A stretch of DNA of 64,000 nucleotides from NCBI GenBank assembly GCA_903834925.1, contig CAILLA010000144.1:1-64000 (forward strand). Reading direction: 5' to 3'. Shown in pieces: positions 1-64,000 of the stretch. The stretch comes from an uncultured Schlesneria sp. Lineage in GTDB: Bacteria > Planctomycetota > Planctomycetia > Planctomycetales > Planctomycetaceae. A program made the position numbers and the translations under genes. The notes beneath the pieces were generated by a model, which ran no database searches, had not been told where the DNA came from, and saw nothing but the letters and a program-made list of their open reading frames with translations. Numbering within the stretch: the first letter of the stretch is position 1; every line of letters starts with the position of its first letter.

Positions 1-375
1 ATCAGTCGTTCCCTGACTATGAACGCCGTGAACTCGGAACGATCGCGAGTCTCGTCTTCGCTCCGAGTAGCCCGTTCTCCGCTTCCCGACGCAACGATGA
101 CTCTACGGGCGCAGCAATCTGCGCCTAGCGGAAGTATCGGCCATGTGACTTGGCAAACTGTACCGAAGATTCGGATCGTAACGAAATTTCCGCTTTTTCT
201 ATCGCCCAACCGGTCAATTCTGCCGAAGCCGGCAAAGCCAGTTCACGCGCGTCGAATGACGGGTTCAAAATAGGGAAATCATTCGCGCGTTGAAAGAGTA
301 TCGCCTGGACGCTTACGCTGACCGGCTCACCTGGCCCCTGCCTATTGAAACGATTCCGCTGGAAAGCCTTCTTGA
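1..375. other. Left edge, no convincing gene
   Basis: No reading frame here is convincing. On the minus strand an 84-codon frame (125-379) starts with GTG overlapping the stop of the downstream-facing glycosyltransferase as GTGA, but its product resembles nothing I know. On the plus strand, frame 3 is open from the window edge to a TAG at 126-128 and could be the tail of a gene that begins outside the window. Another plus frame, open from 260 to 469, reads like a plausible peptide but overlaps the 3' end of the glycosyltransferase. These may be decayed remnants. Confidence 0.3.
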
Positions 376-1665
376 TCACCTCCGAAAATCCTCGCCGGCA
401 ATTCCCAACTTCTCTATCGTTGCTTTTGCCAAACGGGAAAAATCGTGTTTCTGGCGAACATGTTCGTAGCCAGATGCGGCTAGTTTCGTACGCAAATTCG
501 AGTCCTGCAGAATTTGCCGCAGCATCTCTGCCAACGATTCAGCGGTGTCCGTTTCTGAAAGCAATCCACCACCCGTCGATGCAATCAGCTCGGGAAACGC
601 GGCATGATCAGGAAGTACGACAGGAATACCGTTGGCCCAGGCTTCGAGAACATAAAGCCCTTTAGGCTCCTGGAATCTTGCGGGAACACTGAAGACATCG
701 ATCGATTTGAAAAAGTCGACCTTTTCGGCATGAGTCGCCGGACTGCCAATATATTCGAACGCATCACCCAGTGGCTCCGCCATCTTGCGGACGGTTTCGA
801 AATAGGCGTGATTTTGAGAACCGAGATATCCTCCCGCGCGCAAACGGATATTCGGAATCTCCTTCTTTAATCTTAATACACCTTGAACGAGTGCGTCTAA
901 ACCTTTTTCCGGACAAATTCGTGCGAAGTATCCAACCGTCGGTGGGTTCCCCAGAACCGACTTTGGCTTTCCGTTATGTTTCGAACAATCGATGGAAAGA
1001 GGTAATTCAACGAATTTCTCTGGGCGGAGGCTCAGGTACTGGGACATGTAATTTCGATAGAACTGGCTGTGGACAATATATCCATCAAATTCCGCCGCTC
1101 GTTCCTTCAGGGTCGACATCACCCTCTGCCGATACGGATCGATCAGCCCATCCAGAAACACGTCGTCACCTTGCAAGACACAAAAGACGCGTCCCAAGTA
1201 CTTTTTTCGCAATGCACGCAGAGACCCGCTGAGTAACGAATTGCTGAAGCAAACGAGGTCTGGTTTAAGACTCGCTACAAATTCTGCCAGTTCGTCACCC
1301 GCCTGCTGATGCGGTCCCGACTCGCCCAAAAGCATGGAGGCGGTCATGCTCCCCAATTCTGCGGCATCGTTTCCAACGGCACCACGCGTCGCCCGACGAA
1401 TGATCGCGGGTGAATCGAGCCATCGTGTCAGAAATCGCGGCAGACGTCTCCAGAATCTGAAGTGGTCGCTCAGATAGACATTAATCCCGCCGAAAAAGAT
1501 CGGTGACGAAGTTTGATCCTCTTCGTCGACGCGGATCGGTGTATAAAGCGGAATCAGCGAAACCTCGACCCCCGCCTGATGAAGCGCCCGAGCCCACGTA
1601 TTGTCGTGCATGCACGACCCGCAGAACATGCCGGCCCCCCCGGCAGTAACGATCGCCAAATGCAT
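376..1665 (-). CDS. GT4-like glycosyltransferase
   Basis: A 429-residue protein with the two-lobed layout of GT-B, family 4 glycosyltransferases, which move a sugar from a nucleotide-sugar donor to a glycan, lipid or protein acceptor. The N-terminal glycine-rich segment (GGAGMFCGSCMHDN, residues about 9-22) is the first strand-loop of the acceptor lobe. The C-terminal lobe holds the usual GYFARICPEKGLD stretch (about 245-257) and the E-x7-E-type donor site around PKGLYVLEAWANGIPVV (about 335). No signal peptide or membrane segment is seen, so it should be cytosolic. It is the last gene of the pseudopilin/DUF1559 run, 21 bp after the preceding stop, so a role in glycosylating surface pilins or exported glycans is possible but inferred. 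Donor and acceptor cannot be read from the sequence. Confidence 0.85.
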   Translation of the reverse strand: MHLAIVTAGGAGMFCGSCMHDNTWARALHQAGVEVSLIPLYTPIRVDEEDQTSSPIFFGGINVYLSDHFRFWRRLPRFLTRWLDSPAIIRRATRGAVGNDAAELGSMTASMLLGESGPHQQAGDELAEFVASLKPDLVCFSNSLLSGSLRALRKKYLGRVFCVLQGDDVFLDGLIDPYRQRVMSTLKERAAEFDGYIVHSQFYRNYMSQYLSLRPEKFVELPLSIDCSKHNGKPKSVLGNPPTVGYFARICPEKGLDALVQGVLRLKKEIPNIRLRAGGYLGSQNHAYFETVRKMAEPLGDAFEYIGSPATHAEKVDFFKSIDVFSVPARFQEPKGLYVLEAWANGIPVVLPDHAAFPELIASTGGGLLSETDTAESLAEMLRQILQDSNLRTKLAASGYEHVRQKHDFSRLAKATIEKLGIAGEDFRR

Positions 1666-1686
1666 TTCAATCGGTTCTCAGAAAGT

Positions 1687-2625
1687 TCAAAATTCCGGTG
1701 TCAGCTCGCCATCGCTGCGGTGTGCCATATTTCGAAGCGTCTTTGGATCCATGCCGAGACTCATTGCATGCACGGCACCATCGCCTTTTAAAACGATGAA
1801 CAAATTTCCGGTATGGTGGCTTCCCACCCCTCCGACTGTTTCACGGCCCGCTTCGAGATCGGCCAATTCTTGTTTCAGCGGAATACCGTCAATACCATCC
1901 CTGCCGATCGGATGCAATTCCCAATCACCCCTCGTACTACCGCGAGAATTCTGCTGACCGCTTTGTACTGCCCGAACGACGTTGCGTAATGACGATCGTG
2001 TTCCTGAAATCCAACCGAGGTCGCGTGCATGATCCATGCGACTCTCGACAACAAAGAGCGTATTCGAACTTCCATCTCGAATCTGCTCATATCGTATGGA
2101 GCTGTTCAGAAACAGAACGCCATTCTGATTCACATCGATCGGGGTTTCAAAATCATTGTGGACTCCACTGTAGTTAGTCCAGGCATAAGACAGACCGCCA
2201 GTGTTCCAGGCTGACGGGCACATCAGCATGTGGATTTGATATTGTCGCGCTGGCAGATTGATCGGATCGTAAATTGACCTCGTAAAATCAATGTGCTCGT
2301 ACACATACTGCTTTTCAAGATAGGGAAGAATCTGTGAGATCCACCCCATGTGGTAGCCTCCCCCGTCTTTCGACTGGATCGGCCCGGAAATATTAGAAGT
2401 GCCCGGTGGAAGAACTTCGTGAGCCATCATGTAATTGTTTAAGGCAACCCCGATCTGCATCATATTATTCATACATTGCGCCCGCCGGGCGGCTTCGCGA
2501 GCCTGCTGAACGGACGGAAGTAACAGCGCGGCCAACATTGCAATGATTGCAATCACAACCAGCATTTCGATCAGGGTGAAGCCTGATCGGGCAACGGCGT
2601 GACTTCGGCTAGGAGTGAGACTCAT
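1687..2625 (-). CDS. DUF1559 prepilin-like protein, copy 1
   Basis: A planctomycete DUF1559 protein of 312 residues. The start at 2625 puts a short basic leader before the type IV prepilin signal GFTLIEMLVVIAIIAM; a longer frame runs upstream to 2748 but would overlap the preceding gene. After the hydrophobic helix comes the family signature LLPSVQQAREAARRAQC, and near the C-terminus the glycine-rich HTGN..GDGAVHAM stretch that corresponds to the HX9DG motif. The family is thought to be processed by a prepilin peptidase and displayed as major-pilin-like subunits; the exact role is unknown. It is a tandem paralogue of the next gene upstream (2684-3661), sharing long identical stretches such as the MMAHEVLPPGT and IDVNQNGVLFLNSSIRYEQI regions, so a local duplication is likely. 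Confidence 0.9.
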   Translation of the reverse strand: MSLTPSRSHAVARSGFTLIEMLVVIAIIAMLAALLLPSVQQAREAARRAQCMNNMMQIGVALNNYMMAHEVLPPGTSNISGPIQSKDGGGYHMGWISQILPYLEKQYVYEHIDFTRSIYDPINLPARQYQIHMLMCPSAWNTGGLSYAWTNYSGVHNDFETPIDVNQNGVLFLNSSIRYEQIRDGSSNTLFVVESRMDHARDLGWISGTRSSLRNVVRAVQSGQQNSRGSTRGDWELHPIGRDGIDGIPLKQELADLEAGRETVGGVGSHHTGNLFIVLKGDGAVHAMSLGMDPKTLRNMAHRSDGELTPEF

Positions 2626-2683
2626 TCGAGGATTCTCGAAGCGATTTGAGGGTCGGGCGATACGAAAGCCAAAAATCTCGCCA

Positions 2684-3661
2684 TCAAAAATCCTTAAGCA
2701 TCTCGCCGTCGGCCCGGTGCCCCAGGTTTCGGAACGTCTTTGGATCAATATTCTGGCTGATAAATCGAACCGCCCCGTCTCCCATCACAAAATGACCACC
2801 TCCAACATGAAAGCTGCTTGCCCCACCGACGAATTCACGACCTGCTTCCAAGTCGGCCAGTTCCTGCCGCAAGTTATTGTTATTAACATTGCTGAGGGAC
2901 GCGGCGTGCAACCGGAATGTCGGCTCCGCCTGCGCGACAGACATTGAACTGCCAGCCGCGTCATCGCTGGACTGAGCAGCAGCAGGCGGATTGTTGGGGA
3001 TCGCGACGACCAGATTTCGCAATGATGATCTTGTTCCCGACATCCAACCGAGATCGCTACCTGTGTTCAAGCGGGATTCCGCGACGTAAATCGTGTTCGA
3101 ACTCCCGTCTGTAATCTGTTCGTAACGAATTGAACTGTTGAGAAACAAGACCCCGTTCTGATTCACATCGATCGGAGTTTCAAAATCATTGTGAATTCCA
3201 TAATAACTCGTCGCGCCGGCCGTTTGGCTGACGCCATTGCTTCCGTCAGAAGGACAGAGAAAGGAATTGATCCTCTGCTGCCGGGCAGGAGCATTGGCTG
3301 GGTCATAAACGGAATTATTGAAATCGATGTGGTTGTAGACATTTTGCTGTTCGAGATACGGCAAAATCTGAGTGATCCAGCTCATGTGATAGCCAGTTCC
3401 CTCTTTGGACTGAATGGGACCGGTGTCGTTCTGAGTTCCAGGAGGCAGCACTTCATGAGCCATCATGTAATTATTCAAAGCCAGTCCGATCTGCATCATA
3501 TTGTTTTTGCATTGAGTTCGTCGCGCAGCCTCGCGAGCCTGCTGAACGGCAGGAAGCAATAACGCAATCAAGACGGCGATGATCGCGATCACGACCAGAA
3601 GTTCGATCAGGGTAAAACCGGATCGACGGGTTGCTCGATGGTGTGGGGGCAAGTTGAACAT
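2684..3661 (-). CDS. DUF1559 prepilin-like protein, copy 2
   Basis: A 325-residue DUF1559 protein, paralogous to its downstream neighbour. I chose the start at 3661 because an AGGAAG ribosome-binding site lies about 9 bases before it; the frame stays open further upstream but that part overlaps the 3733-4143 gene and looks random. The N-terminus has the prepilin motif GFTLIELLVVIAIIAVLIAL followed by LLPAVQQAREAARRTQC. The C-terminus has FHVGGGHFVMGDGAVRF, the HX9DG-type motif of the family. Relative to copy 1 it carries an extra segment rich in Ala, Asn and Ser around residues 205-240. It is predicted to be exported, cleaved at the Gly before Phe and methylated like a type IV pilin. Position downstream of GspF and minor-pseudopilin genes fits a pilus-like or secretion fibre. 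Confidence 0.92.
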   Translation of the reverse strand: MFNLPPHHRATRRSGFTLIELLVVIAIIAVLIALLLPAVQQAREAARRTQCKNNMMQIGLALNNYMMAHEVLPPGTQNDTGPIQSKEGTGYHMSWITQILPYLEQQNVYNHIDFNNSVYDPANAPARQQRINSFLCPSDGSNGVSQTAGATSYYGIHNDFETPIDVNQNGVLFLNSSIRYEQITDGSSNTIYVAESRLNTGSDLGWMSGTRSSLRNLVVAIPNNPPAAAQSSDDAAGSSMSVAQAEPTFRLHAASLSNVNNNNLRQELADLEAGREFVGGASSFHVGGGHFVMGDGAVRFISQNIDPKTFRNLGHRADGEMLKDF

Positions 3662-3732
3662 GGTGAACGGCTTCCTATGAGATGAAAAAGTGGTCATTGT
3701 GGTGGATGGAATTCGAAATTGAGTTCTCGATT

Positions 3733-4143
3733 TCACGGGACGGGTCTGGAATGTGTCACGCGAACACGATCGGGATGCCCTGACGGATACTCGGCAATCG
3801 CCGACACCATCCGCCGCGTTGGTTGAGCCGTGTCGGTTGTCACGGAAAGTCGAACTGACGCGGTTCGTTCCGGAGAAAGTTGTTCCGCAGGGACGGTCCA
3901 TTCTTCGGTCGTCAAGTCGGGCTTCGCCTTCAGCAGGATCAAGGCTCGATCGCAACCTGCGTCGGCGAGCAGGCTGGCTTGAAGTCGAAACTCGTCACGC
4001 TTGAGTTGGCGATGCGACATGGCTGTAGTTCTCAGCAATGCCGCAATCATCATCGAAGCGACTAAGAGTGCCATGAGGGCAAACACCATGGCTGCTCCTC
4101 GGCGTGTTGATGTTCGTCGAATAGGATTGTTCGGTTTTTTCAT
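3733..4143 (-). CDS. Small pilus-assembly-type membrane protein
   Basis: A 136-residue protein with a basic N-terminus, then RRGAAMVFALMALLVASMMIAALL, a single hydrophobic helix like those of PilX/GspK-type minor pseudopilins (the TadE/PilX pattern of GAAMV rather than GFTLIE). The remainder is a small soluble domain with an ADAGCDRALILLK segment, reminiscent of the helix after the membrane anchor in PilX-like proteins, where the motif is usually AEAGVERA. The start ATG overlaps the stop of the upstream pseudopilin gene as ATGA, so the two are probably translationally coupled. It likely forms part of the initiating tip of the pilus-like fibre made by this cluster; that role is inferred from position and the anchor helix. 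Confidence 0.7.
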   Translation of the reverse strand: MKKPNNPIRRTSTRRGAAMVFALMALLVASMMIAALLRTTAMSHRQLKRDEFRLQASLLADAGCDRALILLKAKPDLTTEEWTVPAEQLSPERTASVRLSVTTDTAQPTRRMVSAIAEYPSGHPDRVRVTHSRPVP

Positions 4144-4754
4144 TGTGGGTTCTCCAACGAGCTTTTCTCGGTCGTCGAATTGTTATCAACGTTCGTCGTT
4201 GAACTGGCCAAACGGCCTTTTCCTTTGAGATGAGCATCGATTTTCATCGCTCGAAGTGGAACGGATTCCTGATGTTTTTTCACGAGAACAGCACCCGGTC
4301 GTTCAATCACAAGTCTTCGTAGTGAAGATTCATCATCTGGGCCGGTGGAGAAGGAAACTCGGCAATCAGGCAACCGAAAATCCTCTCGTGCTGTCACTTG
4401 ACCATCGGTGACAAGTAGACGAACCAGACCGTCAGCAGTGATCAAATACCGAATTTGAATTCCGCTCGCGTTACCCAACGCCAATTCGGATTGATCACTT
4501 TCAGATCCACTGGTTAAGACTCCCGATTCGGACTGATGAATGTCGTCACGGAACTGAACCGCCAGGTGGGATATTGTCCGCTCGGTCACAAAAGACTGGG
4601 AAACGAGTTTTTCAGACCGCATCAATAGATGAAACGTCATACCAACCAGCCCGATCACAACCGTCATCATGCTGATGACGACGACCATTTCAATTAACGA
4701 AACGCCGCGTCTACTGTGAATACCGACCGGAGCCCGTCGAATCGTATTGACCAT
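4140..4754 (-). CDS. Pseudopilin, GspJ/PilW-like
   Basis: A 204-residue protein with a prepilin signal RRGVSLIEMVVVISMMTVVIGL (about residues 15-36), including the conserved Glu at position +5 after the predicted Gly cleavage site. The segment after the helix (LLMRSEKLVSQSFVTERTISHLAVQFRDD) is typical of GspJ/PilW-type minor pseudopilins. The ATG at 4754 overlaps the upstream stop as TGATG; a TTG one codon earlier is a less likely start. Its stop overlaps the next start as ATGA. It should sit in the inner membrane until assembled into a pseudopilus. I cannot separate GspJ from PilW on sequence alone. Confidence 0.82.
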   Translation of the reverse strand: MVNTIRRAPVGIHSRRGVSLIEMVVVISMMTVVIGLVGMTFHLLMRSEKLVSQSFVTERTISHLAVQFRDDIHQSESGVLTSGSESDQSELALGNASGIQIRYLITADGLVRLLVTDGQVTAREDFRLPDCRVSFSTGPDDESSLRRLVIERPGAVLVKKHQESVPLRAMKIDAHLKGKGRLASSTTNVDNNSTTEKSSLENPQ

Positions 4755-5203
4755 CAAGGCACCTCTTTCGTCGAATGTACCCAGGCAGACAAGCGAAGCG
4801 GGCTTACCAGTTCACCGGCACGGTTTTGCCAGCGAATCGAAGCGATGATCTGTCGCGTTTCGATTTCGCTCGTTAGTTGTTTGACGACCAATGACTGCTG
4901 CAGACCGGGCAAGACAGCCTTGAGATCCTGATCAGGATCTGGAACGCTCAGTTCCCCTGGCTCAAGATCGGTCCAATTTCGCTTTGTTGCCCCCTCGAGC
5001 AAATTGGCTGCCTGCTGCAAGGCAAACTGCCGTTGTTCGGCTGAGCGTCGTTCCCGAGCGACCAGCAATATCATCGGAATCGTCATCGAAAACAGAATTC
5101 CCAACAACAGGCAAGTCCCAATCATTTCGATAATTGTGAAACCGCCACGTTGCAAATTTGACTGACATCTCATGATCTCTTTATGTACTTTCCTGATGTT
5201 CAT
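4754..5203 (-). CDS. Pseudopilin, GspI/PilV-like
   Basis: A 149-residue protein with the prepilin motif GGFTIIEMIGTCLLLGILFSM near residues 20-40 and the Glu5 after the cleavage site. The post-helix region (ARERRSAEQRQFALQQAANLLEGA) matches GspI/PilV-type minor pseudopilins, in which a helix with QQAANL or similar follows the membrane anchor. A second in-frame ATG at 5173 would give a shorter leader; neither start has a strong ribosome-binding site (GGGCGGG before the first, GAG before the second). It overlaps the downstream pseudopilin by one base of TGATG. It probably co-assembles with its two neighbours at the fibre tip. Confidence 0.78.
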   Translation of the reverse strand: MNIRKVHKEIMRCQSNLQRGGFTIIEMIGTCLLLGILFSMTIPMILLVARERRSAEQRQFALQQAANLLEGATKRNWTDLEPGELSVPDPDQDLKAVLPGLQQSLVVKQLTSEIETRQIIASIRWQNRAGELVSPLRLSAWVHSTKEVP

Positions 5204-5234
5204 GCGGACCCGCCCTTGCGGCAGTCGACATCGA

Positions 5235-6539
5235 TCAACTCAAATCATTCAGTAACTTGACCAATGGAAGGAACATGGCAAACGCGATAAATCCAACGAT
5301 CAGTGACATTCCAATCAACAGAATCGGTCGCACAAATTCCATGATTGCCGAGACACGAAACGCCGAACGGCGTTCCATGTTGGTCGCCAATGTTTCCAGT
5401 GCCCAGGGGAGGTTCCCGGTCTGTTCCGCTGTTTCAAGGACTAAGGTTTCTGAGTGTCTCAGCAGTCCAGCGGTCTGCAAGGTCTGCCAGCTCGGCGACC
5501 CCGATTGAAGTGATTCGACCGCCCACGCCAATCGGTCGCGAAGCCTGATTGGACCCGGATGTTTTGCAATGGAATTCAAGGCATGATCCAGAGGGATTTT
5601 CTGAGCCACACTTTGCGACAACGCCCGCATGACGTCTGGCGTATACCAGCGAATAAACCAGCCTCCTAAAACCGATTGCAGCATGACTCGCCATCCGTAG
5701 TATTGCGCCATCGAGACAAAAATGAAGAGGACAATCGGAATGTAAAATAGTGGCAGCCCGAAGACATACCAGAAATTGACGACGGTATCCGATAATTGAA
5801 TCAGCAAGATTGTCGGCTGGGGAAGCTCGGTTCCAAAGTCATCGAAAATCTTTTTAAACTTCGGAATGATGTAATACATCAGAAAGCCGACGATCAGGCA
5901 CGCAATCGGAATCATGGCCGCCGGATAAATCAGTGCTCCCCCCGCATTTCCCGATTCGTCATCATAAGTCAGTTCTCGTGTGACTCGAAGCGCCGTATTA
6001 TGCAGAGAAGACTCCAGAGACGAGGAGACCACGCCAGCGTGAATCTGCATCGCAGCGGATCTTGAGAGCAAACCCTGGGGAACAGCCAGTTCCGTCAGTG
6101 GCACTCCGTTTCGTAATCGTTCTGCCATATCCATTAATAGTCGATGTCGTCGTCCCCAGGTTCCTTGTGCATAAGATTCGATTTCGTCAGGAAGCGAACG
6201 GCCCGATTTGACGGCCAGTGCCAGCAGCCAGACGAATTCCACCTGCCTGGCCCGGCTTCTCGCGCCAGCGATGCGAATTTCCGCGTCGGCCATCAGAAAA
6301 GCCAGAAAAATCGCTAACAACAAGCCGATGAATCCAACGGCACCTGATGTGAACATCAGAAACACCATTCCAAAGAGGGCAACGACCGTCAGGATATAGC
6401 TGATAAAGTTCAACGTCCGTCGCCGGTCGCCTGACGCGGTGACCTCTGGTTGAGCGGCTGAGATCACGCGCAACAGGCACGCAACGATCAATGTCGCAAA
6501 CGGCCCGCACGACAATACAAAAGCAATTGAAGGGTCCAC
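5235..6539 (-). CDS. GspF-like inner-membrane platform protein 1
   Basis: A 434-residue polytopic protein of the GspF/PilC family, the inner-membrane platform of type II secretion and type IV pilus machines. Two T2SF domains are visible: about residues 100-230, ending in the first membrane pair near YPAAMIPIACLIVGFLMYYI, and about 295-430, ending in the C-terminal helix IVGFIAFAMFLPLVKLLNDLS. The loop IPKFKKIFDDFGTELPQPT is the family's conserved cytosolic motif. The N-terminus carries two extra hydrophobic segments (residues 5-25 and 45-85), making it longer than usual. Translation starts with GTG at 6539, preceded by GAGG at a spacing of about 5. It lies 65 bp after the second GspF-like gene and is clearly its paralogue. 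Confidence 0.88.
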   Translation of the reverse strand: MDPSIAFVLSCGPFATLIVACLLRVISAAQPEVTASGDRRRTLNFISYILTVVALFGMVFLMFTSGAVGFIGLLLAIFLAFLMADAEIRIAGARSRARQVEFVWLLALAVKSGRSLPDEIESYAQGTWGRRHRLLMDMAERLRNGVPLTELAVPQGLLSRSAAMQIHAGVVSSSLESSLHNTALRVTRELTYDDESGNAGGALIYPAAMIPIACLIVGFLMYYIIPKFKKIFDDFGTELPQPTILLIQLSDTVVNFWYVFGLPLFYIPIVLFIFVSMAQYYGWRVMLQSVLGGWFIRWYTPDVMRALSQSVAQKIPLDHALNSIAKHPGPIRLRDRLAWAVESLQSGSPSWQTLQTAGLLRHSETLVLETAEQTGNLPWALETLATNMERRSAFRVSAIMEFVRPILLIGMSLIVGFIAFAMFLPLVKLLNDLS

Positions 6540-6603
6540 ACAAACCTCACTCTGTTACAAAACTGTTCCGAATGAATGACTCATTTTCTGTAACGGAATT
6601 TCA

Positions 6604-7659
6604 CTACGAAAGGTCGTTCAGCAACTTGATCAGCGGAAGGAATAATGCAATAGCTGTCATTCCCGCGAAGCCCATGACAACCACGACGGCGAACGGCTCG
6701 AGGACCGAACTGATGAGTCGAGAACTGACAGAACATCGAGCCGCGTACAGGTCAGCCAGTCCGCGCAAGGCCTCAACAAAGGTCTTTTCCGAACTGGCAT
6801 GACGAAAGACTTGTCTTAACGAGTTCGGCAGCCCAGACAGCATTGCAGCCTCGTCCGGGGTCGCACCATGTTCGACGTCGTGAGCCATCATCTGACATTT
6901 TCGTTTCAACCAGCGGTCATCGCTGGCAGCACCGGCAAACCGTAACGCCTTCGAAAACGGCAAATTTGCCTCGGTCAAGATCGCCAGAATCTGGCAAAAT
7001 TCCGAGTAAGTCGCCAGTTGAAAGACAGTCCCAAACAAGGGAATTGATGTTGCCCAGCGTTGCATCAGTCCGGATTGGGCGAGCAGAAACAAAAAAAAGC
7101 AAATCCCTAACGGGATATAAAAAAGCGGCGTACCAACGATCCCCCAGAAATTTACGATGGAATCTGAGAATCGGATCAGCACGATTGTCAAACCGGGAAG
7201 TTCCGTGCCGAAGTCGTCGAAGATCCGTTTGAATTGAGGGATGATCGTCACCAGAATGAACGCGCAGATCATCGCTGAAAACCACACGAGAAACAGCGGA
7301 TAGGCAAGCGACGTCCAAACCTCCCGCCGAAGCCACGAGGCACGTTGGGACTGTTCGACGCTGTATCGCATCACGGAATCAAGCCTTCCCGTCTCCAGTC
7401 CCGCTTCGACCAGGGCACTCATTGATTTTGGCAAATGCGAATCCATATTCTGCATGGCCTCATTGAGCGGCATTCCCTGTTCAAGACGTTCGCTCAGATC
7501 CGTCAGAGCACGCCGAGTTCGTCGTGATCGAGTTTGTTCGGCCAGGGCACGCAGTCCAGCTTCCAGAGGCAGTCCGGCGCGAACCGCCTGACTGATCTGG
7601 CCTGCCACGGCTGGCGAAGTCACTCGGCCGCGGTCAATTTTGTCATCGTTGTTCAACAC
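6604..7659 (-). CDS. GspF-like inner-membrane platform protein 2
   Basis: A 351-residue GspF/PilC-type platform protein. The first T2SF domain covers about residues 15-140 and contains the GLPLEAGLRALAEQT, GMPLNEAM and VEAGLETGRL motifs. A hydrophobic segment (YPLFLVWFSAMICAFILVTI) precedes IPQFKRIFDDFGTELPGLT, and a second T2SF domain ends in FAGMTAIALFLPLIKLLNDLS. This last stretch is nearly the same as in the neighbouring GspF-like gene, so the pair arose by duplication. GTG at 7659 is the start, with GAGGAA about 7 bases upstream. Pilus machines usually have one platform protein; two adjacent copies without a GspE/PilB ATPase gene nearby means the motor must be encoded elsewhere. Confidence 0.9.
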   Translation of the reverse strand: MLNNDDKIDRGRVTSPAVAGQISQAVRAGLPLEAGLRALAEQTRSRRTRRALTDLSERLEQGMPLNEAMQNMDSHLPKSMSALVEAGLETGRLDSVMRYSVEQSQRASWLRREVWTSLAYPLFLVWFSAMICAFILVTIIPQFKRIFDDFGTELPGLTIVLIRFSDSIVNFWGIVGTPLFYIPLGICFFLFLLAQSGLMQRWATSIPLFGTVFQLATYSEFCQILAILTEANLPFSKALRFAGAASDDRWLKRKCQMMAHDVEHGATPDEAAMLSGLPNSLRQVFRHASSEKTFVEALRGLADLYAARCSVSSRLISSVLEPFAVVVVMGFAGMTAIALFLPLIKLLNDLS

Positions 7660-7692
7660 GAAAAATTCCTCAGATCTATTGTTTCCAGCAAG

Positions 7693-9177
7693 CTAAGCTG
7701 ACCAGATTGTCGTCTCTTCAAACGGAAACATTGGCTGCCGACGATTTCGATAGGGAAGCTGAGTCATATCCGCCACCGTAACACCGCGAGTATTGACGCG
7801 CAGAATGCTGGGGCAAACCGAACGGTACGCCGCTAGCGGGGCATTCACCCCTTTCGCAACAATGATTTGAAACTTCTTCGGGTCTAACCCAAACGTCGTA
7901 AGCTGCTTTAAGCTGAATGGAAGTGATCGTTTCGAGGTGACCATTACTGTCAGCCCGTTTCTAGTGGACAGGATTGCCGTGCGTCCTTGATCAAACTCCG
8001 TAAACCCGCCGTGACGAACTTCACTTTCGGTATATCGTCCTTCTTCCAATTGCAGAACGGAGAATTCGGCCTCGAAGGGGGGGCCGTGCAGCTCGTCGGT
8101 CCGACCACCGATCGACAATGTTCTTGTGTTCCCAACACCGATCGCTTCCGCAGCCTGAACCGTTGCGGCATCGTCAATGCAGACAAACGCCGGACCAATC
8201 CCTGTTCGATACAGTTCATGAGCCAGCCATGTTCCATCTCCCGGCGAGCCACCCCCGACATTGTCGCCCATGTCAAGCAGGCAAACCGGTCCGGGCAAGT
8301 TTGCCGCTTGAGCCACGGCATCTTCGACTGACAGAAATGTTCCCGCCAAACCCTGTCGCAAATTCCACATCTCGTGACCAAGTTCATTGGCCAGTTGTTG
8401 GGCCAGTTCAAGATTTCCATCGGTAACCACGAGCGACGACGAACCCATTTCCGCGACATCGGCGTAGGGAAAACCGAACATCAAACTCGACGCGAGCACT
8501 CCCTCGCGACCTCGGACTTCATCGAAGCGTTCTGCGAGTTCCTTGCAAGGGGATTCCGAAGTGCATTGGCGCTCAATGTTGATGGCCATTGGCGGATAAC
8601 AAGCGACCTGAACGGGACGAATCTCGCCCTTCAGCGTTCGAATCATCAACTCAGCCGCTTCGACACCCCGATTCTCTTGATCGATATGCGGGTTTGTCCG
8701 GTAGCTGACGAGTGCATCGGTCGCGGCCACCATCGCTGCTGACAAATTTCCGTGTGGATCAAGGGTCCCGATCATCGGCATCGTCGGACCGACAACGGAT
8801 CGAATTTTTGATAACCAGGCCCCATCGGCGTCCGGAAACAAACGCGAAACCGTCGCACCATGGGGAGCTACGAGAAGTCCATCCAGTTGCCCGGCTGAAT
8901 TCAACTGCTCTATCATCGTTTTCAACAATACATCGAACGCTTCAGGCTCAATCGTCCCAAACGGCAAAGCGCGAGCGGCAAACAGCGGCACCGCCTCGAT
9001 CCCCGCACGTGCCAATCCATCAAAAAAACCGCGAATTTCGTGATGAGCGTTGGCAAATTGAGTTCGAACTTCATCGCCAACCAGAAACAAATCTTGCTGG
9101 AAATGACCCAGCGTCGTCGTCCCCGGAAGGAACGTATTCGACTCTTGAATCAGTGCGAGAATGCCAACTCGAGGCAT
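7693..9177 (-). CDS. M81 family metallopeptidase, MlrC-like
   Basis: A 494-residue member of the M81/MlrC family (named after the enzyme MlrC, which degrades linearised microcystin). The N-terminus MPRVGILALIQESNTFLPGTTTL is diagnostic of the family, with the ExNTF motif. The middle has TLDPHGNLSAAM (about residue 140) and YRTNPHID (about 160), supplying the His and Asp residues proposed to hold zinc, and the C-terminal half has DMGDNVGGGSPGDGTW (about 300), the conserved MlrC C-terminal motif. No signal peptide is seen. It ends 33 bp before the GspF-like gene, so it may head the same transcript, though a functional tie is not obvious. The natural substrate is unknown; family members are often found near peptide or amino-acid uptake genes. 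Confidence 0.88.
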   Translation of the reverse strand: MPRVGILALIQESNTFLPGTTTLGHFQQDLFLVGDEVRTQFANAHHEIRGFFDGLARAGIEAVPLFAARALPFGTIEPEAFDVLLKTMIEQLNSAGQLDGLLVAPHGATVSRLFPDADGAWLSKIRSVVGPTMPMIGTLDPHGNLSAAMVAATDALVSYRTNPHIDQENRGVEAAELMIRTLKGEIRPVQVACYPPMAINIERQCTSESPCKELAERFDEVRGREGVLASSLMFGFPYADVAEMGSSSLVVTDGNLELAQQLANELGHEMWNLRQGLAGTFLSVEDAVAQAANLPGPVCLLDMGDNVGGGSPGDGTWLAHELYRTGIGPAFVCIDDAATVQAAEAIGVGNTRTLSIGGRTDELHGPPFEAEFSVLQLEEGRYTESEVRHGGFTEFDQGRTAILSTRNGLTVMVTSKRSLPFSLKQLTTFGLDPKKFQIIVAKGVNAPLAAYRSVCPSILRVNTRGVTVADMTQLPYRNRRQPMFPFEETTIWSA

Positions 9178-9566
9178 GGTGAATCTTTGAAAGTTATGGG
9201 TGTAAACAAAGGCGTGAATGACGTTCCGCCTGCCGAAAGGCTGTCAGGCGATGAACTAAAGACAGTATGCCTGACTTCGAGCCAAAAAGAAAGTGTTTAA
9301 AAACCGAATTCAAGGGAAATTTATCGGAATCGGACCGACAAAGCACTGCTGTAAGGGGGAAACGGCTGGATCAATCAACACCGGGCTAGATTTCGTCGTT
9401 TGCATGTGATGACGGTCGAGTGATCTGATAGGATCGGCCTCGTCGAACCAGGAAGTCCGTGGCCACCGCATGACAACCTGTCGAATGCTGTCTGGCGAAA
9501 GTTTATCAACCGGCTGACTTTCGGTCGTGTTGCCGATTGTGACCTGTCAGTCAAGTACCCCTGTCG
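9178..9566. other. Intergenic gap between divergent genes
   Basis: This 389-bp stretch separates the divergently transcribed M81 peptidase (minus) and GntP-type permease (plus) genes and should hold both promoters. I see no supported gene. A possible weak stem is formed by the CCTGCCG and CAGGC segments around 9229-9250, but it is not strong enough to call a regulatory element. Confidence 0.5.
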
Positions 9567-10979
9567 ATGCTGCATGACATCTATCAACTTTCGATTCTAT
9601 TCGGCTGCATGGCGCTCATGATGACGCTGGTGGTTCGGGGCAAAAGCATTTTCGTTGTGGCACCACTGTGTGCCCTGATCGCTGTGACATTGAGTGGCGT
9701 TGACCCCATCGTGCAGATGAACGAAGCCTACATGACCGGGTTCGCCGATTATGTAAAGCGTTTCTATCTGATCTTTACCCTGGGAGCTGTCTTCGGAAAG
9801 TTAATGGATGAATCCGGAGCCGCCGTGACGATCGCCCGAACGGTCGGCCAACGGTTGGGAAAGAACCAGGCGTGCCTGGCGGTGGTTCTGGCCTGTGCCG
9901 TCCTGACATATGGCGGTGTTTCGTTGTTTGTCGTCGGGTTCTCGGTTTACCCGCTTGCCGTCCACCTATTTCGCTCGGCAAATCTTCCTCGTCGGTTCAT
10001 TCCAGCGGCGATCGCCTTCGGATCAATTACGTTCACAATGACCTCAGCGGGCTCACCGGAAATACAGAATTTGATCCCCATCAAATATCTTGTCAGCTCA
10101 ACAACGGGCGAATCGTTAACAGATGCTCGAGCCGGTTGGCCGGTGAGTCTGATCGTTGCGTTACTGATGTTTGTCATCGGACAATGGTATCTCGAACGTG
10201 CAATTCAGCGTGACATCAAATCGGGACTCGGCTTTGAAGTGCGCGACACGGACCGAGTCCAAACACCAGATGCTTCGGGACCAGCATTTCTCATCTCGAT
10301 CTTGCCGTTGCTTGTGACCGTGCTGACGCTCAATCTGCTTCCTTCGTTGTGTCGAGGATTCGCCTCGTCGTGGCTATCGTCAGAACGTACGCCGACACTG
10401 CACGCGATCCTCAGTCGATTTCCTGAAGATGGAACGCTGGCAATTTTTCTCGGCGTGATCGCCGGGACGATCGTGATGCGACGGAGGTTAAAAGACGTCT
10501 GGAAGTGCTTTGGCGACGGCTTCTTCAATGGTTTTCTGGCCGTTGGATCAACAAGCGCGGTCGTCGGGTTTGGTACAGCTGTGAAAACATTGTCCTCATT
10601 TGAACTTGTCGTGAATTGGGTGACAAAAATCCCTGGCGATCCATTGATCGGTGCGGCGATCGCCGTGGCCGTGATTGCGGCCATTGCCGGTTCCGCTTCG
10701 GGCGGACAGGCAATTGCTCTGCCAGTGATCAAGCCGATCTACGTCGATCAACTTGGAGTCGCCCCACGTGCCTTACATCGAATTGTCGCAATCTCGTCGG
10801 GGACGTTGGACTCACTCCCCGCCAATGGTTACGTCGTGATGTTGATCCATAACATTTGCGGCGAGACGCATTCCCGTGCCTACGGTCCCATCTTCGTGAC
10901 GACGGTACTGATCCCTGCTTTGGGAACCGCAGTCGCCATCGCGTTCTTCAAGTTCTTTCCACAATGGGGATTACTTTGA
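9567..10979 (+). CDS. GntP-family permease
   Basis: A 470-residue, very hydrophobic protein with about 12 membrane segments. The pattern TLGAVFGKLMDESGAAVTIARTV (about residues 70-93), the GGVSLFVVGFSVYPLA segment (about 110-125) and the late GSASGGQAIALPVIKP segment match the GntP family of proton-coupled gluconate / hydroxy-acid symporters. Substrate specificity cannot be deduced; other members carry gluconate, idonate, glycerate or 3-hydroxybutyrate. It stands alone on the plus strand and is convergent with the kinase gene 56 bp downstream. The ATG at 9567 gives a normal family length. Confidence 0.83.
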   Translation: MLHDIYQLSILFGCMALMMTLVVRGKSIFVVAPLCALIAVTLSGVDPIVQMNEAYMTGFADYVKRFYLIFTLGAVFGKLMDESGAAVTIARTVGQRLGKNQACLAVVLACAVLTYGGVSLFVVGFSVYPLAVHLFRSANLPRRFIPAAIAFGSITFTMTSAGSPEIQNLIPIKYLVSSTTGESLTDARAGWPVSLIVALLMFVIGQWYLERAIQRDIKSGLGFEVRDTDRVQTPDASGPAFLISILPLLVTVLTLNLLPSLCRGFASSWLSSERTPTLHAILSRFPEDGTLAIFLGVIAGTIVMRRRLKDVWKCFGDGFFNGFLAVGSTSAVVGFGTAVKTLSSFELVVNWVTKIPGDPLIGAAIAVAVIAAIAGSASGGQAIALPVIKPIYVDQLGVAPRALHRIVAISSGTLDSLPANGYVVMLIHNICGETHSRAYGPIFVTTVLIPALGTAVAIAFFKFFPQWGLL

Positions 10980-11035
10980 AGAAGCTTCCGCCCGGTTTCG
11001 GCATTTTCGATCGCCGCGAGCGACCGTCAACGGTT

Positions 11036-13708
11036 CTAGCGTTCGAGATGCGGCAGCTTTTTGACCGGGGCACCGGCGGCATAACCGTCGCTGGCACCTT
11101 TTACCGCAGGATTTGACTCCGCCGACAATGCCACGTCGTCCAGAGTCAGGCTCGAAAACGATTTATCCGGGGTGCTGACGACGGGAAGATTGATCGACTG
11201 CACACCTTCGTACGTCCGCGAAAAGGACTTCCACTGACTCTGCTCAAACGGGGGAAAATTCCCAGTCAATTGTGACGTCGAGATATCGAGAAAGGTTTCG
11301 ATGTTGTTGTAGAAATTGAGGTCCCCTTTCCAAGAGAATGACTGCTCAAAATCCATAAATTCGGCCAGCCCTCGCATGGAAATCAATGGTCGATTCGGCC
11401 CACAGGAAATCACGTTGTTTCGTGCGTCAACGAAAATTGGAGGCAATTTCTCGGTTAATCCCCCCATCCCTTCAACCGACAACAGGCTTTGACCGAGCAG
11501 GCAAGTGACGTGCTCAAGTCCAAGCGAAATACTCTCTTTTTCCATTCCAATCGGGTTCATGACCAGCTTGAGTTGCAAGAGATTGCCATCCACTCCAACG
11601 ACAGAATCTTTAAGCTCGAACCGCGCCGGCACCGGGTCGCGCAGCACGATGAAATCGCAAACTCCGCGGACGAAGCTTTCCGTTAACAACATTTCGGGTG
11701 GAATCACGGGCATCCCGTTCTTCCGCAGTCCCATCCCGTCCAATCCTTGCCCAACTGGCGCTCGTTGCTCGAAGACACAAGCCGCTTTGTTATGAGGGTT
11801 CATGACCGTAACAGTGACGCCCTTTAATTGCACTTTTTCGGGTCGTTCAAGCGAGAACATCGCCCAGCGATCGGAAATCGCGCGATTGGGGACAACCATC
11901 ACAAGATCGACATTGACGAATTCAAGCAGGCCACCGGCGACGGTGATCATGTGTGGCTGTGACCCGTCGGCAGTAAACTCATTTGGCGCAAACAGAATTG
12001 TCGGCCGATATCCTTCGGCCGCGCGAATGATCAGTTTCTTGTTTGGTAACCGAATCGGACGTTCGGCTTCACGAATTCCGTTGTATCGCAACTCGATCGT
12101 ACTACCGACTTCCGCTGCTTCTGTACACGCTGCTTCCAGGCTGGCATAAGACTTGCCATTTTTGATCTGAATGGCAGGGATCGATTCACCCGTCGGAACT
12201 GTAGGTTTGTCGGCCGTCAGTGATGGCTTCGGCTTGTCGAGAATCGTTAAAGGCTCTGGAATTGTTGAATTGTTCGTCGACGGAATCGGTACGAAACTAT
12301 TTGCTCCCTGCTCGGAAGTACCTTGTGAAGTTTTCTGATTAAAAATATCTGGCGGGATCACTGAAACTTTCGGATCGTCAGCCGATCGGGATGTCGTCTC
12401 ACGAACTTTGGGTTGTTGTTCTGCGACGGACGCGGTTTGTTCCAGGTCATTCTCAAGTGGAAACGAGTCCGATTGATCTCGTTTATTCTGAGCCGTGTTT
12501 TGCTGAGAAATGATGCGTGAAAAGTCTGGATAAAATTGAACGGCAGCGACAAGCAGACATAAGGCACATGTCGTTGCCACCCATCCAAAGTTACTCTGCC
12601 AGAATGGGGGCTTGAATCGTGTTGCCGTCAACCAGACCTGGCCATCGATCGGTACGGCTCCCGCACCAAGACTGCGTGCCACAATCAACAGGTCCCGTAG
12701 CAATTCACCCGGCGAAGCATAGCGCCGTGCCGGAATACTCGCCATCATCTTACGGACGACATGAGACAGCATCGGCGTCACACGCCGGTTCTTTTTCGCC
12801 GGATCAGGGGGATCTTTGTCCTGATGATCCAATAGCTTTTGAAGAGCCGTACCCTCGGGGTAAGGTGGCTCGCCGGTCAGCATGTGATAAAGGGTACAAC
12901 CGAGCGAATAGATGTCACTTCGAACATCGACACTATGTGGATCACGCGCCTGTTCGGGCGAGATATAGTCGAACGTTCCCAGCGTGGTTCCCGGGATGGT
13001 CAGTTCAAACGATGACTCGAATGACGTTTTCCGAGCCAGTCCCAGGTCGACGAGCTTCGCACGACCAAATGGCGTAATCAAAACGTTCGATGGCTTGATG
13101 TCACGGTGGATCACACCGGCGCTTGAAGTATGGTTCAGAGCTGCCGTCAACTGAATCGCGTAATTAACTGCCTCAGCCGGCTCCATCCAGCCTTTCGCTC
13201 GGATCAAATCTCGAAGATTCTGCCCAGGCACATATTCGTACGCGATATAATGCAGGCCCGACTCTTCGCCAGAATAAAAGACGCGGGCAATATTGTCGTG
13301 ATCGAGTCGTGCCGCCGCCTGAGCTTCGTTCTGAAACCGTTGTACGGAGGTTTGATCAAGCGCGAGCGACGGCGCGAGAACTTTTAACGCGACGTCCCGC
13401 TTCAGACGGTCGTCTGATGCGAGAAAGACGCTGCCCATCCCCCCGACACCGATCCTTTTTTGGATCGTAAAATGACCAATCGTAATCCCTGCGACGTTTT
13501 CAGCATCGTGAGTGGTCGGGAAAAGACGTGGAACAAAATCGTTACCATTCGTCGAGATTTCACCGGAAAGCCCTGTTGAAGGCATCACTCGGGGATTTGT
13601 GATTACCGTTTCCGGACCGACACCTTTACCGGTACGCCACAAATAACCGAAGCCAGACCCGGTACTACTACCGGATTCAGACTTCGGTTGATTCAGGCTG
13701 CTGGCCAT
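11036..13708 (-). CDS. Membrane Ser/Thr kinase with beta-helix-like sensor
   Basis: An 890-residue Hanks-type protein kinase. The kinase domain spans about residues 80-345: glycine loop GVGGMGSV (87-94), catalytic lysine in VALK (109), HRDIKPSN (201-208), DLG (221-223, in place of DFG) and SPEQA (about 250). A Pro/Ser/Gln-rich region and one membrane helix (FGWVATTCALCLLVAAVQF, about 378-396) follow, then a low-complexity linker and a C-terminal domain of about 350 residues. That domain contains repeated short strands of the IELRYNGIREAE / LEFVNVDLVMV kind, consistent with a right-handed beta-helix, outside the cytoplasm. The layout implies sensing across the membrane and phosphorylation inside. 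Targets are unknown. The N-terminal 70 residues are low-complexity. It is convergent with the GntP gene. Confidence 0.92.
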   Translation of the reverse strand: MASSLNQPKSESGSSTGSGFGYLWRTGKGVGPETVITNPRVMPSTGLSGEISTNGNDFVPRLFPTTHDAENVAGITIGHFTIQKRIGVGGMGSVFLASDDRLKRDVALKVLAPSLALDQTSVQRFQNEAQAAARLDHDNIARVFYSGEESGLHYIAYEYVPGQNLRDLIRAKGWMEPAEAVNYAIQLTAALNHTSSAGVIHRDIKPSNVLITPFGRAKLVDLGLARKTSFESSFELTIPGTTLGTFDYISPEQARDPHSVDVRSDIYSLGCTLYHMLTGEPPYPEGTALQKLLDHQDKDPPDPAKKNRRVTPMLSHVVRKMMASIPARRYASPGELLRDLLIVARSLGAGAVPIDGQVWLTATRFKPPFWQSNFGWVATTCALCLLVAAVQFYPDFSRIISQQNTAQNKRDQSDSFPLENDLEQTASVAEQQPKVRETTSRSADDPKVSVIPPDIFNQKTSQGTSEQGANSFVPIPSTNNSTIPEPLTILDKPKPSLTADKPTVPTGESIPAIQIKNGKSYASLEAACTEAAEVGSTIELRYNGIREAERPIRLPNKKLIIRAAEGYRPTILFAPNEFTADGSQPHMITVAGGLLEFVNVDLVMVVPNRAISDRWAMFSLERPEKVQLKGVTVTVMNPHNKAACVFEQRAPVGQGLDGMGLRKNGMPVIPPEMLLTESFVRGVCDFIVLRDPVPARFELKDSVVGVDGNLLQLKLVMNPIGMEKESISLGLEHVTCLLGQSLLSVEGMGGLTEKLPPIFVDARNNVISCGPNRPLISMRGLAEFMDFEQSFSWKGDLNFYNNIETFLDISTSQLTGNFPPFEQSQWKSFSRTYEGVQSINLPVVSTPDKSFSSLTLDDVALSAESNPAVKGASDGYAAGAPVKKLPHLER

Positions 13709-13933
13709 AATGCCCGCCAGGGGAAACTTTTGTTAAAAATTTATGAATTTCGAAAACTTCAACACGATTCTCAAAAAGACGGGATGTGAGAATCGAAACT
13801 CTACGGAAAGGGCTCAGCGTTTCGACAAGGTCGCAAGACTTTGTTCGATCCGTTGATCTTAACTCTGTATTCTTGAAACTGATTCTTTATCTGACCATAG
13901 GGAATACCGAACTCGACACAAATCGACGATTTA

Positions 13934-14242
13934 TCAACCAATGATGCCCCGGTTTACGACCTCAGACACATCCATTTGAATTGCGTTCAGATATTTTTCC
14001 AATGATTCGACTAAACCGCCGGTAAATCGATCGCTTTCGACCACGGCGGAAACATAGCTTCGAATTGTCACATCGGCAACCGGCGGTAAACCGGACGCCG
14101 GATCATGTTGGCGGCTTAACTTCTTAAGCTCATGGACTTTCGGTATAAATCCCATTTCAAGATGTTCAGTTAATTCACGGAGAACGCGTTCGGCGTCCCG
14201 CAGCTTTTCACGAAGAGTCAATTGATCAATGGAGGAACTCAT
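13934..14242 (-). CDS. Hypothetical protein, 102 residues
   Basis: I do not recognise this protein. It is 102 residues, hydrophilic and mostly helical by appearance: an N-terminal stretch with heptad-like leucines (LREKLRDAERVLRELTEHLEM) could form a coiled coil, and a second helical region follows a GLPPVADVT loop. No signal peptide, membrane segment or metal motif is seen. A codon pattern like its neighbours, a reasonable GAGGAACTC ribosome-binding site before the ATG, and its divergent position 102 bp from the phosphoesterase gene support it as real. A small adaptor or chaperone-like helical protein would fit, but that is a guess. Confidence 0.65.
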   Translation of the reverse strand: MSSSIDQLTLREKLRDAERVLRELTEHLEMGFIPKVHELKKLSRQHDPASGLPPVADVTIRSYVSAVVESDRFTGGLVESLEKYLNAIQMDVSEVVNRGIIG

Positions 14243-14344
14243 GAAAGATTCTTGTCAAACGAGTTCGATAGCGAAATGATGCCCTATTAGACCGTTCCGT
14301 GATGTCAATCGTCAAGACGGATTAGACTTTCTGGAAAGCAGACG

Positions 14345-15049
14345 ATGAAAATCCTCGTTCTTGCCGATATTCATGCGAACTCGATCGCGCTCCAGGCAAT
14401 TCAAGAAACCTTCGATGTTTGCCTGTTTTTAGGCGACCTGGTCGAATACGGCGTCGATCCGATCCCATGCATCGATTGGGTACGAACGCATGCAACCGGA
14501 GCGATACGTGGAAATCACGATCACTCCGTCGCACAACGAGTTCCTCCGCCGTTCGGAACCGGTTTTCGTAAGCTGGCCGGGGCGACGCGGCAGCTCCACT
14601 GGAACATTCTTCAGCCATCCCATCTGAAGTATCTGACTCAATTGCCCGTGACTCAGAACCTGGTGATTGATGGATTGCGATTTCATCTGGTCCACGCAAC
14701 CCCACGCGATCCGATGGATGAATATCTTGCCGCCGATGTTGAGGGCTGGCAGAGACGGTTAACGAACTTTGACGTCGATTTCGTCTGCGTCGGGCACACC
14801 CATATCCCCTTTCATCTTGATCTGGGGACTTGCCAGGTCTTGAATCCAGGAAGCGTCGGGCAACCACGCGACGGCGACCCACGTGCCGCCTACGCGATCA
14901 TCGAAAATGGCCGAGTCGAGTTAAAGCGGATCGAATATGATGTCGAAGCGGCTGTCAGGCAATTGCAGAATAGCCGGATCGATCAAGAGTTGATCGACCT
15001 CGCTTCGCAAACATTGAGGACAGGCGGTCGTGCCAAGGCGTCACCGTAG
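14345..15049 (+). CDS. YfcE/MJ0936-type metallophosphoesterase
   Basis: A 234-residue calcineurin-like phosphoesterase. All five metal-binding blocks are present: DIHANSIAL (residues 7-15, D-x-H), GDLVEYG (about 29-35), GNHDHSV (about 58-64, GNHD/E), HLVHATPRD (about 118) and GHTHIPF (about 155-161). The subfamily (YfcE, MJ0936) acts on phosphodiesters in a manganese-dependent way; the cellular substrate is generally unknown. It is cytosolic, with no signal peptide. It is single on the plus strand and convergent with the PPC-domain gene, 63 bp downstream. A large minus-strand frame opposite to it (14322-14882) is a shadow. Confidence 0.93.
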   Translation: MKILVLADIHANSIALQAIQETFDVCLFLGDLVEYGVDPIPCIDWVRTHATGAIRGNHDHSVAQRVPPPFGTGFRKLAGATRQLHWNILQPSHLKYLTQLPVTQNLVIDGLRFHLVHATPRDPMDEYLAADVEGWQRRLTNFDVDFVCVGHTHIPFHLDLGTCQVLNPGSVGQPRDGDPRAAYAIIENGRVELKRIEYDVEAAVRQLQNSRIDQELIDLASQTLRTGGRAKASP

Positions 15050-15112
15050 TGCGAACCAACGGTTTTGAGAATCCGTCGGAGAATCTTTGATGGGTTTCGT
15101 CCTCGAACGACA

Positions 15113-17305
15113 TTATTCCTTTTCAACCGTGACAAACACTGGCGGGCTTGAATACGTGGCTTTCATCACAAAGTTGATGGCGAAATTCGCCATCACGGCG
15201 GTCACCTGGCGATCGACGGGTGGAGCGGTCTTATCAGCCTTCAGCGTGATGAACCCTTCACTATCGGTTCCCGTGAGTAACGTTTTGCTTTGGTTCCCTT
15301 CCATCGTCACCCCCTCGGGCAAGCTGTTCGCATAAACCTGTTCGAGATGGCGATACATGAAGTCCAGTGTCACGTTGGCGTTGACGTCCTTAGCGCGTAC
15401 CAGGTTGATCAGAATCTTTTTCGATTCGCCTGGCTTCAAACGGATTTCGGTTTCGCTCAAGTTAACTGCCAACAGGTCTGCACTCTCCCCGACCGCGACG
15501 CAATGGGTTTCGACGGGATAGTGTCCTCGTCCTCCGCCGGGCGAGTAATATTCCTGATACGGCACCGCTATCGCTAAAAGTTCCACCGTGGTCGTCTCGC
15601 CATTCGCGCCAGACGGACCAGGAATGGTATGCGTCGCTGTCCCCCAGATTCGGACATCTCGCGCAATTGGTTTCAGTTCCGGCGAAGCGAACAAACCGAT
15701 GCAGCCATCGATCCCTTTCCCTGCGAGGATTCGTCCGCAGGTTGCCACGACACCGGGTGGCAGGCCGTCAATATGCAGTTGAACTTCCCCTGTGAATCCA
15801 TGCTTGCGAACGATTCGCACAAAAATCGCTCCGCATGTTCCTGGGGTGAGCTGAGTCTTGTCGGTATCGACTTCCAGCATGAAGTACGGCTGGGTCTTGG
15901 TCACTTGCAATGCATACTCGAAACCCGCTCCACCGCGCAATAATCCGTCCCGAATTTCCACGATGAACGTACCAGCGATCGGTGCCTCCCACCCTTCGAA
16001 CCACGTGTCGGCATGAGTCAGCCGGCCGAACCGTCCGTCATCATCTTCGCGAATTGGCTGGCCTTGTGCGTTGAGGATTCGCAAGAACGAATCGAGATTC
16101 GACATCTGACGTCGCGCGATAACTTCAAAGGTAAACCGCTCACCCTTCTTCGCGACAAAGGAATAACAGTCCAGATCTGAAGGAGATTCGATACGTCCCG
16201 AAATGACTTGTGGCACTTCAAATGGCACCGCAGTCATCGCGGAATCATTGTCGCCAGCCGGTTCGACGATCGTCGGCAAATCCGTCACGTAGAACCCAAC
16301 CGGATTCGAGACTTGATCCCCCATCGCGACAGGAAGCGAGACCAATCCCGGCGCAGTCCCTTCCGGCACTCGGACAACTCCTTTGAAATCGCCAGTTAGA
16401 CCCACGCCGCTCAATTCGACGCTTGTTTCCAGTCCTGCTTTGACCGCCTTGGGAAAAGCACCTGTCACAAATGGACGGGAGTTGGCTTCGATGCAGTAAA
16501 CCCAATCGACATTTCCCTGATAACGGACGTCGCGAATCTCAAGCAGGTACTCGCCTGCCTGCTCAAAACGATGGGTGAGAAACGGGTCGGCAAAAAAGGC
16601 GTTATCGGATGTGCCGAGCACGCTCCCTTTGATATCTCGCAAAAACAGGATCGGGTCCGCATGCACCTGCAAATCATGGATCTTGTCCTGCAAACGCTGA
16701 CACCGAACGTGAAACAGAATTGTTTGACCCGCTTCTGCTGAAAATTTCCAGAAATCACAATCCTCACCCTTTTCGATCGTGCCACAAAGTGCTGCGGGAA
16801 GAGTGACTGATTGGGCCTTATCTGCAGAGTTATTCTCAGCGGCTTCAACAACCACAGGGTCGCGGACGACCACCAGTTGTCCGATCGTGCTGGCACCATG
16901 TGGAGTCGCCAGACGAAACTCGCGTACACCAGGCAACGCGTCGGCGGTCACCGTGAATTTCACTTTCAGCTTGGTGACATCTTTCGGCTTTTCTCCAGGC
17001 TTGAGTTCGGGCATTACGGGGGGAACGACTTCCGCAGTCACGCCGTTACCGCCAACCGTCACTTGATACGCACCCAGCATCGTATAGCGAGAATTCACCT
17101 CGCACTCGGTTGTTGCCCCGACTTGGATGGCGACCGGCTTGAGACTCATCACCATCGGATACGAAATCTGAGCGAAGATCGGCGAGATTGCTGTCAGTCC
17201 CAAAACCAACGTGATGGTCAACAGCGATTGGAACCCTTTTGAAACGAATATGTTAGTCACCGATTTTAAAAAACCGCGATTTGTTAACGCGAAGTTGAGT
17301 CGCAT
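15113..17305 (-). CDS. Secreted PPC-domain protein
   Basis: A 730-residue exported protein. The N-terminus is a long basic region followed by a hydrophobic core (SLLTITLVLGLTAISPIFAQ, about residues 27-46) that fits a Sec signal with cleavage after AQ. The mature part opens with an Ig-like segment (SLKPVAIQVGATTECEVNS) and then two pre-peptidase C-terminal (PPC) domains. One lies near residues 155-270 (NSADKAQSVTLPAALCGTIE, then DCDFWKFSAEAGQTI), and the other near 355-465 (NDSAMTAVPFEVPQVISGRI, then DLDCYSFVAKKGERF). The rest resembles further beta-sandwich domains. No catalytic domain is visible, so it may be a surface or matrix protein whose PPC modules mediate adhesion or folding. Proteins of this build are common in planctomycetes. 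Confidence 0.8.
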   Translation of the reverse strand: MRLNFALTNRGFLKSVTNIFVSKGFQSLLTITLVLGLTAISPIFAQISYPMVMSLKPVAIQVGATTECEVNSRYTMLGAYQVTVGGNGVTAEVVPPVMPELKPGEKPKDVTKLKVKFTVTADALPGVREFRLATPHGASTIGQLVVVRDPVVVEAAENNSADKAQSVTLPAALCGTIEKGEDCDFWKFSAEAGQTILFHVRCQRLQDKIHDLQVHADPILFLRDIKGSVLGTSDNAFFADPFLTHRFEQAGEYLLEIRDVRYQGNVDWVYCIEANSRPFVTGAFPKAVKAGLETSVELSGVGLTGDFKGVVRVPEGTAPGLVSLPVAMGDQVSNPVGFYVTDLPTIVEPAGDNDSAMTAVPFEVPQVISGRIESPSDLDCYSFVAKKGERFTFEVIARRQMSNLDSFLRILNAQGQPIREDDDGRFGRLTHADTWFEGWEAPIAGTFIVEIRDGLLRGGAGFEYALQVTKTQPYFMLEVDTDKTQLTPGTCGAIFVRIVRKHGFTGEVQLHIDGLPPGVVATCGRILAGKGIDGCIGLFASPELKPIARDVRIWGTATHTIPGPSGANGETTTVELLAIAVPYQEYYSPGGGRGHYPVETHCVAVGESADLLAVNLSETEIRLKPGESKKILINLVRAKDVNANVTLDFMYRHLEQVYANSLPEGVTMEGNQSKTLLTGTDSEGFITLKADKTAPPVDRQVTAVMANFAINFVMKATYSSPPVFVTVEKE

Positions 17306-17473
17306 GATGCGCCCTTATTTGACATAAACGAATTCTTACGTGTTCGCAGCATAACAATTGCAGCTCATCAAGAAACAGTCAAAGCGTGAGCACCTTTGGA
17401 GAACACATCGAAATGGTAAACCTGAACGGACGGAGACTTGAGTTTTTGTAATTGATCGGTCAAACCTCTTCGC

Positions 17474-18922
17474 ATGAAACCATTGGATATTTTACGTCAA
17501 CATTTTGGCTACGATTCGTTCCGCCCGCCTCAGGAAGCGGTGATCCAGCGCGTGCTGAGTGGTCAACATGCGCTGGTGATTATGCCGACAGGCGGTGGCA
17601 AATCGCTCTGTTATCAGATCCCCGCTCTGATGCCGATTGAGGATACAGCGACCACTGACGGCAAGACCCCGTTGACGCTCGTTCTCTCGCCGTTGATCGC
17701 ACTTATGAAAGACCAGGTCGATGCGCTTCGAGCAAGGGGGATCTCGGCCACATTCATCAATTCGTCGTTAAGTCGGCACGATCGAGAAAAGCGGTATGCA
17801 GCAGTCTCAGGTGGCGAATATCAGTTGCTTTACGTCACCCCCGAAAGATTTCGAAAGCCGGAATTCACCAGTGCGATTTCCCAACGCACGATTCGATTGC
17901 TGGCGGTCGATGAAGCACACTGTATCAGCGAATGGGGCCACGACTTCCGTCCCGATTACACTCGATTAACAGAATTCCGCCGACTGATTGGCGAACCAAC
18001 GACGATTGCGCTCACCGCCACGGCAACGCCCGACGTGCAGCGTGACATCGTCCGACAACTGGGACTGGAACCGACTCAGGTCAAGACGTTTCATTCCGGA
18101 ATCGACCGGCCCAATCTGGAACTTACGGTCGATGAAGTTTGGGGTGATGACGAGAAACTGGCCAGAATCATCGCCATCAACAAATCGTATCCGGCGACCT
18201 CAGGCAGCGGCATCGTCTATTTCACATTGATCCGCACGCTGGAGCGCTTCAGCGAACGATTAAGGGCTCAGCGCATTCCGCACGTCTGCTACCACGGCGA
18301 TCTGGAACGAAACGAACGCCGATGGATTCAGAATGAGTTCATGCAGGGGCGTTGTCCACTTGTGCTAGCAACCCCCGCCTTCGGGATGGGTATTGATAAG
18401 AACGATATCCGCTACGTAATTCACGCCGAGATCCCCGGCTCGATGGAAGCCTGGTATCAGGAGATTGGCCGAGCAGGCCGCGACGGAAAACATTCAAATT
18501 GCGTTTTACTTTACGAAGAATCAGACCTGCTGACTCAGATGGAATTCCTGCGATGGAGTAACCCCGACGCCGAGTTCTACCAGCGGGTGTACGACTTACT
18601 CGTCCACAACCGCGAACAGGTTGATGCGTTTGGCCTGGAATGGATGCGTGAGAAATTACACGCTAAACAAAAGCACGATCATCGTCTGGAAACCGTGCTC
18701 GGCATGTTAGAACGATACGGTGTGATCGAGGGAACCTGGGAACCGATGCGGCTGACTGTCCTGAGCGATCTGGCACCAGAACTCTGCGATCAAGATCGAC
18801 TCAACGCCAAATTGCGGCGGGACCAACAAAAGCTTTTAGCCCTCGTTCAATTCATCCGTCACGACGGGGACAAAAAAGACTACATCCAGGATTACTTCGG
18901 AATCGCGGATTCCGAGCTTTGA
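17474..18922 (+). CDS. recQ: RecQ-type DNA helicase, short form
   Basis: A 482-residue RecQ-family ATP-dependent 3'-5' DNA helicase. Motif 0 (FGYDSFRPPQEAVI, residues 11-24), Walker A (MPTGGGKSLCYQIPAL, 37-52), Walker B (LAVDEAHCISEWGHDFRPDY, about 137-156), motif III (ALTATAT) and motif VI (QEIGRAGRDG, about 325) are all present. The protein stops right where the RecQ zinc-binding region normally begins: the expected first Cys before the DYFG box is replaced by Asp (KKDYIQDYFG) and no CxxC follows, and there is no HRDC domain. It is therefore either a naturally reduced RecQ or has lost its C-terminus. No disrupted continuation was noticed in the bases that follow. Helicase function is plausible; its role in repair is by family. 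Confidence 0.9.
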   Translation: MKPLDILRQHFGYDSFRPPQEAVIQRVLSGQHALVIMPTGGGKSLCYQIPALMPIEDTATTDGKTPLTLVLSPLIALMKDQVDALRARGISATFINSSLSRHDREKRYAAVSGGEYQLLYVTPERFRKPEFTSAISQRTIRLLAVDEAHCISEWGHDFRPDYTRLTEFRRLIGEPTTIALTATATPDVQRDIVRQLGLEPTQVKTFHSGIDRPNLELTVDEVWGDDEKLARIIAINKSYPATSGSGIVYFTLIRTLERFSERLRAQRIPHVCYHGDLERNERRWIQNEFMQGRCPLVLATPAFGMGIDKNDIRYVIHAEIPGSMEAWYQEIGRAGRDGKHSNCVLLYEESDLLTQMEFLRWSNPDAEFYQRVYDLLVHNREQVDAFGLEWMREKLHAKQKHDHRLETVLGMLERYGVIEGTWEPMRLTVLSDLAPELCDQDRLNAKLRRDQQKLLALVQFIRHDGDKKDYIQDYFGIADSEL

Positions 18923-19247
18923 ATCAATGACATTCAAAAGAGTTCAGCCATAGATTCACACAGAACCACAAAGAATAAAGAGGAATAAATCCCGATAGAA
19001 ATACCAGAAATGCTCCTTTGCCTGCATTCTCCTTTTTTGCCTTTATTTGTGTGCATCTATGCTCTCACGTCGAGCGTCGTGACGTGCAGTGTCGCCAGGA
19101 TTATCACTTTCAAAATAACGATCAAACGGCGGAGACTTCAACCTGATTGACCTCTTCAATCGATCAGACTACTCTCGAATATCGTCATTAAAACAGCGAT
19201 CCAGGCTTCAAGTCGCGACGGCTTTGAATCCGAATCAAACCGGGAGA
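18923..19247. other. Intergenic gap
   Basis: A 325-bp region between recQ and the WD40 gene. It includes an A-rich stretch near 18950-18990 (CACAAAGAATAAAGAGGAATAAA) and a T-rich stretch near 19025-19050, but no clear hairpin, repeat copy or gene. It should contain the promoter of the WD40 lipoprotein gene. Confidence 0.45.
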
Positions 19248-20406
19248 ATGAAATTGCCTGCAAGACATCAGTCCGAGTATGATCGTTGGTTGATGACAAT
19301 CGGTATCGCCTTTCTCATGGGATGCGGGTCGACCGAACAGCCTGCTGCAACGAACGCGACGACATCCAAAATCACATCGGCAACGAAGACAACAGAAATC
19401 CTCATGCCGACTTCCGCCAACTGGACTTCGGAAGTTCATCAGGACCCTCCGCCACTTCCGGTAGACAAGCCATCGCAGAATTCGGATTCGCCCCGACGCC
19501 TTGCGACATTTTCTGGACCGAGCAATGGGTTTGCAGATGTCGCAATGATCGACCAGGGTCAACAACTGGTCCTGCCGATTCGACGAACCAATGTTGTCAA
19601 GGTTTGGGATACTGTGACGGGTCGTGAAGCAGGGATCATCCAGGCCGACCCTGGAATGGTTTTCAGAGCCCTCGTGTCCGATGACGGGTCGCTGGTCGCC
19701 ATTGGAATGAACAATAAAACGATTGAACTTTGGGATCTTGTGTCTCGTCGCAGGAATGCGATCCTCAAAGGACAACACCAGCGAGGTCGTCGACGAACTG
19801 GCATTCAATCGTGACGGAACATTACTGGCGTCGGCTGGCATGGACAATATGGTCAAACTGTGGTCCGTTAAGGAAGGGAAGGAAATCCGCACCTTAAGCC
19901 GTGACGCAGGACACGTGATAGAACTGGCATTCAACCACGACGGCACGACCCTGGCATCGGCAACGTTTGATGGCGAAGTCGTCATGTGGAATCCGGGCTC
20001 GGGGAAAGAGACAAGGCGTTTTGAAGTTGATTGTGATCGCCTTTATTGCTTTGCTTTTGTGGGCACAACGAATCTGATCGCGGTCGGCGACTCAGAAGGC
20101 ATATTGTCGATTTGGGATACGGATTCGGGCGAAGAACTTATCTCCGTCGATGCGCACAACGGAATTCTTTTTTCGATTGCTGTACGTAGCGACGGCAAGT
20201 TGCTCGCCACCTGTGGTAAGGATCAGTCTGTCAAACTTTGGGATGTTGCGAATCTACGTGAAGTCGCAACATTGGAAGGCCATAGTGAATCCGTTATCGG
20301 CGTGCAGATTTCCAAAGACGGGGAACGTCTCGCATCCCAAGGTGGTGGCGATAAAAACGAAGTAATGTTGTGGCAAATTCCATTTGATACACTTCTTGCT
20401 AAGTAA
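19248..20406 (+). pseudogene. WD40-repeat lipoprotein, frameshifted by one base
   Basis: Two adjacent frames together encode one WD40 protein of about 385 residues. The first frame opens with a lipoprotein-like signal (MTIGIAFLMGCGS; lipobox L-M-G-C), preceded by a GGGAG motif; a TTG at 19224 is an alternative start. It then carries WD repeats ending VVKVWDT and IELWDLV before running into QHQRGRRRTGIQS and a stop. The second frame carries on with ELAFNRDGTLLASAGMDNMVKLWS and at least four more repeats to 20406. Removing one A from the AA at 19774-19775 rejoins the frames and restores a textbook repeat boundary, LKGHTSEVVDELAFNRDG. So the lesion is one extra A. It could be a true mutation or a sequencing error. 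The intact protein would be a surface-tethered beta-propeller of unknown role. Confidence 0.85.
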
Positions 20407-20703
20407 CTTTGTGGTGAACGCCCACGCGGGAGCTCAATCGAGGTATGGGGCGACAGAATTTGTTTTCGAAGCCATCCCTATCAACTTGTCACTACGTCAA
20501 GCGAAACGTATTGCGAGCCAATCTCGTGGAACGGTCGAAAGATTCGAAATCATCAACTCTATGGCGAGGAGACTTCGCCACGCCGAACTAGCGGGCCTGA
20601 TTGGCCGTTGCCTTGCCCTTGCCTTGGCCCGAGAAATCAAACTGGTAAGGACTCATTGACAGCAATTTTTCAATTACGTTGGGTCGCGAAAGACACGTCG
20701 TAC

Positions 20704-22743
20704 TCATTTGAAAAATATTCGTCCCAAGTCGTCTTGCTTGTTTAAAAACTGCCAGTTTTCGTCAAATAGACCAGCGAAGATGACCTCATAAGCAGACGGG
20801 TCATCGGTTGTCGGCGTTGGCTTGATCATGGCCCAGTCTCCCAAACGGGGATAGAGCAGCGCGTTGGTTCCCTTTAAATCCGATTCGCGAAACGTGTGGC
20901 CGCTGTTGAGGACGATATAGTGCCTTGGATCAGCCGGATTGGGGTAGATCATCACCGGGATATGTGTCGTCGAATCGTATTCAACGCCGTTCATCACAAT
21001 CGACTTGTTCGTCCATTTGATCGGTAGTTTTGGCAGAATTTCCGCGATCAATGGATTGCTCTGCGGGTCGCCGAACAAAACCAGGTTCTGGCCTTTAAGA
21101 GTATTGCTGGCCGCCGCAGGCTGAACCGGCAGTGTCCCTCGAAAATATTTGTCCCAGACATGGGCGAACTGGTCCACAGCGGCTGATGCAAAGTCGTCCG
21201 TCGCTGCGAAAAAACCTTTGCCTGCTGGCTTGATCACAACGAACTTCGAGGTGAAGGCGTCATCGATCGGTCCTTGAAGTCCCGCGTGCTTCTCGGGCTT
21301 CTCCTCCAGTCGCTTGTTGAGTTCATGTAGATTGTCGAGCAGAACCCATTTTTCGCCGACCCTTTCAAGCTGGACAAAGTTGGCATTGCCGTGACTGACG
21401 TCTTTTGTCTCAATCCGTTGACCGTCAATCGTTACATGCAGAGGAGCCTTTTTTTGTGGATCTAACGCGAGACTGATCCGCCGCACATTCTTCGTCGTCA
21501 AAACAAAAATATTTCCCTTGCGAGTCCCGTCCACCACAGCACGCTCATACGTGGTGCGCAAGGCGTCGATCTGGACCCAGTCGCAACGGCCGTACCTGGG
21601 GGTGTAAGTGACGAATCGCACTCGTTCCGCAGTGGATCGGCCAGCGTCCGCGTATTGTCGATACGCAGTCTCCGCTTTTTCCTGCCACTCTTTTGGCATC
21701 TGATGCTCGAGTCCCGGTGCGATGAGGTGCGTAAACCTGAGCGGCTCTTTGAAATCGCTTAGCACGTACTCGATGTTTGTCGCGGCTTTTTTTTGCGGGT
21801 CTTTCTCTCCGCTATACGCGACAACGGGGACGTTAAACGCGTTTTCTGAATAGTCAACCGCATCATAAATATGCAGACACTTTTCGACGTAATCGGGCAA
21901 TTGCTTTGGCAGGTTGCCGACGTATCCGCGAGTGATAGTAAAGCCGGCGCCTGGACCAAGCACGCAAAACCGGTCGGGGTGGTGCAGGCCGATATGCCAC
22001 GTCCCGGCTCCTCCCATCGAGAACCCGCGCAGGACAACCCGGTTGGGATTGATCGGCCCCGCTCCATGCTGAATGGCTTCGAAGACATCGGCTTCACCTG
22101 CCCAGCGGTAGGCATTGTTTCCGCGACCGTAGACTTCTAACTGAACATAGCCCAGATCCTTCGGCGCATCACCGGAGTGTGTGGCAATGAACTTGGCTTC
22201 GGTTAACGACGAGTCACGACCATGAAGCACCACATCCAGCCGCCAATCCTTCTTCGTGTGATAGTCGTGAGGCAGCAGTACGGCATACGGCTGTATCGAA
22301 CCATCCACCGAAGAACGATAGGCCCTGACAACCCATTTCCCAGGATCGTTCGCCCACACGGACTGGCCGCCCTCCGCCTGTTTGGCTCGGGCCAGCCCTT
22401 GGTCGAGCGTGGTCAGAGCCCACTTGCCGCTGGCCGCTGCATACCATTCCGAAAAGCGGACAATGTTTTCGGCCCCCTTCAAGTATACTTCCACTTCGAC
22501 CAAGACGTCGTCAGGAATCTTTCTTTGCTTCAGTTCGCTGATGGCCTGTCTTAGTTCCTCCGTCTTCTCGGAAATCCGTTTCAGAGTGGCGTCATCCGGC
22601 ATTTGAATGTTTGGCGGATCATAATTGGGTTGCGTTCGCTGCTCCGCCTTATTGCCGGGGCCAGGGGGAACGGCAGTTTGGGCGAACCCATTATGGGTCG
22701 TGCCGCTGATCAATAACAAACAGAGTAAGAGAAATGGTCGCAT
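20704..22743 (-). CDS. Secreted alpha/beta-hydrolase, prolyl-oligopeptidase-like
   Basis: A 679-residue protein with a signal peptide (MRPFLLLCLLLISGTTHNGFAQ). The central part is an alpha/beta-hydrolase: LRGFSMGGAGTWHIGLHHPDRF (about residues 238-259) carries the GxSxG nucleophile as GFSMGG, and VVAYSGEKDPQKKA (about 308) and the APGLEHQMP segment (about 344) fit the Asp/His positions of esterases and S9-type peptidases. An N-terminal helical region (KRISEKTEELRQAISELKQRK) and a C-terminal beta-rich part of about 290 residues with an ELPKLP..WTNKSIVMNGV segment are appended. Both flanks are common in planctomycete secreted hydrolases whose substrate is unknown. It follows the DUF1080 gene by 21 bp on the minus strand, so they form an operon. 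Confidence 0.82.
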   Translation of the reverse strand: MRPFLLLCLLLISGTTHNGFAQTAVPPGPGNKAEQRTQPNYDPPNIQMPDDATLKRISEKTEELRQAISELKQRKIPDDVLVEVEVYLKGAENIVRFSEWYAAASGKWALTTLDQGLARAKQAEGGQSVWANDPGKWVVRAYRSSVDGSIQPYAVLLPHDYHTKKDWRLDVVLHGRDSSLTEAKFIATHSGDAPKDLGYVQLEVYGRGNNAYRWAGEADVFEAIQHGAGPINPNRVVLRGFSMGGAGTWHIGLHHPDRFCVLGPGAGFTITRGYVGNLPKQLPDYVEKCLHIYDAVDYSENAFNVPVVAYSGEKDPQKKAATNIEYVLSDFKEPLRFTHLIAPGLEHQMPKEWQEKAETAYRQYADAGRSTAERVRFVTYTPRYGRCDWVQIDALRTTYERAVVDGTRKGNIFVLTTKNVRRISLALDPQKKAPLHVTIDGQRIETKDVSHGNANFVQLERVGEKWVLLDNLHELNKRLEEKPEKHAGLQGPIDDAFTSKFVVIKPAGKGFFAATDDFASAAVDQFAHVWDKYFRGTLPVQPAAASNTLKGQNLVLFGDPQSNPLIAEILPKLPIKWTNKSIVMNGVEYDSTTHIPVMIYPNPADPRHYIVLNSGHTFRESDLKGTNALLYPRLGDWAMIKPTPTTDDPSAYEVIFAGLFDENWQFLNKQDDLGRIFFK

Positions 22744-22764
22744 GGCGAGCTTTCTGTTGATTTA

Positions 22765-23754
22765 CTACCTTTCTTCAACCCAGATATTTCGAAAACGAAT
22801 CGGGTTGCCGTGGTCCTGCAAATAGATTGGACCCGGTTCCGGTCCTTCAGCGACGGGGGCTGCCGTGGTTGCTTTTGGTAACGCAACGTTGTCATGAATC
22901 ACGACGCCATTGTGTTTGACGGTAATCCGGGCGTCGGCAGTTTTCTTTCCGCTTGCGTCGTACTTCGCCGCCGTGAAATCAATGTCATACGTCTGCCACG
23001 CGAGTGGGGGAAAGCACATGTTGACGTCTGGCTTCTTGATGGAATAGACCCCGCCACATTCATTGTTTTCGCCCGTCAGGCCAAATGAATCGAGGATCTG
23101 AACTTCGTATCGACCCTGCGCGTAACAACCGCTGTTCGCTCGCCCCTGACCTCGTTCGTTGGGCATGTACGACAGCATGAATTCGAGATGCATGGAATAG
23201 TTCTGGAACTTCTGCTTGCTGGTGACCCCTTGCACAAGCAAGTCACCATCTAGTTTGCCTCCTACAAAATTGTCGGCTGATTTCCCGTCGAACAATACGA
23301 CGGAACCTGTGGGGGGCTTGTCACCTAACGTCGAACTCTTCCGAGTCACCTTTTTACACTCGCCGATCAAACCACCCGCGTTGTCACGAATAGTGATCAC
23401 GCCGTCCTGAACGCTGACATCCGCTTCGGTTGTTAATTCCAGCTTGCCACCTTTTAACAACCCTTCACTGCGAACCGGATCGAGGCCGTTCCAACCATCG
23501 CCCGGCAGACCGCCAAAATACCCGACACCAAGAAATCGATTGCCCCCTTGAGCGACCAGTTGAATGCCAAGTTTTACAGTGTTTCCATCACGGATGATCT
23601 CTCCCACATATTCACCTTGAATCGCGAAGTCGGCATCTGCCTTCTGCGGATCAAGCACTGCTTTTTCTTGTGCCAAGGCAATCGGGGCTCCAGCCGCGAA
23701 AACAGACACCATCAGACAGCAGGTCAACGGGAACATTAGAGTCCAACGCATCAT
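22765..23754 (-). CDS. DUF1080 (3-keto-disaccharide hydrolase-like) protein
   Basis: A 329-residue exported protein. I start it at 23754 (MMRWTLMFPLTCC), where GGGAG stands 5 bases upstream and a Sec signal ending in ALAQ follows; the frame is open up to 23868 but the extra part overlaps the glcE 3' end. The C-terminal domain (about residues 145-329) is DUF1080, a concanavalin-like beta-sandwich: VVLFDGKSADNFVGGKLDGD, NSGCYAQGRYEVQILDS and PIRFRNIWVEER are signature stretches. Family members include enzymes that hydrolyse 3-keto-glycosides and others of unknown activity. The N-terminal domain (GEYVGEI..GNRFLGVGYFGGLPGDGW) is a separate unit often joined to it in planctomycetes. It precedes the hydrolase gene in an apparent operon. 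Confidence 0.88.
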   Translation of the reverse strand: MMRWTLMFPLTCCLMVSVFAAGAPIALAQEKAVLDPQKADADFAIQGEYVGEIIRDGNTVKLGIQLVAQGGNRFLGVGYFGGLPGDGWNGLDPVRSEGLLKGGKLELTTEADVSVQDGVITIRDNAGGLIGECKKVTRKSSTLGDKPPTGSVVLFDGKSADNFVGGKLDGDLLVQGVTSKQKFQNYSMHLEFMLSYMPNERGQGRANSGCYAQGRYEVQILDSFGLTGENNECGGVYSIKKPDVNMCFPPLAWQTYDIDFTAAKYDASGKKTADARITVKHNGVVIHDNVALPKATTAAPVAEGPEPGPIYLQDHGNPIRFRNIWVEER

Positions 23755-23842
23755 AAAAACTCCCAAGGTGAAGTGAGGGAACGTCATCGGAATTGATCGA
23801 AACGATACGGAAGCGGAATTGTGTAATGCAACGAGCCGAGTT

Positions 23843-25093
23843 TCAACCAGAAACAGCTGCATCAACAAATCGACCGGGATTCAAGAGGCCTTGAGGATCG
23901 AGTTGCTGTTTGAGTTTTTGCATCAATCCCCAGCTTGGCTCGGGATCGCCGCACATCGGCATCTGCGATTTCCATTCGGGATCGCAATGGAGAACGACCA
24001 GGTTTCCGCGAGCTGATCGAGCGAACTTCCGAAGCTCGTTGAGAATGGCGGTTGTCGTCTCGATCGATGCCGCTTCGTCCGGCAACTGACCAATGACAAT
24101 TCCATTCCCCGCATGAACCTGAATAGCAACTCCTAATCGGGTTGCCAGGCTGGCAAATTCCATACTGCGTGATGGCAACAGATTTACCTGAAACGTCAGC
24201 GGATCATCGGCACACGTGGGGAATTCGGTCAATTCTTCCCACAAGCGATTCGCATCGGTTCCGGAAATTCGTTCTTCCGACAGCACCCCACACGGTGTCA
24301 ATTCGCGGCGAAGACTTTCCATCTGCCAATCAACTTCGCGAACGGAACCTTCGACACCGACGCACAAGACCAACTCGTTGGCATGAATATGAGTTCGAGC
24401 GGCAGTTCCGATCAGCTTCGCCGCCGGTGCGTTCAGAACGTCAATCGCCACAGGACGCGATTCCGATTTCAATAATCGCTGAAGCGCCAGCTCGATCTGT
24501 TCGAACGAGGAAAAACCGAACCAGACAAGTGATGACGTTTCAGGGAGTGGCCTGAGCTTCAGCGTGATTTGAGTCACGATCCCCAAAGTTCCCCGCGAAC
24601 CGACCAGCAGTTTACAGATATCGTAGCCTGCGACGTTCTTAACAACGCGCCCACCCGCTTTAAACAGTTGCCCTGCCGCATCGACAGCCGAGATTCCAAT
24701 GACGTAGTCACGAAATGTTCCGTGGCCGAATCGTCGCGAACCACTGGTGTTGGTCGCTACGGCCCCGCCTAAGGTCGCTCGTCCGGGCTGAGCGATATCG
24801 ATCGGCAAACGCTGACGTTCTTTGGCCAGTTGAACTTGCAGGTCCGCGATTCTCATCCCCGCTTCAACCGTGATCGTCATGTCGCGGGCGGGATAATCAA
24901 TCACCCGAGTCAGTTCCGAAAGTGACACAATGACGTCGGCCTGAGCAGCAGATCCATAATGGAGCGCGGTTCGACCACCCACAGGACAAATCGTCTGCTT
25001 CGGTCCCGCCAGATTTTCGGCCATGAATCGAGCCAATTCCGACTGTGTCGCAGGAACAAATTCGGCCGGAGTTGCGATTGCTGTCATTTCCAC
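23843..25093 (-). CDS. glcE: Glycolate oxidase GlcE-like FAD subunit
   Basis: A 416-residue protein of the FAD-linked oxidase family (PCMH-type FAD domain). The N-terminal FAD-binding part has ICPVGGRTALHYGS (about residues 35-48), TVEAGMRIADLQ (about 75-86), GRATLGGAVATNTSGSRRFGHG (about 104-125, the diphosphate loop) and GGRVVKNVAGYDICKLLVGSRGTLGIVT (about 147-174). The KNVAGYD stretch is typical of GlcE, and the C-terminal region is short, as in GlcE rather than GlcD. GlcE works with GlcD and the iron-sulphur subunit GlcF to oxidise glycolate to glyoxylate at the membrane. The glcD and glcF genes are not in this neighbourhood, so the partners must lie elsewhere. A half copy of repeat family A lies in its upstream region. 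Confidence 0.87.
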   Translation of the reverse strand: MEMTAIATPAEFVPATQSELARFMAENLAGPKQTICPVGGRTALHYGSAAQADVIVSLSELTRVIDYPARDMTITVEAGMRIADLQVQLAKERQRLPIDIAQPGRATLGGAVATNTSGSRRFGHGTFRDYVIGISAVDAAGQLFKAGGRVVKNVAGYDICKLLVGSRGTLGIVTQITLKLRPLPETSSLVWFGFSSFEQIELALQRLLKSESRPVAIDVLNAPAAKLIGTAARTHIHANELVLCVGVEGSVREVDWQMESLRRELTPCGVLSEERISGTDANRLWEELTEFPTCADDPLTFQVNLLPSRSMEFASLATRLGVAIQVHAGNGIVIGQLPDEAASIETTTAILNELRKFARSARGNLVVLHCDPEWKSQMPMCGDPEPSWGLMQKLKQQLDPQGLLNPGRFVDAAVSG

Positions 25094-25394
25094 AAGGACT
25101 CAAAAAGTTTTCGAAGCGTGCCCAGTCGGAAAGGAGCATAAAGTCGCCCGCGTCGAAATGAAAGCAGTACAAAGAATCGCGCGTTGTCAAACGTCGAAAT
25201 CAAAATCCTGTGCCACCGCTTTGGAGTCTTCGTAAAAGCAGTGGCTTCTCTTTCTGCAATCAACGATCCATGACGCCTCGGGCTTGTCACGGCTGCCGGT
25301 TGACTCGCTTCTCTACGAGGCGCGGTTAAACTTCCCAGCTTGGAAAAGGGATCTGACGATAAACGTCAAAATTCGTGGAATCACGGAGGAACTC
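25094..25394. other. Intergenic gap upstream of glcE and truD
   Basis: A 301-bp divergent region. A half copy of repeat family A is at 25211-25250 and a strong Shine-Dalgarno sequence (GGAGGA, 25385-25390) precedes the 48-codon gene. No other feature is seen. The plus-strand frame that extends the small gene upstream to 25284 lacks similarity and is not used. Confidence 0.5.
25211..25250 (+). repeat. Repeat family A, half copy
   Basis: A single hairpin of the family A type: TGCCAC, a 10-base stem CCACCGCTTT, loop GGAGTCTTCGTA, and the partner AAAGCAGTGG, with one C.A mismatch. The loop has the same GGAGTCTTCG core as the 36.6-kb copy, while the stem resembles the 40.4-kb copy. The second hairpin and the GTGGCA end are absent, so it is a truncated or degenerate copy. 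Confidence 0.7.
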
Positions 25395-25541
25395 ATGAGC
25401 GAATATCAATACGTCGGCTTCCGAGCGATTGAAAAACCTGTCAGCGAAGAAAACCTGGAGTACATGCACAAGCAGTCTTCCAGGGCGGAAATCACCCCCT
25501 GGTCATTCGGCAATGAATACCACATCAATTTGGACCTATAA
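25395..25541 (+). pseudogene. 48-codon N-terminal remnant of a larger protein
   Basis: A short gene starting at ATG 25395 with an excellent Shine-Dalgarno GGAGGA four bases upstream. Its product, of the form MSEYQYVGFRAIEKPVSEEN...EITPWSFGNEYH, resembles what I remember as the conserved N-terminus of a family of much longer bacterial proteins, in which the sequence continues after the NEYH motif. Here it ends a few residues later (INLDL, stop at 25541). So it is probably the stub of a gene that lost most of its length, retained because its strong translation signal now sits 2 bp before the truD start and may couple to it. A genuine microprotein is the alternative. The family match is from memory and could not be checked. 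Confidence 0.55.
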
Positions 25542-25543
25542 AA

Positions 25544-26599
25544 ATGTCATCCGTAGCCAAGGAACTTCCTTATTTGACGTCCGAACTGCCAGGAATTGGC
25601 GGGCTGCTCAAATGCGAGCCGGAAGATTTTATTGTTGAAGAAATTCCCGCTTATGAACCGTCGGGCGAGGGGCAGCATCTTTTCCTTTGGATTGAAAAAC
25701 GGGATTTGCCTCATGATCAAATGCTGCGACGGTTATCAAAAATTCTGGAAATCTCACAAGACGATGTGGGAACTGCCGGGATTAAAGATCGTCGGGCGGT
25801 GACAAGGCAGTATGTTTCGGTGCCGAATACCTGCGTAACTCGAGTGGAACAGCTTGAGTCAGATCAGTTGCATGTGCTTCGATCGAGTCTGCATGGGAAC
25901 AAGCTGCGAACGGGCCATTTGCGAGGAAATCGATTTACTGTGGTTGTTCGAGGGGTCTGTGATGACGCCAGCAATCGTACATCAGAAATTAACAAGGTGT
26001 TGCTTCAATCTGGCTTTCCAAATTACTACGGCGAGCAGCGGTTCGGACATGATGGAGAAACGCTGTCACTCGGACTGGATTTGCTCGCGGGAAATAAACG
26101 TCCCCAGGACATCCCTTATCAGAAGCGAAAATTTTTGCTGAGGCTGGCTGTTTCGTCTGTGCAATCGGATTTGTTCAACCAGGCACTCGCTCGCCGCCTT
26201 CAAGATGGTTTACTTCACACCGTCTTAGACGGCGATGTTATGGAGGTGATCGAATCAGGCGGGAAATTTGTTGTTGACGACATCATTCGCGATCAAGCTC
26301 GACAGGTTCAGGGAGAATTATCGGTTACCGGACCGATGTTCGGCGTGAAGATGCTCAGCCCCCGAGGTGTCCCTGCTGAACGAGAGGGTCGAATTCTTGA
26401 AGAAGCGGGTTTGAGCCTGGACGCGTTTCAGAAATTTGCCCAACTGATGTCGGGTGCCCGACGAGCTTTCGTTGTCCGCCCGGCAGAACTGAACTGCGTG
26501 CCAGTCGATACAGGAATCAAGTTCGAGTTCTCGCTTCCGAGCGGTGTCTACGCCACGATGCTATTGCGGGAGTTTCTGAAGACAGAGTTGAGCGAGTAA
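25544..26599 (+). CDS. truD: tRNA pseudouridine synthase TruD
   Basis: A 351-residue TruD-family enzyme, which in the E. coli protein turns U13 of tRNA-Glu into pseudouridine. Diagnostic stretches: an N-terminal EDFIVEEIPAYEPSGEGQHLFLWIEKRDLPHDQML (residues 28-62), then GTAGIKDRRAVTRQYVSV (about 76-93) with the catalytic Asp in KDRRA, and GNRFTVVVRG (about 130) followed by the FPNYYGEQRFGHDGE motif (about 159-173). The last part (KFEFSLPSGVYATMLLREFLK) is the usual TruD C-terminus. The start lies 2 bp after the stop of the 48-codon stub, suggesting coupling. It is cytosolic. The length is normal for the family. Confidence 0.95.
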   Translation: MSSVAKELPYLTSELPGIGGLLKCEPEDFIVEEIPAYEPSGEGQHLFLWIEKRDLPHDQMLRRLSKILEISQDDVGTAGIKDRRAVTRQYVSVPNTCVTRVEQLESDQLHVLRSSLHGNKLRTGHLRGNRFTVVVRGVCDDASNRTSEINKVLLQSGFPNYYGEQRFGHDGETLSLGLDLLAGNKRPQDIPYQKRKFLLRLAVSSVQSDLFNQALARRLQDGLLHTVLDGDVMEVIESGGKFVVDDIIRDQARQVQGELSVTGPMFGVKMLSPRGVPAEREGRILEEAGLSLDAFQKFAQLMSGARRAFVVRPAELNCVPVDTGIKFEFSLPSGVYATMLLREFLKTELSE

Positions 26600-26703
26600 T
26601 AAGCCCGGAAAACCAAGAATGCGAGACTGGCCGGATGAAATGGCTAAACAGGATTTAGTTAATTCAGCTGCTTCTTTTGAGCAGAATAACGGTCGAAACT
26701 TTT

Positions 26704-27048
26704 GGTACCACGGTTTTGGAGTCTTCGAGTTTGAAACTGGATTCATTGAGTCAAGTTCCAGGAATTCTTCCAAAGTAGCCATCATCGCTCCGCGTGATGA
26801 GCATGCGTCGGAAACGATTCCAACGTTGCCGACGCATCGGGACAGATATTCCGGCTGGATTTCTGATTTGAGAACATGCGGATTGGAATTTGGTAGGTTC
26901 TCGAACAATGCTCATCACGCGGAGCGATGATGGCTACTTTGGTCTGAGGCAAAGCCTCATTGGAGTCTTCGACAATGCCGCGTCTTCATAGTTCGACATC
27001 GTTTTCGAAGAACACGGCTTAACCGAAGACGGTAAAACTGCAGCACCC
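26704..27048 (+). repeat. Repeat family A copy, interrupted by element B
   Basis: Family A copy that reads continuously once the B element (26729-26959) and one copy of the 13-bp repeat are removed. The left piece, 26704-26728, is CCACGGTTTTGGAGTCTTCGA. The right piece, from 26973, runs CAATGCCGCGTCTTCATAG and on to GAAGACGGTAAAACTGCAGC. This matches the intact copy at 36547-36648 along its whole length. The right end reads CAGCACCC where the 36.6-kb copy has GTGGCACCC, so it has drifted. Confidence 0.85.
26729..26959 (+). mobile_element. Element B, copy 1 (non-autonomous, hairpin-ended)
   Basis: A 231-bp insertion flanked by the perfect 13-bp direct repeat TTGGAGTCTTCGA (26716-26728 and 26960-26972). 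One end has a stem of the form GAAACT.GA.TC-ATT-GAGTCAAGTT; the other end is the hairpin GAGGC-AAA-GCCTC (26947-26959). Inside, a perfect 33-bp inverted repeat (26772-26804 and 26908-26940) begins AAAGTAGCC and contains CATCATCGCTCCGCGTGATG. The centre has another palindrome, TGCGTCGG...CCGACGCA. There is no reading frame for a transposase, so any movement must be driven in trans. Confidence 0.75.
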
Positions 27049-27321
27049 ATTTCTCAGACTTCTGCTCCAGAAGCACTTCGTCCCCAACAACGCAAACATC
27101 GTCAGGTCGATTCATTACACCAGTCATCCACCGTGGATTCAGGTCGAGTCTCAGCGAATTCTTAAGAATTCACCGCGTATTTCCCCTGGAAACTCGAAGA
27201 AATTGGATTTCGGTCGTATGATGCGACGTTCACTGCGCCGAAATTCGCTGGCCGAACTCGTTTTGTCACGTTGAATTTGTCCTAAGTCGTTAATAAACCT
27301 GCTCTTATCGAGGTTAATCCC

Positions 27322-29046
27322 GTGTTGGCTGGTCCTTTGTTTTCGCGTGAAGCTCTGACAGTTCCTCGGCAGTTCATGCACTTTTTGATTCGTTCCGGTT
27401 ACGTTGGGGCATTCTTCGTCTTGATGTATACGGCCGCGCAAACGACGTTTGGCTGGCAGCAAGTGCGAAACCTGGGCGACATTGCTCGCTTCGGTCAGTT
27501 GGTGTTTCAGGTTTTTGCCGTCGTCCAACTGGCGATGATGGTTTTCTTTGCCTCGCTTTTTGCAGCAGGGAACGTTGCACAGGAAAAGGATCGGCGGACG
27601 ATGCTGCTTCTGCTGATGACCGACCTCAGCGACAGTGAATTGGTACTTGGAAAGCTTTGCTCAAGCCTGCTTCTGCCATGCGTACTGTTGGTCGCTTCGA
27701 TCCCAGTCTTTGCCTTTGTTCAGATGATGGGTGGCGTTTCCTCTAATCAAATTGCCTGTGCGATTGCGATCTCGGCGGCGACTGGACTGGCGGCTGGAAG
27801 CTGGGGTTCATTAGTTGCGTTCTGGCGAGAAAAGACGTTTCAGACTCTTGCGATCAGCCTGATTGGTATCGTCCTGTTCCTGGGGATTATCGAAGGTGTC
27901 GTTGCGGTTACAGGCGCACTTTCCAGCGTGGGAATTGTTGTCGGTGCGATGAATCCCTTCCGCGCAATGCTGCGTGTCCTCGATCCATTAAATACTTCAG
28001 GCGGAATCACGTATGTCTCTGTCGCCATGATTTCCGCCGGTTTGCTGGCCACTTTGGCACTGACGATTGTCGTGTTAACCATCATGCGAGTCCGCATTTG
28101 GAACCCGTCGCGGACTCTCGGAGACATGGCCACGATGGATGAAAAGGATCGTGGCGTCTCGCGACCCCCACGGCCGGTTTGGAATAGTCCCGTGATCTGG
28201 CGCGAGATGATGACGAAGGCTTATGGCCGTAAAGTCATTGTCATCAAACTGGCGTACATGGTGATCGCCGCTGCCGCTTTCTACTCGGTTTTGTCGACCC
28301 CATCGAATTCGGCTTTGGTCCTCGGCATGGTTTCCCCCATCGGGGCGGCGTTTATCGCACTGAGCCTGCTTTCGATGATGTTGATCAATGCACAAGGGGT
28401 GACAGCATTGACCAGCGAACGTGACGCAGGAACGTTGGAATTATTGCTCGTTACGGACATCACCGCCAAAGAGTTTATTGTTGGGAAGCTGGGCGGCATC
28501 CTCTACAACAGCAAAGAATTGATTCTCATTCCACTCTTTTTCATGGTCTGGTATCTCTGGCAAGGAGTTCTGACCTTCGAGAATTTCAGCTACATCACCC
28601 TCGGCTTTCTGTCGCTGGTTGTGTTCGCGGCCATGCTGGGGCTGCATTCGGGGTTAAGCTATACAATTTCTAGGACAGCCATCGCCAACAGTCTGGGAAC
28701 GATGTTCTTCCTTTTTATTGGGATCTTCATTTGCATGATTCTGATTTTGCAGGCACGGGCATCATTCGGGCTGCAGCTTCCGAGTTTCCTGGTCTTTATT
28801 TTGGGCGGAAGTCTCGGGCTATGGGCCTCGCTCACGCATCGTAATCCGTCCCCTGCTTTGACACTTGCTGCAGGGATTTTGCCGTTCTGTACGTTCTATG
28901 CCATCACAAGCTTTCTGCTGGGCCATACACTTGGCGTTTGCCTGTTCGTTGTGGCGGCTTATGGTTTTACGACCACGGCTATGTTGATTCCGGCGGTTAG
29001 CGAATATGATTCGGCTCTCGGTCGAACCGAGATGCCGAAGGGGTAG
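27322..29046 (+). CDS. ABC-2 type transporter permease
   Basis: A 574-residue polytopic membrane protein. It has two halves, each resembling the ABC-2 permease fold with about six helices; the motif LTSERDAGTLELLLVTDITAKEFIVGKL (about residues 363-390) is the classic coupling segment of the ABC-2 family, and the first half has the parallel AQEKDRRTMLLLLMTDLSDSELVLGKL (about 89-115). So one polypeptide holds a duplicated permease. Translation begins with GTG at 27322, with GAGG nine bases upstream. No ATP-binding protein gene lies beside it, so the partner ATPase must be elsewhere. The 66-bp gap to the downstream cytochrome gene suggests a shared transcript, though no functional link is clear. 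Confidence 0.85.
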   Translation: MLAGPLFSREALTVPRQFMHFLIRSGYVGAFFVLMYTAAQTTFGWQQVRNLGDIARFGQLVFQVFAVVQLAMMVFFASLFAAGNVAQEKDRRTMLLLLMTDLSDSELVLGKLCSSLLLPCVLLVASIPVFAFVQMMGGVSSNQIACAIAISAATGLAAGSWGSLVAFWREKTFQTLAISLIGIVLFLGIIEGVVAVTGALSSVGIVVGAMNPFRAMLRVLDPLNTSGGITYVSVAMISAGLLATLALTIVVLTIMRVRIWNPSRTLGDMATMDEKDRGVSRPPRPVWNSPVIWREMMTKAYGRKVIVIKLAYMVIAAAAFYSVLSTPSNSALVLGMVSPIGAAFIALSLLSMMLINAQGVTALTSERDAGTLELLLVTDITAKEFIVGKLGGILYNSKELILIPLFFMVWYLWQGVLTFENFSYITLGFLSLVVFAAMLGLHSGLSYTISRTAIANSLGTMFFLFIGIFICMILILQARASFGLQLPSFLVFILGGSLGLWASLTHRNPSPALTLAAGILPFCTFYAITSFLLGHTLGVCLFVVAAYGFTTTAMLIPAVSEYDSALGRTEMPKG

Positions 29047-29111
29047 GGAATCAAGTCCCGCTGGAACATAAGGTCAGCACCATTGCCTGCAAGTTTTCTG
29101 GAGCCTGCGTA

Positions 29112-31895
29112 ATGAATTTTCGGTCGATCGGTTTTGTCGTCATTCTCGGACTGTGCGGACGACACTCGATTTCGGTCGCGGCCGAATTAAATCATCCTCG
29201 TATCCCTGGATTCGAACGTTTTTATTCCGGCGCAGTTGAAAAGCATGTCGGAGACGATGACGAGCCGATCAAGCTGGATTCTGATACCGGTGGTCGGATT
29301 CTGCTGAGCGAACTGAACTGTCTCTCGTGCCATGCGGCAGACGAAGCGACGAAGAAACTTTTATCCCCGAAGCAGGCACCCATCCTGGATGGAATTGGTA
29401 GTCGGGTCAAAGTGGAATGGATTCGTTCGTACCTGGCCAACCCACATGCGGCAAGACCGGGAACGACAATGCCGGATGTTCTGTCAAACCTTCCCGAAGC
29501 ATCGCGAGCCGCCAGCATTGAAGCGTTGACGCACTTTCTCGCATCAACCGGAATTGTTCCCGAAGGGCATTCGAATGCGACAGCGGCCCAAAAGGGGGAA
29601 ACTCTTTTCCGTACTGTTGGATGCCTCGCGTGCCACAATGCTCAGACAGAGAATGCTCCGGAAATTGCCACATCAGTCATTCTACCGGACGTCGGTAAAA
29701 AGTATTCGATGCCTAGTTTGATGGCGTTTCTCAAAGATCCTTCAAAATCGCGACCTTCGGGTCGAATGCCAGCCTTAGGGCTGAGCGACGAAGATTATCA
29801 GAATCTCGCTCATTATTTCGTCCGCGGGGGAGCGCTGACTCTTAACACGAAATACCAATTGTTTCGTGGAAATTGGGATAAGTTACCAGATTTCGCCACA
29901 CTGAAAGTGGCTGCGAAAGGCGAGTCGGCAGGGTTTGATCTTTCGGTTGCCGGTCGACCAGACAACTATGGATTGCGATATACATCGAACCTGCAAATTG
30001 CCAAAGAGGGCGAATATCAGTTTTGGCTGGGCTCCGACGATGGAAGCAGACTGATCATCGACGGTGAAAAGGTTGCGGATTGTGATGGGATTCATCCATA
30101 TCAGACGGTTGAAGGTCGAAAAACACTGAAGGCCGGTTTTCACGAGGTTGTTGTCGAGTACTTCCAGGGTGGCGGAGAAGCAACACTGGAAGTCGAGATT
30201 TCGGGGCAAGGTCTCGCGAAACAACCAATCTCCGGATTCTTGTTTCTGGAACCCAAAGTTCCGGCACCGACCCCCGATAAGCCCGTGTTTACGATCGATC
30301 CCAAGCTTGTCGAGCAGGGACGCACACTCTTCGCAACGGTTGGATGTGCGTCGTGCCATTCGATGACGATCGATGGCAAAGCGATTGCCTCTGAACTCAA
30401 AGCGAAGCCGTTATCCGAACTGGGCGCGAGTAGTGGCTGCCTCGCCGAAAAGATCCCTGGCAAGGCTCCGAAATACGGGCTGACATCAACTCAGCGTGCA
30501 TCCCTTGCACTCGGAATTAAGGCTCAACCAGCCGAAGCCACAAGCGAAACCGTGCATCGAACACTCGCAGCTATGAATTGTTACGCATGTCATCAACGAG
30601 ACAGACTCGGTGGAGTGGAACAGGCTCGCGATGCTTTTTTTGAGTCACGGCAAAAGGAAATGGGTGAAGAAGGTCGTTTGCCTCCAACGCTTACCGGAGT
30701 TGGAGATAAATTAAGACCTGAATGGCTTCGACACGTATTGCACAACAGTGCCGATGATCGCAAGCAGTACATGGTGACAAAAATGCCGAAGTTTGGGCCA
30801 AACAATGTTGAACCGCTGGTGGGCATGTTCGCTTCCGTCGATCAAAAGCCCGATTCGATGCCAAAGGCCGACTTTCTCGAACCGGATTATCGAGTCAAAG
30901 CCGCTGGACGGCATCTCGTGGGTGGGCAGGCATTATCCTGCATCAAGTGCCATGACTTTGGACCTCATCCGTCAACGGGTGTTCGGGCGATTAATCTGAC
31001 GACGATGACCCAGCGACTGCGTCCAGACTGGTTTTATCGGTATGTTCTTGACCCGCAGGCCTACCGCAAAGGGACACGAATGCCGGCCCCATGGCCGTTT
31101 GGTCAAGCAACGGTTCGTGATGTCTTGAAGGCTGACGTTAACCTGCAGGTACAGGCTGTGTGGGTGTATTTGTCAGATCGGGATAAGGCTGCAGTTCCTG
31201 TGGGATTGGTTCGTGAACCGATCGAACTCAAACCACAAAGTGAGCCGATTATTTATCGGAACTTCATCGAAGGTGCTGGAAGTCGCGCCATTGGAGTCGG
31301 GTATCCCGAAGGGGTCAACCTGGCTTTCGATGCCAATAACATGAGAATGGCCATGATCTGGCACGGAGCATTCATTGACGCGTCACGTCATTGGACTGGG
31401 CGTGGCCAGGGTTTTGAATCACCACTCGGAGACGATATTCTGGTGCTTCCGAATCATGTTCCATTCGTGTTACTCGATAAGCCTGATCGCGAAGTGGCGA
31501 CCGAAATGGGACGAGACCTCGGATACAAGTTTCTCGGCTATCGATTGGATAAAGAACAGCGACCAATCTTCCGTTACTCATTCGGGGGCCTGACCGTCGA
31601 TGATCACCCGGTCCCTGTGAAGGAAGAGTCCAATAAGTATGGGACGCTCAAAAGAACCTTGCGATTCGAAGGGGCCTCAGACACCAGTCAACTCTGGTAT
31701 CGAGCACTGACGGCAAAACAGATCGAGTCAACTGGCGAAGGTCGTTATCGCGTCGACAATGTCTGGAGTCTAAACGTCAATTCAACAGGATCGGACGCGC
31801 CGATCATTCGGGAGTCTGCTGGTCAAAAAGAATTGCTGATCCCGATCCGGATAAAGAACGGCAAAACCGAAATCACCGTCAATTACGTTTGGTAA
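29112..31895 (+). CDS. Multihaem-type secreted cytochrome with PA14 domain
   Basis: A 927-residue exported protein (signal peptide in residues 1-24) with five CxxCH haem-binding motifs: CLSCH (70-74), CLACH (about 171), CASCH (412), CYACH (490) and CIKCH (610). Between the second and third lies a PA14-like domain (about residues 255-375), shown by YQFWLGSDDGSRLIIDGEKVADCDG and HEVVVEYFQGGGEATLEVEI. The C-terminal 250 residues (GVGYPEGVNLAFDANNMRMAMIW and later) form a separate domain common in planctomycete cytochromes that accompany sugar or lactonase enzymes. The combination suggests a periplasmic or surface electron-transfer protein that binds carbohydrate. Its electron donor is unknown. 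A frame of this length with five intact haem motifs is certainly coding. Confidence 0.93.
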   Translation: MNFRSIGFVVILGLCGRHSISVAAELNHPRIPGFERFYSGAVEKHVGDDDEPIKLDSDTGGRILLSELNCLSCHAADEATKKLLSPKQAPILDGIGSRVKVEWIRSYLANPHAARPGTTMPDVLSNLPEASRAASIEALTHFLASTGIVPEGHSNATAAQKGETLFRTVGCLACHNAQTENAPEIATSVILPDVGKKYSMPSLMAFLKDPSKSRPSGRMPALGLSDEDYQNLAHYFVRGGALTLNTKYQLFRGNWDKLPDFATLKVAAKGESAGFDLSVAGRPDNYGLRYTSNLQIAKEGEYQFWLGSDDGSRLIIDGEKVADCDGIHPYQTVEGRKTLKAGFHEVVVEYFQGGGEATLEVEISGQGLAKQPISGFLFLEPKVPAPTPDKPVFTIDPKLVEQGRTLFATVGCASCHSMTIDGKAIASELKAKPLSELGASSGCLAEKIPGKAPKYGLTSTQRASLALGIKAQPAEATSETVHRTLAAMNCYACHQRDRLGGVEQARDAFFESRQKEMGEEGRLPPTLTGVGDKLRPEWLRHVLHNSADDRKQYMVTKMPKFGPNNVEPLVGMFASVDQKPDSMPKADFLEPDYRVKAAGRHLVGGQALSCIKCHDFGPHPSTGVRAINLTTMTQRLRPDWFYRYVLDPQAYRKGTRMPAPWPFGQATVRDVLKADVNLQVQAVWVYLSDRDKAAVPVGLVREPIELKPQSEPIIYRNFIEGAGSRAIGVGYPEGVNLAFDANNMRMAMIWHGAFIDASRHWTGRGQGFESPLGDDILVLPNHVPFVLLDKPDREVATEMGRDLGYKFLGYRLDKEQRPIFRYSFGGLTVDDHPVPVKEESNKYGTLKRTLRFEGASDTSQLWYRALTAKQIESTGEGRYRVDNVWSLNVNSTGSDAPIIRESAGQKELLIPIRIKNGKTEITVNYVW

Positions 31896-32285
31896 CGGAA
31901 ATTGAAAACCGATTCGCTAATCGTCATTTCCAAAAAAGGTAGTCGGCTGAAAGCATAGGCGCTCGCCCGGCTCTGGCCATCAGACCAGTTCCGGCTACAC
32001 CTCCAGCCGACTTACCCTTGGTGGAACCGACCACGAATCAAGTTTCAATTTCCAGCATCCGTGCGGCCATTGTCGAAGTCTTTTCGACAGGTACGGCTAA
32101 AGCAATGACCGTGCCGCAGTAGATGATGGGCGACACAAAAAGAGGATTTCTCACAATGTTATGCGAGAAACAGGGTCTGAAAGTTTTGCAAACCGGCCGA
32201 TGGATCTCGGTGATGCCCAGCCAAAAGGCAACCTCGCACAAAAACAACACTCAGCACACAGGTTGCGATTAGCTGCTCAAGTACG
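31896..32285. other. Intergenic gap between convergent genes
   Basis: A 390-bp region between the cytochrome (plus) and ferritin-like (minus) genes. A palindromic element lies at 31941-32012 and could end transcription or be a repeat copy. The frame at 32038-32250 on the minus strand has no recognisable product and is rejected. Confidence 0.5.
31941..32012. repeat. Palindromic element with nested stem
   Basis: The ends AGTCGGCTG (31941-31949) and CAGCCGACT (32004-32012) are perfect inverted repeats. Inside are CTGG...CCAG arms around CCATCAGA and CCGG on both sides, so a cruciform-like fold is possible. It sits between two convergent genes. It could be a terminator without a T-run or a copy of a dispersed repeat; no second copy was seen in the window. 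Confidence 0.55.
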
Positions 32286-33755
32286 TCAGTGGATCTCTTT
32301 CAAATCCGCACGGGTCGACTCATAAGTCGTGTTAAATGCCAAGGCGATAGGATCAGGAGTAACTCCCCATTTCTGACAGGCCGCCTGGTAGAGCTCTGGC
32401 CACCAGTTGCGGTGTTCCGTTAACCCTTCATCAAGGTACGAACGCCAATGACTGAGAACTTGAGACCAACAGCGATCACCGTATGACATTGCTTCATTCA
32501 AGTCACCAAATTCCTTGACGTACCATTCACGACCGATTTGCGCGTGCAAGACTTCGTCCGCCCAGTCGAAGTCCTGAAACAGTCCCGCCAAAGGGATTCC
32601 TGACGCGAGCCCCACTTCCCATTCGAAACGTTTTCCGGTGCGAGGCATTAAGCCCTGTTCGATAAAGAACAATACGGCGTGTCGTTCCCACGGTTTGAGC
32701 TGCGTATTCAAGTTTCTTGACCAGGTGAAATTGATCGGAATCCGCGACCAGTCAAGACCGAGGGATACAAACCCGACTTCACCCAGCATGGCATGGCGAG
32801 CCTCATCCCAAAGTTGACGAGACATGTCGCGATAGTATTTCCAGGGTTTGCCATGCGTCTGAAACAAGATACTCGCCATCATTTCGGGAACATCGATTTC
32901 CCGCAGTCGCTTGTAGAACATCATCAGGGTCTTATCCCGATCCGCGAACTGAGTGTCATACAGAAAAGCCTCGGGATTCACGCCAGCGTTGAACGAGTCC
33001 TGAAAGCGTTCGTCGCGCTGCGGGACGGGGTCATATTCAAACGGCCTTTTGGAAAAGTTGGGTTGCATTTTCGATGGCAACGGCTCTGCTGGACCTGTTA
33101 AATCTTCGTCCAGCGAATGTCGCGTTTCGCTTTTAACTTGGTCATCACGACCGGAAACACCATCTGCATCAGCAATGCAATTTTGTAGTAGCTGTCGCCA
33201 CGAAACGAGTCTCTCTCGAGAATTCTCATCAACCAGACATGTAACCGCCCGTCGTCCAAACGCCGCGATGTCTTCCATTTCCAACAGGCAGAATCGAGTC
33301 ACTCGGACAGACGGAGCGTCAGCCAGCAGATTGGTGGTTGCCACATATTGTTTTAGCGAATCGACCAAGGCGGGAACGATGCATTCATATATGCCCAGAG
33401 TCAATTCGACATGCGACGGAGCACAAAGAACCTCATCACAAAGTCGTTCCAAACCGGCGTGTGGCACGACCTCAAGACCAAGCGGTGGTTCGCGTAATTC
33501 ACCCACGCGCTGTCGAAAAGCAGTCGCATGTTCGGCACACAAGTAGGAATGGAGACTGAAAGCGGTCTTCAGCTCGTAAACTGGTTCCGCCGTGATCCGA
33601 GCCGTAAAAATCTGGTGTAACCGGACCAGCAGGTAATGATGCCGCTTCATCCAGGCGACACATCGATCAACCGACATCCCCTCGCGAAATGCGTCTTCGT
33701 ACGAACAAAGTCCTGCAAGTGGAGGGAGATTTCTCCAGCCCGATGCGGTAGTCAT
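32286..33755 (-). CDS. Ferritin-like diiron protein, unknown function
   Basis: A 489-residue protein of ferritin-like type. The C-terminal half contains the four-helix signature: a Glu in VPEMMASILFQ (about residue 297), then DEARHAMLGE (E..H, about 325), a Glu in FFIEQGL (about 366) and DEVLHAQIGREW (E..H, about 405). These E, ExxH, E, ExxH ligands would make a diiron site. The N-terminal half is a separate helical region with SYEDAF, LHSYLCAEH and similar segments, unlike any family I know. The start is the ATG at 33755 with GAGGG upstream; a TTG at 33785 is less likely. Possible roles are an oxygenase, oxidase or iron-binding protein. Nothing nearby fixes the substrate. Confidence 0.72.
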   Translation of the reverse strand: MTTASGWRNLPPLAGLCSYEDAFREGMSVDRCVAWMKRHHYLLVRLHQIFTARITAEPVYELKTAFSLHSYLCAEHATAFRQRVGELREPPLGLEVVPHAGLERLCDEVLCAPSHVELTLGIYECIVPALVDSLKQYVATTNLLADAPSVRVTRFCLLEMEDIAAFGRRAVTCLVDENSRERLVSWRQLLQNCIADADGVSGRDDQVKSETRHSLDEDLTGPAEPLPSKMQPNFSKRPFEYDPVPQRDERFQDSFNAGVNPEAFLYDTQFADRDKTLMMFYKRLREIDVPEMMASILFQTHGKPWKYYRDMSRQLWDEARHAMLGEVGFVSLGLDWSRIPINFTWSRNLNTQLKPWERHAVLFFIEQGLMPRTGKRFEWEVGLASGIPLAGLFQDFDWADEVLHAQIGREWYVKEFGDLNEAMSYGDRCWSQVLSHWRSYLDEGLTEHRNWWPELYQAACQKWGVTPDPIALAFNTTYESTRADLKEIH

Positions 33756-33857
33756 GTCGCCCTCGCTGAAAGTATTATTAGACAAACGAGCGGACTAATA
33801 GATCTTGGCTCATCTATAGTTTACCGAGTGACAAGTTTGAAGGCGTACAAGAATGGG

Positions 33858-33950
33858 TGCCACTGGCGGCTGCTTTGAGCCGCCAGTGTCTTCAAAAATA
33901 CATCGCGGGAAAGCAAGAGCACTGGCGAGCGAAGACGCACGCCAGTGGCA
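33858..33950 (+). repeat. Repeat family A copy
   Basis: A full twin-hairpin copy. Ends are TGCCAC (33858-33863) and GTGGCA (33945-33950). Stem 1 is CACTGGCGGC / GCCGCCAGTG (33861-33870, 33879-33888), ten perfect pairs. TGTCTTC follows. Stem 2 is CACTGGCG / CGCCAGTG (33920-33927, 33940-33947), with GCGAAGACGC in the loop. The stems differ in sequence from the other copies but keep pairing. Confidence 0.85.
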
Positions 33951-34065
33951 CACCAGGTTTCGACCGAAATTCTGTTGAAACGGCGCGGCAGCAACCTCCC
34001 ATTTTCAGTTTGGTCGCTTCATCAGCCCCGTGCCTTCGTAACTCAAGCAGACGAGAAGATTCGCG

Positions 34066-35046
34066 TCAGGCAGCGTGACGTCGGCGAAACGGAATTGTCG
34101 GTTCTTCGAAATTCATTGTGCGGCGAATGGTGTAATTCGTTTTGTTTTGTGAAGCGAAGTAGATCCGCGAACAGACCTCTCCCAGGATGCCAAAAAACAG
34201 AAATTGCATTCCCGCCACAGAAAAGAGAGCTGCCAAAAACAACAGAAAATTCCCCGTCATTTCAACACCGGACCCAAGCTTCATCCAGACTGCCGAAATT
34301 CCCGTAATACCACTCAACAGAAAACTGGCCAGACCAATCGAACCGAATAGCTTCATCGGACTGGCGGAGTAATGAATGAGATACTTAACGGTGACGAGGT
34401 CCAGCAGCACCCGCAGCGTTCGGGAGATTCCGTATTTCGACTGACCGTAAAGGCGTGGATGATGCGTCGTTTCCACTTCAACGCACCGCGCTCCGCGCCA
34501 ATGGGCAAGGATCGGAATGAACCGGTGCATCTCGCCATGAAGATCTAATTCCTGAGCGATATCAGTTTTGATTGCCTTTAACGTACATCCGATATCATGA
34601 GCTGGAAATCCAGTGACTTTGGAAATCAGCAAGTTGGCCATTTTCGACGGCAGCTTCCGAGCAAGGAACGTATCCTGACGATCTTTTCGCCAGCCATGTG
34701 CCAGGTCAAAACCTTCATCGAGCTTGGCAAGAAGATTGGGAATATCGTTGGGGTCGTTTTGCAGGTCACCGTCGAGCAACACGATTGCGTCCATCGATGC
34801 AGCCTGAATGCCCGCTTGCATCGCTGCCGTCTGTCCGTAGTTCTTGCGAAAATCGATGACTTTGACCAGTGAATCTTTCTCGGCCAATTCGCCAAGACGC
34901 ATGGACGAATCATCATTCGAGCCATCGTTGACGAGAATGATTTCGTACCGGACGCGCATGCGTTGCATGACCGATGTCAACGCCTCGTATAACAGAGGAA
35001 TGTTGTCGGCTTCATTATGAATTGGCACAACGACAGACACGCTCAT
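34066..35046 (-). CDS. GT2 glycosyltransferase, dolichol-phosphate-mannose-synthase-like
   Basis: A 326-residue GT2 glycosyltransferase of the ArnC/DPM1 type, which attaches a sugar to a polyprenyl phosphate. The N-terminal domain has VVVPIHNEADNIPLLYEAL (residues 5-23), the NDGSND donor loop, VLLDGDLQNDPNDIP (D-x-D region, about 90) and the YGQSKYGISR motif (about 200). Two C-terminal membrane segments (LFGSIGLASFLLSGITGISAVW and FLLFLAALFSVAGMQFLFFGILGEVCSR) anchor it, as in the family. The start is the ATG at 35046, which has AGGGAAGG a few bases upstream; a TTG at 35085 is less likely. It probably feeds sugars to cell-surface or lipid glycosylation; the sugar cannot be told from sequence. 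Confidence 0.9.
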   Translation of the reverse strand: MSVSVVVPIHNEADNIPLLYEALTSVMQRMRVRYEIILVNDGSNDDSSMRLGELAEKDSLVKVIDFRKNYGQTAAMQAGIQAASMDAIVLLDGDLQNDPNDIPNLLAKLDEGFDLAHGWRKDRQDTFLARKLPSKMANLLISKVTGFPAHDIGCTLKAIKTDIAQELDLHGEMHRFIPILAHWRGARCVEVETTHHPRLYGQSKYGISRTLRVLLDLVTVKYLIHYSASPMKLFGSIGLASFLLSGITGISAVWMKLGSGVEMTGNFLLFLAALFSVAGMQFLFFGILGEVCSRIYFASQNKTNYTIRRTMNFEEPTIPFRRRHAA

Positions 35047-35292
35047 GCGAGCCTTCCCTGCGAATGTCGCATCGGCGAGCAACAAATTGAGAAATGAGAA
35101 TGAGATGGGAGTCGAGTAAACTGAATTTCACGAAAGCAGATGGAAGTTTTTCACAAAGTCGCAATCAAGTCCAGACGAATTTGGCTCATCAAAATCGATA
35201 CACAATCTGTTTTGAACAGATTTCGTCGACTTCGGGCAATAAGTGCTGGAACTTCCCAGTGATCCAATCACGTTATTCGAAACGATCGGCGG

Positions 35293-36252
35293 TCAAGCTG
35301 ATCCGTTATGACTATCCTTTGATCGCAGGAATCCTGAACGATAGGCATCAGCCATGGCCAGTGGAATTTCTGCTTCGGCCAGAACGACCTTTGCTTGATT
35401 TTCAACGGTCAATGCCTTCATTTCCTGTTCGGCAGCGACGGCCCGCGCTCGACGTTCTTCAGCTTTTGCCCGAGCGATACGCATGTCTGCTTCGGCCTGA
35501 TCCGCTTGCAAACGAGCACCGATATTGTCTCCAACATCGATATCCGCAATATCGATCGAAACAATCGCATAAGCAGTCTGGGAATCCAACCCCTTTGCCA
35601 GGACGGTTTTCGCAATCAGCATCGGGTTCGCCAGAACTTCGTTGTGCGTGTTACACGATCCAATCGCCGACACGATTCCTTCACCGACACGAGCCACGAT
35701 CGTATCTTCGGTCGCTCCACCAACCAGTTGAGCCAGATTCGTTCGTACTGTGACGCGTGCTCGTGCTTTCAGCTGAATCCCGTTCTTGGCGACACCATCA
35801 AGCGTTGATCGACCAAATGACTTGGGATCAGGACAATCAATGACTTTGGGATCGACGCTGGTCTGAACCGCCTCAAGCACGTTTCGACCGGCCAGATCGA
35901 TTGCCGACGCTGTGTCCCAGTTCAAATCGATCCGCGCACGATGTGCGACGATCAAAGCACGAACAACAGTCTTGATATTCCCGCCTGCAAGATAGTGGGC
36001 TTCCAGTCGCTCGGTCGTGATATCCTTGAGTCCCGCCTGAACGGCCATGATCTTGGAGTCGACGATTGCGGTCGGATTGACCTTTCGAAGTGACATGAAC
36101 AACAGTTGAAAGGGACTAATCCGAGCGCGGGTGACGAATGCCCGCAGCCACAATTTGAAGTATGCCGCAAAGATCGCAATCAGCACGACAACAACTAAGA
36201 CCGCGAAACCAATCCCGACAATCAGCAGGATTTGCCACGTTTCTTTATCCAT
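35293..36252 (-). CDS. floA: Flotillin-like FloA
   Basis: A 319-residue protein of the bacterial FloA (YqfA) family, which forms clusters in ordered membrane microdomains. It has an N-terminal membrane segment ([24 protein letters not shown]), then the [30 protein letters not shown] stretch and [30 protein letters not shown], both diagnostic of Flo[32 protein letters not shown] coiled-coil region follows near residue 265. The start at 36252 places the membrane helix at the N-terminus as in other FloA; the frame upstream to 36366 is not used. FloA often lies with NfeD-family genes, but none is adjacent here. Confidence 0.95.
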
Positions 36253-36783
36253 CGAAGGATTATCCTGAATAAGATCTATAGAGAGTCCACTGCACGAGTC
36301 AAAATAACCTCGGACGCAAGAACTCAACTCAAGTTCGCCACGACGCGATGAAATCGACCCTGACACTCAGGACGATTGTTTGTGATGCAGTGATATTCTA
36401 CGGCGCGATTGACCACTGGTCGAGCGACCGTGCCAAACTCACAGGCGACGTGTCGATATTTTCCCCGCTGCCTGGTCAGATGAAACGGCCAAACGGGCGT
36501 ATGAAAAACTGTTGTGGGTGATGTGCGAAATAGTGATCGAAACCCGGGGTGGCACGGTTTTGGAGTCTTCGACAAGGCCGTGTCTTCATGGTTCGACAAC
36601 GTGTCCGAAGAGCACGGCCTTACCGAAGACGGTAAAACCGTGGCACCCTTTTCACGGATTTCTGTTCCAAAAGCATTGTGTTCCCATCAACGCAAAGATC
36701 CCAACTTCAGGTCGCTTCATCAGGCCTCGCGCACCACGTCGTTGATTTTGCCGTCAAGAAGCGCAATTTCGACTCAATCGACA
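36253..36783. other. Gene-free region with family A repeat
   Basis: A 531-bp gap between floA and the FAD oxidoreductase, both on the minus strand. The intact family A repeat is at 36547-36648. The remainder has no convincing gene. The promoter of floA should be near 36253-36400. Confidence 0.5.
36547..36648 (+). repeat. Repeat family A copy (intact reference)
   Basis: The most complete copy. Ends are GGGTGGCAC and GTGGCACCC. Stem 1 is CACGGTTTTG / CAAGGCCGTG, ten pairs including two G.T, with loop GAGTCTTCGA. TGTCTTC follows. Stem 2 is CACGGCCTTA / TAAAACCGTG around CCGAAGACGG; it pairs best on the opposite strand. Used as the reference for the broken copies at 26.7 and 45.3 kb. Confidence 0.88.
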
Positions 36784-38016
36784 TTACGCCGCTTTTCGTC
36801 GCGGTAGCGCCGGAGCTTCACCGAGTTTCCACCAGTGACAACTCGCTTCTTCCCACGGTAATGTAGCGACAGAAGGACGGGGCCAGTCGGCAAACGGAGT
36901 TGTATCAAATGGGGCAGATACATAGGGTGACGTGGCACGACTGGCGATTTCATTTGCCAGAACAGGAGCGAGAACAAGTTTTGTGGGCCATCCCGTCGTG
37001 ACATTTCCCGCACAAAGAACCTGAATGCTTTCAGGTCTTGAACCATTCGCGGTTGCCCCTTCGGCTCGGTCAGTGGAATACGTCGTCCATTCGGTGTCTC
37101 GTAAATCGACGCCGGGAAGAACCGACAAGAGCTCACCCCAGGCATGTTCCGTCAACGCACCGGGATCGAGCTTCACTCCGTCTTCTGCGACCTGTCCACC
37201 CACCTGCCAGACCATTCGTCCCTGGCTATCCATTTGCGACGTAATCGTCACCCTGGTTTTCGCACCGTCAAGACAATGCCCATTCAATTCGGGAAGATTT
37301 CCACGGACAACGACCATGTGCAGTGGTCGACGCTGCATGACATCGGCACTCAATCCAACCCGTTTTCGCAGTCGAGCGTTACCACCCCCTGCTGTGAAAA
37401 TTACTTGTCGGGGGTGAAACTCCAACGTGGACCCGTCGGTCGGCGAAGTCAAGCGGACCGCTTTGACTTCGCCAGGACTGTCAAGATCGAATTCCAAGCC
37501 GTTGTCTGCGTCGATTTTCAAAATCCGGTCGCGATACTGATTCGCCAGATCCTGAATAAAACTTTGTGGGGAAATCACCTGTTCGGGAAGTCGAGCCACC
37601 GTCCCATAGACGCCATTTAAGGCGTCAGGACGTTCGTCCGTTGAAATTGTCTCGGGTTTGACTCGCAACCCAAGTCGAGCACCAATCATTCCCGCTCGCG
37701 ATGTGATCGAGTCCGTCTGCCAAAGATAGCAGCAATCGGAACGAACTCGAGTTCGAGTCAGGTTTGGCGTCGATTTACCCAGCAGGGAATCACGCCAGAC
37801 ATTGGGCATTTCGCGAATGTTCTTCGCCGATTTGGTGAGAAGTCCAGACAAAGTGTACTTCAATCCACCGTGAATAATTCCCTGGGACGCCACAGTTTGG
37901 CCTGAACCGAGCGCGCGTGATTCCAGCAGCAGAACGTGATGCCCATCGCGCGATAAACGATCGAGCAGCCACAATCCGGCGGCACCGCCTCCAAAGATTA
38001 ACGCATCCAAACGCAT
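36784..38016 (-). CDS. FAD-dependent oxidoreductase (DAO-like)
   Basis: A 410-residue flavoprotein. The N-terminus MRLDALIFGGGAAGLWLLDRLSRDGHHVLLLE is a Rossmann FAD-binding loop (GxGxxG, here GGGAAG) with the acidic residue at the end of the second strand. A GQTVASQGIIHGGLKYTLSG stretch (residues 43-62) is like that of glycerol-3-phosphate dehydrogenase / D-amino-acid oxidase-type proteins. Late in the sequence the VLCAGNVTTGWPTKLVLAPVLANEI region would form the second nucleotide contact. The substrate is unknown. It lacks a signal peptide. It stands alone on the minus strand with large gaps on both sides. Confidence 0.8.
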   Translation of the reverse strand: MRLDALIFGGGAAGLWLLDRLSRDGHHVLLLESRALGSGQTVASQGIIHGGLKYTLSGLLTKSAKNIREMPNVWRDSLLGKSTPNLTRTRVRSDCCYLWQTDSITSRAGMIGARLGLRVKPETISTDERPDALNGVYGTVARLPEQVISPQSFIQDLANQYRDRILKIDADNGLEFDLDSPGEVKAVRLTSPTDGSTLEFHPRQVIFTAGGGNARLRKRVGLSADVMQRRPLHMVVVRGNLPELNGHCLDGAKTRVTITSQMDSQGRMVWQVGGQVAEDGVKLDPGALTEHAWGELLSVLPGVDLRDTEWTTYSTDRAEGATANGSRPESIQVLCAGNVTTGWPTKLVLAPVLANEIASRATSPYVSAPFDTTPFADWPRPSVATLPWEEASCHWWKLGEAPALPRRKAA

Positions 38017-38244
38017 AGCAGACTCCCATCTTCCTTGAGGGGTCGCGAATTCTTAATACCATCGGAAGACATCCGCTCCGATGCCAATAAAACAGGCCAT
38101 CCAGCCCGTTTCACGTCGCCGAAATTCCGCATCTTGTCATCCGGCGACGATTACCGGGAAAGTTAATAGAAAACGCGATTTTGAGGAAGATGGATTCGAA
38201 TCCGTTCGCCAAGCCCAAGATCGTATGCCACGGTTCATTCGTCT

Positions 38245-38820
38245 TCACCGATTCGCTGCTTCTAGCGAATACGTCGGATCGGCTTCGTTCCAAGTGACAT
38301 CACCGGAGGGACCGTAGATTGCCGGCACATGTTGTCCTGCCAATCGTAACCACGTCTGGACCTGGGTTCGATGATGGCAGGTGTGAAGGACACGACGCCA
38401 GAAAATCCAAATTCGCTCACGCTGTAATCCGCCGAAAAAGTTCCGCTTTTCAAGCCACCAGGAAGAAGTTCCCGCTGCGAATTGAGAAAGCCGTCCTCGG
38501 GTCAACCAGACATATTTATCGATGTAGGCTTGTACGGCAGGAGACTCGCCGGACGGCAAAAGCATCTCGACTGCCGGTTCTGACGTGCCGACGAACTGGC
38601 CAAAGAACCTTCGTTCCGATAGCAGTTGGTGGACAAGAATGGTTCGGATCGTGTTCGTCTTCTCATGCGGCTTGAAGTCGAGACATTCTTCCGGAATTGC
38701 ACGCCACATGCTGACCGTCTTGTTCGCTTCACTAGCGTATGTGGTGACGATGTGCTGAAAGATCGACTCAACGGCCTGCGGAAGATCTGCATCACGAATC
38801 GCAACAAAATCGTATTTCAT
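38245..38820 (-). CDS. DinB-family protein
   Basis: A 191-residue protein of the DinB/YfiT four-helix bundle fold. VSMWRAIPEECLDFKPHEKTNTIRTILVHQLLSERRFF (residues 36-73) and the RRVLHTCHHRTQVQTWLRLAGQ (about 141-162) stretch supply the histidines of the usual metal site (H63 in LVHQ and the HHRTQ pair). DinB proteins are often metal-dependent thiol transferases, but the activity of this one is not known. It is the last gene of the set that starts at 41114, 14 bp after the SDR stop, so it shares that regulation. Confidence 0.85.
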   Translation of the reverse strand: MKYDFVAIRDADLPQAVESIFQHIVTTYASEANKTVSMWRAIPEECLDFKPHEKTNTIRTILVHQLLSERRFFGQFVGTSEPAVEMLLPSGESPAVQAYIDKYVWLTRGRLSQFAAGTSSWWLEKRNFFGGLQRERIWIFWRRVLHTCHHRTQVQTWLRLAGQHVPAIYGPSGDVTWNEADPTYSLEAANR

Positions 38821-38833
38821 GGTAATAGACAGC

Positions 38834-39583
38834 TTACAGCTGCCCCAAGCCTCCGTCGATGTTGAGTTCCACTCCTGTGATATATGACGCTTCGTCAGAC
38901 GCGAGAAATGCTACGGCCTTGGCAATCTCTTCAGGGTCACCGAATCGATTCATCGGTACTTGGGCTATGATCCCACTTGCAAATTGATCTAAGGCGTCCG
39001 CTGGCATTCCCATCCTGCCATAGATAGGAGTCGAGATCGGGCCAGGTGCCACCGCGTTCACACGAATTTTTCGACCCACGAGTTCTGCGGCTAAAGTCCG
39101 AGTGAGTGATCGAAGAGCTGCTTTACTCGCCGAATAGACACTCGTCCCGGCCCAGCCTTTCTGGTCGACAACACTTGTATTGAAAATGACAGCGCCGCCA
39201 TCACGAAGTAGCGGCAACGCCTTCTGGACTGTGAAAAAGGCGCCTTTGAAATTGATATCCATGTTCTCGTCGAAATGAGCTTCTGTTGCGTCTTGAACGG
39301 GCGAGAACTTTGCGACACCGGCATTCGCGAACAGCACATCGATTCCAGCAAACCGCTGTTTCACTGTCGCAAAAAGTTTTTCAATCTCTGCAATCTTCGA
39401 AACGTCGGCTCGTAGAGCCAACGTATCGCCACCGATCGCATTGCTTGCCTCAGCCAACGATTTTTCATCGCGACCACTGATCACCACCTGCGCCCCACGA
39501 CGACGCAGCTCCTTGGCCGTTGCCAGCCCGATACCGCTGTTGCCTCCCGTAATGACAATAACTTTGTTTTCGAATGAGTTCAT
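38834..39583 (-). CDS. Short-chain dehydrogenase/reductase
   Basis: A 249-residue SDR-family NAD(P)-dependent oxidoreductase. TGGNSGIGLA (residues about 11-20) is the nucleotide-binding TGxxxGIG, NAG follows at about 85, and the catalytic triad is the Ser in FNTSVV (about 136), the Tyr in SVYSASKAAL and the Lys four residues later (about 149-153). GGLGQL at the C-terminus is usual. The start at 39583 (MNSFENKVIVIT) has AGGAA six bases upstream; a frame open to 39637 is not used. It is in the TetR-linked operon and might act on an aldehyde or ketone handled by the operon's other enzymes. Substrate not deducible. Confidence 0.92.
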   Translation of the reverse strand: MNSFENKVIVITGGNSGIGLATAKELRRRGAQVVISGRDEKSLAEASNAIGGDTLALRADVSKIAEIEKLFATVKQRFAGIDVLFANAGVAKFSPVQDATEAHFDENMDINFKGAFFTVQKALPLLRDGGAVIFNTSVVDQKGWAGTSVYSASKAALRSLTRTLAAELVGRKIRVNAVAPGPISTPIYGRMGMPADALDQFASGIIAQVPMNRFGDPEEIAKAVAFLASDEASYITGVELNIDGGLGQL

Positions 39584-39633
39584 GAGAAATTCCTGTTTGG
39601 GGTTCGTTTGAAAATTGTTTGCATTGCCCACGT

Positions 39634-40254
39634 TCAATTCTTTTCCGCTGGTCCCTGACGAGCGACTTCCAGCGCCTGTTCAAGTTCGGTAATCCGTGCT
39701 TGTAGCTTGTCGATCAGCGGAGCAACGTCGTGTTGTGCAAACCGCTTGTGAATATGTTGAGGACAGTTCATGTCCCATGCTTCGATCGTGAAGACAATCG
39801 CTCGTTCGACCTTGCCCGGATAGTCAGCGTCCTTCAGTTGGGCAAGCAATTCAGGATCATCCTCGACGACTCGTGCCGTTCCCCAAAGTTTCACACGCTG
39901 ACTATTGGCGTAGTCCATTAAAAAAATGTACGCCTTTGGGTTTTCCGAGAGATTGCCGAGCGTAATGTATTGCCGATTTCCACTGAAATCGGCGAACGCG
40001 AGAGTCGTTTCGTCCAGAACCTTCAGAAAACCAGGGCTCCCGCCGCGATACTGAATATAGGGCTGCCCTTCGGCATTGGCTGTGCCAAGATAAAACATGT
40101 CCAGCCCCGCCAGGAAACCGGCCAGATCAGCAGAGACATGTGTCTTCCAACCTCGTCCCTGCTCGACCTTGGCATAATTGGCCCGAGACCCCTTCGCTTG
40201 CTGCACACTTTTCACAGCCGGAGTAAACGCAATATCGCTGGGAAACTTTCGCAT
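39634..40254 (-). CDS. Pyridoxamine 5'-phosphate oxidase-like protein
   Basis: A 206-residue protein of the PNPOx-like / flavin-reductase split-barrel superfamily. The fold signature is VSADLAGFLAGLDMFYLGTANAEGQPYIQYRGGSPGFLKVLDETTLAFADFSGN (residues about 40-93), typical of flavin-binding proteins of this class, with a C-terminal helical tail ending in a short coiled coil (LIDKLQARITELEQALEVARQ). Cofactor is likely FMN or F420-type; the sequence does not separate these. It lies in the TetR-linked operon, and the related neighbours (SDR, AhpD-like) suggest a detoxification or redox pathway. Confidence 0.82.
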   Translation of the reverse strand: MRKFPSDIAFTPAVKSVQQAKGSRANYAKVEQGRGWKTHVSADLAGFLAGLDMFYLGTANAEGQPYIQYRGGSPGFLKVLDETTLAFADFSGNRQYITLGNLSENPKAYIFLMDYANSQRVKLWGTARVVEDDPELLAQLKDADYPGKVERAIVFTIEAWDMNCPQHIHKRFAQHDVAPLIDKLQARITELEQALEVARQGPAEKN

Positions 40255-40334
40255 GGTTGAATCCTGAATGCAGGTTGATCTTATGCCGCAAAGGCGACGC
40301 CATGAAGCATGTCGCTTCTTTCGTCATCTTGTTG

Positions 40335-40431
40335 TGCCACTGCTTCGGAGTCCTCGGAGAAGCAGTGTCTTCGGAGCGGTGTTCGTCTTGCAGTTCGGCA
40401 CTGCTTGACCGAAGACGTTCAAGCAGTGGCA
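40335..40431 (+). repeat. Repeat family A copy
   Basis: A full twin-hairpin copy inside the operon gap. Ends TGCCAC (40335) and GTGGCA (40426-40431). Stem 1 CACTGCTTC / GAAGCAGTG (40338-40346, 40359-40367), loop GGAGTCCTCGGA. Stem 2 CACTGCTTGA / TCAAGCAGTG (40399-40408, 40419-40428), ten perfect pairs, loop CCGAAGACGT. Lies in the 281-bp space between two genes of the same operon, where it could fold in the transcript. Confidence 0.87.
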
Positions 40432-40535
40432 CGTTCTGTTGTGGAACCACTGTTTTCCCGACGAGCAATCGTGGCGTTGCCGCAAGGGATCAGCGACAAT
40501 TCGTTGACCCCTTGCGGCAACCTCTGATCAACGTG

Positions 40536-41114
40536 TTATGCACAGCCACAACCGCCAGAAGTGGCACACGCCTGAAGCGGCTCGACCTTGGGGATGTCGA
40601 GCGCCGTGTCGGCTACGTTATTGAGGAAATTCGTAAAGCATCCGACGACGACACTGGTAACGATCTCAACAATTTCCGTGTCATCGAAGCCAGCTTGACG
40701 GGCAGCTTGCAAGTCGTCGTTATCGACTTTACCGCGAGTTTCCAGGACAGTACTCGCAAACTTTAAAGCAGCGTCCGTTCGCGCATCATGGGAAGACGCC
40801 TTGCGACCGTCCAGTATCTCCGTACTCGAAATCCCACCCTTGTTACCGAGGTACGTCAGGATCGAATTACAGTAATCACAGGTGTTGGCTTCGCTGGTCG
40901 CCAGCTTGATCTGATGGTGCAGTTTGCTACCAATCTTCGCACCTCCCATCGCCGTCGAAATGGACAGAAAGCTGTCGAGCACTGCCGGTGAATTTGCCAT
41001 CACCTTGGCAACGTTCGGTGTCGTCCCGAACGCCTTTTCGACAGTTTCCAGCAGTTCTTTTGTGCGGCCTTGTGCTTTGGCTGGCTCGACGGAATGAATT
41101 CGTTGCATGGTCAT
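40536..41114 (-). CDS. AhpD-like / carboxymuconolactone decarboxylase-type protein
   Basis: A 192-residue protein of the AhpD-like superfamily. The motif EANTCDYCNSILTYLG (about residues 77-92) has the redox-active CxxC of peroxidase-type members, where both Cys are needed to pass electrons. The C-terminal part ends in PLQACATSGGCGCA, with three more Cys. It is the first gene of the minus-strand operon. A 16-bp palindrome at 41201-41216 lies about 90 bp upstream of its start and is the likely binding site of the adjacent TetR protein. It may act in peroxide or reactive carbonyl defence. Confidence 0.85.
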   Translation of the reverse strand: MTMQRIHSVEPAKAQGRTKELLETVEKAFGTTPNVAKVMANSPAVLDSFLSISTAMGGAKIGSKLHHQIKLATSEANTCDYCNSILTYLGNKGGISSTEILDGRKASSHDARTDAALKFASTVLETRGKVDNDDLQAARQAGFDDTEIVEIVTSVVVGCFTNFLNNVADTALDIPKVEPLQACATSGGCGCA

Positions 41115-41200
41115 TTTCCCTTAATCTCAACTCAATCTTGCAGCAGGTCGGCTCACCGAACTGGTTTACCTGAAAACCCTGCCACCTCAGAAGAAAAACA

Positions 41201-41216
41201 TACAGACTTGTCTGTA
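41201..41216. promoter_or_regulatory. Putative TetR operator, operon side
   Basis: TACAGACTTGTCTGTA is a near-perfect 16-bp palindrome located between the operon start (41114) and the TetR gene end (41243). A second copy with one differing centre base and one end base lies upstream of the TetR gene (41835-41850). Two matched palindromes flanking one TetR gene strongly suggest that they are its operators. Confidence 0.75.
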
Positions 41217-41242
41217 TTATAGATGCCAAAAAAAGAGACGAG

Positions 41243-41824
41243 TTACACCAATTTTTCATTTTCAACCATTTTTAGTGCCGCCTCACGGGCGACATCCAGG
41301 GCGTGCGGCGAACCTTCAATCACCGAAGTCACAACTGCCCCTTCAACCAGCAGGCCAATCGCAGGAGCGACTTTTGCAGCATCCTTCCCCAGCGACTCTT
41401 CAATAATTCCGGCAATATATGCCTGAAACCGTTGCTTGTGCTCACGGACAAACCGAGTCCCTGCATGATTGGGATCGGCGAGTTCCACGCAGGCATTCTG
41501 AAACGCGCAACCTCGAAAACCAGGACTCATGAACCAATCTTTGAGCGTCGCAAAAAACGCCCGCAATTTGCTCTTCATCCGCTTCTCATGCCGCTCCATC
41601 GCAGCCCCGAAGAACTCAAGAATCTGCACCTCGCGATATTGCAGCACTGCCAGAATCAATTCGTCCTTCGACGGAAAATGCTTATAGAGACTCATCTTGG
41701 CGACGTCAGCTTCAGCAATGATCCGGTCAATTCCAACCGCACGAAGACCGTGCTGATAAAACAGCCGATCGGCTGTTTCCAGGATTCGCTGGCGAACGTC
41801 AGAAGTCGCGTGTTTCTGCTCCAT
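41243..41824 (-). CDS. TetR/AcrR-family repressor
   Basis: A 193-residue TetR-type regulator. The N-terminal helix-turn-helix is clear: RILETADRLFYQHGLRAVGIDRIIAEADVAKMSLYKHFPSKDELILAVLQ (residues 14-63). The C-terminal domain (residues 65-193) is a variable helical ligand-binding part. It lies on the same strand as the downstream operon, 128 bp before it. The 16-bp palindromes on both sides suggest self-control and control of the operon, lifted when a small molecule binds. The ligand is unknown. The ATG at 41824 is good, and a palindrome overlapping its promoter lies 11 bp upstream of it. Confidence 0.9.
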   Translation of the reverse strand: MEQKHATSDVRQRILETADRLFYQHGLRAVGIDRIIAEADVAKMSLYKHFPSKDELILAVLQYREVQILEFFGAAMERHEKRMKSKLRAFFATLKDWFMSPGFRGCAFQNACVELADPNHAGTRFVREHKQRFQAYIAGIIEESLGKDAAKVAPAIGLLVEGAVVTSVIEGSPHALDVAREAALKMVENEKLV

Positions 41825-41834
41825 GATCAGAATA

Positions 41835-41850
41835 TACAGACCTGTCTGTT
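41835..41850. promoter_or_regulatory. Putative TetR operator, regulator side
   Basis: TACAGACCTGTCTGTT, 16 bp, centred 18-19 bp upstream of the TetR start. It matches the operator at 41201-41216 except for the centre base and the last base, giving the consensus TACAGACyTGTCTGT. The position just before the start codon fits autorepression. Confidence 0.75.
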
Positions 41851-41918
41851 ATTTGTCAAGCCGAGCGTACCAGCCAATTGACATTTCTTCGACGTTAACG
41901 ATTGTTACAGCAAGCTGA

Positions 41919-42217
41919 TCAGGAGGAACGGGAGAACAAGATTGGCAGTGTTCCCAAGGAAATGTTCGAACACTTTTTACGTCGCTTCTTGCCGGGCAAA
42001 TCGCCTCGAACGAGTGGATCATCGTTGCCGAAAAGTGCTTCCAGCCACACAAACTCGGCAGCGAATAGATGACCAAGGACTTCCAGATCGACCCTTGGCC
42101 AATCTGGAACGGCGACGGCAACTGCTCGTCGGTCAGGCTTACAGCGGCGTTCAAAAGATTGCCGTTGACCCAGGTTTGATGCTGATGAAGGCGATTCAGC
42201 ATTTCGGTTGTGTTCAT
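41919..42217 (-). pseudogene. DinB-family pseudogene
   Basis: The first 49 residues (MNTTEMLNRLHQHQTWVN and on to IWKSLV) begin a DinB-family protein of the usual 160-170 residues. The next codons read IYSLPSLCGW, but a one-base shift at about 42071 gives HLFAAEFVWLEALFGNDDPLVRGDLPGK, the expected DinB continuation, so a base has been lost there (one C in GTCCAT would restore it). After that, the similarity ends and the repaired frame stops at 41919, so the second half is missing too. It is clearly dead. It lies upstream of the TetR gene and may be a relic of the same detoxification set. Confidence 0.78.
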
Positions 42218-42451
42218 GACTCTCCTTCAGATTTTGCTCGATGCATTGTAGCCGGGTTTAAGATATCGAAAAACCTTAGGGAGTGTTTCTGCTTTTCTAT
42301 TGACCAGCGATAACATAAAGTGTATTTGTTTGTAGTTTTTTGTTTAGACGAAGAAATCCGTGAGAACTCGCACGCAACAAAAGTCGCCATCGTAACTTTG
42401 ATGTTGGCAATTTTGTTCCTGTGGGGCTACATGCATACGCTCTTGTCTGGA

Positions 42452-42474
42452 ACGGGCTAAAGCCCATTCTACGG
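42452..42474. repeat. Short hairpin repeat GGGCTAAAGCCC, copy 1
   Basis: ACGGGCTAAAGCCCAT followed by TCTACGG: a palindromic GGGCTAAAGCCC core plus a fixed right flank. Its only other copy in the window (60767-60789) differs by one base in 23, so this is a dispersed repeat, not a chance stem. Confidence 0.75.
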
Positions 42475-42637
42475 CGTGTGGCTCGCCTGGATTTCCGAAA
42501 CCAAAACCGAATGACGACAATTGATCTTTGACAATTTGGAAAGAATTCATAACGAATCGCCCCCGCAGCCATTTATCGGTGCGGGCGGCGCCGAAGCGGC
42601 GAGAGAGTCGTTTTGAGAAAGTGGTAAGTAGAAAGAT

Positions 42638-42662
42638 GGCTCCGGCGGTGCCTTGCCCTCCC
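42638..42662 (-). repeat. GC-rich palindromic repeat GGCACCGCCGGAGCC
   Basis: On the minus strand it reads GGGAGGGCAAGGCACC then GCCGGAGCC; GGCACCGCCGGAGCC forms an imperfect hairpin. I recall this kind of GGGAGGGCGAGGCT...GAGCC word as a frequent noncoding repeat in planctomycete genomes, but I cannot verify that here. It is one isolated copy in this window. Confidence 0.5.
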
Positions 42663-43028
42663 AAAGACGACGCAAGAACGGGTGAAGTTGGCCAAGTTCA
42701 CACCTGAAAAAATGCCTGAAAAAACGGAACTTTGCCAACATTTTTTTGAGGATGCAAATCGAACGAAATCGGCTTTTGAATGAAATCGGAAAGTGAAGGA
42801 TGGTGAAGTCGGTTGAAGTCAGTCGAACTTGACCGAACTGTGACACCGAATTTCTTGGAACCACGAACGCAGCAGAACGGAAGAGAAGATTTTTGAACAG
42901 AAGTCTGGGTTTCCATTTTGATGATCACTTAACAAACGAAGGGTTGAGGATGAATACATCCATCTTCGCCAAGCTCGATTGTTGTGAATTTCGGAAAATC
43001 ATCCTGGATTTCCGATGTTCGCAAGGAC

Positions 43029-45239
43029 TCAGCTTGTTTTGACAATTTTTCGCTTTTGTTCTTCAGACATTGGGTTAAGCAGCCTCAATCCGTTGAAGAT
43101 CACGAGCAGCGAAGCACCCATATCTGCTGCAATTGCGGCCCACAGGGATGCAAAGCCGAACAACGTTAACACGACGAACAGGATCTTGATTGACAGAGCG
43201 AAAATGATGTTCGTGCGGATAGTGTCCAGAGTTCGTCGGGAATGTCGTACCAGCCACGGAAGTCGGGAGAGGTCATCCGACATCAGGGCGATATCGGCCG
43301 TTTCCAGCGCCGCGTCGCTTCCGGCTGCACCCATCGCGATTCCCAATGATGAACGGGCCATCGCCGGGGCGTCGTTCACTCCGTCTCCCACCATCGCCAC
43401 CGCATGATATTTGGAAACGAGACTCTCGATGGCGCTCACTTTTTCAGCGGGAAGCAAGTCGGCTTTCACTTCATTTACGCCGACGGCCTGTGCAATCACA
43501 CGTGCGGTCGACAGATTGTCGCCCGTCAGCATCACAATCGGCGCGATCCCCAGATCTCGCAATGCCTGAATCGCATTCAAGGCGTCAGGGCGAACGGTGT
43601 CTGACAGTGCCACGTACCCACAAACGTGATGTTCGTTTCCGACGATGACGAATGTGACACCTTGTCGAGAAAGAGAATCCAGGCTCACCAAAAGTTCTTC
43701 AGTGGCCTGGCCTCGTTCTTCGAGGTAGCGCCGGGAACCAAGCCAGAACACTTTGCCATCAAGGCGCGCGGTCGCACCTTTACCCGGGACGACTTGATAG
43801 TCTTCAACGGCTCGGATCTGGATGTTTTTCGTTTGTGCATGAGCCAGGATCGACTTGCCCAGCGGATGCTCACTGCGAGATTCCAGGCTTGATACGCGTT
43901 CCAAAAGCTCTTCTTCGGAATGTCCATTCAACGGGACAACGGAAACGACACACGGTTTCCCATGCGTTAGGGTTCCAGTCTTATCGAATGCGATCGCCTT
44001 GATTCGGCCCGGCAATTCAATAAATGCTCCCCCCTTGATTAATACCCCTTGTCGTGCGGCCGCAGCAATGGCCGCAACGATGCTGACCGGTGTCGAGATC
44101 ACCAACGCACATGGGCAGGCAATTACCAGCAGGACTAACGATCGATAAAACCAGTCATGCCAACTCCCTCCAAAGATGATTGGCGGAATGACAAAGATCG
44201 CCAGTGCGAGCATCAGCACAACGGGCGTATAAACTCTGGCAAACTGTTCGACCCACTGCTCTGAATGTGATCGTCGGGACTGGGCTTCGCTGACCATCTG
44301 GATCAGGTGTGCCAACGTTGTCGTTCCCGCCGTTTTTGTGCTTTGAATTTCCAATGCACCGTCACCGTTGATCGTTCCCGCAAACACGACGTCGCCCACG
44401 GATTTCTCTATAGGAAGGCTTTCTCCTGTCATTGGGGCCTGGTTGACATAACTATTCCCCTGAGTCACTCGTCCATCCAAAGGGAACCGTTCACCCGGCT
44501 TGATCAGCAGCCTTGAACCAACAGGGACCTGATCGGGAGCAACCTCTTTCTGATGCCCATGAGAATCCAAAATCCGAGCCATCGGCGGTGTCAGATCGAG
44601 AAGCGTCTCCACAGCACGACGAGCATGTCCGACGCTCCACTTTTCTAACAGCAGCGAAACCGAAAACAAAAAGGCTACGGTCGATGCTTCGAACCAATCG
44701 CCGATGAAAGCAGCCCCGACAACCGAAATTGTCATGAGCAAGTTCATATCTGGCTGAAATCGTCGGAGCGCCAGAAACGCCCGCGGTAGTACGAACCACG
44801 CTCCTGTCAAAATTCCGAAGCCATACAAAATCCGAACTGGCAACGGGATCTGATGCGTCAGTCCCATCCCTTCCGAACCGATTGCATCCCGAATGCTCTG
44901 TGTCATGACAAGATGCGTGGCAAAGCCCAACAGCGTCAACAGGCCGCTGATCGCGGTCAGCAGTGTGCGGCTCCATGCCTGGAAAAACGACTGCTGCTGA
45001 ACCGGCTTCGGGCCATTCACCCAGACAACAGCGGCCATTCCCGTGCGAGCCACTGCCGTTTGGATCGTTTCGGGTGGAACATCGATCGAACAACAGGTCA
45101 CCGTCAAAATCTCATTGAGGACGTCAAACGACAGATTCCCGTCGCCACCCACGATCGGACCAAGTTCCTTCTTCAGTACCGAAACTTCCTCGGCGCAGTC
45201 CATACCCGCGATCTTGAACTGCATTTTATCAGCGTGCAT
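43029..45239 (-). CDS. Heavy-metal P1B-type ATPase (Zn/Cd/Pb-like)
   Basis: A 736-residue heavy-metal translocating P-type ATPase. The N-terminal metal-binding domain has GMDCAEEVSVLKK (GMxCxxC-like with the second Cys replaced; residues 12-24). Transport motifs are intact: CPCALVIS (about 377-384), the phosphorylation loop DKTGT (about 425-429), TGES (about 272-275), SEHPLGKS (about 465) and GDGVNDAPA (about 655). The CPC motif and the GMDCAEE start favour the zinc/cadmium/lead group (ZntA/CadA) over copper, but the metal is not proven. It pumps ions out of the cytoplasm at the cost of ATP. No metal-responsive regulator gene lies beside it. A family A/B repeat array is just upstream. Confidence 0.93.
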   Translation of the reverse strand: MHADKMQFKIAGMDCAEEVSVLKKELGPIVGGDGNLSFDVLNEILTVTCCSIDVPPETIQTAVARTGMAAVVWVNGPKPVQQQSFFQAWSRTLLTAISGLLTLLGFATHLVMTQSIRDAIGSEGMGLTHQIPLPVRILYGFGILTGAWFVLPRAFLALRRFQPDMNLLMTISVVGAAFIGDWFEASTVAFLFSVSLLLEKWSVGHARRAVETLLDLTPPMARILDSHGHQKEVAPDQVPVGSRLLIKPGERFPLDGRVTQGNSYVNQAPMTGESLPIEKSVGDVVFAGTINGDGALEIQSTKTAGTTTLAHLIQMVSEAQSRRSHSEQWVEQFARVYTPVVLMLALAIFVIPPIIFGGSWHDWFYRSLVLLVIACPCALVISTPVSIVAAIAAAARQGVLIKGGAFIELPGRIKAIAFDKTGTLTHGKPCVVSVVPLNGHSEEELLERVSSLESRSEHPLGKSILAHAQTKNIQIRAVEDYQVVPGKGATARLDGKVFWLGSRRYLEERGQATEELLVSLDSLSRQGVTFVIVGNEHHVCGYVALSDTVRPDALNAIQALRDLGIAPIVMLTGDNLSTARVIAQAVGVNEVKADLLPAEKVSAIESLVSKYHAVAMVGDGVNDAPAMARSSLGIAMGAAGSDAALETADIALMSDDLSRLPWLVRHSRRTLDTIRTNIIFALSIKILFVVLTLFGFASLWAAIAADMGASLLVIFNGLRLLNPMSEEQKRKIVKTS

Positions 45240-45327
45240 GAACTCACGGTCCTTCGAAGGATCAACACGAAGCGATTGGATTTGTCACTGTTGCCCTTCG
45301 AGAGAGCGGATTCGTGATTCAAACGGG

Positions 45328-45632
45328 GGTGGCACGGTTTTGGAGTCTTCGACAAGGCCGTGCGATCGAATGCAGCGTATCCCATTTTGCACGACCATGT
45401 CGAAGACTCCAGCGAGGCTTAGCCTCAGACCAAGTAGACGTCTCGCTCCGCCGAGACGATAGCCGAATTGCAACAGACCTCAACTGGCATTTGGAAGCTC
45501 CGATCGATCACAAGGTAAATGGCAATTCGGCTTTCTTCTCGGCGGAGCGAGAAGGCTACTTTTGCAGAAATCCTGAAACTTAACTCAATGAGTCAAGTTT
45601 CAGACCCGAGGAAGTCCATGATCGTGGCACCC
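45328..45632 (+). repeat. Repeat family A copy, interrupted by element B
   Basis: A second family A copy split by a B insertion. Left half: GGTGGCAC (45328), stem CACGGTTTTG / CAAGGCCGTG, loop GAGTCTTCGA. The right hairpin is CACGACCATG (45390-45399), loop TCGAAGACTC, then after the B element the partner CATGATCGTG and the end GTGGCACCC (45624-45632). Joined, the stem is nine pairs of ten. The B element interrupts the loop of the second hairpin. Confidence 0.8.
45412..45605 (-). mobile_element. Element B, copy 2 (non-autonomous, hairpin-ended)
   Basis: About 194 bp, in the opposite strand sense to copy 1 but in the same orientation relative to its target. One end has GCGAGGCTTAGCCTCAGACC, a GAGGC-TTA-GCCTC hairpin. 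The inner pair of hairpins is CGTCTCGCTCCGCCGAGACG and TTCTCGGCGGAGCGAGAA. The other end is GAAACTTAACTC-AAT-GAGTCAAGTTTC (one G.T or mismatch). The flanking copies of the target are TCGAAGACTCCA (45400-45411) and CCGAGGAAGTCCA (45606-45618), the second having decayed. No transposase frame is present. Confidence 0.72.
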
Positions 45633-45957
45633 AACCTTTGCTATCTTGAAAAAGTGAATTGCCAAGCGCCCTTCGAGATCAATGACGGTCGTCTCTGCAA
45701 GGATATGTTATGATTCTGTGACGATTTCCGGCAAGTTAAGCTGCTTAGCGATCTTCACAAGAGCCATCGAATAAGCCAAAGATGATGAGGAAGATTTGTC
45801 ACTTTAACGAAAATTTCACGATCGCTGCTGAAACTCGAAAACCGATCATGTAAGCTTTCCCTCGCGTGATTTGCCTCCCCAGGTCAATTGAAGTCGAATC
45901 ACCATAAAATGGATTTTATGATTTACCAGTCCGACACGACAGACGATTCGGTTTGAA
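45633..45957. other. Gap upstream of the Ppx/GppA-HD gene
   Basis: A 325-bp stretch between the repeat array and the polyphosphate gene pair. I see no gene and no strong hairpin. It should contain the promoter for the downstream two-gene set. Confidence 0.45.
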
Positions 45958-47541
45958 ATGCTCCCTACGGAATCCACATCATTACGGTCGCCTCGCGGTA
46001 ATAACGCCAAACCGTCAGCGGTCATCGATGTCGGTACAACGTCGATCCGCATGGCGATCGCTGAAATTGACGATGCGGGAGGCGTTCGTCATCTGTCGGC
46101 ACTTTCGCAAGCAGTCAGTCTGGGTAAAGATACGTTTACTCGTGGATCGCTGGAAAAGAGTACGATCGAAGAATGCGTGCGAGTCCTGAAAAGCTATCGC
46201 CGTGTTCTCGCCGAATATGGGATCGAAGAAACAAACAAGGTCCGTGTCGTCGCGACAAGCGCGGTACGTGAAGCGAGCAATAAACTGGCGTTTCTTGATC
46301 GCGTTTACACCGCCACGGGGTTTCAGGTCGTCCCCATTGACGAAGCCGAGGTCAACCGAATCACGTATCTTGGTATCCAACCTTTGTTGAGATTGGACCC
46401 GGAACTGGCCGATGCGCGGACGATTGTCACTGAAGTCGGAGGTGGAAGCACCGAACTGTTGCAGGTGAAGAATGCTGACGTTCTATTCGCACACACCTAT
46501 CGACTTGGTTCGCTGCGAATTCATCAGACGCTGGAAGCTTATCATGCGTCACACGCATCGACTCGACGCCTGATGGAAACGCAGATTCAACGAATTCTCG
46601 ATCAGATTCAGCAGCAGATTCCACCAGAATCGACACAGGAAATGGTCGCCTTGGGTGGAGATATGCGATTTGCCGCTCGGCAACTGGTTTCCGACTGGGA
46701 CCCTGACAAGCTGACTCGTATCCCCGTCAAAGACCTGGCTGAGCTGACCGATGCGGTTCTGTCACTTAACGAAGATAAGCTGGTTCACAAATATCACATT
46801 ACCTTTCCTGAAGCGGGAACAATTGGGCCGGCACTTTTAGCCTACACGATGATGGCCAAGGCCTTTGGGCTGAAGCAGGTGATCGTCGCCAATATCAATC
46901 TGCGCGACGGGCTGTTGAACGAAATGGCGTCGCGTGGAGGCTGGAACGAAGACTTCAGCAATCAGGTGATCCGATCCGCATTTGACCTGGGACGCAAATT
47001 CGAATTTGACGAACCCCACGCAAGACAGGTGGCGAAACTGTGCGGAATCCTGTTTCAAGGTCTGCGTGAAGAACATCAGCTTGACCCTCGTTATGAACTG
47101 CTGCTTCGTGTGGCGGCGCTTCTGCATGAGGTCGGCTTGTACATCAATACGGGGTCGTACCACAAACATTCGATGTATCTGATCCAGCATAGCGAACTGT
47201 TCGGCCTCAGCCGTTCGGATGTTCAACTGGTCGCATTGACCGCTCGTTACCATCGCCGCTCGGCACCCAAACCAACACATACGGTTTTTACGACACTCAA
47301 TCGCGATCAACGGATTGCCGTCGTCAAAATGGCGGCGATGTTACGCGTCGCCGACGCATTAGAAGCATCGCACGGACAACGTCTTCACGAACTGAAATTT
47401 TCACGCGAAGGGGGTCGATTGGTGATTGCAATACCCCAGATCGAAGATCTGAGTCTCGAACAACTGGCTTTAAAACAATCAGGATCATTGTTCGAGCAGA
47501 CGTTCGGAATGCCCGTCCTGTTACGAAAACTGCGTCCATAA
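45958..47541 (+). CDS. Ppx/GppA phosphatase with HD domain
   Basis: A 527-residue exopolyphosphatase / guanosine pentaphosphatase-family protein, which removes terminal phosphates from polyphosphate or hydrolyses pppGpp. The N-terminal ASKHA-fold part has VIDVGTTSIRMAIAEI (about residues 22-37) and TEVGGGSTELLQV (about 158-170), the two phosphate-binding loops. The C-terminal part (about 340-520) has an HD-type region with ALLHEVGLYINTGSYHKHSMYLIQHS (about 385-410), carrying the His/Asp-style metal ligands. Next to ppk1 it forms a synthesis/turnover pair. Whether it prefers polyphosphate or pppGpp is not clear from sequence, although the neighbour favours polyphosphate. Confidence 0.92.
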   Translation: MLPTESTSLRSPRGNNAKPSAVIDVGTTSIRMAIAEIDDAGGVRHLSALSQAVSLGKDTFTRGSLEKSTIEECVRVLKSYRRVLAEYGIEETNKVRVVATSAVREASNKLAFLDRVYTATGFQVVPIDEAEVNRITYLGIQPLLRLDPELADARTIVTEVGGGSTELLQVKNADVLFAHTYRLGSLRIHQTLEAYHASHASTRRLMETQIQRILDQIQQQIPPESTQEMVALGGDMRFAARQLVSDWDPDKLTRIPVKDLAELTDAVLSLNEDKLVHKYHITFPEAGTIGPALLAYTMMAKAFGLKQVIVANINLRDGLLNEMASRGGWNEDFSNQVIRSAFDLGRKFEFDEPHARQVAKLCGILFQGLREEHQLDPRYELLLRVAALLHEVGLYINTGSYHKHSMYLIQHSELFGLSRSDVQLVALTARYHRRSAPKPTHTVFTTLNRDQRIAVVKMAAMLRVADALEASHGQRLHELKFSREGGRLVIAIPQIEDLSLEQLALKQSGSLFEQTFGMPVLLRKLRP

Positions 47542-47631
47542 TCGATTCGGTTTTTCCCGACGATACTTTGAATTTGAACCAGACCAGGCAGCAGCCTGGA
47601 TGACCGACTTAACCAGAGAGACGATCCCGGC

Positions 47632-49884
47632 ATGTCTGTTGAGCCTCGTTTTTTTAATCGTGAACTAAGCTGGCTGGAATTCAATCAGCGAGTGCTGGAT
47701 GAAGCGAGTGATCACGCCATCCCACTGCTCGAACGGCTGAAGTTCCTCGCCATCACCGCTTCAAATCTTGATGAATTTACGATGGTACGAGTCGGAAGCT
47801 TGCGGCTGCTGGAAGCCGAAGGGGATATGAGACCCGATCCGCTCGGACTAACCACAACGCAGCAGCTGAAGGCCATTGGCGACCGCATGCAGGCGTTTTT
47901 GACCGAGCAGTATCGTTGCCTTTTGTCGGATCTTGAGCCGGCGCTCGCCAATGCGGGAATGCGCCGTCTTCGTTCCACCAAGCTGAACGATCGACAGGTA
48001 CAGCACGTCCAGATGTATTTTGAACAGGAAGTCTTTCCGATTCTCACACCTCTGGCGGTCGAATCGTCGCCGATTACGACCGAACCAGTAAATGACCCAT
48101 TGGTTCCCGAGACACCAGCATCAAAGACTAAGGGTAAGAAGAAAACCGCAGTGACAAAACAGGCAGAAGTCACGCCGCAACCTGTGGTCATCCCTCCCGC
48201 AAGCAACATTCCTACTTTCCCACAGCTGATCAACCAGTCGATCAGCCTGTGTGTAAGACTGGCACCGGCAGTGGGTACGACAGAACCTCGATTTGCGATC
48301 CTGCCTTTTGGTCGTAACCGGCAGCGGTTCATCACCGTCCCGGCCGACAGTGGCTTTAGTTATATCCTGCTCGAAGACGTCGTCAGCATGTTCCTGGCGA
48401 GGTTTTTTCCCGGTGAAACGATCGAAGAAAGCGTCGCCTTTCGAATCACTCGCAACGCCGATCTCGAACTGCAGGAAGATCAGGCGTCTGATCTCTTGTC
48501 CAAGATGCAAGAGATCGTTAACGCAAGGCGTCAGAGCGACTGTGTTCGTCTTGAGCTGGCCGACCACGCCAGTAATCCATTGCGTCAGTTCCTTCAATCC
48601 GCCGTTGACGTCCTGGATCAATGGGTCTTCGCCGCACCAGGCCCGCTCGATCTGGCCGCATTCTTTCGACTGACCGATTCACAAGGGTTCGACGCACTGA
48701 GGTATGAAGCCTGGCCATCAAAACCATCGCCTCAAGTCTCGCCGTCCGAGAGCCTGTTCACGGCCATCGCTCGACAAGATATTTTGTTGTACCACCCTTA
48801 TGAAAGCTTCGATGCGGTGGTTCGGCTGCTTGACGAAGCAGCCGATGACCCCGACGTCCTTGCCATTAAGCAGACTCTTTATCGCACAAGTGCAAAGAGC
48901 CCGATTGTGGCCGCACTGAAACGGGCGGCTCAAAAAGGGAAATACGTTACGGCGGTCGTCGAGTTAAAGGCAAGATTTGACGAACAACGGAACATCGAAT
49001 GGGCACGGGATCTTGAACGCGCCGATGTTCAAGTCGTGTATGGCGTCAAAGGACTCAAGACCCATGCAAAAATCTGCCTGATTGTCAGGCGCGAACCGCA
49101 GGGTGTTCAGCGTTACGTACACTTTGGCACCGGCAATTACAACGAGATCACTTCAAGGATCTATGCCGACGCCAGCTTGATGAGTTGCAGCGATGATCTT
49201 GGTGCTGATGCAACTGCGTTCTTTAACGCGATCACCGGGTATTCTCAGCCGCAACGGTTTCGTCAAATTGAAATGGCTCCGATCGGGTTGCGGGAAAAAT
49301 TGCTCGAAATGATCGAGGCCGAAATTGACCACAAGCGTCACAATCAAAAAGCGATGATCATCGTCAAATTGAATTCGCTCGTTGACGAACAGATGATCGA
49401 AGCGCTTTATGCCGCTTCACAGGCGGGTGTGCGAATTCGATTGAGTATTCGCGGTGTCTGCTGCCTTCGACCTGGTGTTCCCGGCCTCTCGGAAAATATC
49501 ACTGTTACAGGAGTCATCGACCGGTTCCTGGAACATGCTCGCATTCTTTACTTCTACCACGGCGGAGACGAACGGTTATTTATTTCCAGCGCCGACTGGA
49601 TGCCTCGTAATCTCGACCGTCGTGTCGAATTGCTGGTACCGGTGGAAGATAACGCCTGTCGACGGAATCTGATCGCGATTTTGAAGACGACATTGGCCGA
49701 CAATGTGAAAGCTCGGAAATTGCTCCCCAATGGTCGATATGAACCGATACGCGCAATGGATGGCGCGGAAGCTGTTCGAAGCCAGGAAGTTCTTTACCGT
49801 CGAATGGGTGAAGCGATCGATGATGCCTCACGCGCGGCGTTAGCAACCTTTGAGCCACTTCGTGCAGCGGGTCAGGATGATTAA
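47632..49884 (+). CDS. ppk1: Polyphosphate kinase 1
   Basis: A 750-residue PPK1, the enzyme that makes inorganic polyphosphate from ATP. The N-terminus FFNRELSWLEFNQRVLDEA (residues 7-25) is a family hallmark. The catalytic part has DPDVLAIKQTLYRTS (about 406), RFDEQRNIEWARDLE, GLKTHAKICLI (about 480, with the histidine that becomes phosphorylated in the E. coli enzyme) and FGTGNYNE. LEHARILYF (about 635) carries the second histidine. A low-complexity Lys/Thr/Pro-rich insertion near residues 155-195 (KTKGKKKTAVTKQAEVTPQP) is unusual for the family. It starts 91 bp after the Ppx/GppA-HD gene, so they form a unit. Confidence 0.95.
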   Translation: MSVEPRFFNRELSWLEFNQRVLDEASDHAIPLLERLKFLAITASNLDEFTMVRVGSLRLLEAEGDMRPDPLGLTTTQQLKAIGDRMQAFLTEQYRCLLSDLEPALANAGMRRLRSTKLNDRQVQHVQMYFEQEVFPILTPLAVESSPITTEPVNDPLVPETPASKTKGKKKTAVTKQAEVTPQPVVIPPASNIPTFPQLINQSISLCVRLAPAVGTTEPRFAILPFGRNRQRFITVPADSGFSYILLEDVVSMFLARFFPGETIEESVAFRITRNADLELQEDQASDLLSKMQEIVNARRQSDCVRLELADHASNPLRQFLQSAVDVLDQWVFAAPGPLDLAAFFRLTDSQGFDALRYEAWPSKPSPQVSPSESLFTAIARQDILLYHPYESFDAVVRLLDEAADDPDVLAIKQTLYRTSAKSPIVAALKRAAQKGKYVTAVVELKARFDEQRNIEWARDLERADVQVVYGVKGLKTHAKICLIVRREPQGVQRYVHFGTGNYNEITSRIYADASLMSCSDDLGADATAFFNAITGYSQPQRFRQIEMAPIGLREKLLEMIEAEIDHKRHNQKAMIIVKLNSLVDEQMIEALYAASQAGVRIRLSIRGVCCLRPGVPGLSENITVTGVIDRFLEHARILYFYHGGDERLFISSADWMPRNLDRRVELLVPVEDNACRRNLIAILKTTLADNVKARKLLPNGRYEPIRAMDGAEAVRSQEVLYRRMGEAIDDASRAALATFEPLRAAGQDD

Positions 49885-49888
49885 ACCA

Positions 49889-51280
49889 TCACCCAACTGG
49901 TGAACCTGGAATCGTTTTGCCATGCGGATCGACCGAGGGTTGATCCAACTCCCTGGCCAGATCGATCTGAAGTTGAGGACTTAGAAAATGTTCGACTTGC
50001 TCGGCGGTTGCATGCAGATGATCGCCGGGAAGCTCGAAGTGGCGAGCCATATAGGCTTCCCAAAGCCGATGTGAACGAACCAGGCTTTGGGCCATTTCAC
50101 GGCCTTTGTCAGTCAAGTGATTCATCGTGGCGGTTGCCGTGATAAACCCTCGTCGCTCCAGTCTGCGTCGCGCCAGCCATTCGATCCAGGTCCTGAGCCG
50201 CGCCGGCGCAACGATTGTTGACGGTGTAGGATCTTTCACAGGTGCTGCTTCATCCCGACGATACAGTTTTCCGAGAATGTCTTCGCTGGCAATCCGTACC
50301 TGCAATCGAATGCGGTCGATCACTCGACGAACCGCCCCATGCCGAGGGCTGGCAAGTATCGACAATACGAAAAGTCCGCCTGCTGCGACGGCCATCATTC
50401 CCGCAGTACTGGCGTCGCGGACGTCGGGGTATCCCAGTCGCGAAAAAATCATCGTTGGCAAGGTCAAAGCTCCGACATGCCCCAGTACCGCACTGAGTGC
50501 CGCGATCAGCAGGCTGAACACCAACATCGTCCCCAGCCGATCGGTCAGCAATCGGGCGGTTGCAGCGGGGACAATCAACATCGCAATCACCAGAATGGCA
50601 CCGACGCTTTCAAACGCAGCGACCAGTGTCGCTGCCGTCATCGCCATTAAAGCAAGCTGAATCAAATCCGCTCGCAATCCCAACGCAGAAGCCAAACCCG
50701 GATCAAAGGTACTCAGACGCAGTTCCTTAAAGAACACAATCACCAAAATTCCGTTGATCAGCAGCATGGCACCGTTAATCACGACCGCGCGTGGAATCTG
50801 GATCGAACTCGACAAAGGGATCAAAGCTGAAGTCTCAAGGCTTCCGTAAAGCACACATCCAGGATCAACATGTGTCTTGTCAGCAAACATCCGAATCAAC
50901 AGCAGGCCCAACGCAAACATCGACGTAAAGACGACCCCCATCGCCGCACCGCGATCAAGTCGTCCCCATCGCTGGATCAATTCGGTCAGCATCGCCGAAA
51001 GAACCCCTGACACTGCGGCACCCGAAAAGAGCACCAGATGACGAATTCCTGAGTCTGCAGCAAGCCAATGATGTTCCTCCAGCCAGTGCATAACCAGATA
51101 GGCAAGAACAATCCCAGGCAACACGGAATGGCTGAGTGCATCACCCAGCAGGCTTTGTCGTCGAAGTAATAACCACGCACCCGGCAGCGCGCACGACATC
51201 GCAGCCAGCGCCGCCGTGATCACAATCCACGTATCGAGCTCAAACCACCCTGAAAGCAAATTATAGAACTCTGAAAACAC
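49889..51280 (-). CDS. Metal ABC permease fused to a DtxR-like C-terminal domain
   Basis: A 463-residue protein in two parts. Residues 1-315 are a polytopic ABC-3 permease of the MntB/ZnuB type, with about nine helices and segments such as LRRQSLLGDALSHSVLPGIVLAYL and ELRLSTFDPGLASALGLRADLIQLALM. The rest is a soluble DtxR/MntR-like region with RRRLERRGFITA, LTDKGREMAQSLVRSHRLWEAYMARHFELPGDHLHATAEQVEHFLSP and DPHGKTIP, the dimerisation part of iron- or manganese-dependent repressors. Such fusions appear to link transport and metal sensing in one chain. No ATPase or substrate-binding protein gene adjoins it, so the partner components must lie elsewhere. The 3-bp gap to the upstream YdjY gene suggests they share a transcript. 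Confidence 0.85.
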   Translation of the reverse strand: MFSEFYNLLSGWFELDTWIVITAALAAMSCALPGAWLLLRRQSLLGDALSHSVLPGIVLAYLVMHWLEEHHWLAADSGIRHLVLFSGAAVSGVLSAMLTELIQRWGRLDRGAAMGVVFTSMFALGLLLIRMFADKTHVDPGCVLYGSLETSALIPLSSSIQIPRAVVINGAMLLINGILVIVFFKELRLSTFDPGLASALGLRADLIQLALMAMTAATLVAAFESVGAILVIAMLIVPAATARLLTDRLGTMLVFSLLIAALSAVLGHVGALTLPTMIFSRLGYPDVRDASTAGMMAVAAGGLFVLSILASPRHGAVRRVIDRIRLQVRIASEDILGKLYRRDEAAPVKDPTPSTIVAPARLRTWIEWLARRRLERRGFITATATMNHLTDKGREMAQSLVRSHRLWEAYMARHFELPGDHLHATAEQVEHFLSPQLQIDLARELDQPSVDPHGKTIPGSPVG

Positions 51281-51282
51281 AA

Positions 51283-52227
51283 CTACTTCTTTTTTGGAGC
51301 TTCTTGTGGTTTGAAATTGGGGACAAGTTCGATCGTGACCTTTGTCCCTGCCGGAGGAATGCGTTCGGTAAATGCTTCAAACATCAAATCGTCGTTCGTG
51401 GCAGTGCTGGTCGCGGACAGATCGAGCGTTGCCGAAGCAAAGTTCGCCACGCAGATCAGGTCGCCCGATTCCGCCTGATAGAACTTTTCGCCAGTCTTTT
51501 CGTCCGTCTGAAAATAACTTCCCGCAAAAACCCAATTCGCGTCCATCTGGCGAATCTGAGTATTCTTGTAAATGGACTGAATCGCCTTTTGAAATTTGGT
51601 GTCTTTAGAAATCTTCAGGACTTCGTCCCGTTGAGCGTCCGACATATGACCGTACCAGAGCAGTTCGCGATTTCTCTCATCCCACTTCAGATCCGTATTG
51701 GCAGCGAGCTTAAAGCCTGCTGGCACTGGATCGAGTTTCTCGACAAAATACCGTCGAGTGGCATGTCGAACCCAGGTTTGAGCCGCATCGCGATGCAGTT
51801 TGCCATCCTCATCAGTCCAGGTAAAAAAAATGTCGATCGGTTGTCCGGTTGCCGCCTGAAATTCCGGTTGCCAGCGAACAGGGCTGCCGACTTTCGCACC
51901 CAGAGCCAATAAACCCGCATGCACAATTTGAGCCTGCGAATCAACGGAAAGAATCGACTCGTGTTCTTTCGAGCCTTTGAGACAAACAAGCATCTCAAGC
52001 AAACCTTCACGCAAGACAACTTCTGACTTCAGCAGCAGTCTTTTCCCTTTGACATCTAACAGAACCGTCCCCGTTTTGTTGAGCGCCTTCAGGTTATCTG
52101 TCTCCTTGGACGCCAACGTTTGCGCATCTGGTTTCTTGTCTGACTTATCATCGGCATACAAAGCGGAACCATGCCACACAACCAGCGGTGACAACAACAG
52201 CATCAAAAAACAAAACGATCGGGACAT
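51283..52227 (-). CDS. YdjY-domain secreted protein
   Basis: A 314-residue exported protein, with AAGGAG eight bases before the ATG at 52227. The signal peptide is MSRSFCFLMLLLSPLVVWHGS and so on, ending in ALYA. The YdjY domain is seen in EMLVCLKGSKEHESILSVDSQAQIVHAGLLALGAKVGSPVRW (about residues 75-116), and GQPIDIFFTWTDEDGKLHRDAAQTW continues it. The second half carries WVFAGSYFQTDEKTGEKFYQAESGDLICVANF, a repeated feature of the family. YdjY domains appear in electron-transfer or iron-sulphur protein contexts in E. coli, but their activity is unknown. Its stop lies 3 bp before the permease-DtxR start, so it may belong to the same metal-related unit. Confidence 0.85.
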   Translation of the reverse strand: MSRSFCFLMLLLSPLVVWHGSALYADDKSDKKPDAQTLASKETDNLKALNKTGTVLLDVKGKRLLLKSEVVLREGLLEMLVCLKGSKEHESILSVDSQAQIVHAGLLALGAKVGSPVRWQPEFQAATGQPIDIFFTWTDEDGKLHRDAAQTWVRHATRRYFVEKLDPVPAGFKLAANTDLKWDERNRELLWYGHMSDAQRDEVLKISKDTKFQKAIQSIYKNTQIRQMDANWVFAGSYFQTDEKTGEKFYQAESGDLICVANFASATLDLSATSTATNDDLMFEAFTERIPPAGTKVTIELVPNFKPQEAPKKK

Positions 52228-52471
52228 CGAGAAATCTCCTTCAAGGAACGCATCCACCCTAGCATAAATCAAAGGAGCTGTGCATCAAGCCCACAATTGC
52301 AATCAATTCTGCAGTAGGAGTGAGACAAGTCTTCGAAGTCCCACCGAGTAGTCCCACCGAAACAAAAACGCAATCGCGATAAAACTGCTTGCGATTACAC
52401 CGAATCCTGATAATTTGGGACATTCAAAATCATTCGCGACAAAATAGCCCTTTTCCGTTACTGGAGCAGCG

Positions 52472-52858
52472 ATGAATCGTGTCACCGGCATTGGTGGTAT
52501 CTTCTTCAAATCCAAGGACCCGAAAGCCCTCGGTGCATGGTACAAAACGCACCTTGGCATCGACGTCCAGGAATGGGGCGGCGTTTCGTTTCAATGGAAA
52601 GGCCCGGACAACCCGGAAGGTGGCGGCACAACTGTATGGAGTCCCTTCGCGGCAGACACGAACTACTTTGCACCAAGCTCGGCGTCGTTCATGATCAACT
52701 ATCGTGTGGAAGACTTGCACGCTTTGATGGCCCAACTGCAAGCAGAAGGGGTGCAAATTGAAGGGAAGGTCGAAGAATCCGAGTACGGCAAATTTGGATG
52801 GGTCATTGACCCTGACGGAAACAAAATTGAACTTTGGCAACCGCCCGCTGGCCAGTAG
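52472..52858 (+). CDS. VOC-family (glyoxalase-like) protein
   Basis: A 128-residue vicinal-oxygen-chelate fold protein. FFKSKDPKALGAWYKTHLGI (residues 11-30) and WVIDPDGNKIELWQPP (about 110-125) are the two conserved ends of the fold; the latter supplies a Glu ligand in KIEL. The missing classic His ligand near the start suggests a non-glyoxalase activity. Members include extradiol dioxygenases, bleomycin and fosfomycin resistance proteins and isomerases; the substrate here is unknown. It is alone on the plus strand. Start ATG is at 52472. Confidence 0.88.
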   Translation: MNRVTGIGGIFFKSKDPKALGAWYKTHLGIDVQEWGGVSFQWKGPDNPEGGGTTVWSPFAADTNYFAPSSASFMINYRVEDLHALMAQLQAEGVQIEGKVEESEYGKFGWVIDPDGNKIELWQPPAGQ

Positions 52859-53098
52859 AAATCAAGCTCAATCGCGTCGCAGGGCGCTGCCTGAAGCTGT
52901 GCATTGAAACCGCCCGAACTTCCACGACCTGTTGAAGCCGAAAACGAGGATCAATTTGGCAAAATCTCTCGCCGAAGCCGACACAAAAGGACGCAAAACT
53001 CGCTGGATAGAAATATCCGTCAATGCCCACAAGTCCGCCTGATTTCATCGATTCTACTGGAAACGCGGTTGGACAAGACCATCCGCCAAACGAAGATA

Positions 53099-53118
53099 GC
53101 CGTCCTTTATCGGACGGC
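53099..53118. terminator. Hairpin downstream of the PEP-CTERM gene
   Basis: GCCGTCC (53099-53105) and GGACGGC (53112-53118) form seven perfect G/C-rich pairs around TTTATC. It lies 38 bp past the 3' end of the PEP-CTERM gene (minus strand) and between convergent genes. No clear T-run follows on either strand, so it may be a weak or factor-assisted terminator. Confidence 0.45.
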
Positions 53119-53155
53119 CCCCCTGTTTTGCTCGGTGCTAAAGCAAATCTGTCGA

Positions 53156-53795
53156 TTAGACAGCAGTCGCCCGTCGTCGACGAGCGGCACTCACGACTAA
53201 TCCGATACCACCAAGGCCCGCCAGAGCGAGAGTTGATGGTTCAGGAACCTGTGAGAACGTGTTCACGACGCTGCTCAGATTTCCGGCCGAGTAAGACAAC
53301 GAATCGTCAACGTAGATCGTCGAATAACCGTAAATGGAAACCGGGGCGGGGGAGTTGTTGTCGGTGTGGTTGATGGACCCGATCGAAGTCGAGAAGTTGG
53401 GGTCCGAGTAAATGTTCTTTGTCACGCTGAACGCTGGGGAAATACCAGCAGCGTTCACGTCAAGAGCCGCTTGGTTAAAAATCAGGCCCGAGTTAATCGT
53501 TACGCTATACTTGAGGTCCGCCGTACTCCCAAGCATGTTGTCAACAAGGCCACCGAGAACAACCGAGTAGGGGCCAGCGATGTTTGCGGACAGCTGATGA
53601 ATTTCGATGGTCGAAGCAGTGTTCAGGCCTGATGGTGCATTTGCACCCGATCGTAAACGTCTTGTCGCCTACAGTAAACGAATGCGCCGCTTCCCACGAG
53701 CCTAAGGTTGTGATGATGTCAGCGGACGCGTTTTTTGCCGCCATCAGACTCAAACTCAACACTGCCACTGCCACTGCAAAAACAAACTTTCTCAT
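53156..53795 (-). pseudogene. PEP-CTERM secreted protein, frameshifted by one base
   Basis: The first frame, from ATG 53795 (AAAGGGGTGA upstream), encodes MRKFVFAVAVAVLSLSLMAA, a signal peptide, then DIITTLGSWEAAHSFTVGDKTFTI before it degenerates. The second frame ends in VPEPSTLALAGLGGIGLVVSAARRRRATAV, the PEP-CTERM sorting signal: VPEPST, a membrane helix and an Arg-rich tail. Removing one C of the CCC at 53646-53648 (GGG on the coding strand) joins them as TFTIGANAPSGLN with no break. The repaired protein would have about 212 residues. The lesion in a run of three identical bases could be a slippage mutation or a sequencing error. If intact, the protein would be exported and processed by an archaeosortase/exosortase system. 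Confidence 0.85.
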
Positions 53796-54062
53796 TGAAG
53801 TCACCCCTTTATACAGATTCGTTTCAACTTTCGTGGGGGTTCCCCGAAACAACAAGTTTCGTGGAAAGCCCACGACACACCACAATTGACACGCCGAATT
53901 TAGATTCCGTCCGGACTTTCATATTGCCGGCCATGAATGCTGTTGGCGTGTCGATGTTTCCTGCATTAACCGTCGGGCTACAATCTCCCACACAGGCGCG
54001 AAGCCCGACTACTTAAGCTCATAAGATACTAGCCACGCTCAGGAACGAGACGAGTCATCACT

Positions 54063-54088
54063 CTAATTATGTGCGCACACATAATTAG
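54063..54088. promoter_or_regulatory. Perfect 11-bp inverted repeat
   Basis: CTAATTATGTG-CGCA-CACATAATTAG: eleven perfect pairs around a 4-base spacer. It is AT-rich at the ends, so it is not a typical terminator, and it lacks a T-run. Its symmetry is like an operator for a dimeric regulator. It lies 268 bp upstream of the PEP-CTERM start and about 680 bp upstream of the Tat-signal gene. Confidence 0.5.
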
Positions 54089-54270
54089 TAGCTAATACAT
54101 GAATTAAAATACGATAAGAGATTCAGTCGATATCGGAGTATGACTGAAACAAACCAACGTCACATTTTTTCGGAGACGTTTGAATATTTACTGACAAATA
54201 CGAATGGAGAACCGAGCCGACCCGCGATTAATCCGAACTGCCCGCGACGGTTTTTTTATGAATTCCAATG

Positions 54271-54332
54271 AAAAAAGCCGACGCCATGGGAGCCCTGAAT
54301 CAGGGCCATTCCATCGCGTCGGCTTACTTTTT
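54271..54332. terminator. Bidirectional terminator-like hairpin
   Basis: AAAAAA GCCGACGC... GCGTCGGC TTACTTTTT: ten pairs (54275-54284 with 54316-54325) enclosing a second stem GCCCTG / CAGGGC (54292-54297, 54301-54306). A-runs precede and T-runs follow, so it would work on both strands as a terminator. No gene is directly adjacent, which suggests a transcript, possibly a noncoding RNA, ends here. Confidence 0.55.
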
Positions 54333-54768
54333 AACAAGCCTCCCAGTGTTCGCCGGGCTGCAGTTTTAGAGTCTTCCGTTTGCGTCAGCAAGCGGCAAGT
54401 CACCCGCGTTGCTTTTCTCATCCTACGACATTCCAGTGAAGACACAATAGACAGGTGACGAATATTTACAAATGAAAATAAAGTATTATCGGATAAAATG
54501 TGCTAGTAAGTTGTGAATCGACGTAAGGATCACTGCCGTGCAAAGCGAACGCCGTGAATGAAAATGACTGGACCAACGCGCAACCCCCTTCCTTTGCGGG
54601 TGTGGTTAAAGGGGCGTTGCCCCTGGAGTTAACTTGACATCGCGTCAGCGAGTGGGAGATCGAGCTGTTACAAAACCCCGTTAACCACCGCTACGCGTTC
54701 AGCGGCATTTGGTAGGATGGTCAATGGTTTTAAACTTTGAAATCCTTCCGCCTCGAAAGGGAACAAAC

Positions 54769-56265
54769 ATGAGTAAAGTCGATCGCCGCGAATTTCTTGG
54801 TGACATGGTGTCGCGCGTGGTTTCAACAAGTCTGGCATGGCAGGCGCTTAAGTCATTGACTCCGTCGCGCGCCGACGAGTTACAGGTCACGCCAGCTCTC
54901 GTTCAATTCAGGCCGGAAATGGAAGATGTGGTGAAATGGATCGAATTGACACCTCGCGACCGCATTCTGGAAGGGGCTGTTGAACGATTGAAAAGTGGCC
55001 TTGGTTACCGGCACCTCCTTGGAGGTCTGTTTCTGGCTGGCATCCGCAATATCAAGCCGCGCCCCGTGGGTTTTAAGTTTCATGCCGTCATGGTCATCGG
55101 CTCAGCTCATCAGCTTTCACTCGATGCAGCTCAATCCGATCGATTGATTCCGTTCTTCTGGGCTCTCGACAATTTCAAAGCGTCGCAGGCTCAAGACGTG
55201 AAAGAGGGGGACTGGTCACTTGCGGCTGTTCGCGAATCGGCGGTCCCTTCCGCCTCGCAAGCCAGGCAGCGTTTCGTCGATGCGATGGACCGTTGGGACG
55301 AAGAAGCGGCCGACTCAGCAATTGCGGGACTCTGCCGATCAGCGGGGGCAACCGAGGTGATGGAACTGATCTGGCCGTATGCCATCCGTGACTGGCAGAA
55401 CATCGGTCACAAGGCGATTTTTGCCGCCGGTGCCTGGCGGACACTGGAGCTGATTGGCTGGGAACATGCCGAACCGGTCCTTCGCTCTCTTGTGTACGGA
55501 CTTCTGAACGGGGGCTCGAGCGATACTACCGTTCCGTTTGACCAGAACCGGGAACTAGCCGGTCAAATTCGAGCCGACTGGGTTGCGGGTCAGTCCGATC
55601 CGTTGGTTACCACGGCGCTTTTGCAAACACTAAGGCAAGCGAGTCCCGAAGAAGCGGCGGCATCGGTTGTCGCACACCTCAATCGAGGCGTCTCGGCCTC
55701 TTCGCTGTGGGACGCAATCCTGCTCGCCGCCAGTGAACTTTTAATGCGTCAGCAAGCTATCGTCCCGCTTCACGCCACCACCGCCACCAATGCATTGTAC
55801 TACACATTTCGGCAGAGTGGATCGGATTCGACACGCCGACTCGCCTTGTTACAGGCGGCAAGTTGGATCGCGTTGTTCCGCGAGGGAACTCGTGCTCGTG
55901 GCGGGTTCCCCGATAAACCCAATATCGACGAATTCCAGCCGGCAGCAGGCGCCCCGGCCAGTATCGAATCGATCTTCGATGGCCTCCAGCAAAGCCGTGG
56001 TACAGCCGCGGCTCAAACACTGGCATTCAGCCGGGCCGGTGGAAACCCGGAAAGGTTTTTCGACGCCGCCAGGCACCTGATCTTCACCAAAGGGACGGAC
56101 GCCCACGATTTCAAGTTCGCGGCATCCGCCTTCGAGGATCTCACGTACGCCAGTCCTGCCATCCGCCCACAATTACTCGCCGCAAGTGTCTACTACCTGA
56201 AAGGAACCCGCGACCCCGATTCACCCCTGTTACAAAAAGCCCGAGAAGCCCTGGCGATCCTGTAA
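54769..56265 (+). CDS. Tat-signal protein of unknown function
   Basis: A 498-residue protein. The start ATG 54769 follows AAGGGA. The N-terminus MSKVDRREFLGDMVSRVVSTSLAWQAL has the twin-arginine signal RREFLG, so the folded protein would be exported, possibly with a cofactor. The mature part is helical, with many Ala-rich repeats and segments such as FFWALDNFKASQAQDVKEGDWSLAAV, ELIWPYAIRDWQNIGHKAIFAAGAWRTLE and YYTFRQSGSDSTRRLALLQAASWIALFREG. I do not recognise the family, although it resembles planctomycete secreted proteins with a TPR-like or alpha-helical fold. An inverted repeat (56280-56323) follows the gene. Confidence 0.72.
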   Translation: MSKVDRREFLGDMVSRVVSTSLAWQALKSLTPSRADELQVTPALVQFRPEMEDVVKWIELTPRDRILEGAVERLKSGLGYRHLLGGLFLAGIRNIKPRPVGFKFHAVMVIGSAHQLSLDAAQSDRLIPFFWALDNFKASQAQDVKEGDWSLAAVRESAVPSASQARQRFVDAMDRWDEEAADSAIAGLCRSAGATEVMELIWPYAIRDWQNIGHKAIFAAGAWRTLELIGWEHAEPVLRSLVYGLLNGGSSDTTVPFDQNRELAGQIRADWVAGQSDPLVTTALLQTLRQASPEEAAASVVAHLNRGVSASSLWDAILLAASELLMRQQAIVPLHATTATNALYYTFRQSGSDSTRRLALLQAASWIALFREGTRARGGFPDKPNIDEFQPAAGAPASIESIFDGLQQSRGTAAAQTLAFSRAGGNPERFFDAARHLIFTKGTDAHDFKFAASAFEDLTYASPAIRPQLLAASVYYLKGTRDPDSPLLQKAREALAIL

Positions 56266-56279
56266 TTTCTGGTCCACTC

Positions 56280-56323
56280 CGACGCTAGCAGCATCGGCCA
56301 CGTGGTCGACGCTGCTAGCGTCG
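56280..56323. terminator. Perfect 13-bp inverted repeat after the Tat gene
   Basis: CGACGCTAGCAGC (56280-56292) and GCTGCTAGCGTCG (56311-56323), 13 perfect pairs around 18 bases. It starts 14 bp after the stop codon, and there is no T-run. It may end transcription between the converging Tat-signal and HEAT-like genes, or be a copy of a dispersed palindrome. Confidence 0.55.
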
Positions 56324-56457
56324 AACCGGATTGGCAGACTGCCCACAAAATGTGAAGCATTCAGTTCCCATTCCAAGTCGCGGATCGCTTTTTTTCGTGA
56401 GAAGAAAAACGTGTTTAACCGGATGTGAGGAATTCAATTGACCTTAAAGGTGGAAGA

Positions 56458-57015
56458 TCAATACCCCGTTGAGCTCTCGCCTCGCATTGAAGAAAAATCT
56501 CCCTGGCTGAACTGAAGGATTTGGCAGAGCGTAATTTTCGCGATCTTTCGAAGCTCCTCGGGCTCGTTTTCATCTCGAGCAATCTTCATCAGTGCCGAGA
56601 TCACGTCGTTCAACGGATAATTGCTATCGATCGCGCCGCAAGCGGCAAAAGTCAATAATTGAATGGCCGATTTTCGTTTGGCAAGATCAGGATCGTGTAA
56701 CGCTTTGATAAACTCGGGCACTGCGGTCCTGCAGACAGCTTCCAATGTACGTTCTGCAATCCGGCATTCCCGGTCGTCACCCTTAGTCATCATGTCCATC
56801 AAAAACGGCACCAGTGTCGGGTTCGCATCGAGCGTCTTTCGCAATTCCGACGGTGGCTGGTTGCCGGGGAAATAGGCTTGCGAAGCAGCACAAACCGGGG
56901 CGGACTGATAAAGGGTTGCTCTTGGAACGGATGGTTGTTGTCCGGTCGCATAAACTGCGAAGGTGCCAATCGCCGCGACGCCCACAAGACCAATCAGGAA
57001 TCGGTGGCTTTTCAT
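56458..57015 (-). CDS. Secreted HEAT-like repeat protein
   Basis: A 185-residue exported protein. The ATG at 57015 has AAGGAG six bases upstream; an ATG at 57033 is also in frame. The signal region is MKSHRFLIGLVGVAAIGTFAVYATGQ. The mature part has repeated helical units (ECRIAERTLEAVCRTAVPEFIKALHDPDLAKRKSAIQLLTFAACG and DVISALMKIARDENEPEELRKIAKITLCQIL), which look like two to three HEAT/PBS-type repeats. These are protein-binding modules; the partner is unknown. It is convergent with the Tat-signal gene and near a disrupted hydrolase. Confidence 0.72.
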   Translation of the reverse strand: MKSHRFLIGLVGVAAIGTFAVYATGQQPSVPRATLYQSAPVCAASQAYFPGNQPPSELRKTLDANPTLVPFLMDMMTKGDDRECRIAERTLEAVCRTAVPEFIKALHDPDLAKRKSAIQLLTFAACGAIDSNYPLNDVISALMKIARDENEPEELRKIAKITLCQILQFSQGDFSSMRGESSTGY

Positions 57016-57116
57016 CAGAAACTCCTTTTTCAAGACAGAAATGAAACGGGATTGATCACAACAGTTACGGCTATGACGAAAAGGGTCTTGAGGAAACCTT
57101 GTTCTCTGGTTCCCTC

Positions 57117-57739
57117 CTAAGGGGCTTTCGGTTCATTTGGTTTTAGTGTGCGAACGAAAAAATCGTTAACGATGGGTGGCAGAAACGAAACTCTTTTTAA
57201 CGAATGCGGACAGTGGCCTACCTGTCCCAGCCGAATGTAGGTCACGTCCTTAAGGCCTGCTTGATCGAGTGCGGTGACGAACTGATCTGCGGTTTCAATG
57301 CCGACCTGCTCGTCGTTGACTCCGTAGATTAATAACAGCGGAGGTATGGTTTTGGAAAGATGATTTCGTGTAACGCGGCGGGAAACGGGGCCTCGTCCGA
57401 CAAACGATAATTGATTGTGGCGGCGACGAATCCCAGCCGGGCGAAATCGATAATGTTTCCAGGTGGTCTGTTTGCCGGAGTTGAGAAGCTCGATTTATCA
57501 CCTTGAAGCCAGCCACCGCCATGAATCACAACGATCGCAGGTCGAGGCTGTGAAGGATTGTCTTTTGGCATGGCGAGATCCATCGTCCAGTTTTTGCTCT
57601 CGCCCTCGCGATATCGAATGCCGTGGATCAGCGAGATGTCGTCGGGGATCATTGGAATGTCATCCGCAAGGATGGCAGCGCCGACTAAAAGAACGATGAA
57701 TGCGAAAAGACGTAACAGCCGGTTGTATGCGAAGTTCAT
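57117..57739 (-). pseudogene. Alpha/beta-hydrolase pseudogene with core deletion
   Basis: The first part (signal region from ATG 57739, then AIVVIHGGGWLQGDKSSF with the HGGGW oxyanion loop, and GFVAATINYRLSDEAPFPAALHE) is the start of a hormone-sensitive-lipase/BD-FAE-type hydrolase. It continues with only a few residues to a stop at 57329. In another frame the C-terminal part is readable to a TAG at 57117: HLSKTIPPLLLIYGVNDEQVG...VGHCPHS, which carries the Asp and His positions of the family. The segment between, with the nucleophile Ser and about 100 residues, is missing. So an internal deletion joined the two ends out of frame. The gene is dead. Confidence 0.85.
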
Positions 57740-58103
57740 TTCAAGCATTCTCCACAGGTTGATGTCTGCAATGCTTATCGAAAAACATTTCTCGTGCCAC
57801 ACAATGACTTTCGTCGGTCGGCTCGTGCCTTTCAATCGCGTGTGGACAGGTCGAAGCCACCGAACCGATAGAAACTCCAACATGGAATTGCCTCAGACCA
57901 ATTTAACCGTCTCGCTTCGCCAAGACGATCGCCAGATTGCAACAGGCCTCAACTGGCAGTTCGATGAAGCCGGAGGGATCGCGGTTGAATTGGCGATTCT
58001 TCGTGCTTGATTTCATTATCCGGCAAAAGATCATAGATTGGCCGATTCGCGATTGATTCACTTCCGGGAAGAACTAACGCAGTAAACAGAGAATAAAATC
58101 ATC
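57740..58103. other. Gap with partial element B
   Basis: A 364-bp region between the hydrolase pseudogene and the glycosidase gene. It holds a partial copy of element B (57886-57990) and otherwise no gene or hairpin I could support. It should contain the glycosidase promoter. Confidence 0.5.
57886..57990 (+). mobile_element. Element B, partial copy 3
   Basis: Begins after GAAACTCCA, similar to the target end GAAGACTCCA, with GCCTCAGACC and then the CGTCTCGCTTCGCCAAGACG hairpin and GATCGCCAGATTGCAAC, closely matching copy 2 (45426-45480). It lacks the far hairpin pair and the far terminal stem. The hairpin stem here differs from copy 2 by compensating changes (TCCGCCGA versus TTCGCCAA). Confidence 0.65.
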
Positions 58104-60704
58104 ATGAGATTTCGTTTGTCTATACTGGCAATGGCAGCTCTCGTCTTAATTGCCACATCGGGTGATGTCGAGGCTCAACTCCTCGACAAACAAAAAATGC
58201 TCAGCGAGCAGACATTTTGGGATAACCGTGACTGGAACTGGTACGCCGAACATATTCCGTTCTTTGAATGTCCTGATCCCGACATCACGACGACATACTA
58301 CTATCGCTGGGAGTTGCTGACGAAGCATCTGACGTACGGCTCGCCCAATAGCGGTTATTCATTTACCGAGTTTATCGATCGACCATTCTGGTCGGGGGCT
58401 TATGGAGCGATCAGTTGTCCTGCGGGGCATCAGCTTTATGAGGCTCGCTGGTTGCGGAAGCCGCAAATCGGGCGGGACTACGCTCGGTACTGGTTCCGTA
58501 CGCCGGGCGCTCAGCCGCGAAACTACAGTACCTGGCTGGCTGATGCCATCATGGCGTTTGGTGCGGTGCATAAGGATGACAATTTTTTAATCGATCTGCT
58601 GCCGGATCTGATCAAAAACTATGAAGGCTGGGAAGCACGACATTACGTGAAAGAGGTTGGTCTATTCTGGCAGACCGGGCATGACGACGGGATGGAATTC
58701 AACATCAACAGCCGTCAGACACAGGATATTTTGCGAGGGGCACCCAGCTATCGCCCCTCGTTTAATGCATATATGTGGGCGGATGCTGTCGCCATCGCAC
58801 AGATTGCACGACTTGCGGGTCAAGAGGACACGCATTTGCGGTTCAAGCAGAACGCCGAGAAACTCAAAAGCACTATGGAAAAACTGCTCTGGGACGATCG
58901 GCGGAAGTTCTTTTTCCCTGTCTTCAAAAACGATGAAGAACGAGATGGCCATAAGATCAAGGCACTCTCAAAAACATATGAGACTGGCCAGTTCGCAGGC
59001 GATGTGCATGGTCGTGAGTTGATTGGATACGTCCCCTGGCAATTCAATATGCTCGACGGTAACAAAGGCTATGAAGCGGCCTGGAAACCACTGATGGACC
59101 GTGATGGCTTTTATGCCGACTTCGGGCCGACGACAGTCGAACGCCACGACCCGATGTTCTTGCTGCAGAAATCGTGTTGCTGGTGGAGCGGTCAGTCGTG
59201 GCCCTATGCCACGACTCAAACATTGAAAGCGATGGCAAACGTTTTGCAGAGTGGTCGGCAGTCTGATCTCACGCGGTTGGACTATGTCAAACTTCTACAG
59301 ATTTATGCCCGGTCACATCGCAAGAACGGAAAACCCTATCTGGCAGAAGCTTTGCATCCGGATACCGGTTCGTTCGAGGGTCACGATGGTTACAACCATA
59401 GCGAACACTATTTTCATTCGGGATTCTGCGATCTCGTTATTACCGGTTTGGTGGGACTGAAGCCTGTGAACCCTTCAAGTCAACCCAATCCCGCCGAGGA
59501 CTCGAGCTTCAAACTTGAACCTTTGGCACCGTTATTGTGGGACTGGTTTGCGCTGGATGACGTTATTTATCAGGGACGCCGAATCAGCATCGTGTGGGAT
59601 CGGCTTGGCACTCGCTATGGACGAGGGAAGGGATTAACGGTTCTTGTCGACGGAGAAAAACTGGCATCGTCGACGACGCTTGAACCGCTCACGGTCAAGT
59701 TACCTGCGTTAACACGACCGACGCCAGTCCAACGTGTAGAAACGACCGTCAATTTTGCCGTAAACAATGATGGGACGTACTATCCGCGACTCGTTGCATC
59801 GTATTCGTCGCCGAATTCATCGATCAGTAAATTGAATGATGGCAATTTCTGGTACATGCCGCATCCGCCGAATCGATGGACTTGTGAGGGATCTCCGAAC
59901 GCAAAGGATTCGGTCGTCATTGACTTCGGCACGAAGCGGTCAATTCATACGATCAAGCTCTATCCATTGGATGATGCTGGCGAAAACGGCTCGACTGTGC
60001 TAACGCCACAAAAGATCGAACTGGAAGCCGGGGTTGGCAACGCGTGGCAATCGATCGTGTCAAAGACCGAGATATTCGGTAAACCGCAAAGCCATCGTGC
60101 CAACGTCGTTGAGTTCGAGACGATCAAAGCAACAAAAGTGCGAGTCACGTTGCATCATTCCGCAAATGGAAAATCGGGATTGTCAGAGATCGAAGTCTGG
60201 GGAGACGCGATTCTTCCGCTTGCGCCACAAGCACCACCGGTTGGCAACCTTGCTTATCACCCCGGACCGAAGAACAACGGTGGTGAATTTCCCAAGGCGA
60301 GTGCATCTCATACGTCGCGGTTTGACCGGATCGAAAGTGCGAATGATGGCATTACGAATTTTCTACCGAATCCTCCGAATCGCTGGACCAGTTACGAATC
60401 AAAGTCCGCGACCGATTGGCTGGAAATCGACTTCGGGAAAGCAACAGAGTTCCGCCGTGTGGAACTGGCGATTTACGATGATCGAGGTGGCGTGCAGGCA
60501 CCGACGTCGTATGTCGTTCAGTATTGGAATGGAGCCGATTGGGTTGATGTCGTAAACAGCAAAAGGGCTCCAGAGCATCCCATCGGGGGTCAATGGAATG
60601 AAATTCGATTTGATGCCGTTCGATCATCCAAGGTTCGGGTTGTCTTTTCGCACCGTGGCGAGTCTCGAAGTGGTGTTTCCGAAGTTCTGGTTTGGAATGA
60701 TTAA
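58104..60704 (+). CDS. Secreted glycosidase-like protein with discoidin domains
   Basis: An 866-residue exported protein. The signal is MRFRLSILAMAALVLIATSG and so on. Residues about 40-470 form a helical (alpha/alpha)6-barrel catalytic region of the MGH1/GH63-like type: FWDNRDWNWYAEHIPFFECPDPDITTTYYYRWE, QTGHDDGMEFNI, WADAVAIAQIARLAG and SCCWWSGQSWPYATTQTL are typical stretches, with Asp/Glu pairs such as HDDGME as candidate catalytic residues. Two discoidin (F5/8 type C) domains follow: about 560-700 (NLND-type start, LHHSANGKSGLSEIEVWGD end) and about 720-866 (VFSHRGESRSGVSEVLVWND end). The likely role is binding and cleaving a complex glycan outside the cell. The substrate is not known. 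Confidence 0.85.
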   Translation: MRFRLSILAMAALVLIATSGDVEAQLLDKQKMLSEQTFWDNRDWNWYAEHIPFFECPDPDITTTYYYRWELLTKHLTYGSPNSGYSFTEFIDRPFWSGAYGAISCPAGHQLYEARWLRKPQIGRDYARYWFRTPGAQPRNYSTWLADAIMAFGAVHKDDNFLIDLLPDLIKNYEGWEARHYVKEVGLFWQTGHDDGMEFNINSRQTQDILRGAPSYRPSFNAYMWADAVAIAQIARLAGQEDTHLRFKQNAEKLKSTMEKLLWDDRRKFFFPVFKNDEERDGHKIKALSKTYETGQFAGDVHGRELIGYVPWQFNMLDGNKGYEAAWKPLMDRDGFYADFGPTTVERHDPMFLLQKSCCWWSGQSWPYATTQTLKAMANVLQSGRQSDLTRLDYVKLLQIYARSHRKNGKPYLAEALHPDTGSFEGHDGYNHSEHYFHSGFCDLVITGLVGLKPVNPSSQPNPAEDSSFKLEPLAPLLWDWFALDDVIYQGRRISIVWDRLGTRYGRGKGLTVLVDGEKLASSTTLEPLTVKLPALTRPTPVQRVETTVNFAVNNDGTYYPRLVASYSSPNSSISKLNDGNFWYMPHPPNRWTCEGSPNAKDSVVIDFGTKRSIHTIKLYPLDDAGENGSTVLTPQKIELEAGVGNAWQSIVSKTEIFGKPQSHRANVVEFETIKATKVRVTLHHSANGKSGLSEIEVWGDAILPLAPQAPPVGNLAYHPGPKNNGGEFPKASASHTSRFDRIESANDGITNFLPNPPNRWTSYESKSATDWLEIDFGKATEFRRVELAIYDDRGGVQAPTSYVVQYWNGADWVDVVNSKRAPEHPIGGQWNEIRFDAVRSSKVRVVFSHRGESRSGVSEVLVWND

Positions 60705-60766
60705 ACAAAGAGGCTTCGTCGGTTTTTGTATAATGACGTTGTCGTTCGCACGAATTGACATCGCGC

Positions 60767-60789
60767 ACGGGCTAAAGCCCATGCTACGG
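60767..60789. repeat. Short hairpin repeat GGGCTAAAGCCC, copy 2
   Basis: ACGGGCTAAAGCCCAT then GCTACGG: one base from the copy at 42452-42474. It lies in the 89-bp gap between the glycosidase and the convergent nrnA gene, where it could act as a terminator-like stem for both. Confidence 0.75.
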
Positions 60790-60793
60790 GGAA

Positions 60794-61798
60794 CTACATG
60801 TGTGGACGAGCTGCGACGACTGCTTCCTTCATCGCTTCGAGAGCCTTGCTGACGGCGGCGGGGAATGGACCGACAAGGGTGGCTCCTGAAGCCAGTCGAT
60901 GTCCGCCCCCCGTAAACTTTTCGGCGACGGCGGCGACGTTGAGTGTTTCCAGACGGCTGCGGAAGCTGACTTTGACCTGATGATTCTGCTGTTCGATCGC
61001 AATGAACGCTCCCTTGGTTCCCAGGACCTTCAGGCATTCATTGACAAGATCCTCGGTGTCCGCAGGGACCGCTCCGACCTCAGTGAACTCTTTCCATTCG
61101 ATCGTCGTATAGGCAAGTTCGCCATCACAGTCGAGCTTCATTCGACTGAGTGCCCGGCCGACAAGATGCATTTTGGCCAGCGTTCCTTGTTCGTAAATCG
61201 CCCGATAGATCGTCGGGGGGGAGGCTCCGCATTCAACCAAACGTCCTGCAATTCGAAAGGTTTCCGCCGAAACAGCGGCGAAACGAAACCAGCCTGTGTC
61301 TGTCGCAATTGCTGCGAATAACGCCGTTGCAGCATGAGGTGTTAGCGCAACCCCTAACGCTTCAGAAAGTTTGAAGATGAGCGATCCGGTCGCTTCGCTG
61401 GTGGTATCTTTGAACTCAATCGCGCCGAGGTCGTCGGAACTGACGTGATGGTCGATGACGACTCGTTTGGCAGACGAATCGCGCATCAGCTTTCCGACGT
61501 CGGATAACTGAGCCCAGGAACTGGTGTCGACAACAATATGGACTTCGGCCTGCGACACAACTTCCGGTTTGGCGACGGCACCGAGTTGCTGTGCCTGACG
61601 GGTGGGGTCGAGAAAATAAAGGTTGGCAGGGGTTGCCGATGTATTGACGATCTGCACGGTTTTACCGAGAGACTGCAGAATATACGCGAGTCCAATTTCC
61701 GAGCCGATTGCGTCAGCATCGGGCCTGACGTGGCTGGAAATGACAAACCGCTGGTGTGTTTGAATGATCTGCCGCAGTGGTTCCCAGTTGATGTTCAT
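60794..61798 (-). CDS. nrnA: NrnA-like DHH/DHHA1 phosphoesterase
   Basis: A 334-residue DHH-subfamily phosphoesterase of the NrnA type, which degrades short RNAs (nano-RNAs) and pAp. SSHVRPDADAIGSEIGLA (about residues 18-35), VVDTSSWAQL (about 87), RVVIDHHVSSDDLG (about 113) and TDTGWFRFA (about 160) are the four DHH-motif blocks. The C-terminal DHHA1 part has the conserved GGGHRLASGATLVGPF near residue 305. ATGs at 61804 and 61798 are both possible starts, neither with a strong ribosome-binding site; the frame extends to 61834. The gene lies divergent from the AroD/AroE-like gene. Confidence 0.9.
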   Translation of the reverse strand: MNINWEPLRQIIQTHQRFVISSHVRPDADAIGSEIGLAYILQSLGKTVQIVNTSATPANLYFLDPTRQAQQLGAVAKPEVVSQAEVHIVVDTSSWAQLSDVGKLMRDSSAKRVVIDHHVSSDDLGAIEFKDTTSEATGSLIFKLSEALGVALTPHAATALFAAIATDTGWFRFAAVSAETFRIAGRLVECGASPPTIYRAIYEQGTLAKMHLVGRALSRMKLDCDGELAYTTIEWKEFTEVGAVPADTEDLVNECLKVLGTKGAFIAIEQQNHQVKVSFRSRLETLNVAAVAEKFTGGGHRLASGATLVGPFPAAVSKALEAMKEAVVAARPHM

Positions 61799-62000
61799 GA
61801 CCATATCGTAAGTTTTGAGAAGTCTGCTTGGCAAGCGGACCGACGACTTCTCTCAATTCCAGTGTGGCATTTTGTTGAGTTTGTTTCGTATGATCTTTAC
61901 AACGATCAATTCATTTCAAAGAGGGTCGGTGGTCGAAAAAAACTTGTCGGGTCGATCCTTCGATCATCGTCATTACTCGTGTTGGAGCCTGTTTCTACAC

Positions 62001-63458
62001 ATGATCTGCATCTCTGTAACTCCGGAATCGCGTCAACTTGCGAAGGTTGATATCTACAATGCTGCTAATCAATGCGATCTGGTCGAAGTTTGTCTTGACC
62101 GACTTCACAAGGAACCGGATGTCAAAGATATGATCTCGGGTTCCAAGAAACCTGTCTTGATTTCATGCCGGCCTCCGCATGAAGGGGGCAAGTTCGACGG
62201 AACGGAAGACGAACGTCTGGCATTGTTGCGTCAGGCAATTATCGCGGGCCCTGATTACGTCGAATTGGACCCTGTGACGGCGATGAAGATCCCTCGGTTC
62301 GGAAAGACGCAGCGAGTCATCAGTTTTGCCAGTATGACTCGCCCACTCAATGACGTGGAAGAGGCGTTTGAAGAAGCGACCAGATGCAAGGCCGATGTCG
62401 TCAAGTTCACCTGGCCAACCGAAACGCTTGAGTCGGCGTGGCCGCTATTGGCGGTCGTCAGTCAGAAGCGGATGCTGCCGGTTGTCGGACTTGGACTCGG
62501 TCGCAGCGGGCTGACGTTTTCGTTGCTTGGTCGCAAATACGGCTCGCCCTGGATCTATGCCGCTCTCGAAAAAGGGATGGAGGCGTTTCCTGGCCAGCCA
62601 ACGGTCGGTGAATTGGATGATGTCTATCGCTGGCGGCAAGTCGATTCCAAGACTCGATTTATCGGCGTTGTTGGCGAGGGGGTCGTCGAACAGGCAATCT
62701 CGAAGATTCTTAACGCCGCGTTTGACATCAAAGGGATGAATACACGCTGTTTGCCTCTCGACTTCAAGTCGTTGGATCAACTTCCCAAAATGCTCGACAT
62801 TTTGAAAGTCCCAGCAGTCATATCAACAACGGATGCAGGACACCGTGTCATGGGTCTTGCCTCGACAGGTGACGATGTTGCAAAAGCATCGCAGTACACC
62901 GATGTCGTGATTAAGACACCCGAAGGTTGGCAGGCTCATAATCTTGTCTGGAAGTCAGCTCTTCGATCGCTCGAAGAAAAGCTGGGTAAGCAATCGAACG
63001 AAGATCGTCCGCTCGATAAACGTAACACCATGATCATTGGATCGAATGGTCTGGCGATATCGGTGGCACATGGCGTCAAACGACGTAACGGACTGGTCAG
63101 TATCTGTTCGGGCGACGAAGTGGCCGCTCAAAAAATCGCGGCATCATCCGATTTGAGGTATGTTCCCGTCGCCAAGCTTTATGACACGCTTGTGGATGTG
63201 GTTGTCCTGACAACGAATACCTTGGACTACGGTTCGAAAAAGACAACTCTGAATCCGTCACTGCTTCGGCAAGGGATGACGTTTATGGACCTCAGTGAAC
63301 TTCCGGGTGAATCATGGTTCACTCAACAAGCCCGTGAACGGGGTTGCAAGGTTGTTGAACCTGCTGAGGTCTTTGTCGGTTACATCAGTGCATTGTTTAA
63401 GTCGCTGACTGGCCACGATCTGCCACCGGATGCGATCGCACAAGGCTTGCTGGGATAG
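62001..63458 (+). CDS. Divergent AroD/AroE-like fusion protein
   Basis: A 485-residue protein with two parts. Residues 1-235 match the type I 3-dehydroquinate dehydratase fold: VLISCRPPHEGGKFDGTEDERLALLRQAI and ADVVKFTWPTETLESAW, with a Lys (K135) in place for the Schiff base. The catalytic His expected in ISYHD is absent (ISFASMTRP). The rest (about 245-480) looks like a shikimate dehydrogenase-like domain: RFIGVVGEGVVEQAISKILNAAF replaces the GxxxSxSP start, and the VTIPHK lysine loop is absent (VISTTDAGH). A glycine-poor Rossmann part follows (NTMIIGSNGLAISVAHGVKRR). So the protein may not perform the standard shikimate steps. ATG 62001 is the start that fits the family; the frame extends to 61815. 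Confidence 0.75.
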   Translation: MICISVTPESRQLAKVDIYNAANQCDLVEVCLDRLHKEPDVKDMISGSKKPVLISCRPPHEGGKFDGTEDERLALLRQAIIAGPDYVELDPVTAMKIPRFGKTQRVISFASMTRPLNDVEEAFEEATRCKADVVKFTWPTETLESAWPLLAVVSQKRMLPVVGLGLGRSGLTFSLLGRKYGSPWIYAALEKGMEAFPGQPTVGELDDVYRWRQVDSKTRFIGVVGEGVVEQAISKILNAAFDIKGMNTRCLPLDFKSLDQLPKMLDILKVPAVISTTDAGHRVMGLASTGDDVAKASQYTDVVIKTPEGWQAHNLVWKSALRSLEEKLGKQSNEDRPLDKRNTMIIGSNGLAISVAHGVKRRNGLVSICSGDEVAAQKIAASSDLRYVPVAKLYDTLVDVVVLTTNTLDYGSKKTTLNPSLLRQGMTFMDLSELPGESWFTQQARERGCKVVEPAEVFVGYISALFKSLTGHDLPPDAIAQGLLG

Positions 63459-63476
63459 GAACCTGACGTCGAACGG

Positions 63477-64000
63477 CTATTTCGCGGTGACTTGAAGTTT
63501 CACCACCTTGCCTTTGGCTCCGTCCTTCAAGAGGACGGGGATCTTCCAATGGCTAGTGGCAACTTTGCAGACGCCGCCGTTTCCATCGCGGCAATATCCA
63601 TAAGTAACGGAAAGCAACAGCGTTGCCTCGCCAGTCTTCTTTGCTGTGACGATCGCTAGTTTGGAAGTTGTTCCTTCGGAGGCGGATTCACGTTTTACGT
63701 CAATTTGATCTGCGGGGATCAACGACTGCGGTCCGTCAGTTTTCAACGTATAGGTGACGGGCAATAGTGGATTTAACTTGAAGCCTTGTGGAAGCGAGAA
63801 ATCGACTTGAACGTCGATCGTTGAAGCGGCCGACAATTCTTGCAGATTGAGATCAATTGCTTTCGCATTCGAAACCGAGGGAACAGTCGGGGGGGCATCC
63901 GCGGAACGGGGCGATGACAGTCCAGCGATGACAAGTTCATTCGCTTTCTTCGTCGCCAGATCGATGACAACAATTCGATTGTTGTTGGTATCGGCGACAT
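63477..64000 (-). CDS. NHL-repeat protein, 3' end only
   Basis: A partial gene that runs off the right edge. From the window edge the frame reads VADTNNNRIVVIDLATKKANELVIAGL, an NHL-repeat blade, then a linker and a C-terminal domain with VDFSLPQGFKLNPLLPVTYTLKTDGP and the YGYCRDGNGGVCKVATSHWKIPV stretch, which has two Cys as in the C-terminal domain of planctomycete NHL/thioredoxin-like proteins. The start, any signal peptide and any thioredoxin domain lie outside the window. A TTG at 63836 is an internal codon, not the start. The function is unknown; proteins of this type may take part in thiol redox or adhesion. Confidence 0.72.
   Translation of the reverse strand, partial: VADTNNNRIVVIDLATKKANELVIAGLSSPRSADAPPTVPSVSNAKAIDLNLQELSAASTIDVQVDFSLPQGFKLNPLLPVTYTLKTDGPQSLIPADQIDVKRESASEGTTSKLAIVTAKKTGEATLLLSVTYGYCRDGNGGVCKVATSHWKIPVLLKDGAKGKVVKLQVTAK

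Follow-up and report, generated by a model that had tools for sequence, protein, structure and literature searches.

The 345-bp block at positions 26704-27048 of the window (the whole stretch of 64,000 nucleotides analysed here) is, with a probability that we put at about 0.8, a REPIN nested in another REPIN. Family A repeats flank the gene of one REP-associated tyrosine transposase (RAYT) and the core of the inserted element B flanks a second, RAYT-like gene; the block is therefore read as a REPIN inside the REPIN loop of another RAYT. The host is family A, an inverted pair of hairpins that goes with one RAYT, and the insert is B, whose core, a GTAG-tagged REPIN accompanying the second RAYT-like gene, is enclosed by a left end (LE) and a right end (RE). 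According to the proposed mechanism, B would enter as single-stranded DNA beside (T/C)GGA at the tip of an A hairpin, leaving no long target duplication, and the A+B composite would also spread as a unit. From the sequences we infer that RAYTs would catalyse the insertion, on a single-stranded substrate and at the cut points suggested below. An earlier, sequence-only reading of this block was confirmed in its observation and partly in its interpretation.

Anatomy of the 345-bp block

The window belongs to contig 144 of its own genome (G000; 9.02 Mb, 307 contigs), where the block has a truD gene and an ABC-2 transporter gene as neighbours. The sequence TTGGAGTCTTCGA occurs exactly at 26716-26728 and 26960-26972, identity stopping beyond 13 bp, and encloses 231 bp, just where the sequence-only reading had placed an insert in family A between exact 13-bp repeats. 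No other exact 13-mer pair has a spacing of 244 among the 63740 window positions scanned; four exact 13-mer pairs 100-500 bp apart were found within the window. On the plus strand, the left part of the host (26704-26728), a REPIN of the A1 subtype by comparison with the A1 consensus, ends in the loop GGAGTCTTCGA, which is also how the left 13-bp copy reads here, and the right part (26960-27048) starts with the right 13-bp copy. These parts are identical to the uninterrupted A1 REPIN at 36547-36648 (plus strand), with which the earlier reading had matched them, at 23/25 and 77/89 positions, which makes the host a family A copy that has diverged.

The insert contains no gene, as had been claimed, and consists of three parts on the plus strand: the LE (26729-26771), whose consensus arms GAAACTTGACTCATTGAGTCAAGTTTC pair and are followed by AGGATTTCTTCC, the 169-bp core (26772-26940), and the RE (26941-26959) with the hairpin TGAGGCAAAGCCTCA. 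The core is a GTAG-tagged REPIN of two inverted REPs. In the left REP (26775-26803, plus strand), GTAG is followed by a bulged hairpin with a loop of 3 nt, and the right REP (26909-26937, minus strand) is its inverted copy. The 33-bp internal inverted repeat noticed before is indeed perfect; it forms the ends of the core and lies within a 46-nt pair at 89%. Folding of the left REP region (26770-26808) gave -6.8 kcal/mol, with a z-score of -2.13 against shuffled sequences. Hairpins had been proposed at both ends of the insert: that of the RE holds, whereas the LE of the window copy (26729-26765) folded no better than shuffles, although its arms pair in the family consensus. The ends of B, GTTTGAAACT.. 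and ..AAAGCCTCA, are not complementary by eye, which leaves the element without terminal inverted repeats. A structured RNA gene was considered and rejected, as the sole Rfam match at E<=1 in 26500-27400 was GlsR6, with 17.5 bits against a gathering threshold of 75, and was taken as a chance match.

The A core was also seen within at least three outer palindromic shells (L031-L060, L101-L140) with the arms GGAGGGCGAGGCTGG, CTAGTGCGTTGTCAA and GGCAACGCCGTGAAGGATTTT, so that the nesting may extend outwards too.

Repeat families A, B and C and their transposase genes

Family A consists of two inverted hairpins whose foot is GTGCCAC or GTGGCAC; the GTAG tag is absent, and the family is classed as RAYT-associated but not GTAG-tagged. 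In G013, a RAYT gene stands between inverted A1 hairpins at distances of 16 and 13 bp, and its protein scored 97.7 bits against the NCBIfam model NF047646 (REP-associated tyrosine transposase; cut-off 80). The homologue in the window's own genome (L401, G000:C171:4219-4734) scored 90.1 bits, also above the cut-off, and has A2 elements on both sides, as has L399 in G001. We examined 13 A-clade loci out of 14 matches (E<=5e-23), all except the one on G012:C39. GTGCCAC-type REPs were present on both sides of the gene in 7/13, on one side in 3/13 (L400, L402 and L417) and on neither side in 3/13 (L403, L415 and L427). Family A is thus itself the REPIN of one RAYT, a point at which the sequence-only reading was incomplete. 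The A-clade RAYT genes of two relatives, L403 and L415, are flanked by a different repeat, GGTGGCTGGGGTCGACCAACGGGAGCCCCCAG. A further Y1-transposase gene (L391, G005:C19) lies between GTAGGGTGGGTCGAGTCTTCGAGGCCCACC repeats, whose loop GAGTCTTCGA is that of the A1 hairpin. An initial search of the own genome gave ten Y1-transposase matches; none has a clear B repeat beside it, and family A gave one doubtful case, at a contig end beside L143. The association was seen in congeners and in homologues detected afterwards.

The B core carries GTAG directly 5' of a hairpin, is built of two inverted REPs and occurs in high copy number. A second core with another stem, B2, was found in the same LE/RE setting (L122, L005, L006, L112 and L214); among B1, B2 and the REP of G008, the stem letters differ and the pairing is kept. 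Genes stand between full-length B1 cores in G001 (L430; 80-81% identity) and G002 (L429; 82-87%, with an extra degenerate copy beside the gene); the genes L436 (G001), L431 (own genome), L432 (G003) and L428 (G008) have B2-like or related REPINs on either side. The REPs that flank the own-genome member are of the B2 type, not B1. Among the 12 B-clade loci examined, of 21 matches, GTAGCC-class REPINs were present on both sides in 6/12, and the remaining 6/12 had none of these. Against the same RAYT model, L430, L431 and L436 scored 43.3, 58.3 and 52.5, and a protein fragment from G008 scored 55.5 bits; since these matches are significant but below the cut-off of 80, we name the proteins RAYT-like. 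The 169-bp B core is the GTAG-tagged REPIN of this second RAYT-like gene. A REP-associated tyrosine transposase, which the sequence-only reading had suggested, therefore fits, with RAYT or RAYT-like genes lying between A hairpins and between B cores.

The L436 locus has the order REPIN-gene-REPIN with LE-like and RE-like ends and continues into family A at its right; family A is likewise found at the right of L430 and at the left of L429. By their arrangement, these three units resemble autonomous counterparts of B that share its host. The L430 protein (G001:C27) reads HVQ where its G002 counterpart and the others shown read HVH, a change through which its metal-binding motif may have been lost.

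Searched with up to three mismatches, the B arm pattern gave 92+90 matches in the 9.02-Mb genome (0 for the reversed-pattern control), and the family A right-end pattern, with up to two mismatches, gave 196+230 (control 1); these counts are minimum values, as a number of contigs break off in or beside a copy. The B REP is present as an exact 28-mer in MAGs of uncultured Schlesneria sp. The same 28-mer was also seen in Verrucomicrobiaceae and Phragmitibacter MAGs (L261, L277, L278, L289, L304 and L318), for which a shared REP, transfer and contamination are alternative explanations.

A third level of nesting is formed by element C, which has inverted 18-bp terminal repeats, AGGTTGTCAGTTTTTGTA, and a GTAG REPIN of its own inside. 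It lies in the loop of the right REP of B, as CGCGGAG-C-CGGAGCG, in L010, L020, L057, L067, L069, L082 and L093, and outside B, in L012, between CGGAG and CGGAA. The B-hosted copies may be one amplified event. A C-like REP was also observed 29 bp upstream of an IS200/IS605-type transposase gene (L378, G005:C81).

Host sites, empty sites and flanks of element B

To describe where B resides, we used a sample of 70 B copies from the fetched loci of four genomes (56, 10, 3 and 1), of which 69 were scored and one, at a contig edge, was left out. The orientation of L065_762, L068, L074 and L083 is uncertain, the fixed offset misplaces scored copies that lack a standard LE, and a few from different genomes may be orthologues. 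Family A was found on both sides of B in 36/69 copies (18 A1 and 18 A2), against 21 positives of the same two-sided test at 5000 random window positions. A half match was obtained in 18/69; these were not counted as family A, because 874 of the 5000 random positions yield one. The preference for one site proposed earlier is therefore real as an enrichment but not exclusive, since 15/69 copies have no family A at all.

We looked for six B loci in three relatives, and for five in a second round, one of them with a damaged query. B-free sites, which the sequence-only reading had led one to expect in related genomes, were found. At L006, where there is no family A, the insert of ~242 bp is absent from G001 with a clean junction. 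G005 also lacks B there and has 37 bp of diverged sequence instead, so that it does not offer a clean empty site; in G002 the site is filled, with the left flank TGGACTTCTTCGG, and the B-free sites read TGGAAGCAC and TGGAAGGTC. The palindrome at L023, of a third kind, carries no B in G002 (CCCTAG TGTCTC) and has one in the own genome (CCCTAG ACTTCTTCGAG..). The L018 intergenic region contains uninterrupted family A in G002 and A with B in the own genome, with 75% identity up to the start of B, which makes it likely, not certain, that the A insertion is the same; both repeats are absent there from G001 and G005. Of the other loci, L078 lacks B in G005 but has another repeat there, and in G001 it has a degenerate element; L083 is filled in G001 and G002, and G005 keeps most of B; L025 corresponds to another repeat in G001. 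Paired flanks of L024 and L065 were not found in the three relatives, and the flanks of L002 are repetitive.

At some loci it is the whole composite that is missing. At L004, ~416 bp of A+B are lacking in G001, G002 and G005. The window locus lacks the composite in G005 and G003, where the intergenic sequence differs and there is consequently no clean empty site; G005 has 155 bp of intergenic sequence at the syntenic place, to which positions 26591-27153 of the window, including the palindromic outer arms of the A1 shell, cannot be aligned. In G002 the two sides of this locus are on separate contigs, and in G001 one side was found. These absences agree with a history in which B entered A once or a few times and mainly the composite spreads, moved by the family A RAYT. 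A tree of 51 B copies, from which the 18 half matches were left out, points the same way: host type changes 18 times against 24.5 in shuffles, so that it is clustered, not confined to a few changes, and the well-supported branches alone (6/48) force 1-2 changes per host type. Nevertheless, we regard this as doubtful for the main course of events, since two A subtypes carry B at one and the same point of the loop, B also resides at non-A sites, and the uninterrupted A at L018 in G002, together with the empty non-A sites, speaks for B moving alone. Composite spread and independent movement probably both occur, and we read the history of B as repeated insertion combined with composite spread.

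The flanks bear on the claim that the 13-bp repeat is a target-site duplication. Across the sample, the repeat is perfect in the window copy (1/69) and in none of the 68 others, contrary to the expectation that other B copies share it; four further copies reach 10-12 of 13 positions (L084, 12/13; L004, L014 and L018, 10/13). Among the 36 copies hosted by family A, 29 have a left flank of the GGACTTC type and 5, including the window copy, have GGAGTC there; on the right, GGAGTC is present in 26/36. The usual left flank, GGACTTCTTCG, persists at sites that lack it when seen empty in related Schlesneria genomes: as ACTTCTTCG, it is present at L023 and in the L006 copy of G002 and absent from the empty sites, and thus belongs to the element. 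Agreement between left and right flanks per copy was 5.43/13, close to the 5.14 of shuffled pairs (P 0.06; A1 hosts P 0.04, A2 hosts P 0.10, non-A hosts P 0.50). The slight excess counts to a small degree against an element-borne flank, and so do the five GGAGTC left flanks, which are such as a short duplication would give and are scattered on the B tree. Taken together, B and its target have at most a few bases in common (GGA or AG), and the scar-like 13-bp repeat is largely a chance product of ends that resemble each other. The junctions often show GGA, L023 being an exception with TAG; the left end of B starts with CT following GGA.

That B is a MITE of a cut-and-paste (DDE) transposase, making 9-13-bp target duplications with a preference for the A loop, is accordingly very improbable. 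The 13/13 repeat of the window copy and the 10-12/13 of the four others would fit it, but the single perfect pair among 69 copies, the predominance of GGACTTC on the left and GGAGTC on the right, the identical left flank at two non-A sites whose empty forms lack it, and ends that are not inverted repeats of each other all argue against it; in the form with a 13-bp duplication, we rejected it on the flanks of the 69 copies and the empty sites. Least credible of all is an origin of the nested hairpins by replication template switching or gene conversion among palindromes instead of transposition, for the recurrent palindromes, and the scattered GGAGTC left flanks that resemble conversion towards the host loop, stand against gains of ~242-246 bp with the same ends at unrelated sites and the same repeats on either side of transposase genes.

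Returning to the nested REPINs, we tentatively propose, as one possibility, that RAYTs land by preference in the exposed, harmless loops of REP hairpins that belong to other RAYTs, so that REPIN populations would stack (A, B, C), the signal being the shared loop motif (T/C)GGA(G).

Comparison with known systems

GTAG REPs and REPINs, as described in two papers (PMC3733652, PMC8266576), have GTAG before a short hairpin, occur as inverted pairs in high copy number and include a REP-flanked transposase gene. The B core is like them in its tag, inverted pair, copy number and flanked gene (PMC3733652, PMC8266576). Unlike them, the B REPIN has an additional LE and RE and sits in the REPIN of a second RAYT, and family A is without GTAG. 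The second of these papers describes a guide model for IS200/IS605 with pairing of guide and cleavage site, and TnpA-REP proteins that cut single-stranded REP DNA at CT, GTAG helping the choice (PMC8266576). The CT that follows GGA at the left end of B would fit such cutting.

IS200/IS605 elements and their non-autonomous derivatives have hairpins at their ends, a short junction motif and no long target duplication. B resembles them in its end hairpins and the missing long duplication, and perhaps in a short junction motif, but its core matches RAYT-associated REPs. The insertion sequence ISPpu9 reportedly targets REPs, and IS1397 and IS621 are insertion sequences found in REP sequences. These elements, like B, are mobile DNA in REPs, but they carry a transposase gene and B has none.

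Knowledge of how REPINs move and land comes mostly from in vitro cutting by RAYTs and from population patterns. Here, sites of one REPIN-bearing element are seen both occupied and empty in related genomes, the dominant target being the loop of another REP family, and the genes that go with both repeat types were found in one genus, whereby the target choice of RAYTs becomes directly testable. REPIN families may provide habitats for one another, as this arrangement suggests. Among the matches listed in a literature search, mostly outside the subscription journals, there was no title on REPINs nested in REPINs and none on such repeats in Schlesneria.

REP dimers are regularly found inside other palindromes, as with GTAG-15 of A. 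variabilis, GTAG-23 of T. roseum and CGTC-1 of H. neapolitanus (PMC3733652). Where that paper treats these cases, the host palindrome is not called a RAYT repeat, and for two of them, A. variabilis and H. neapolitanus, it states that the palindrome was not found without the REP (PMC3733652). In the present case, by contrast, empty sites exist, and the host belongs to a REPIN family that has its own RAYT and many uninterrupted members. REP dimers in palindromes are thus known; a case in which the surrounding palindrome is a RAYT REPIN too, and in which empty sites and both transposases were found, looks like a new version of them.
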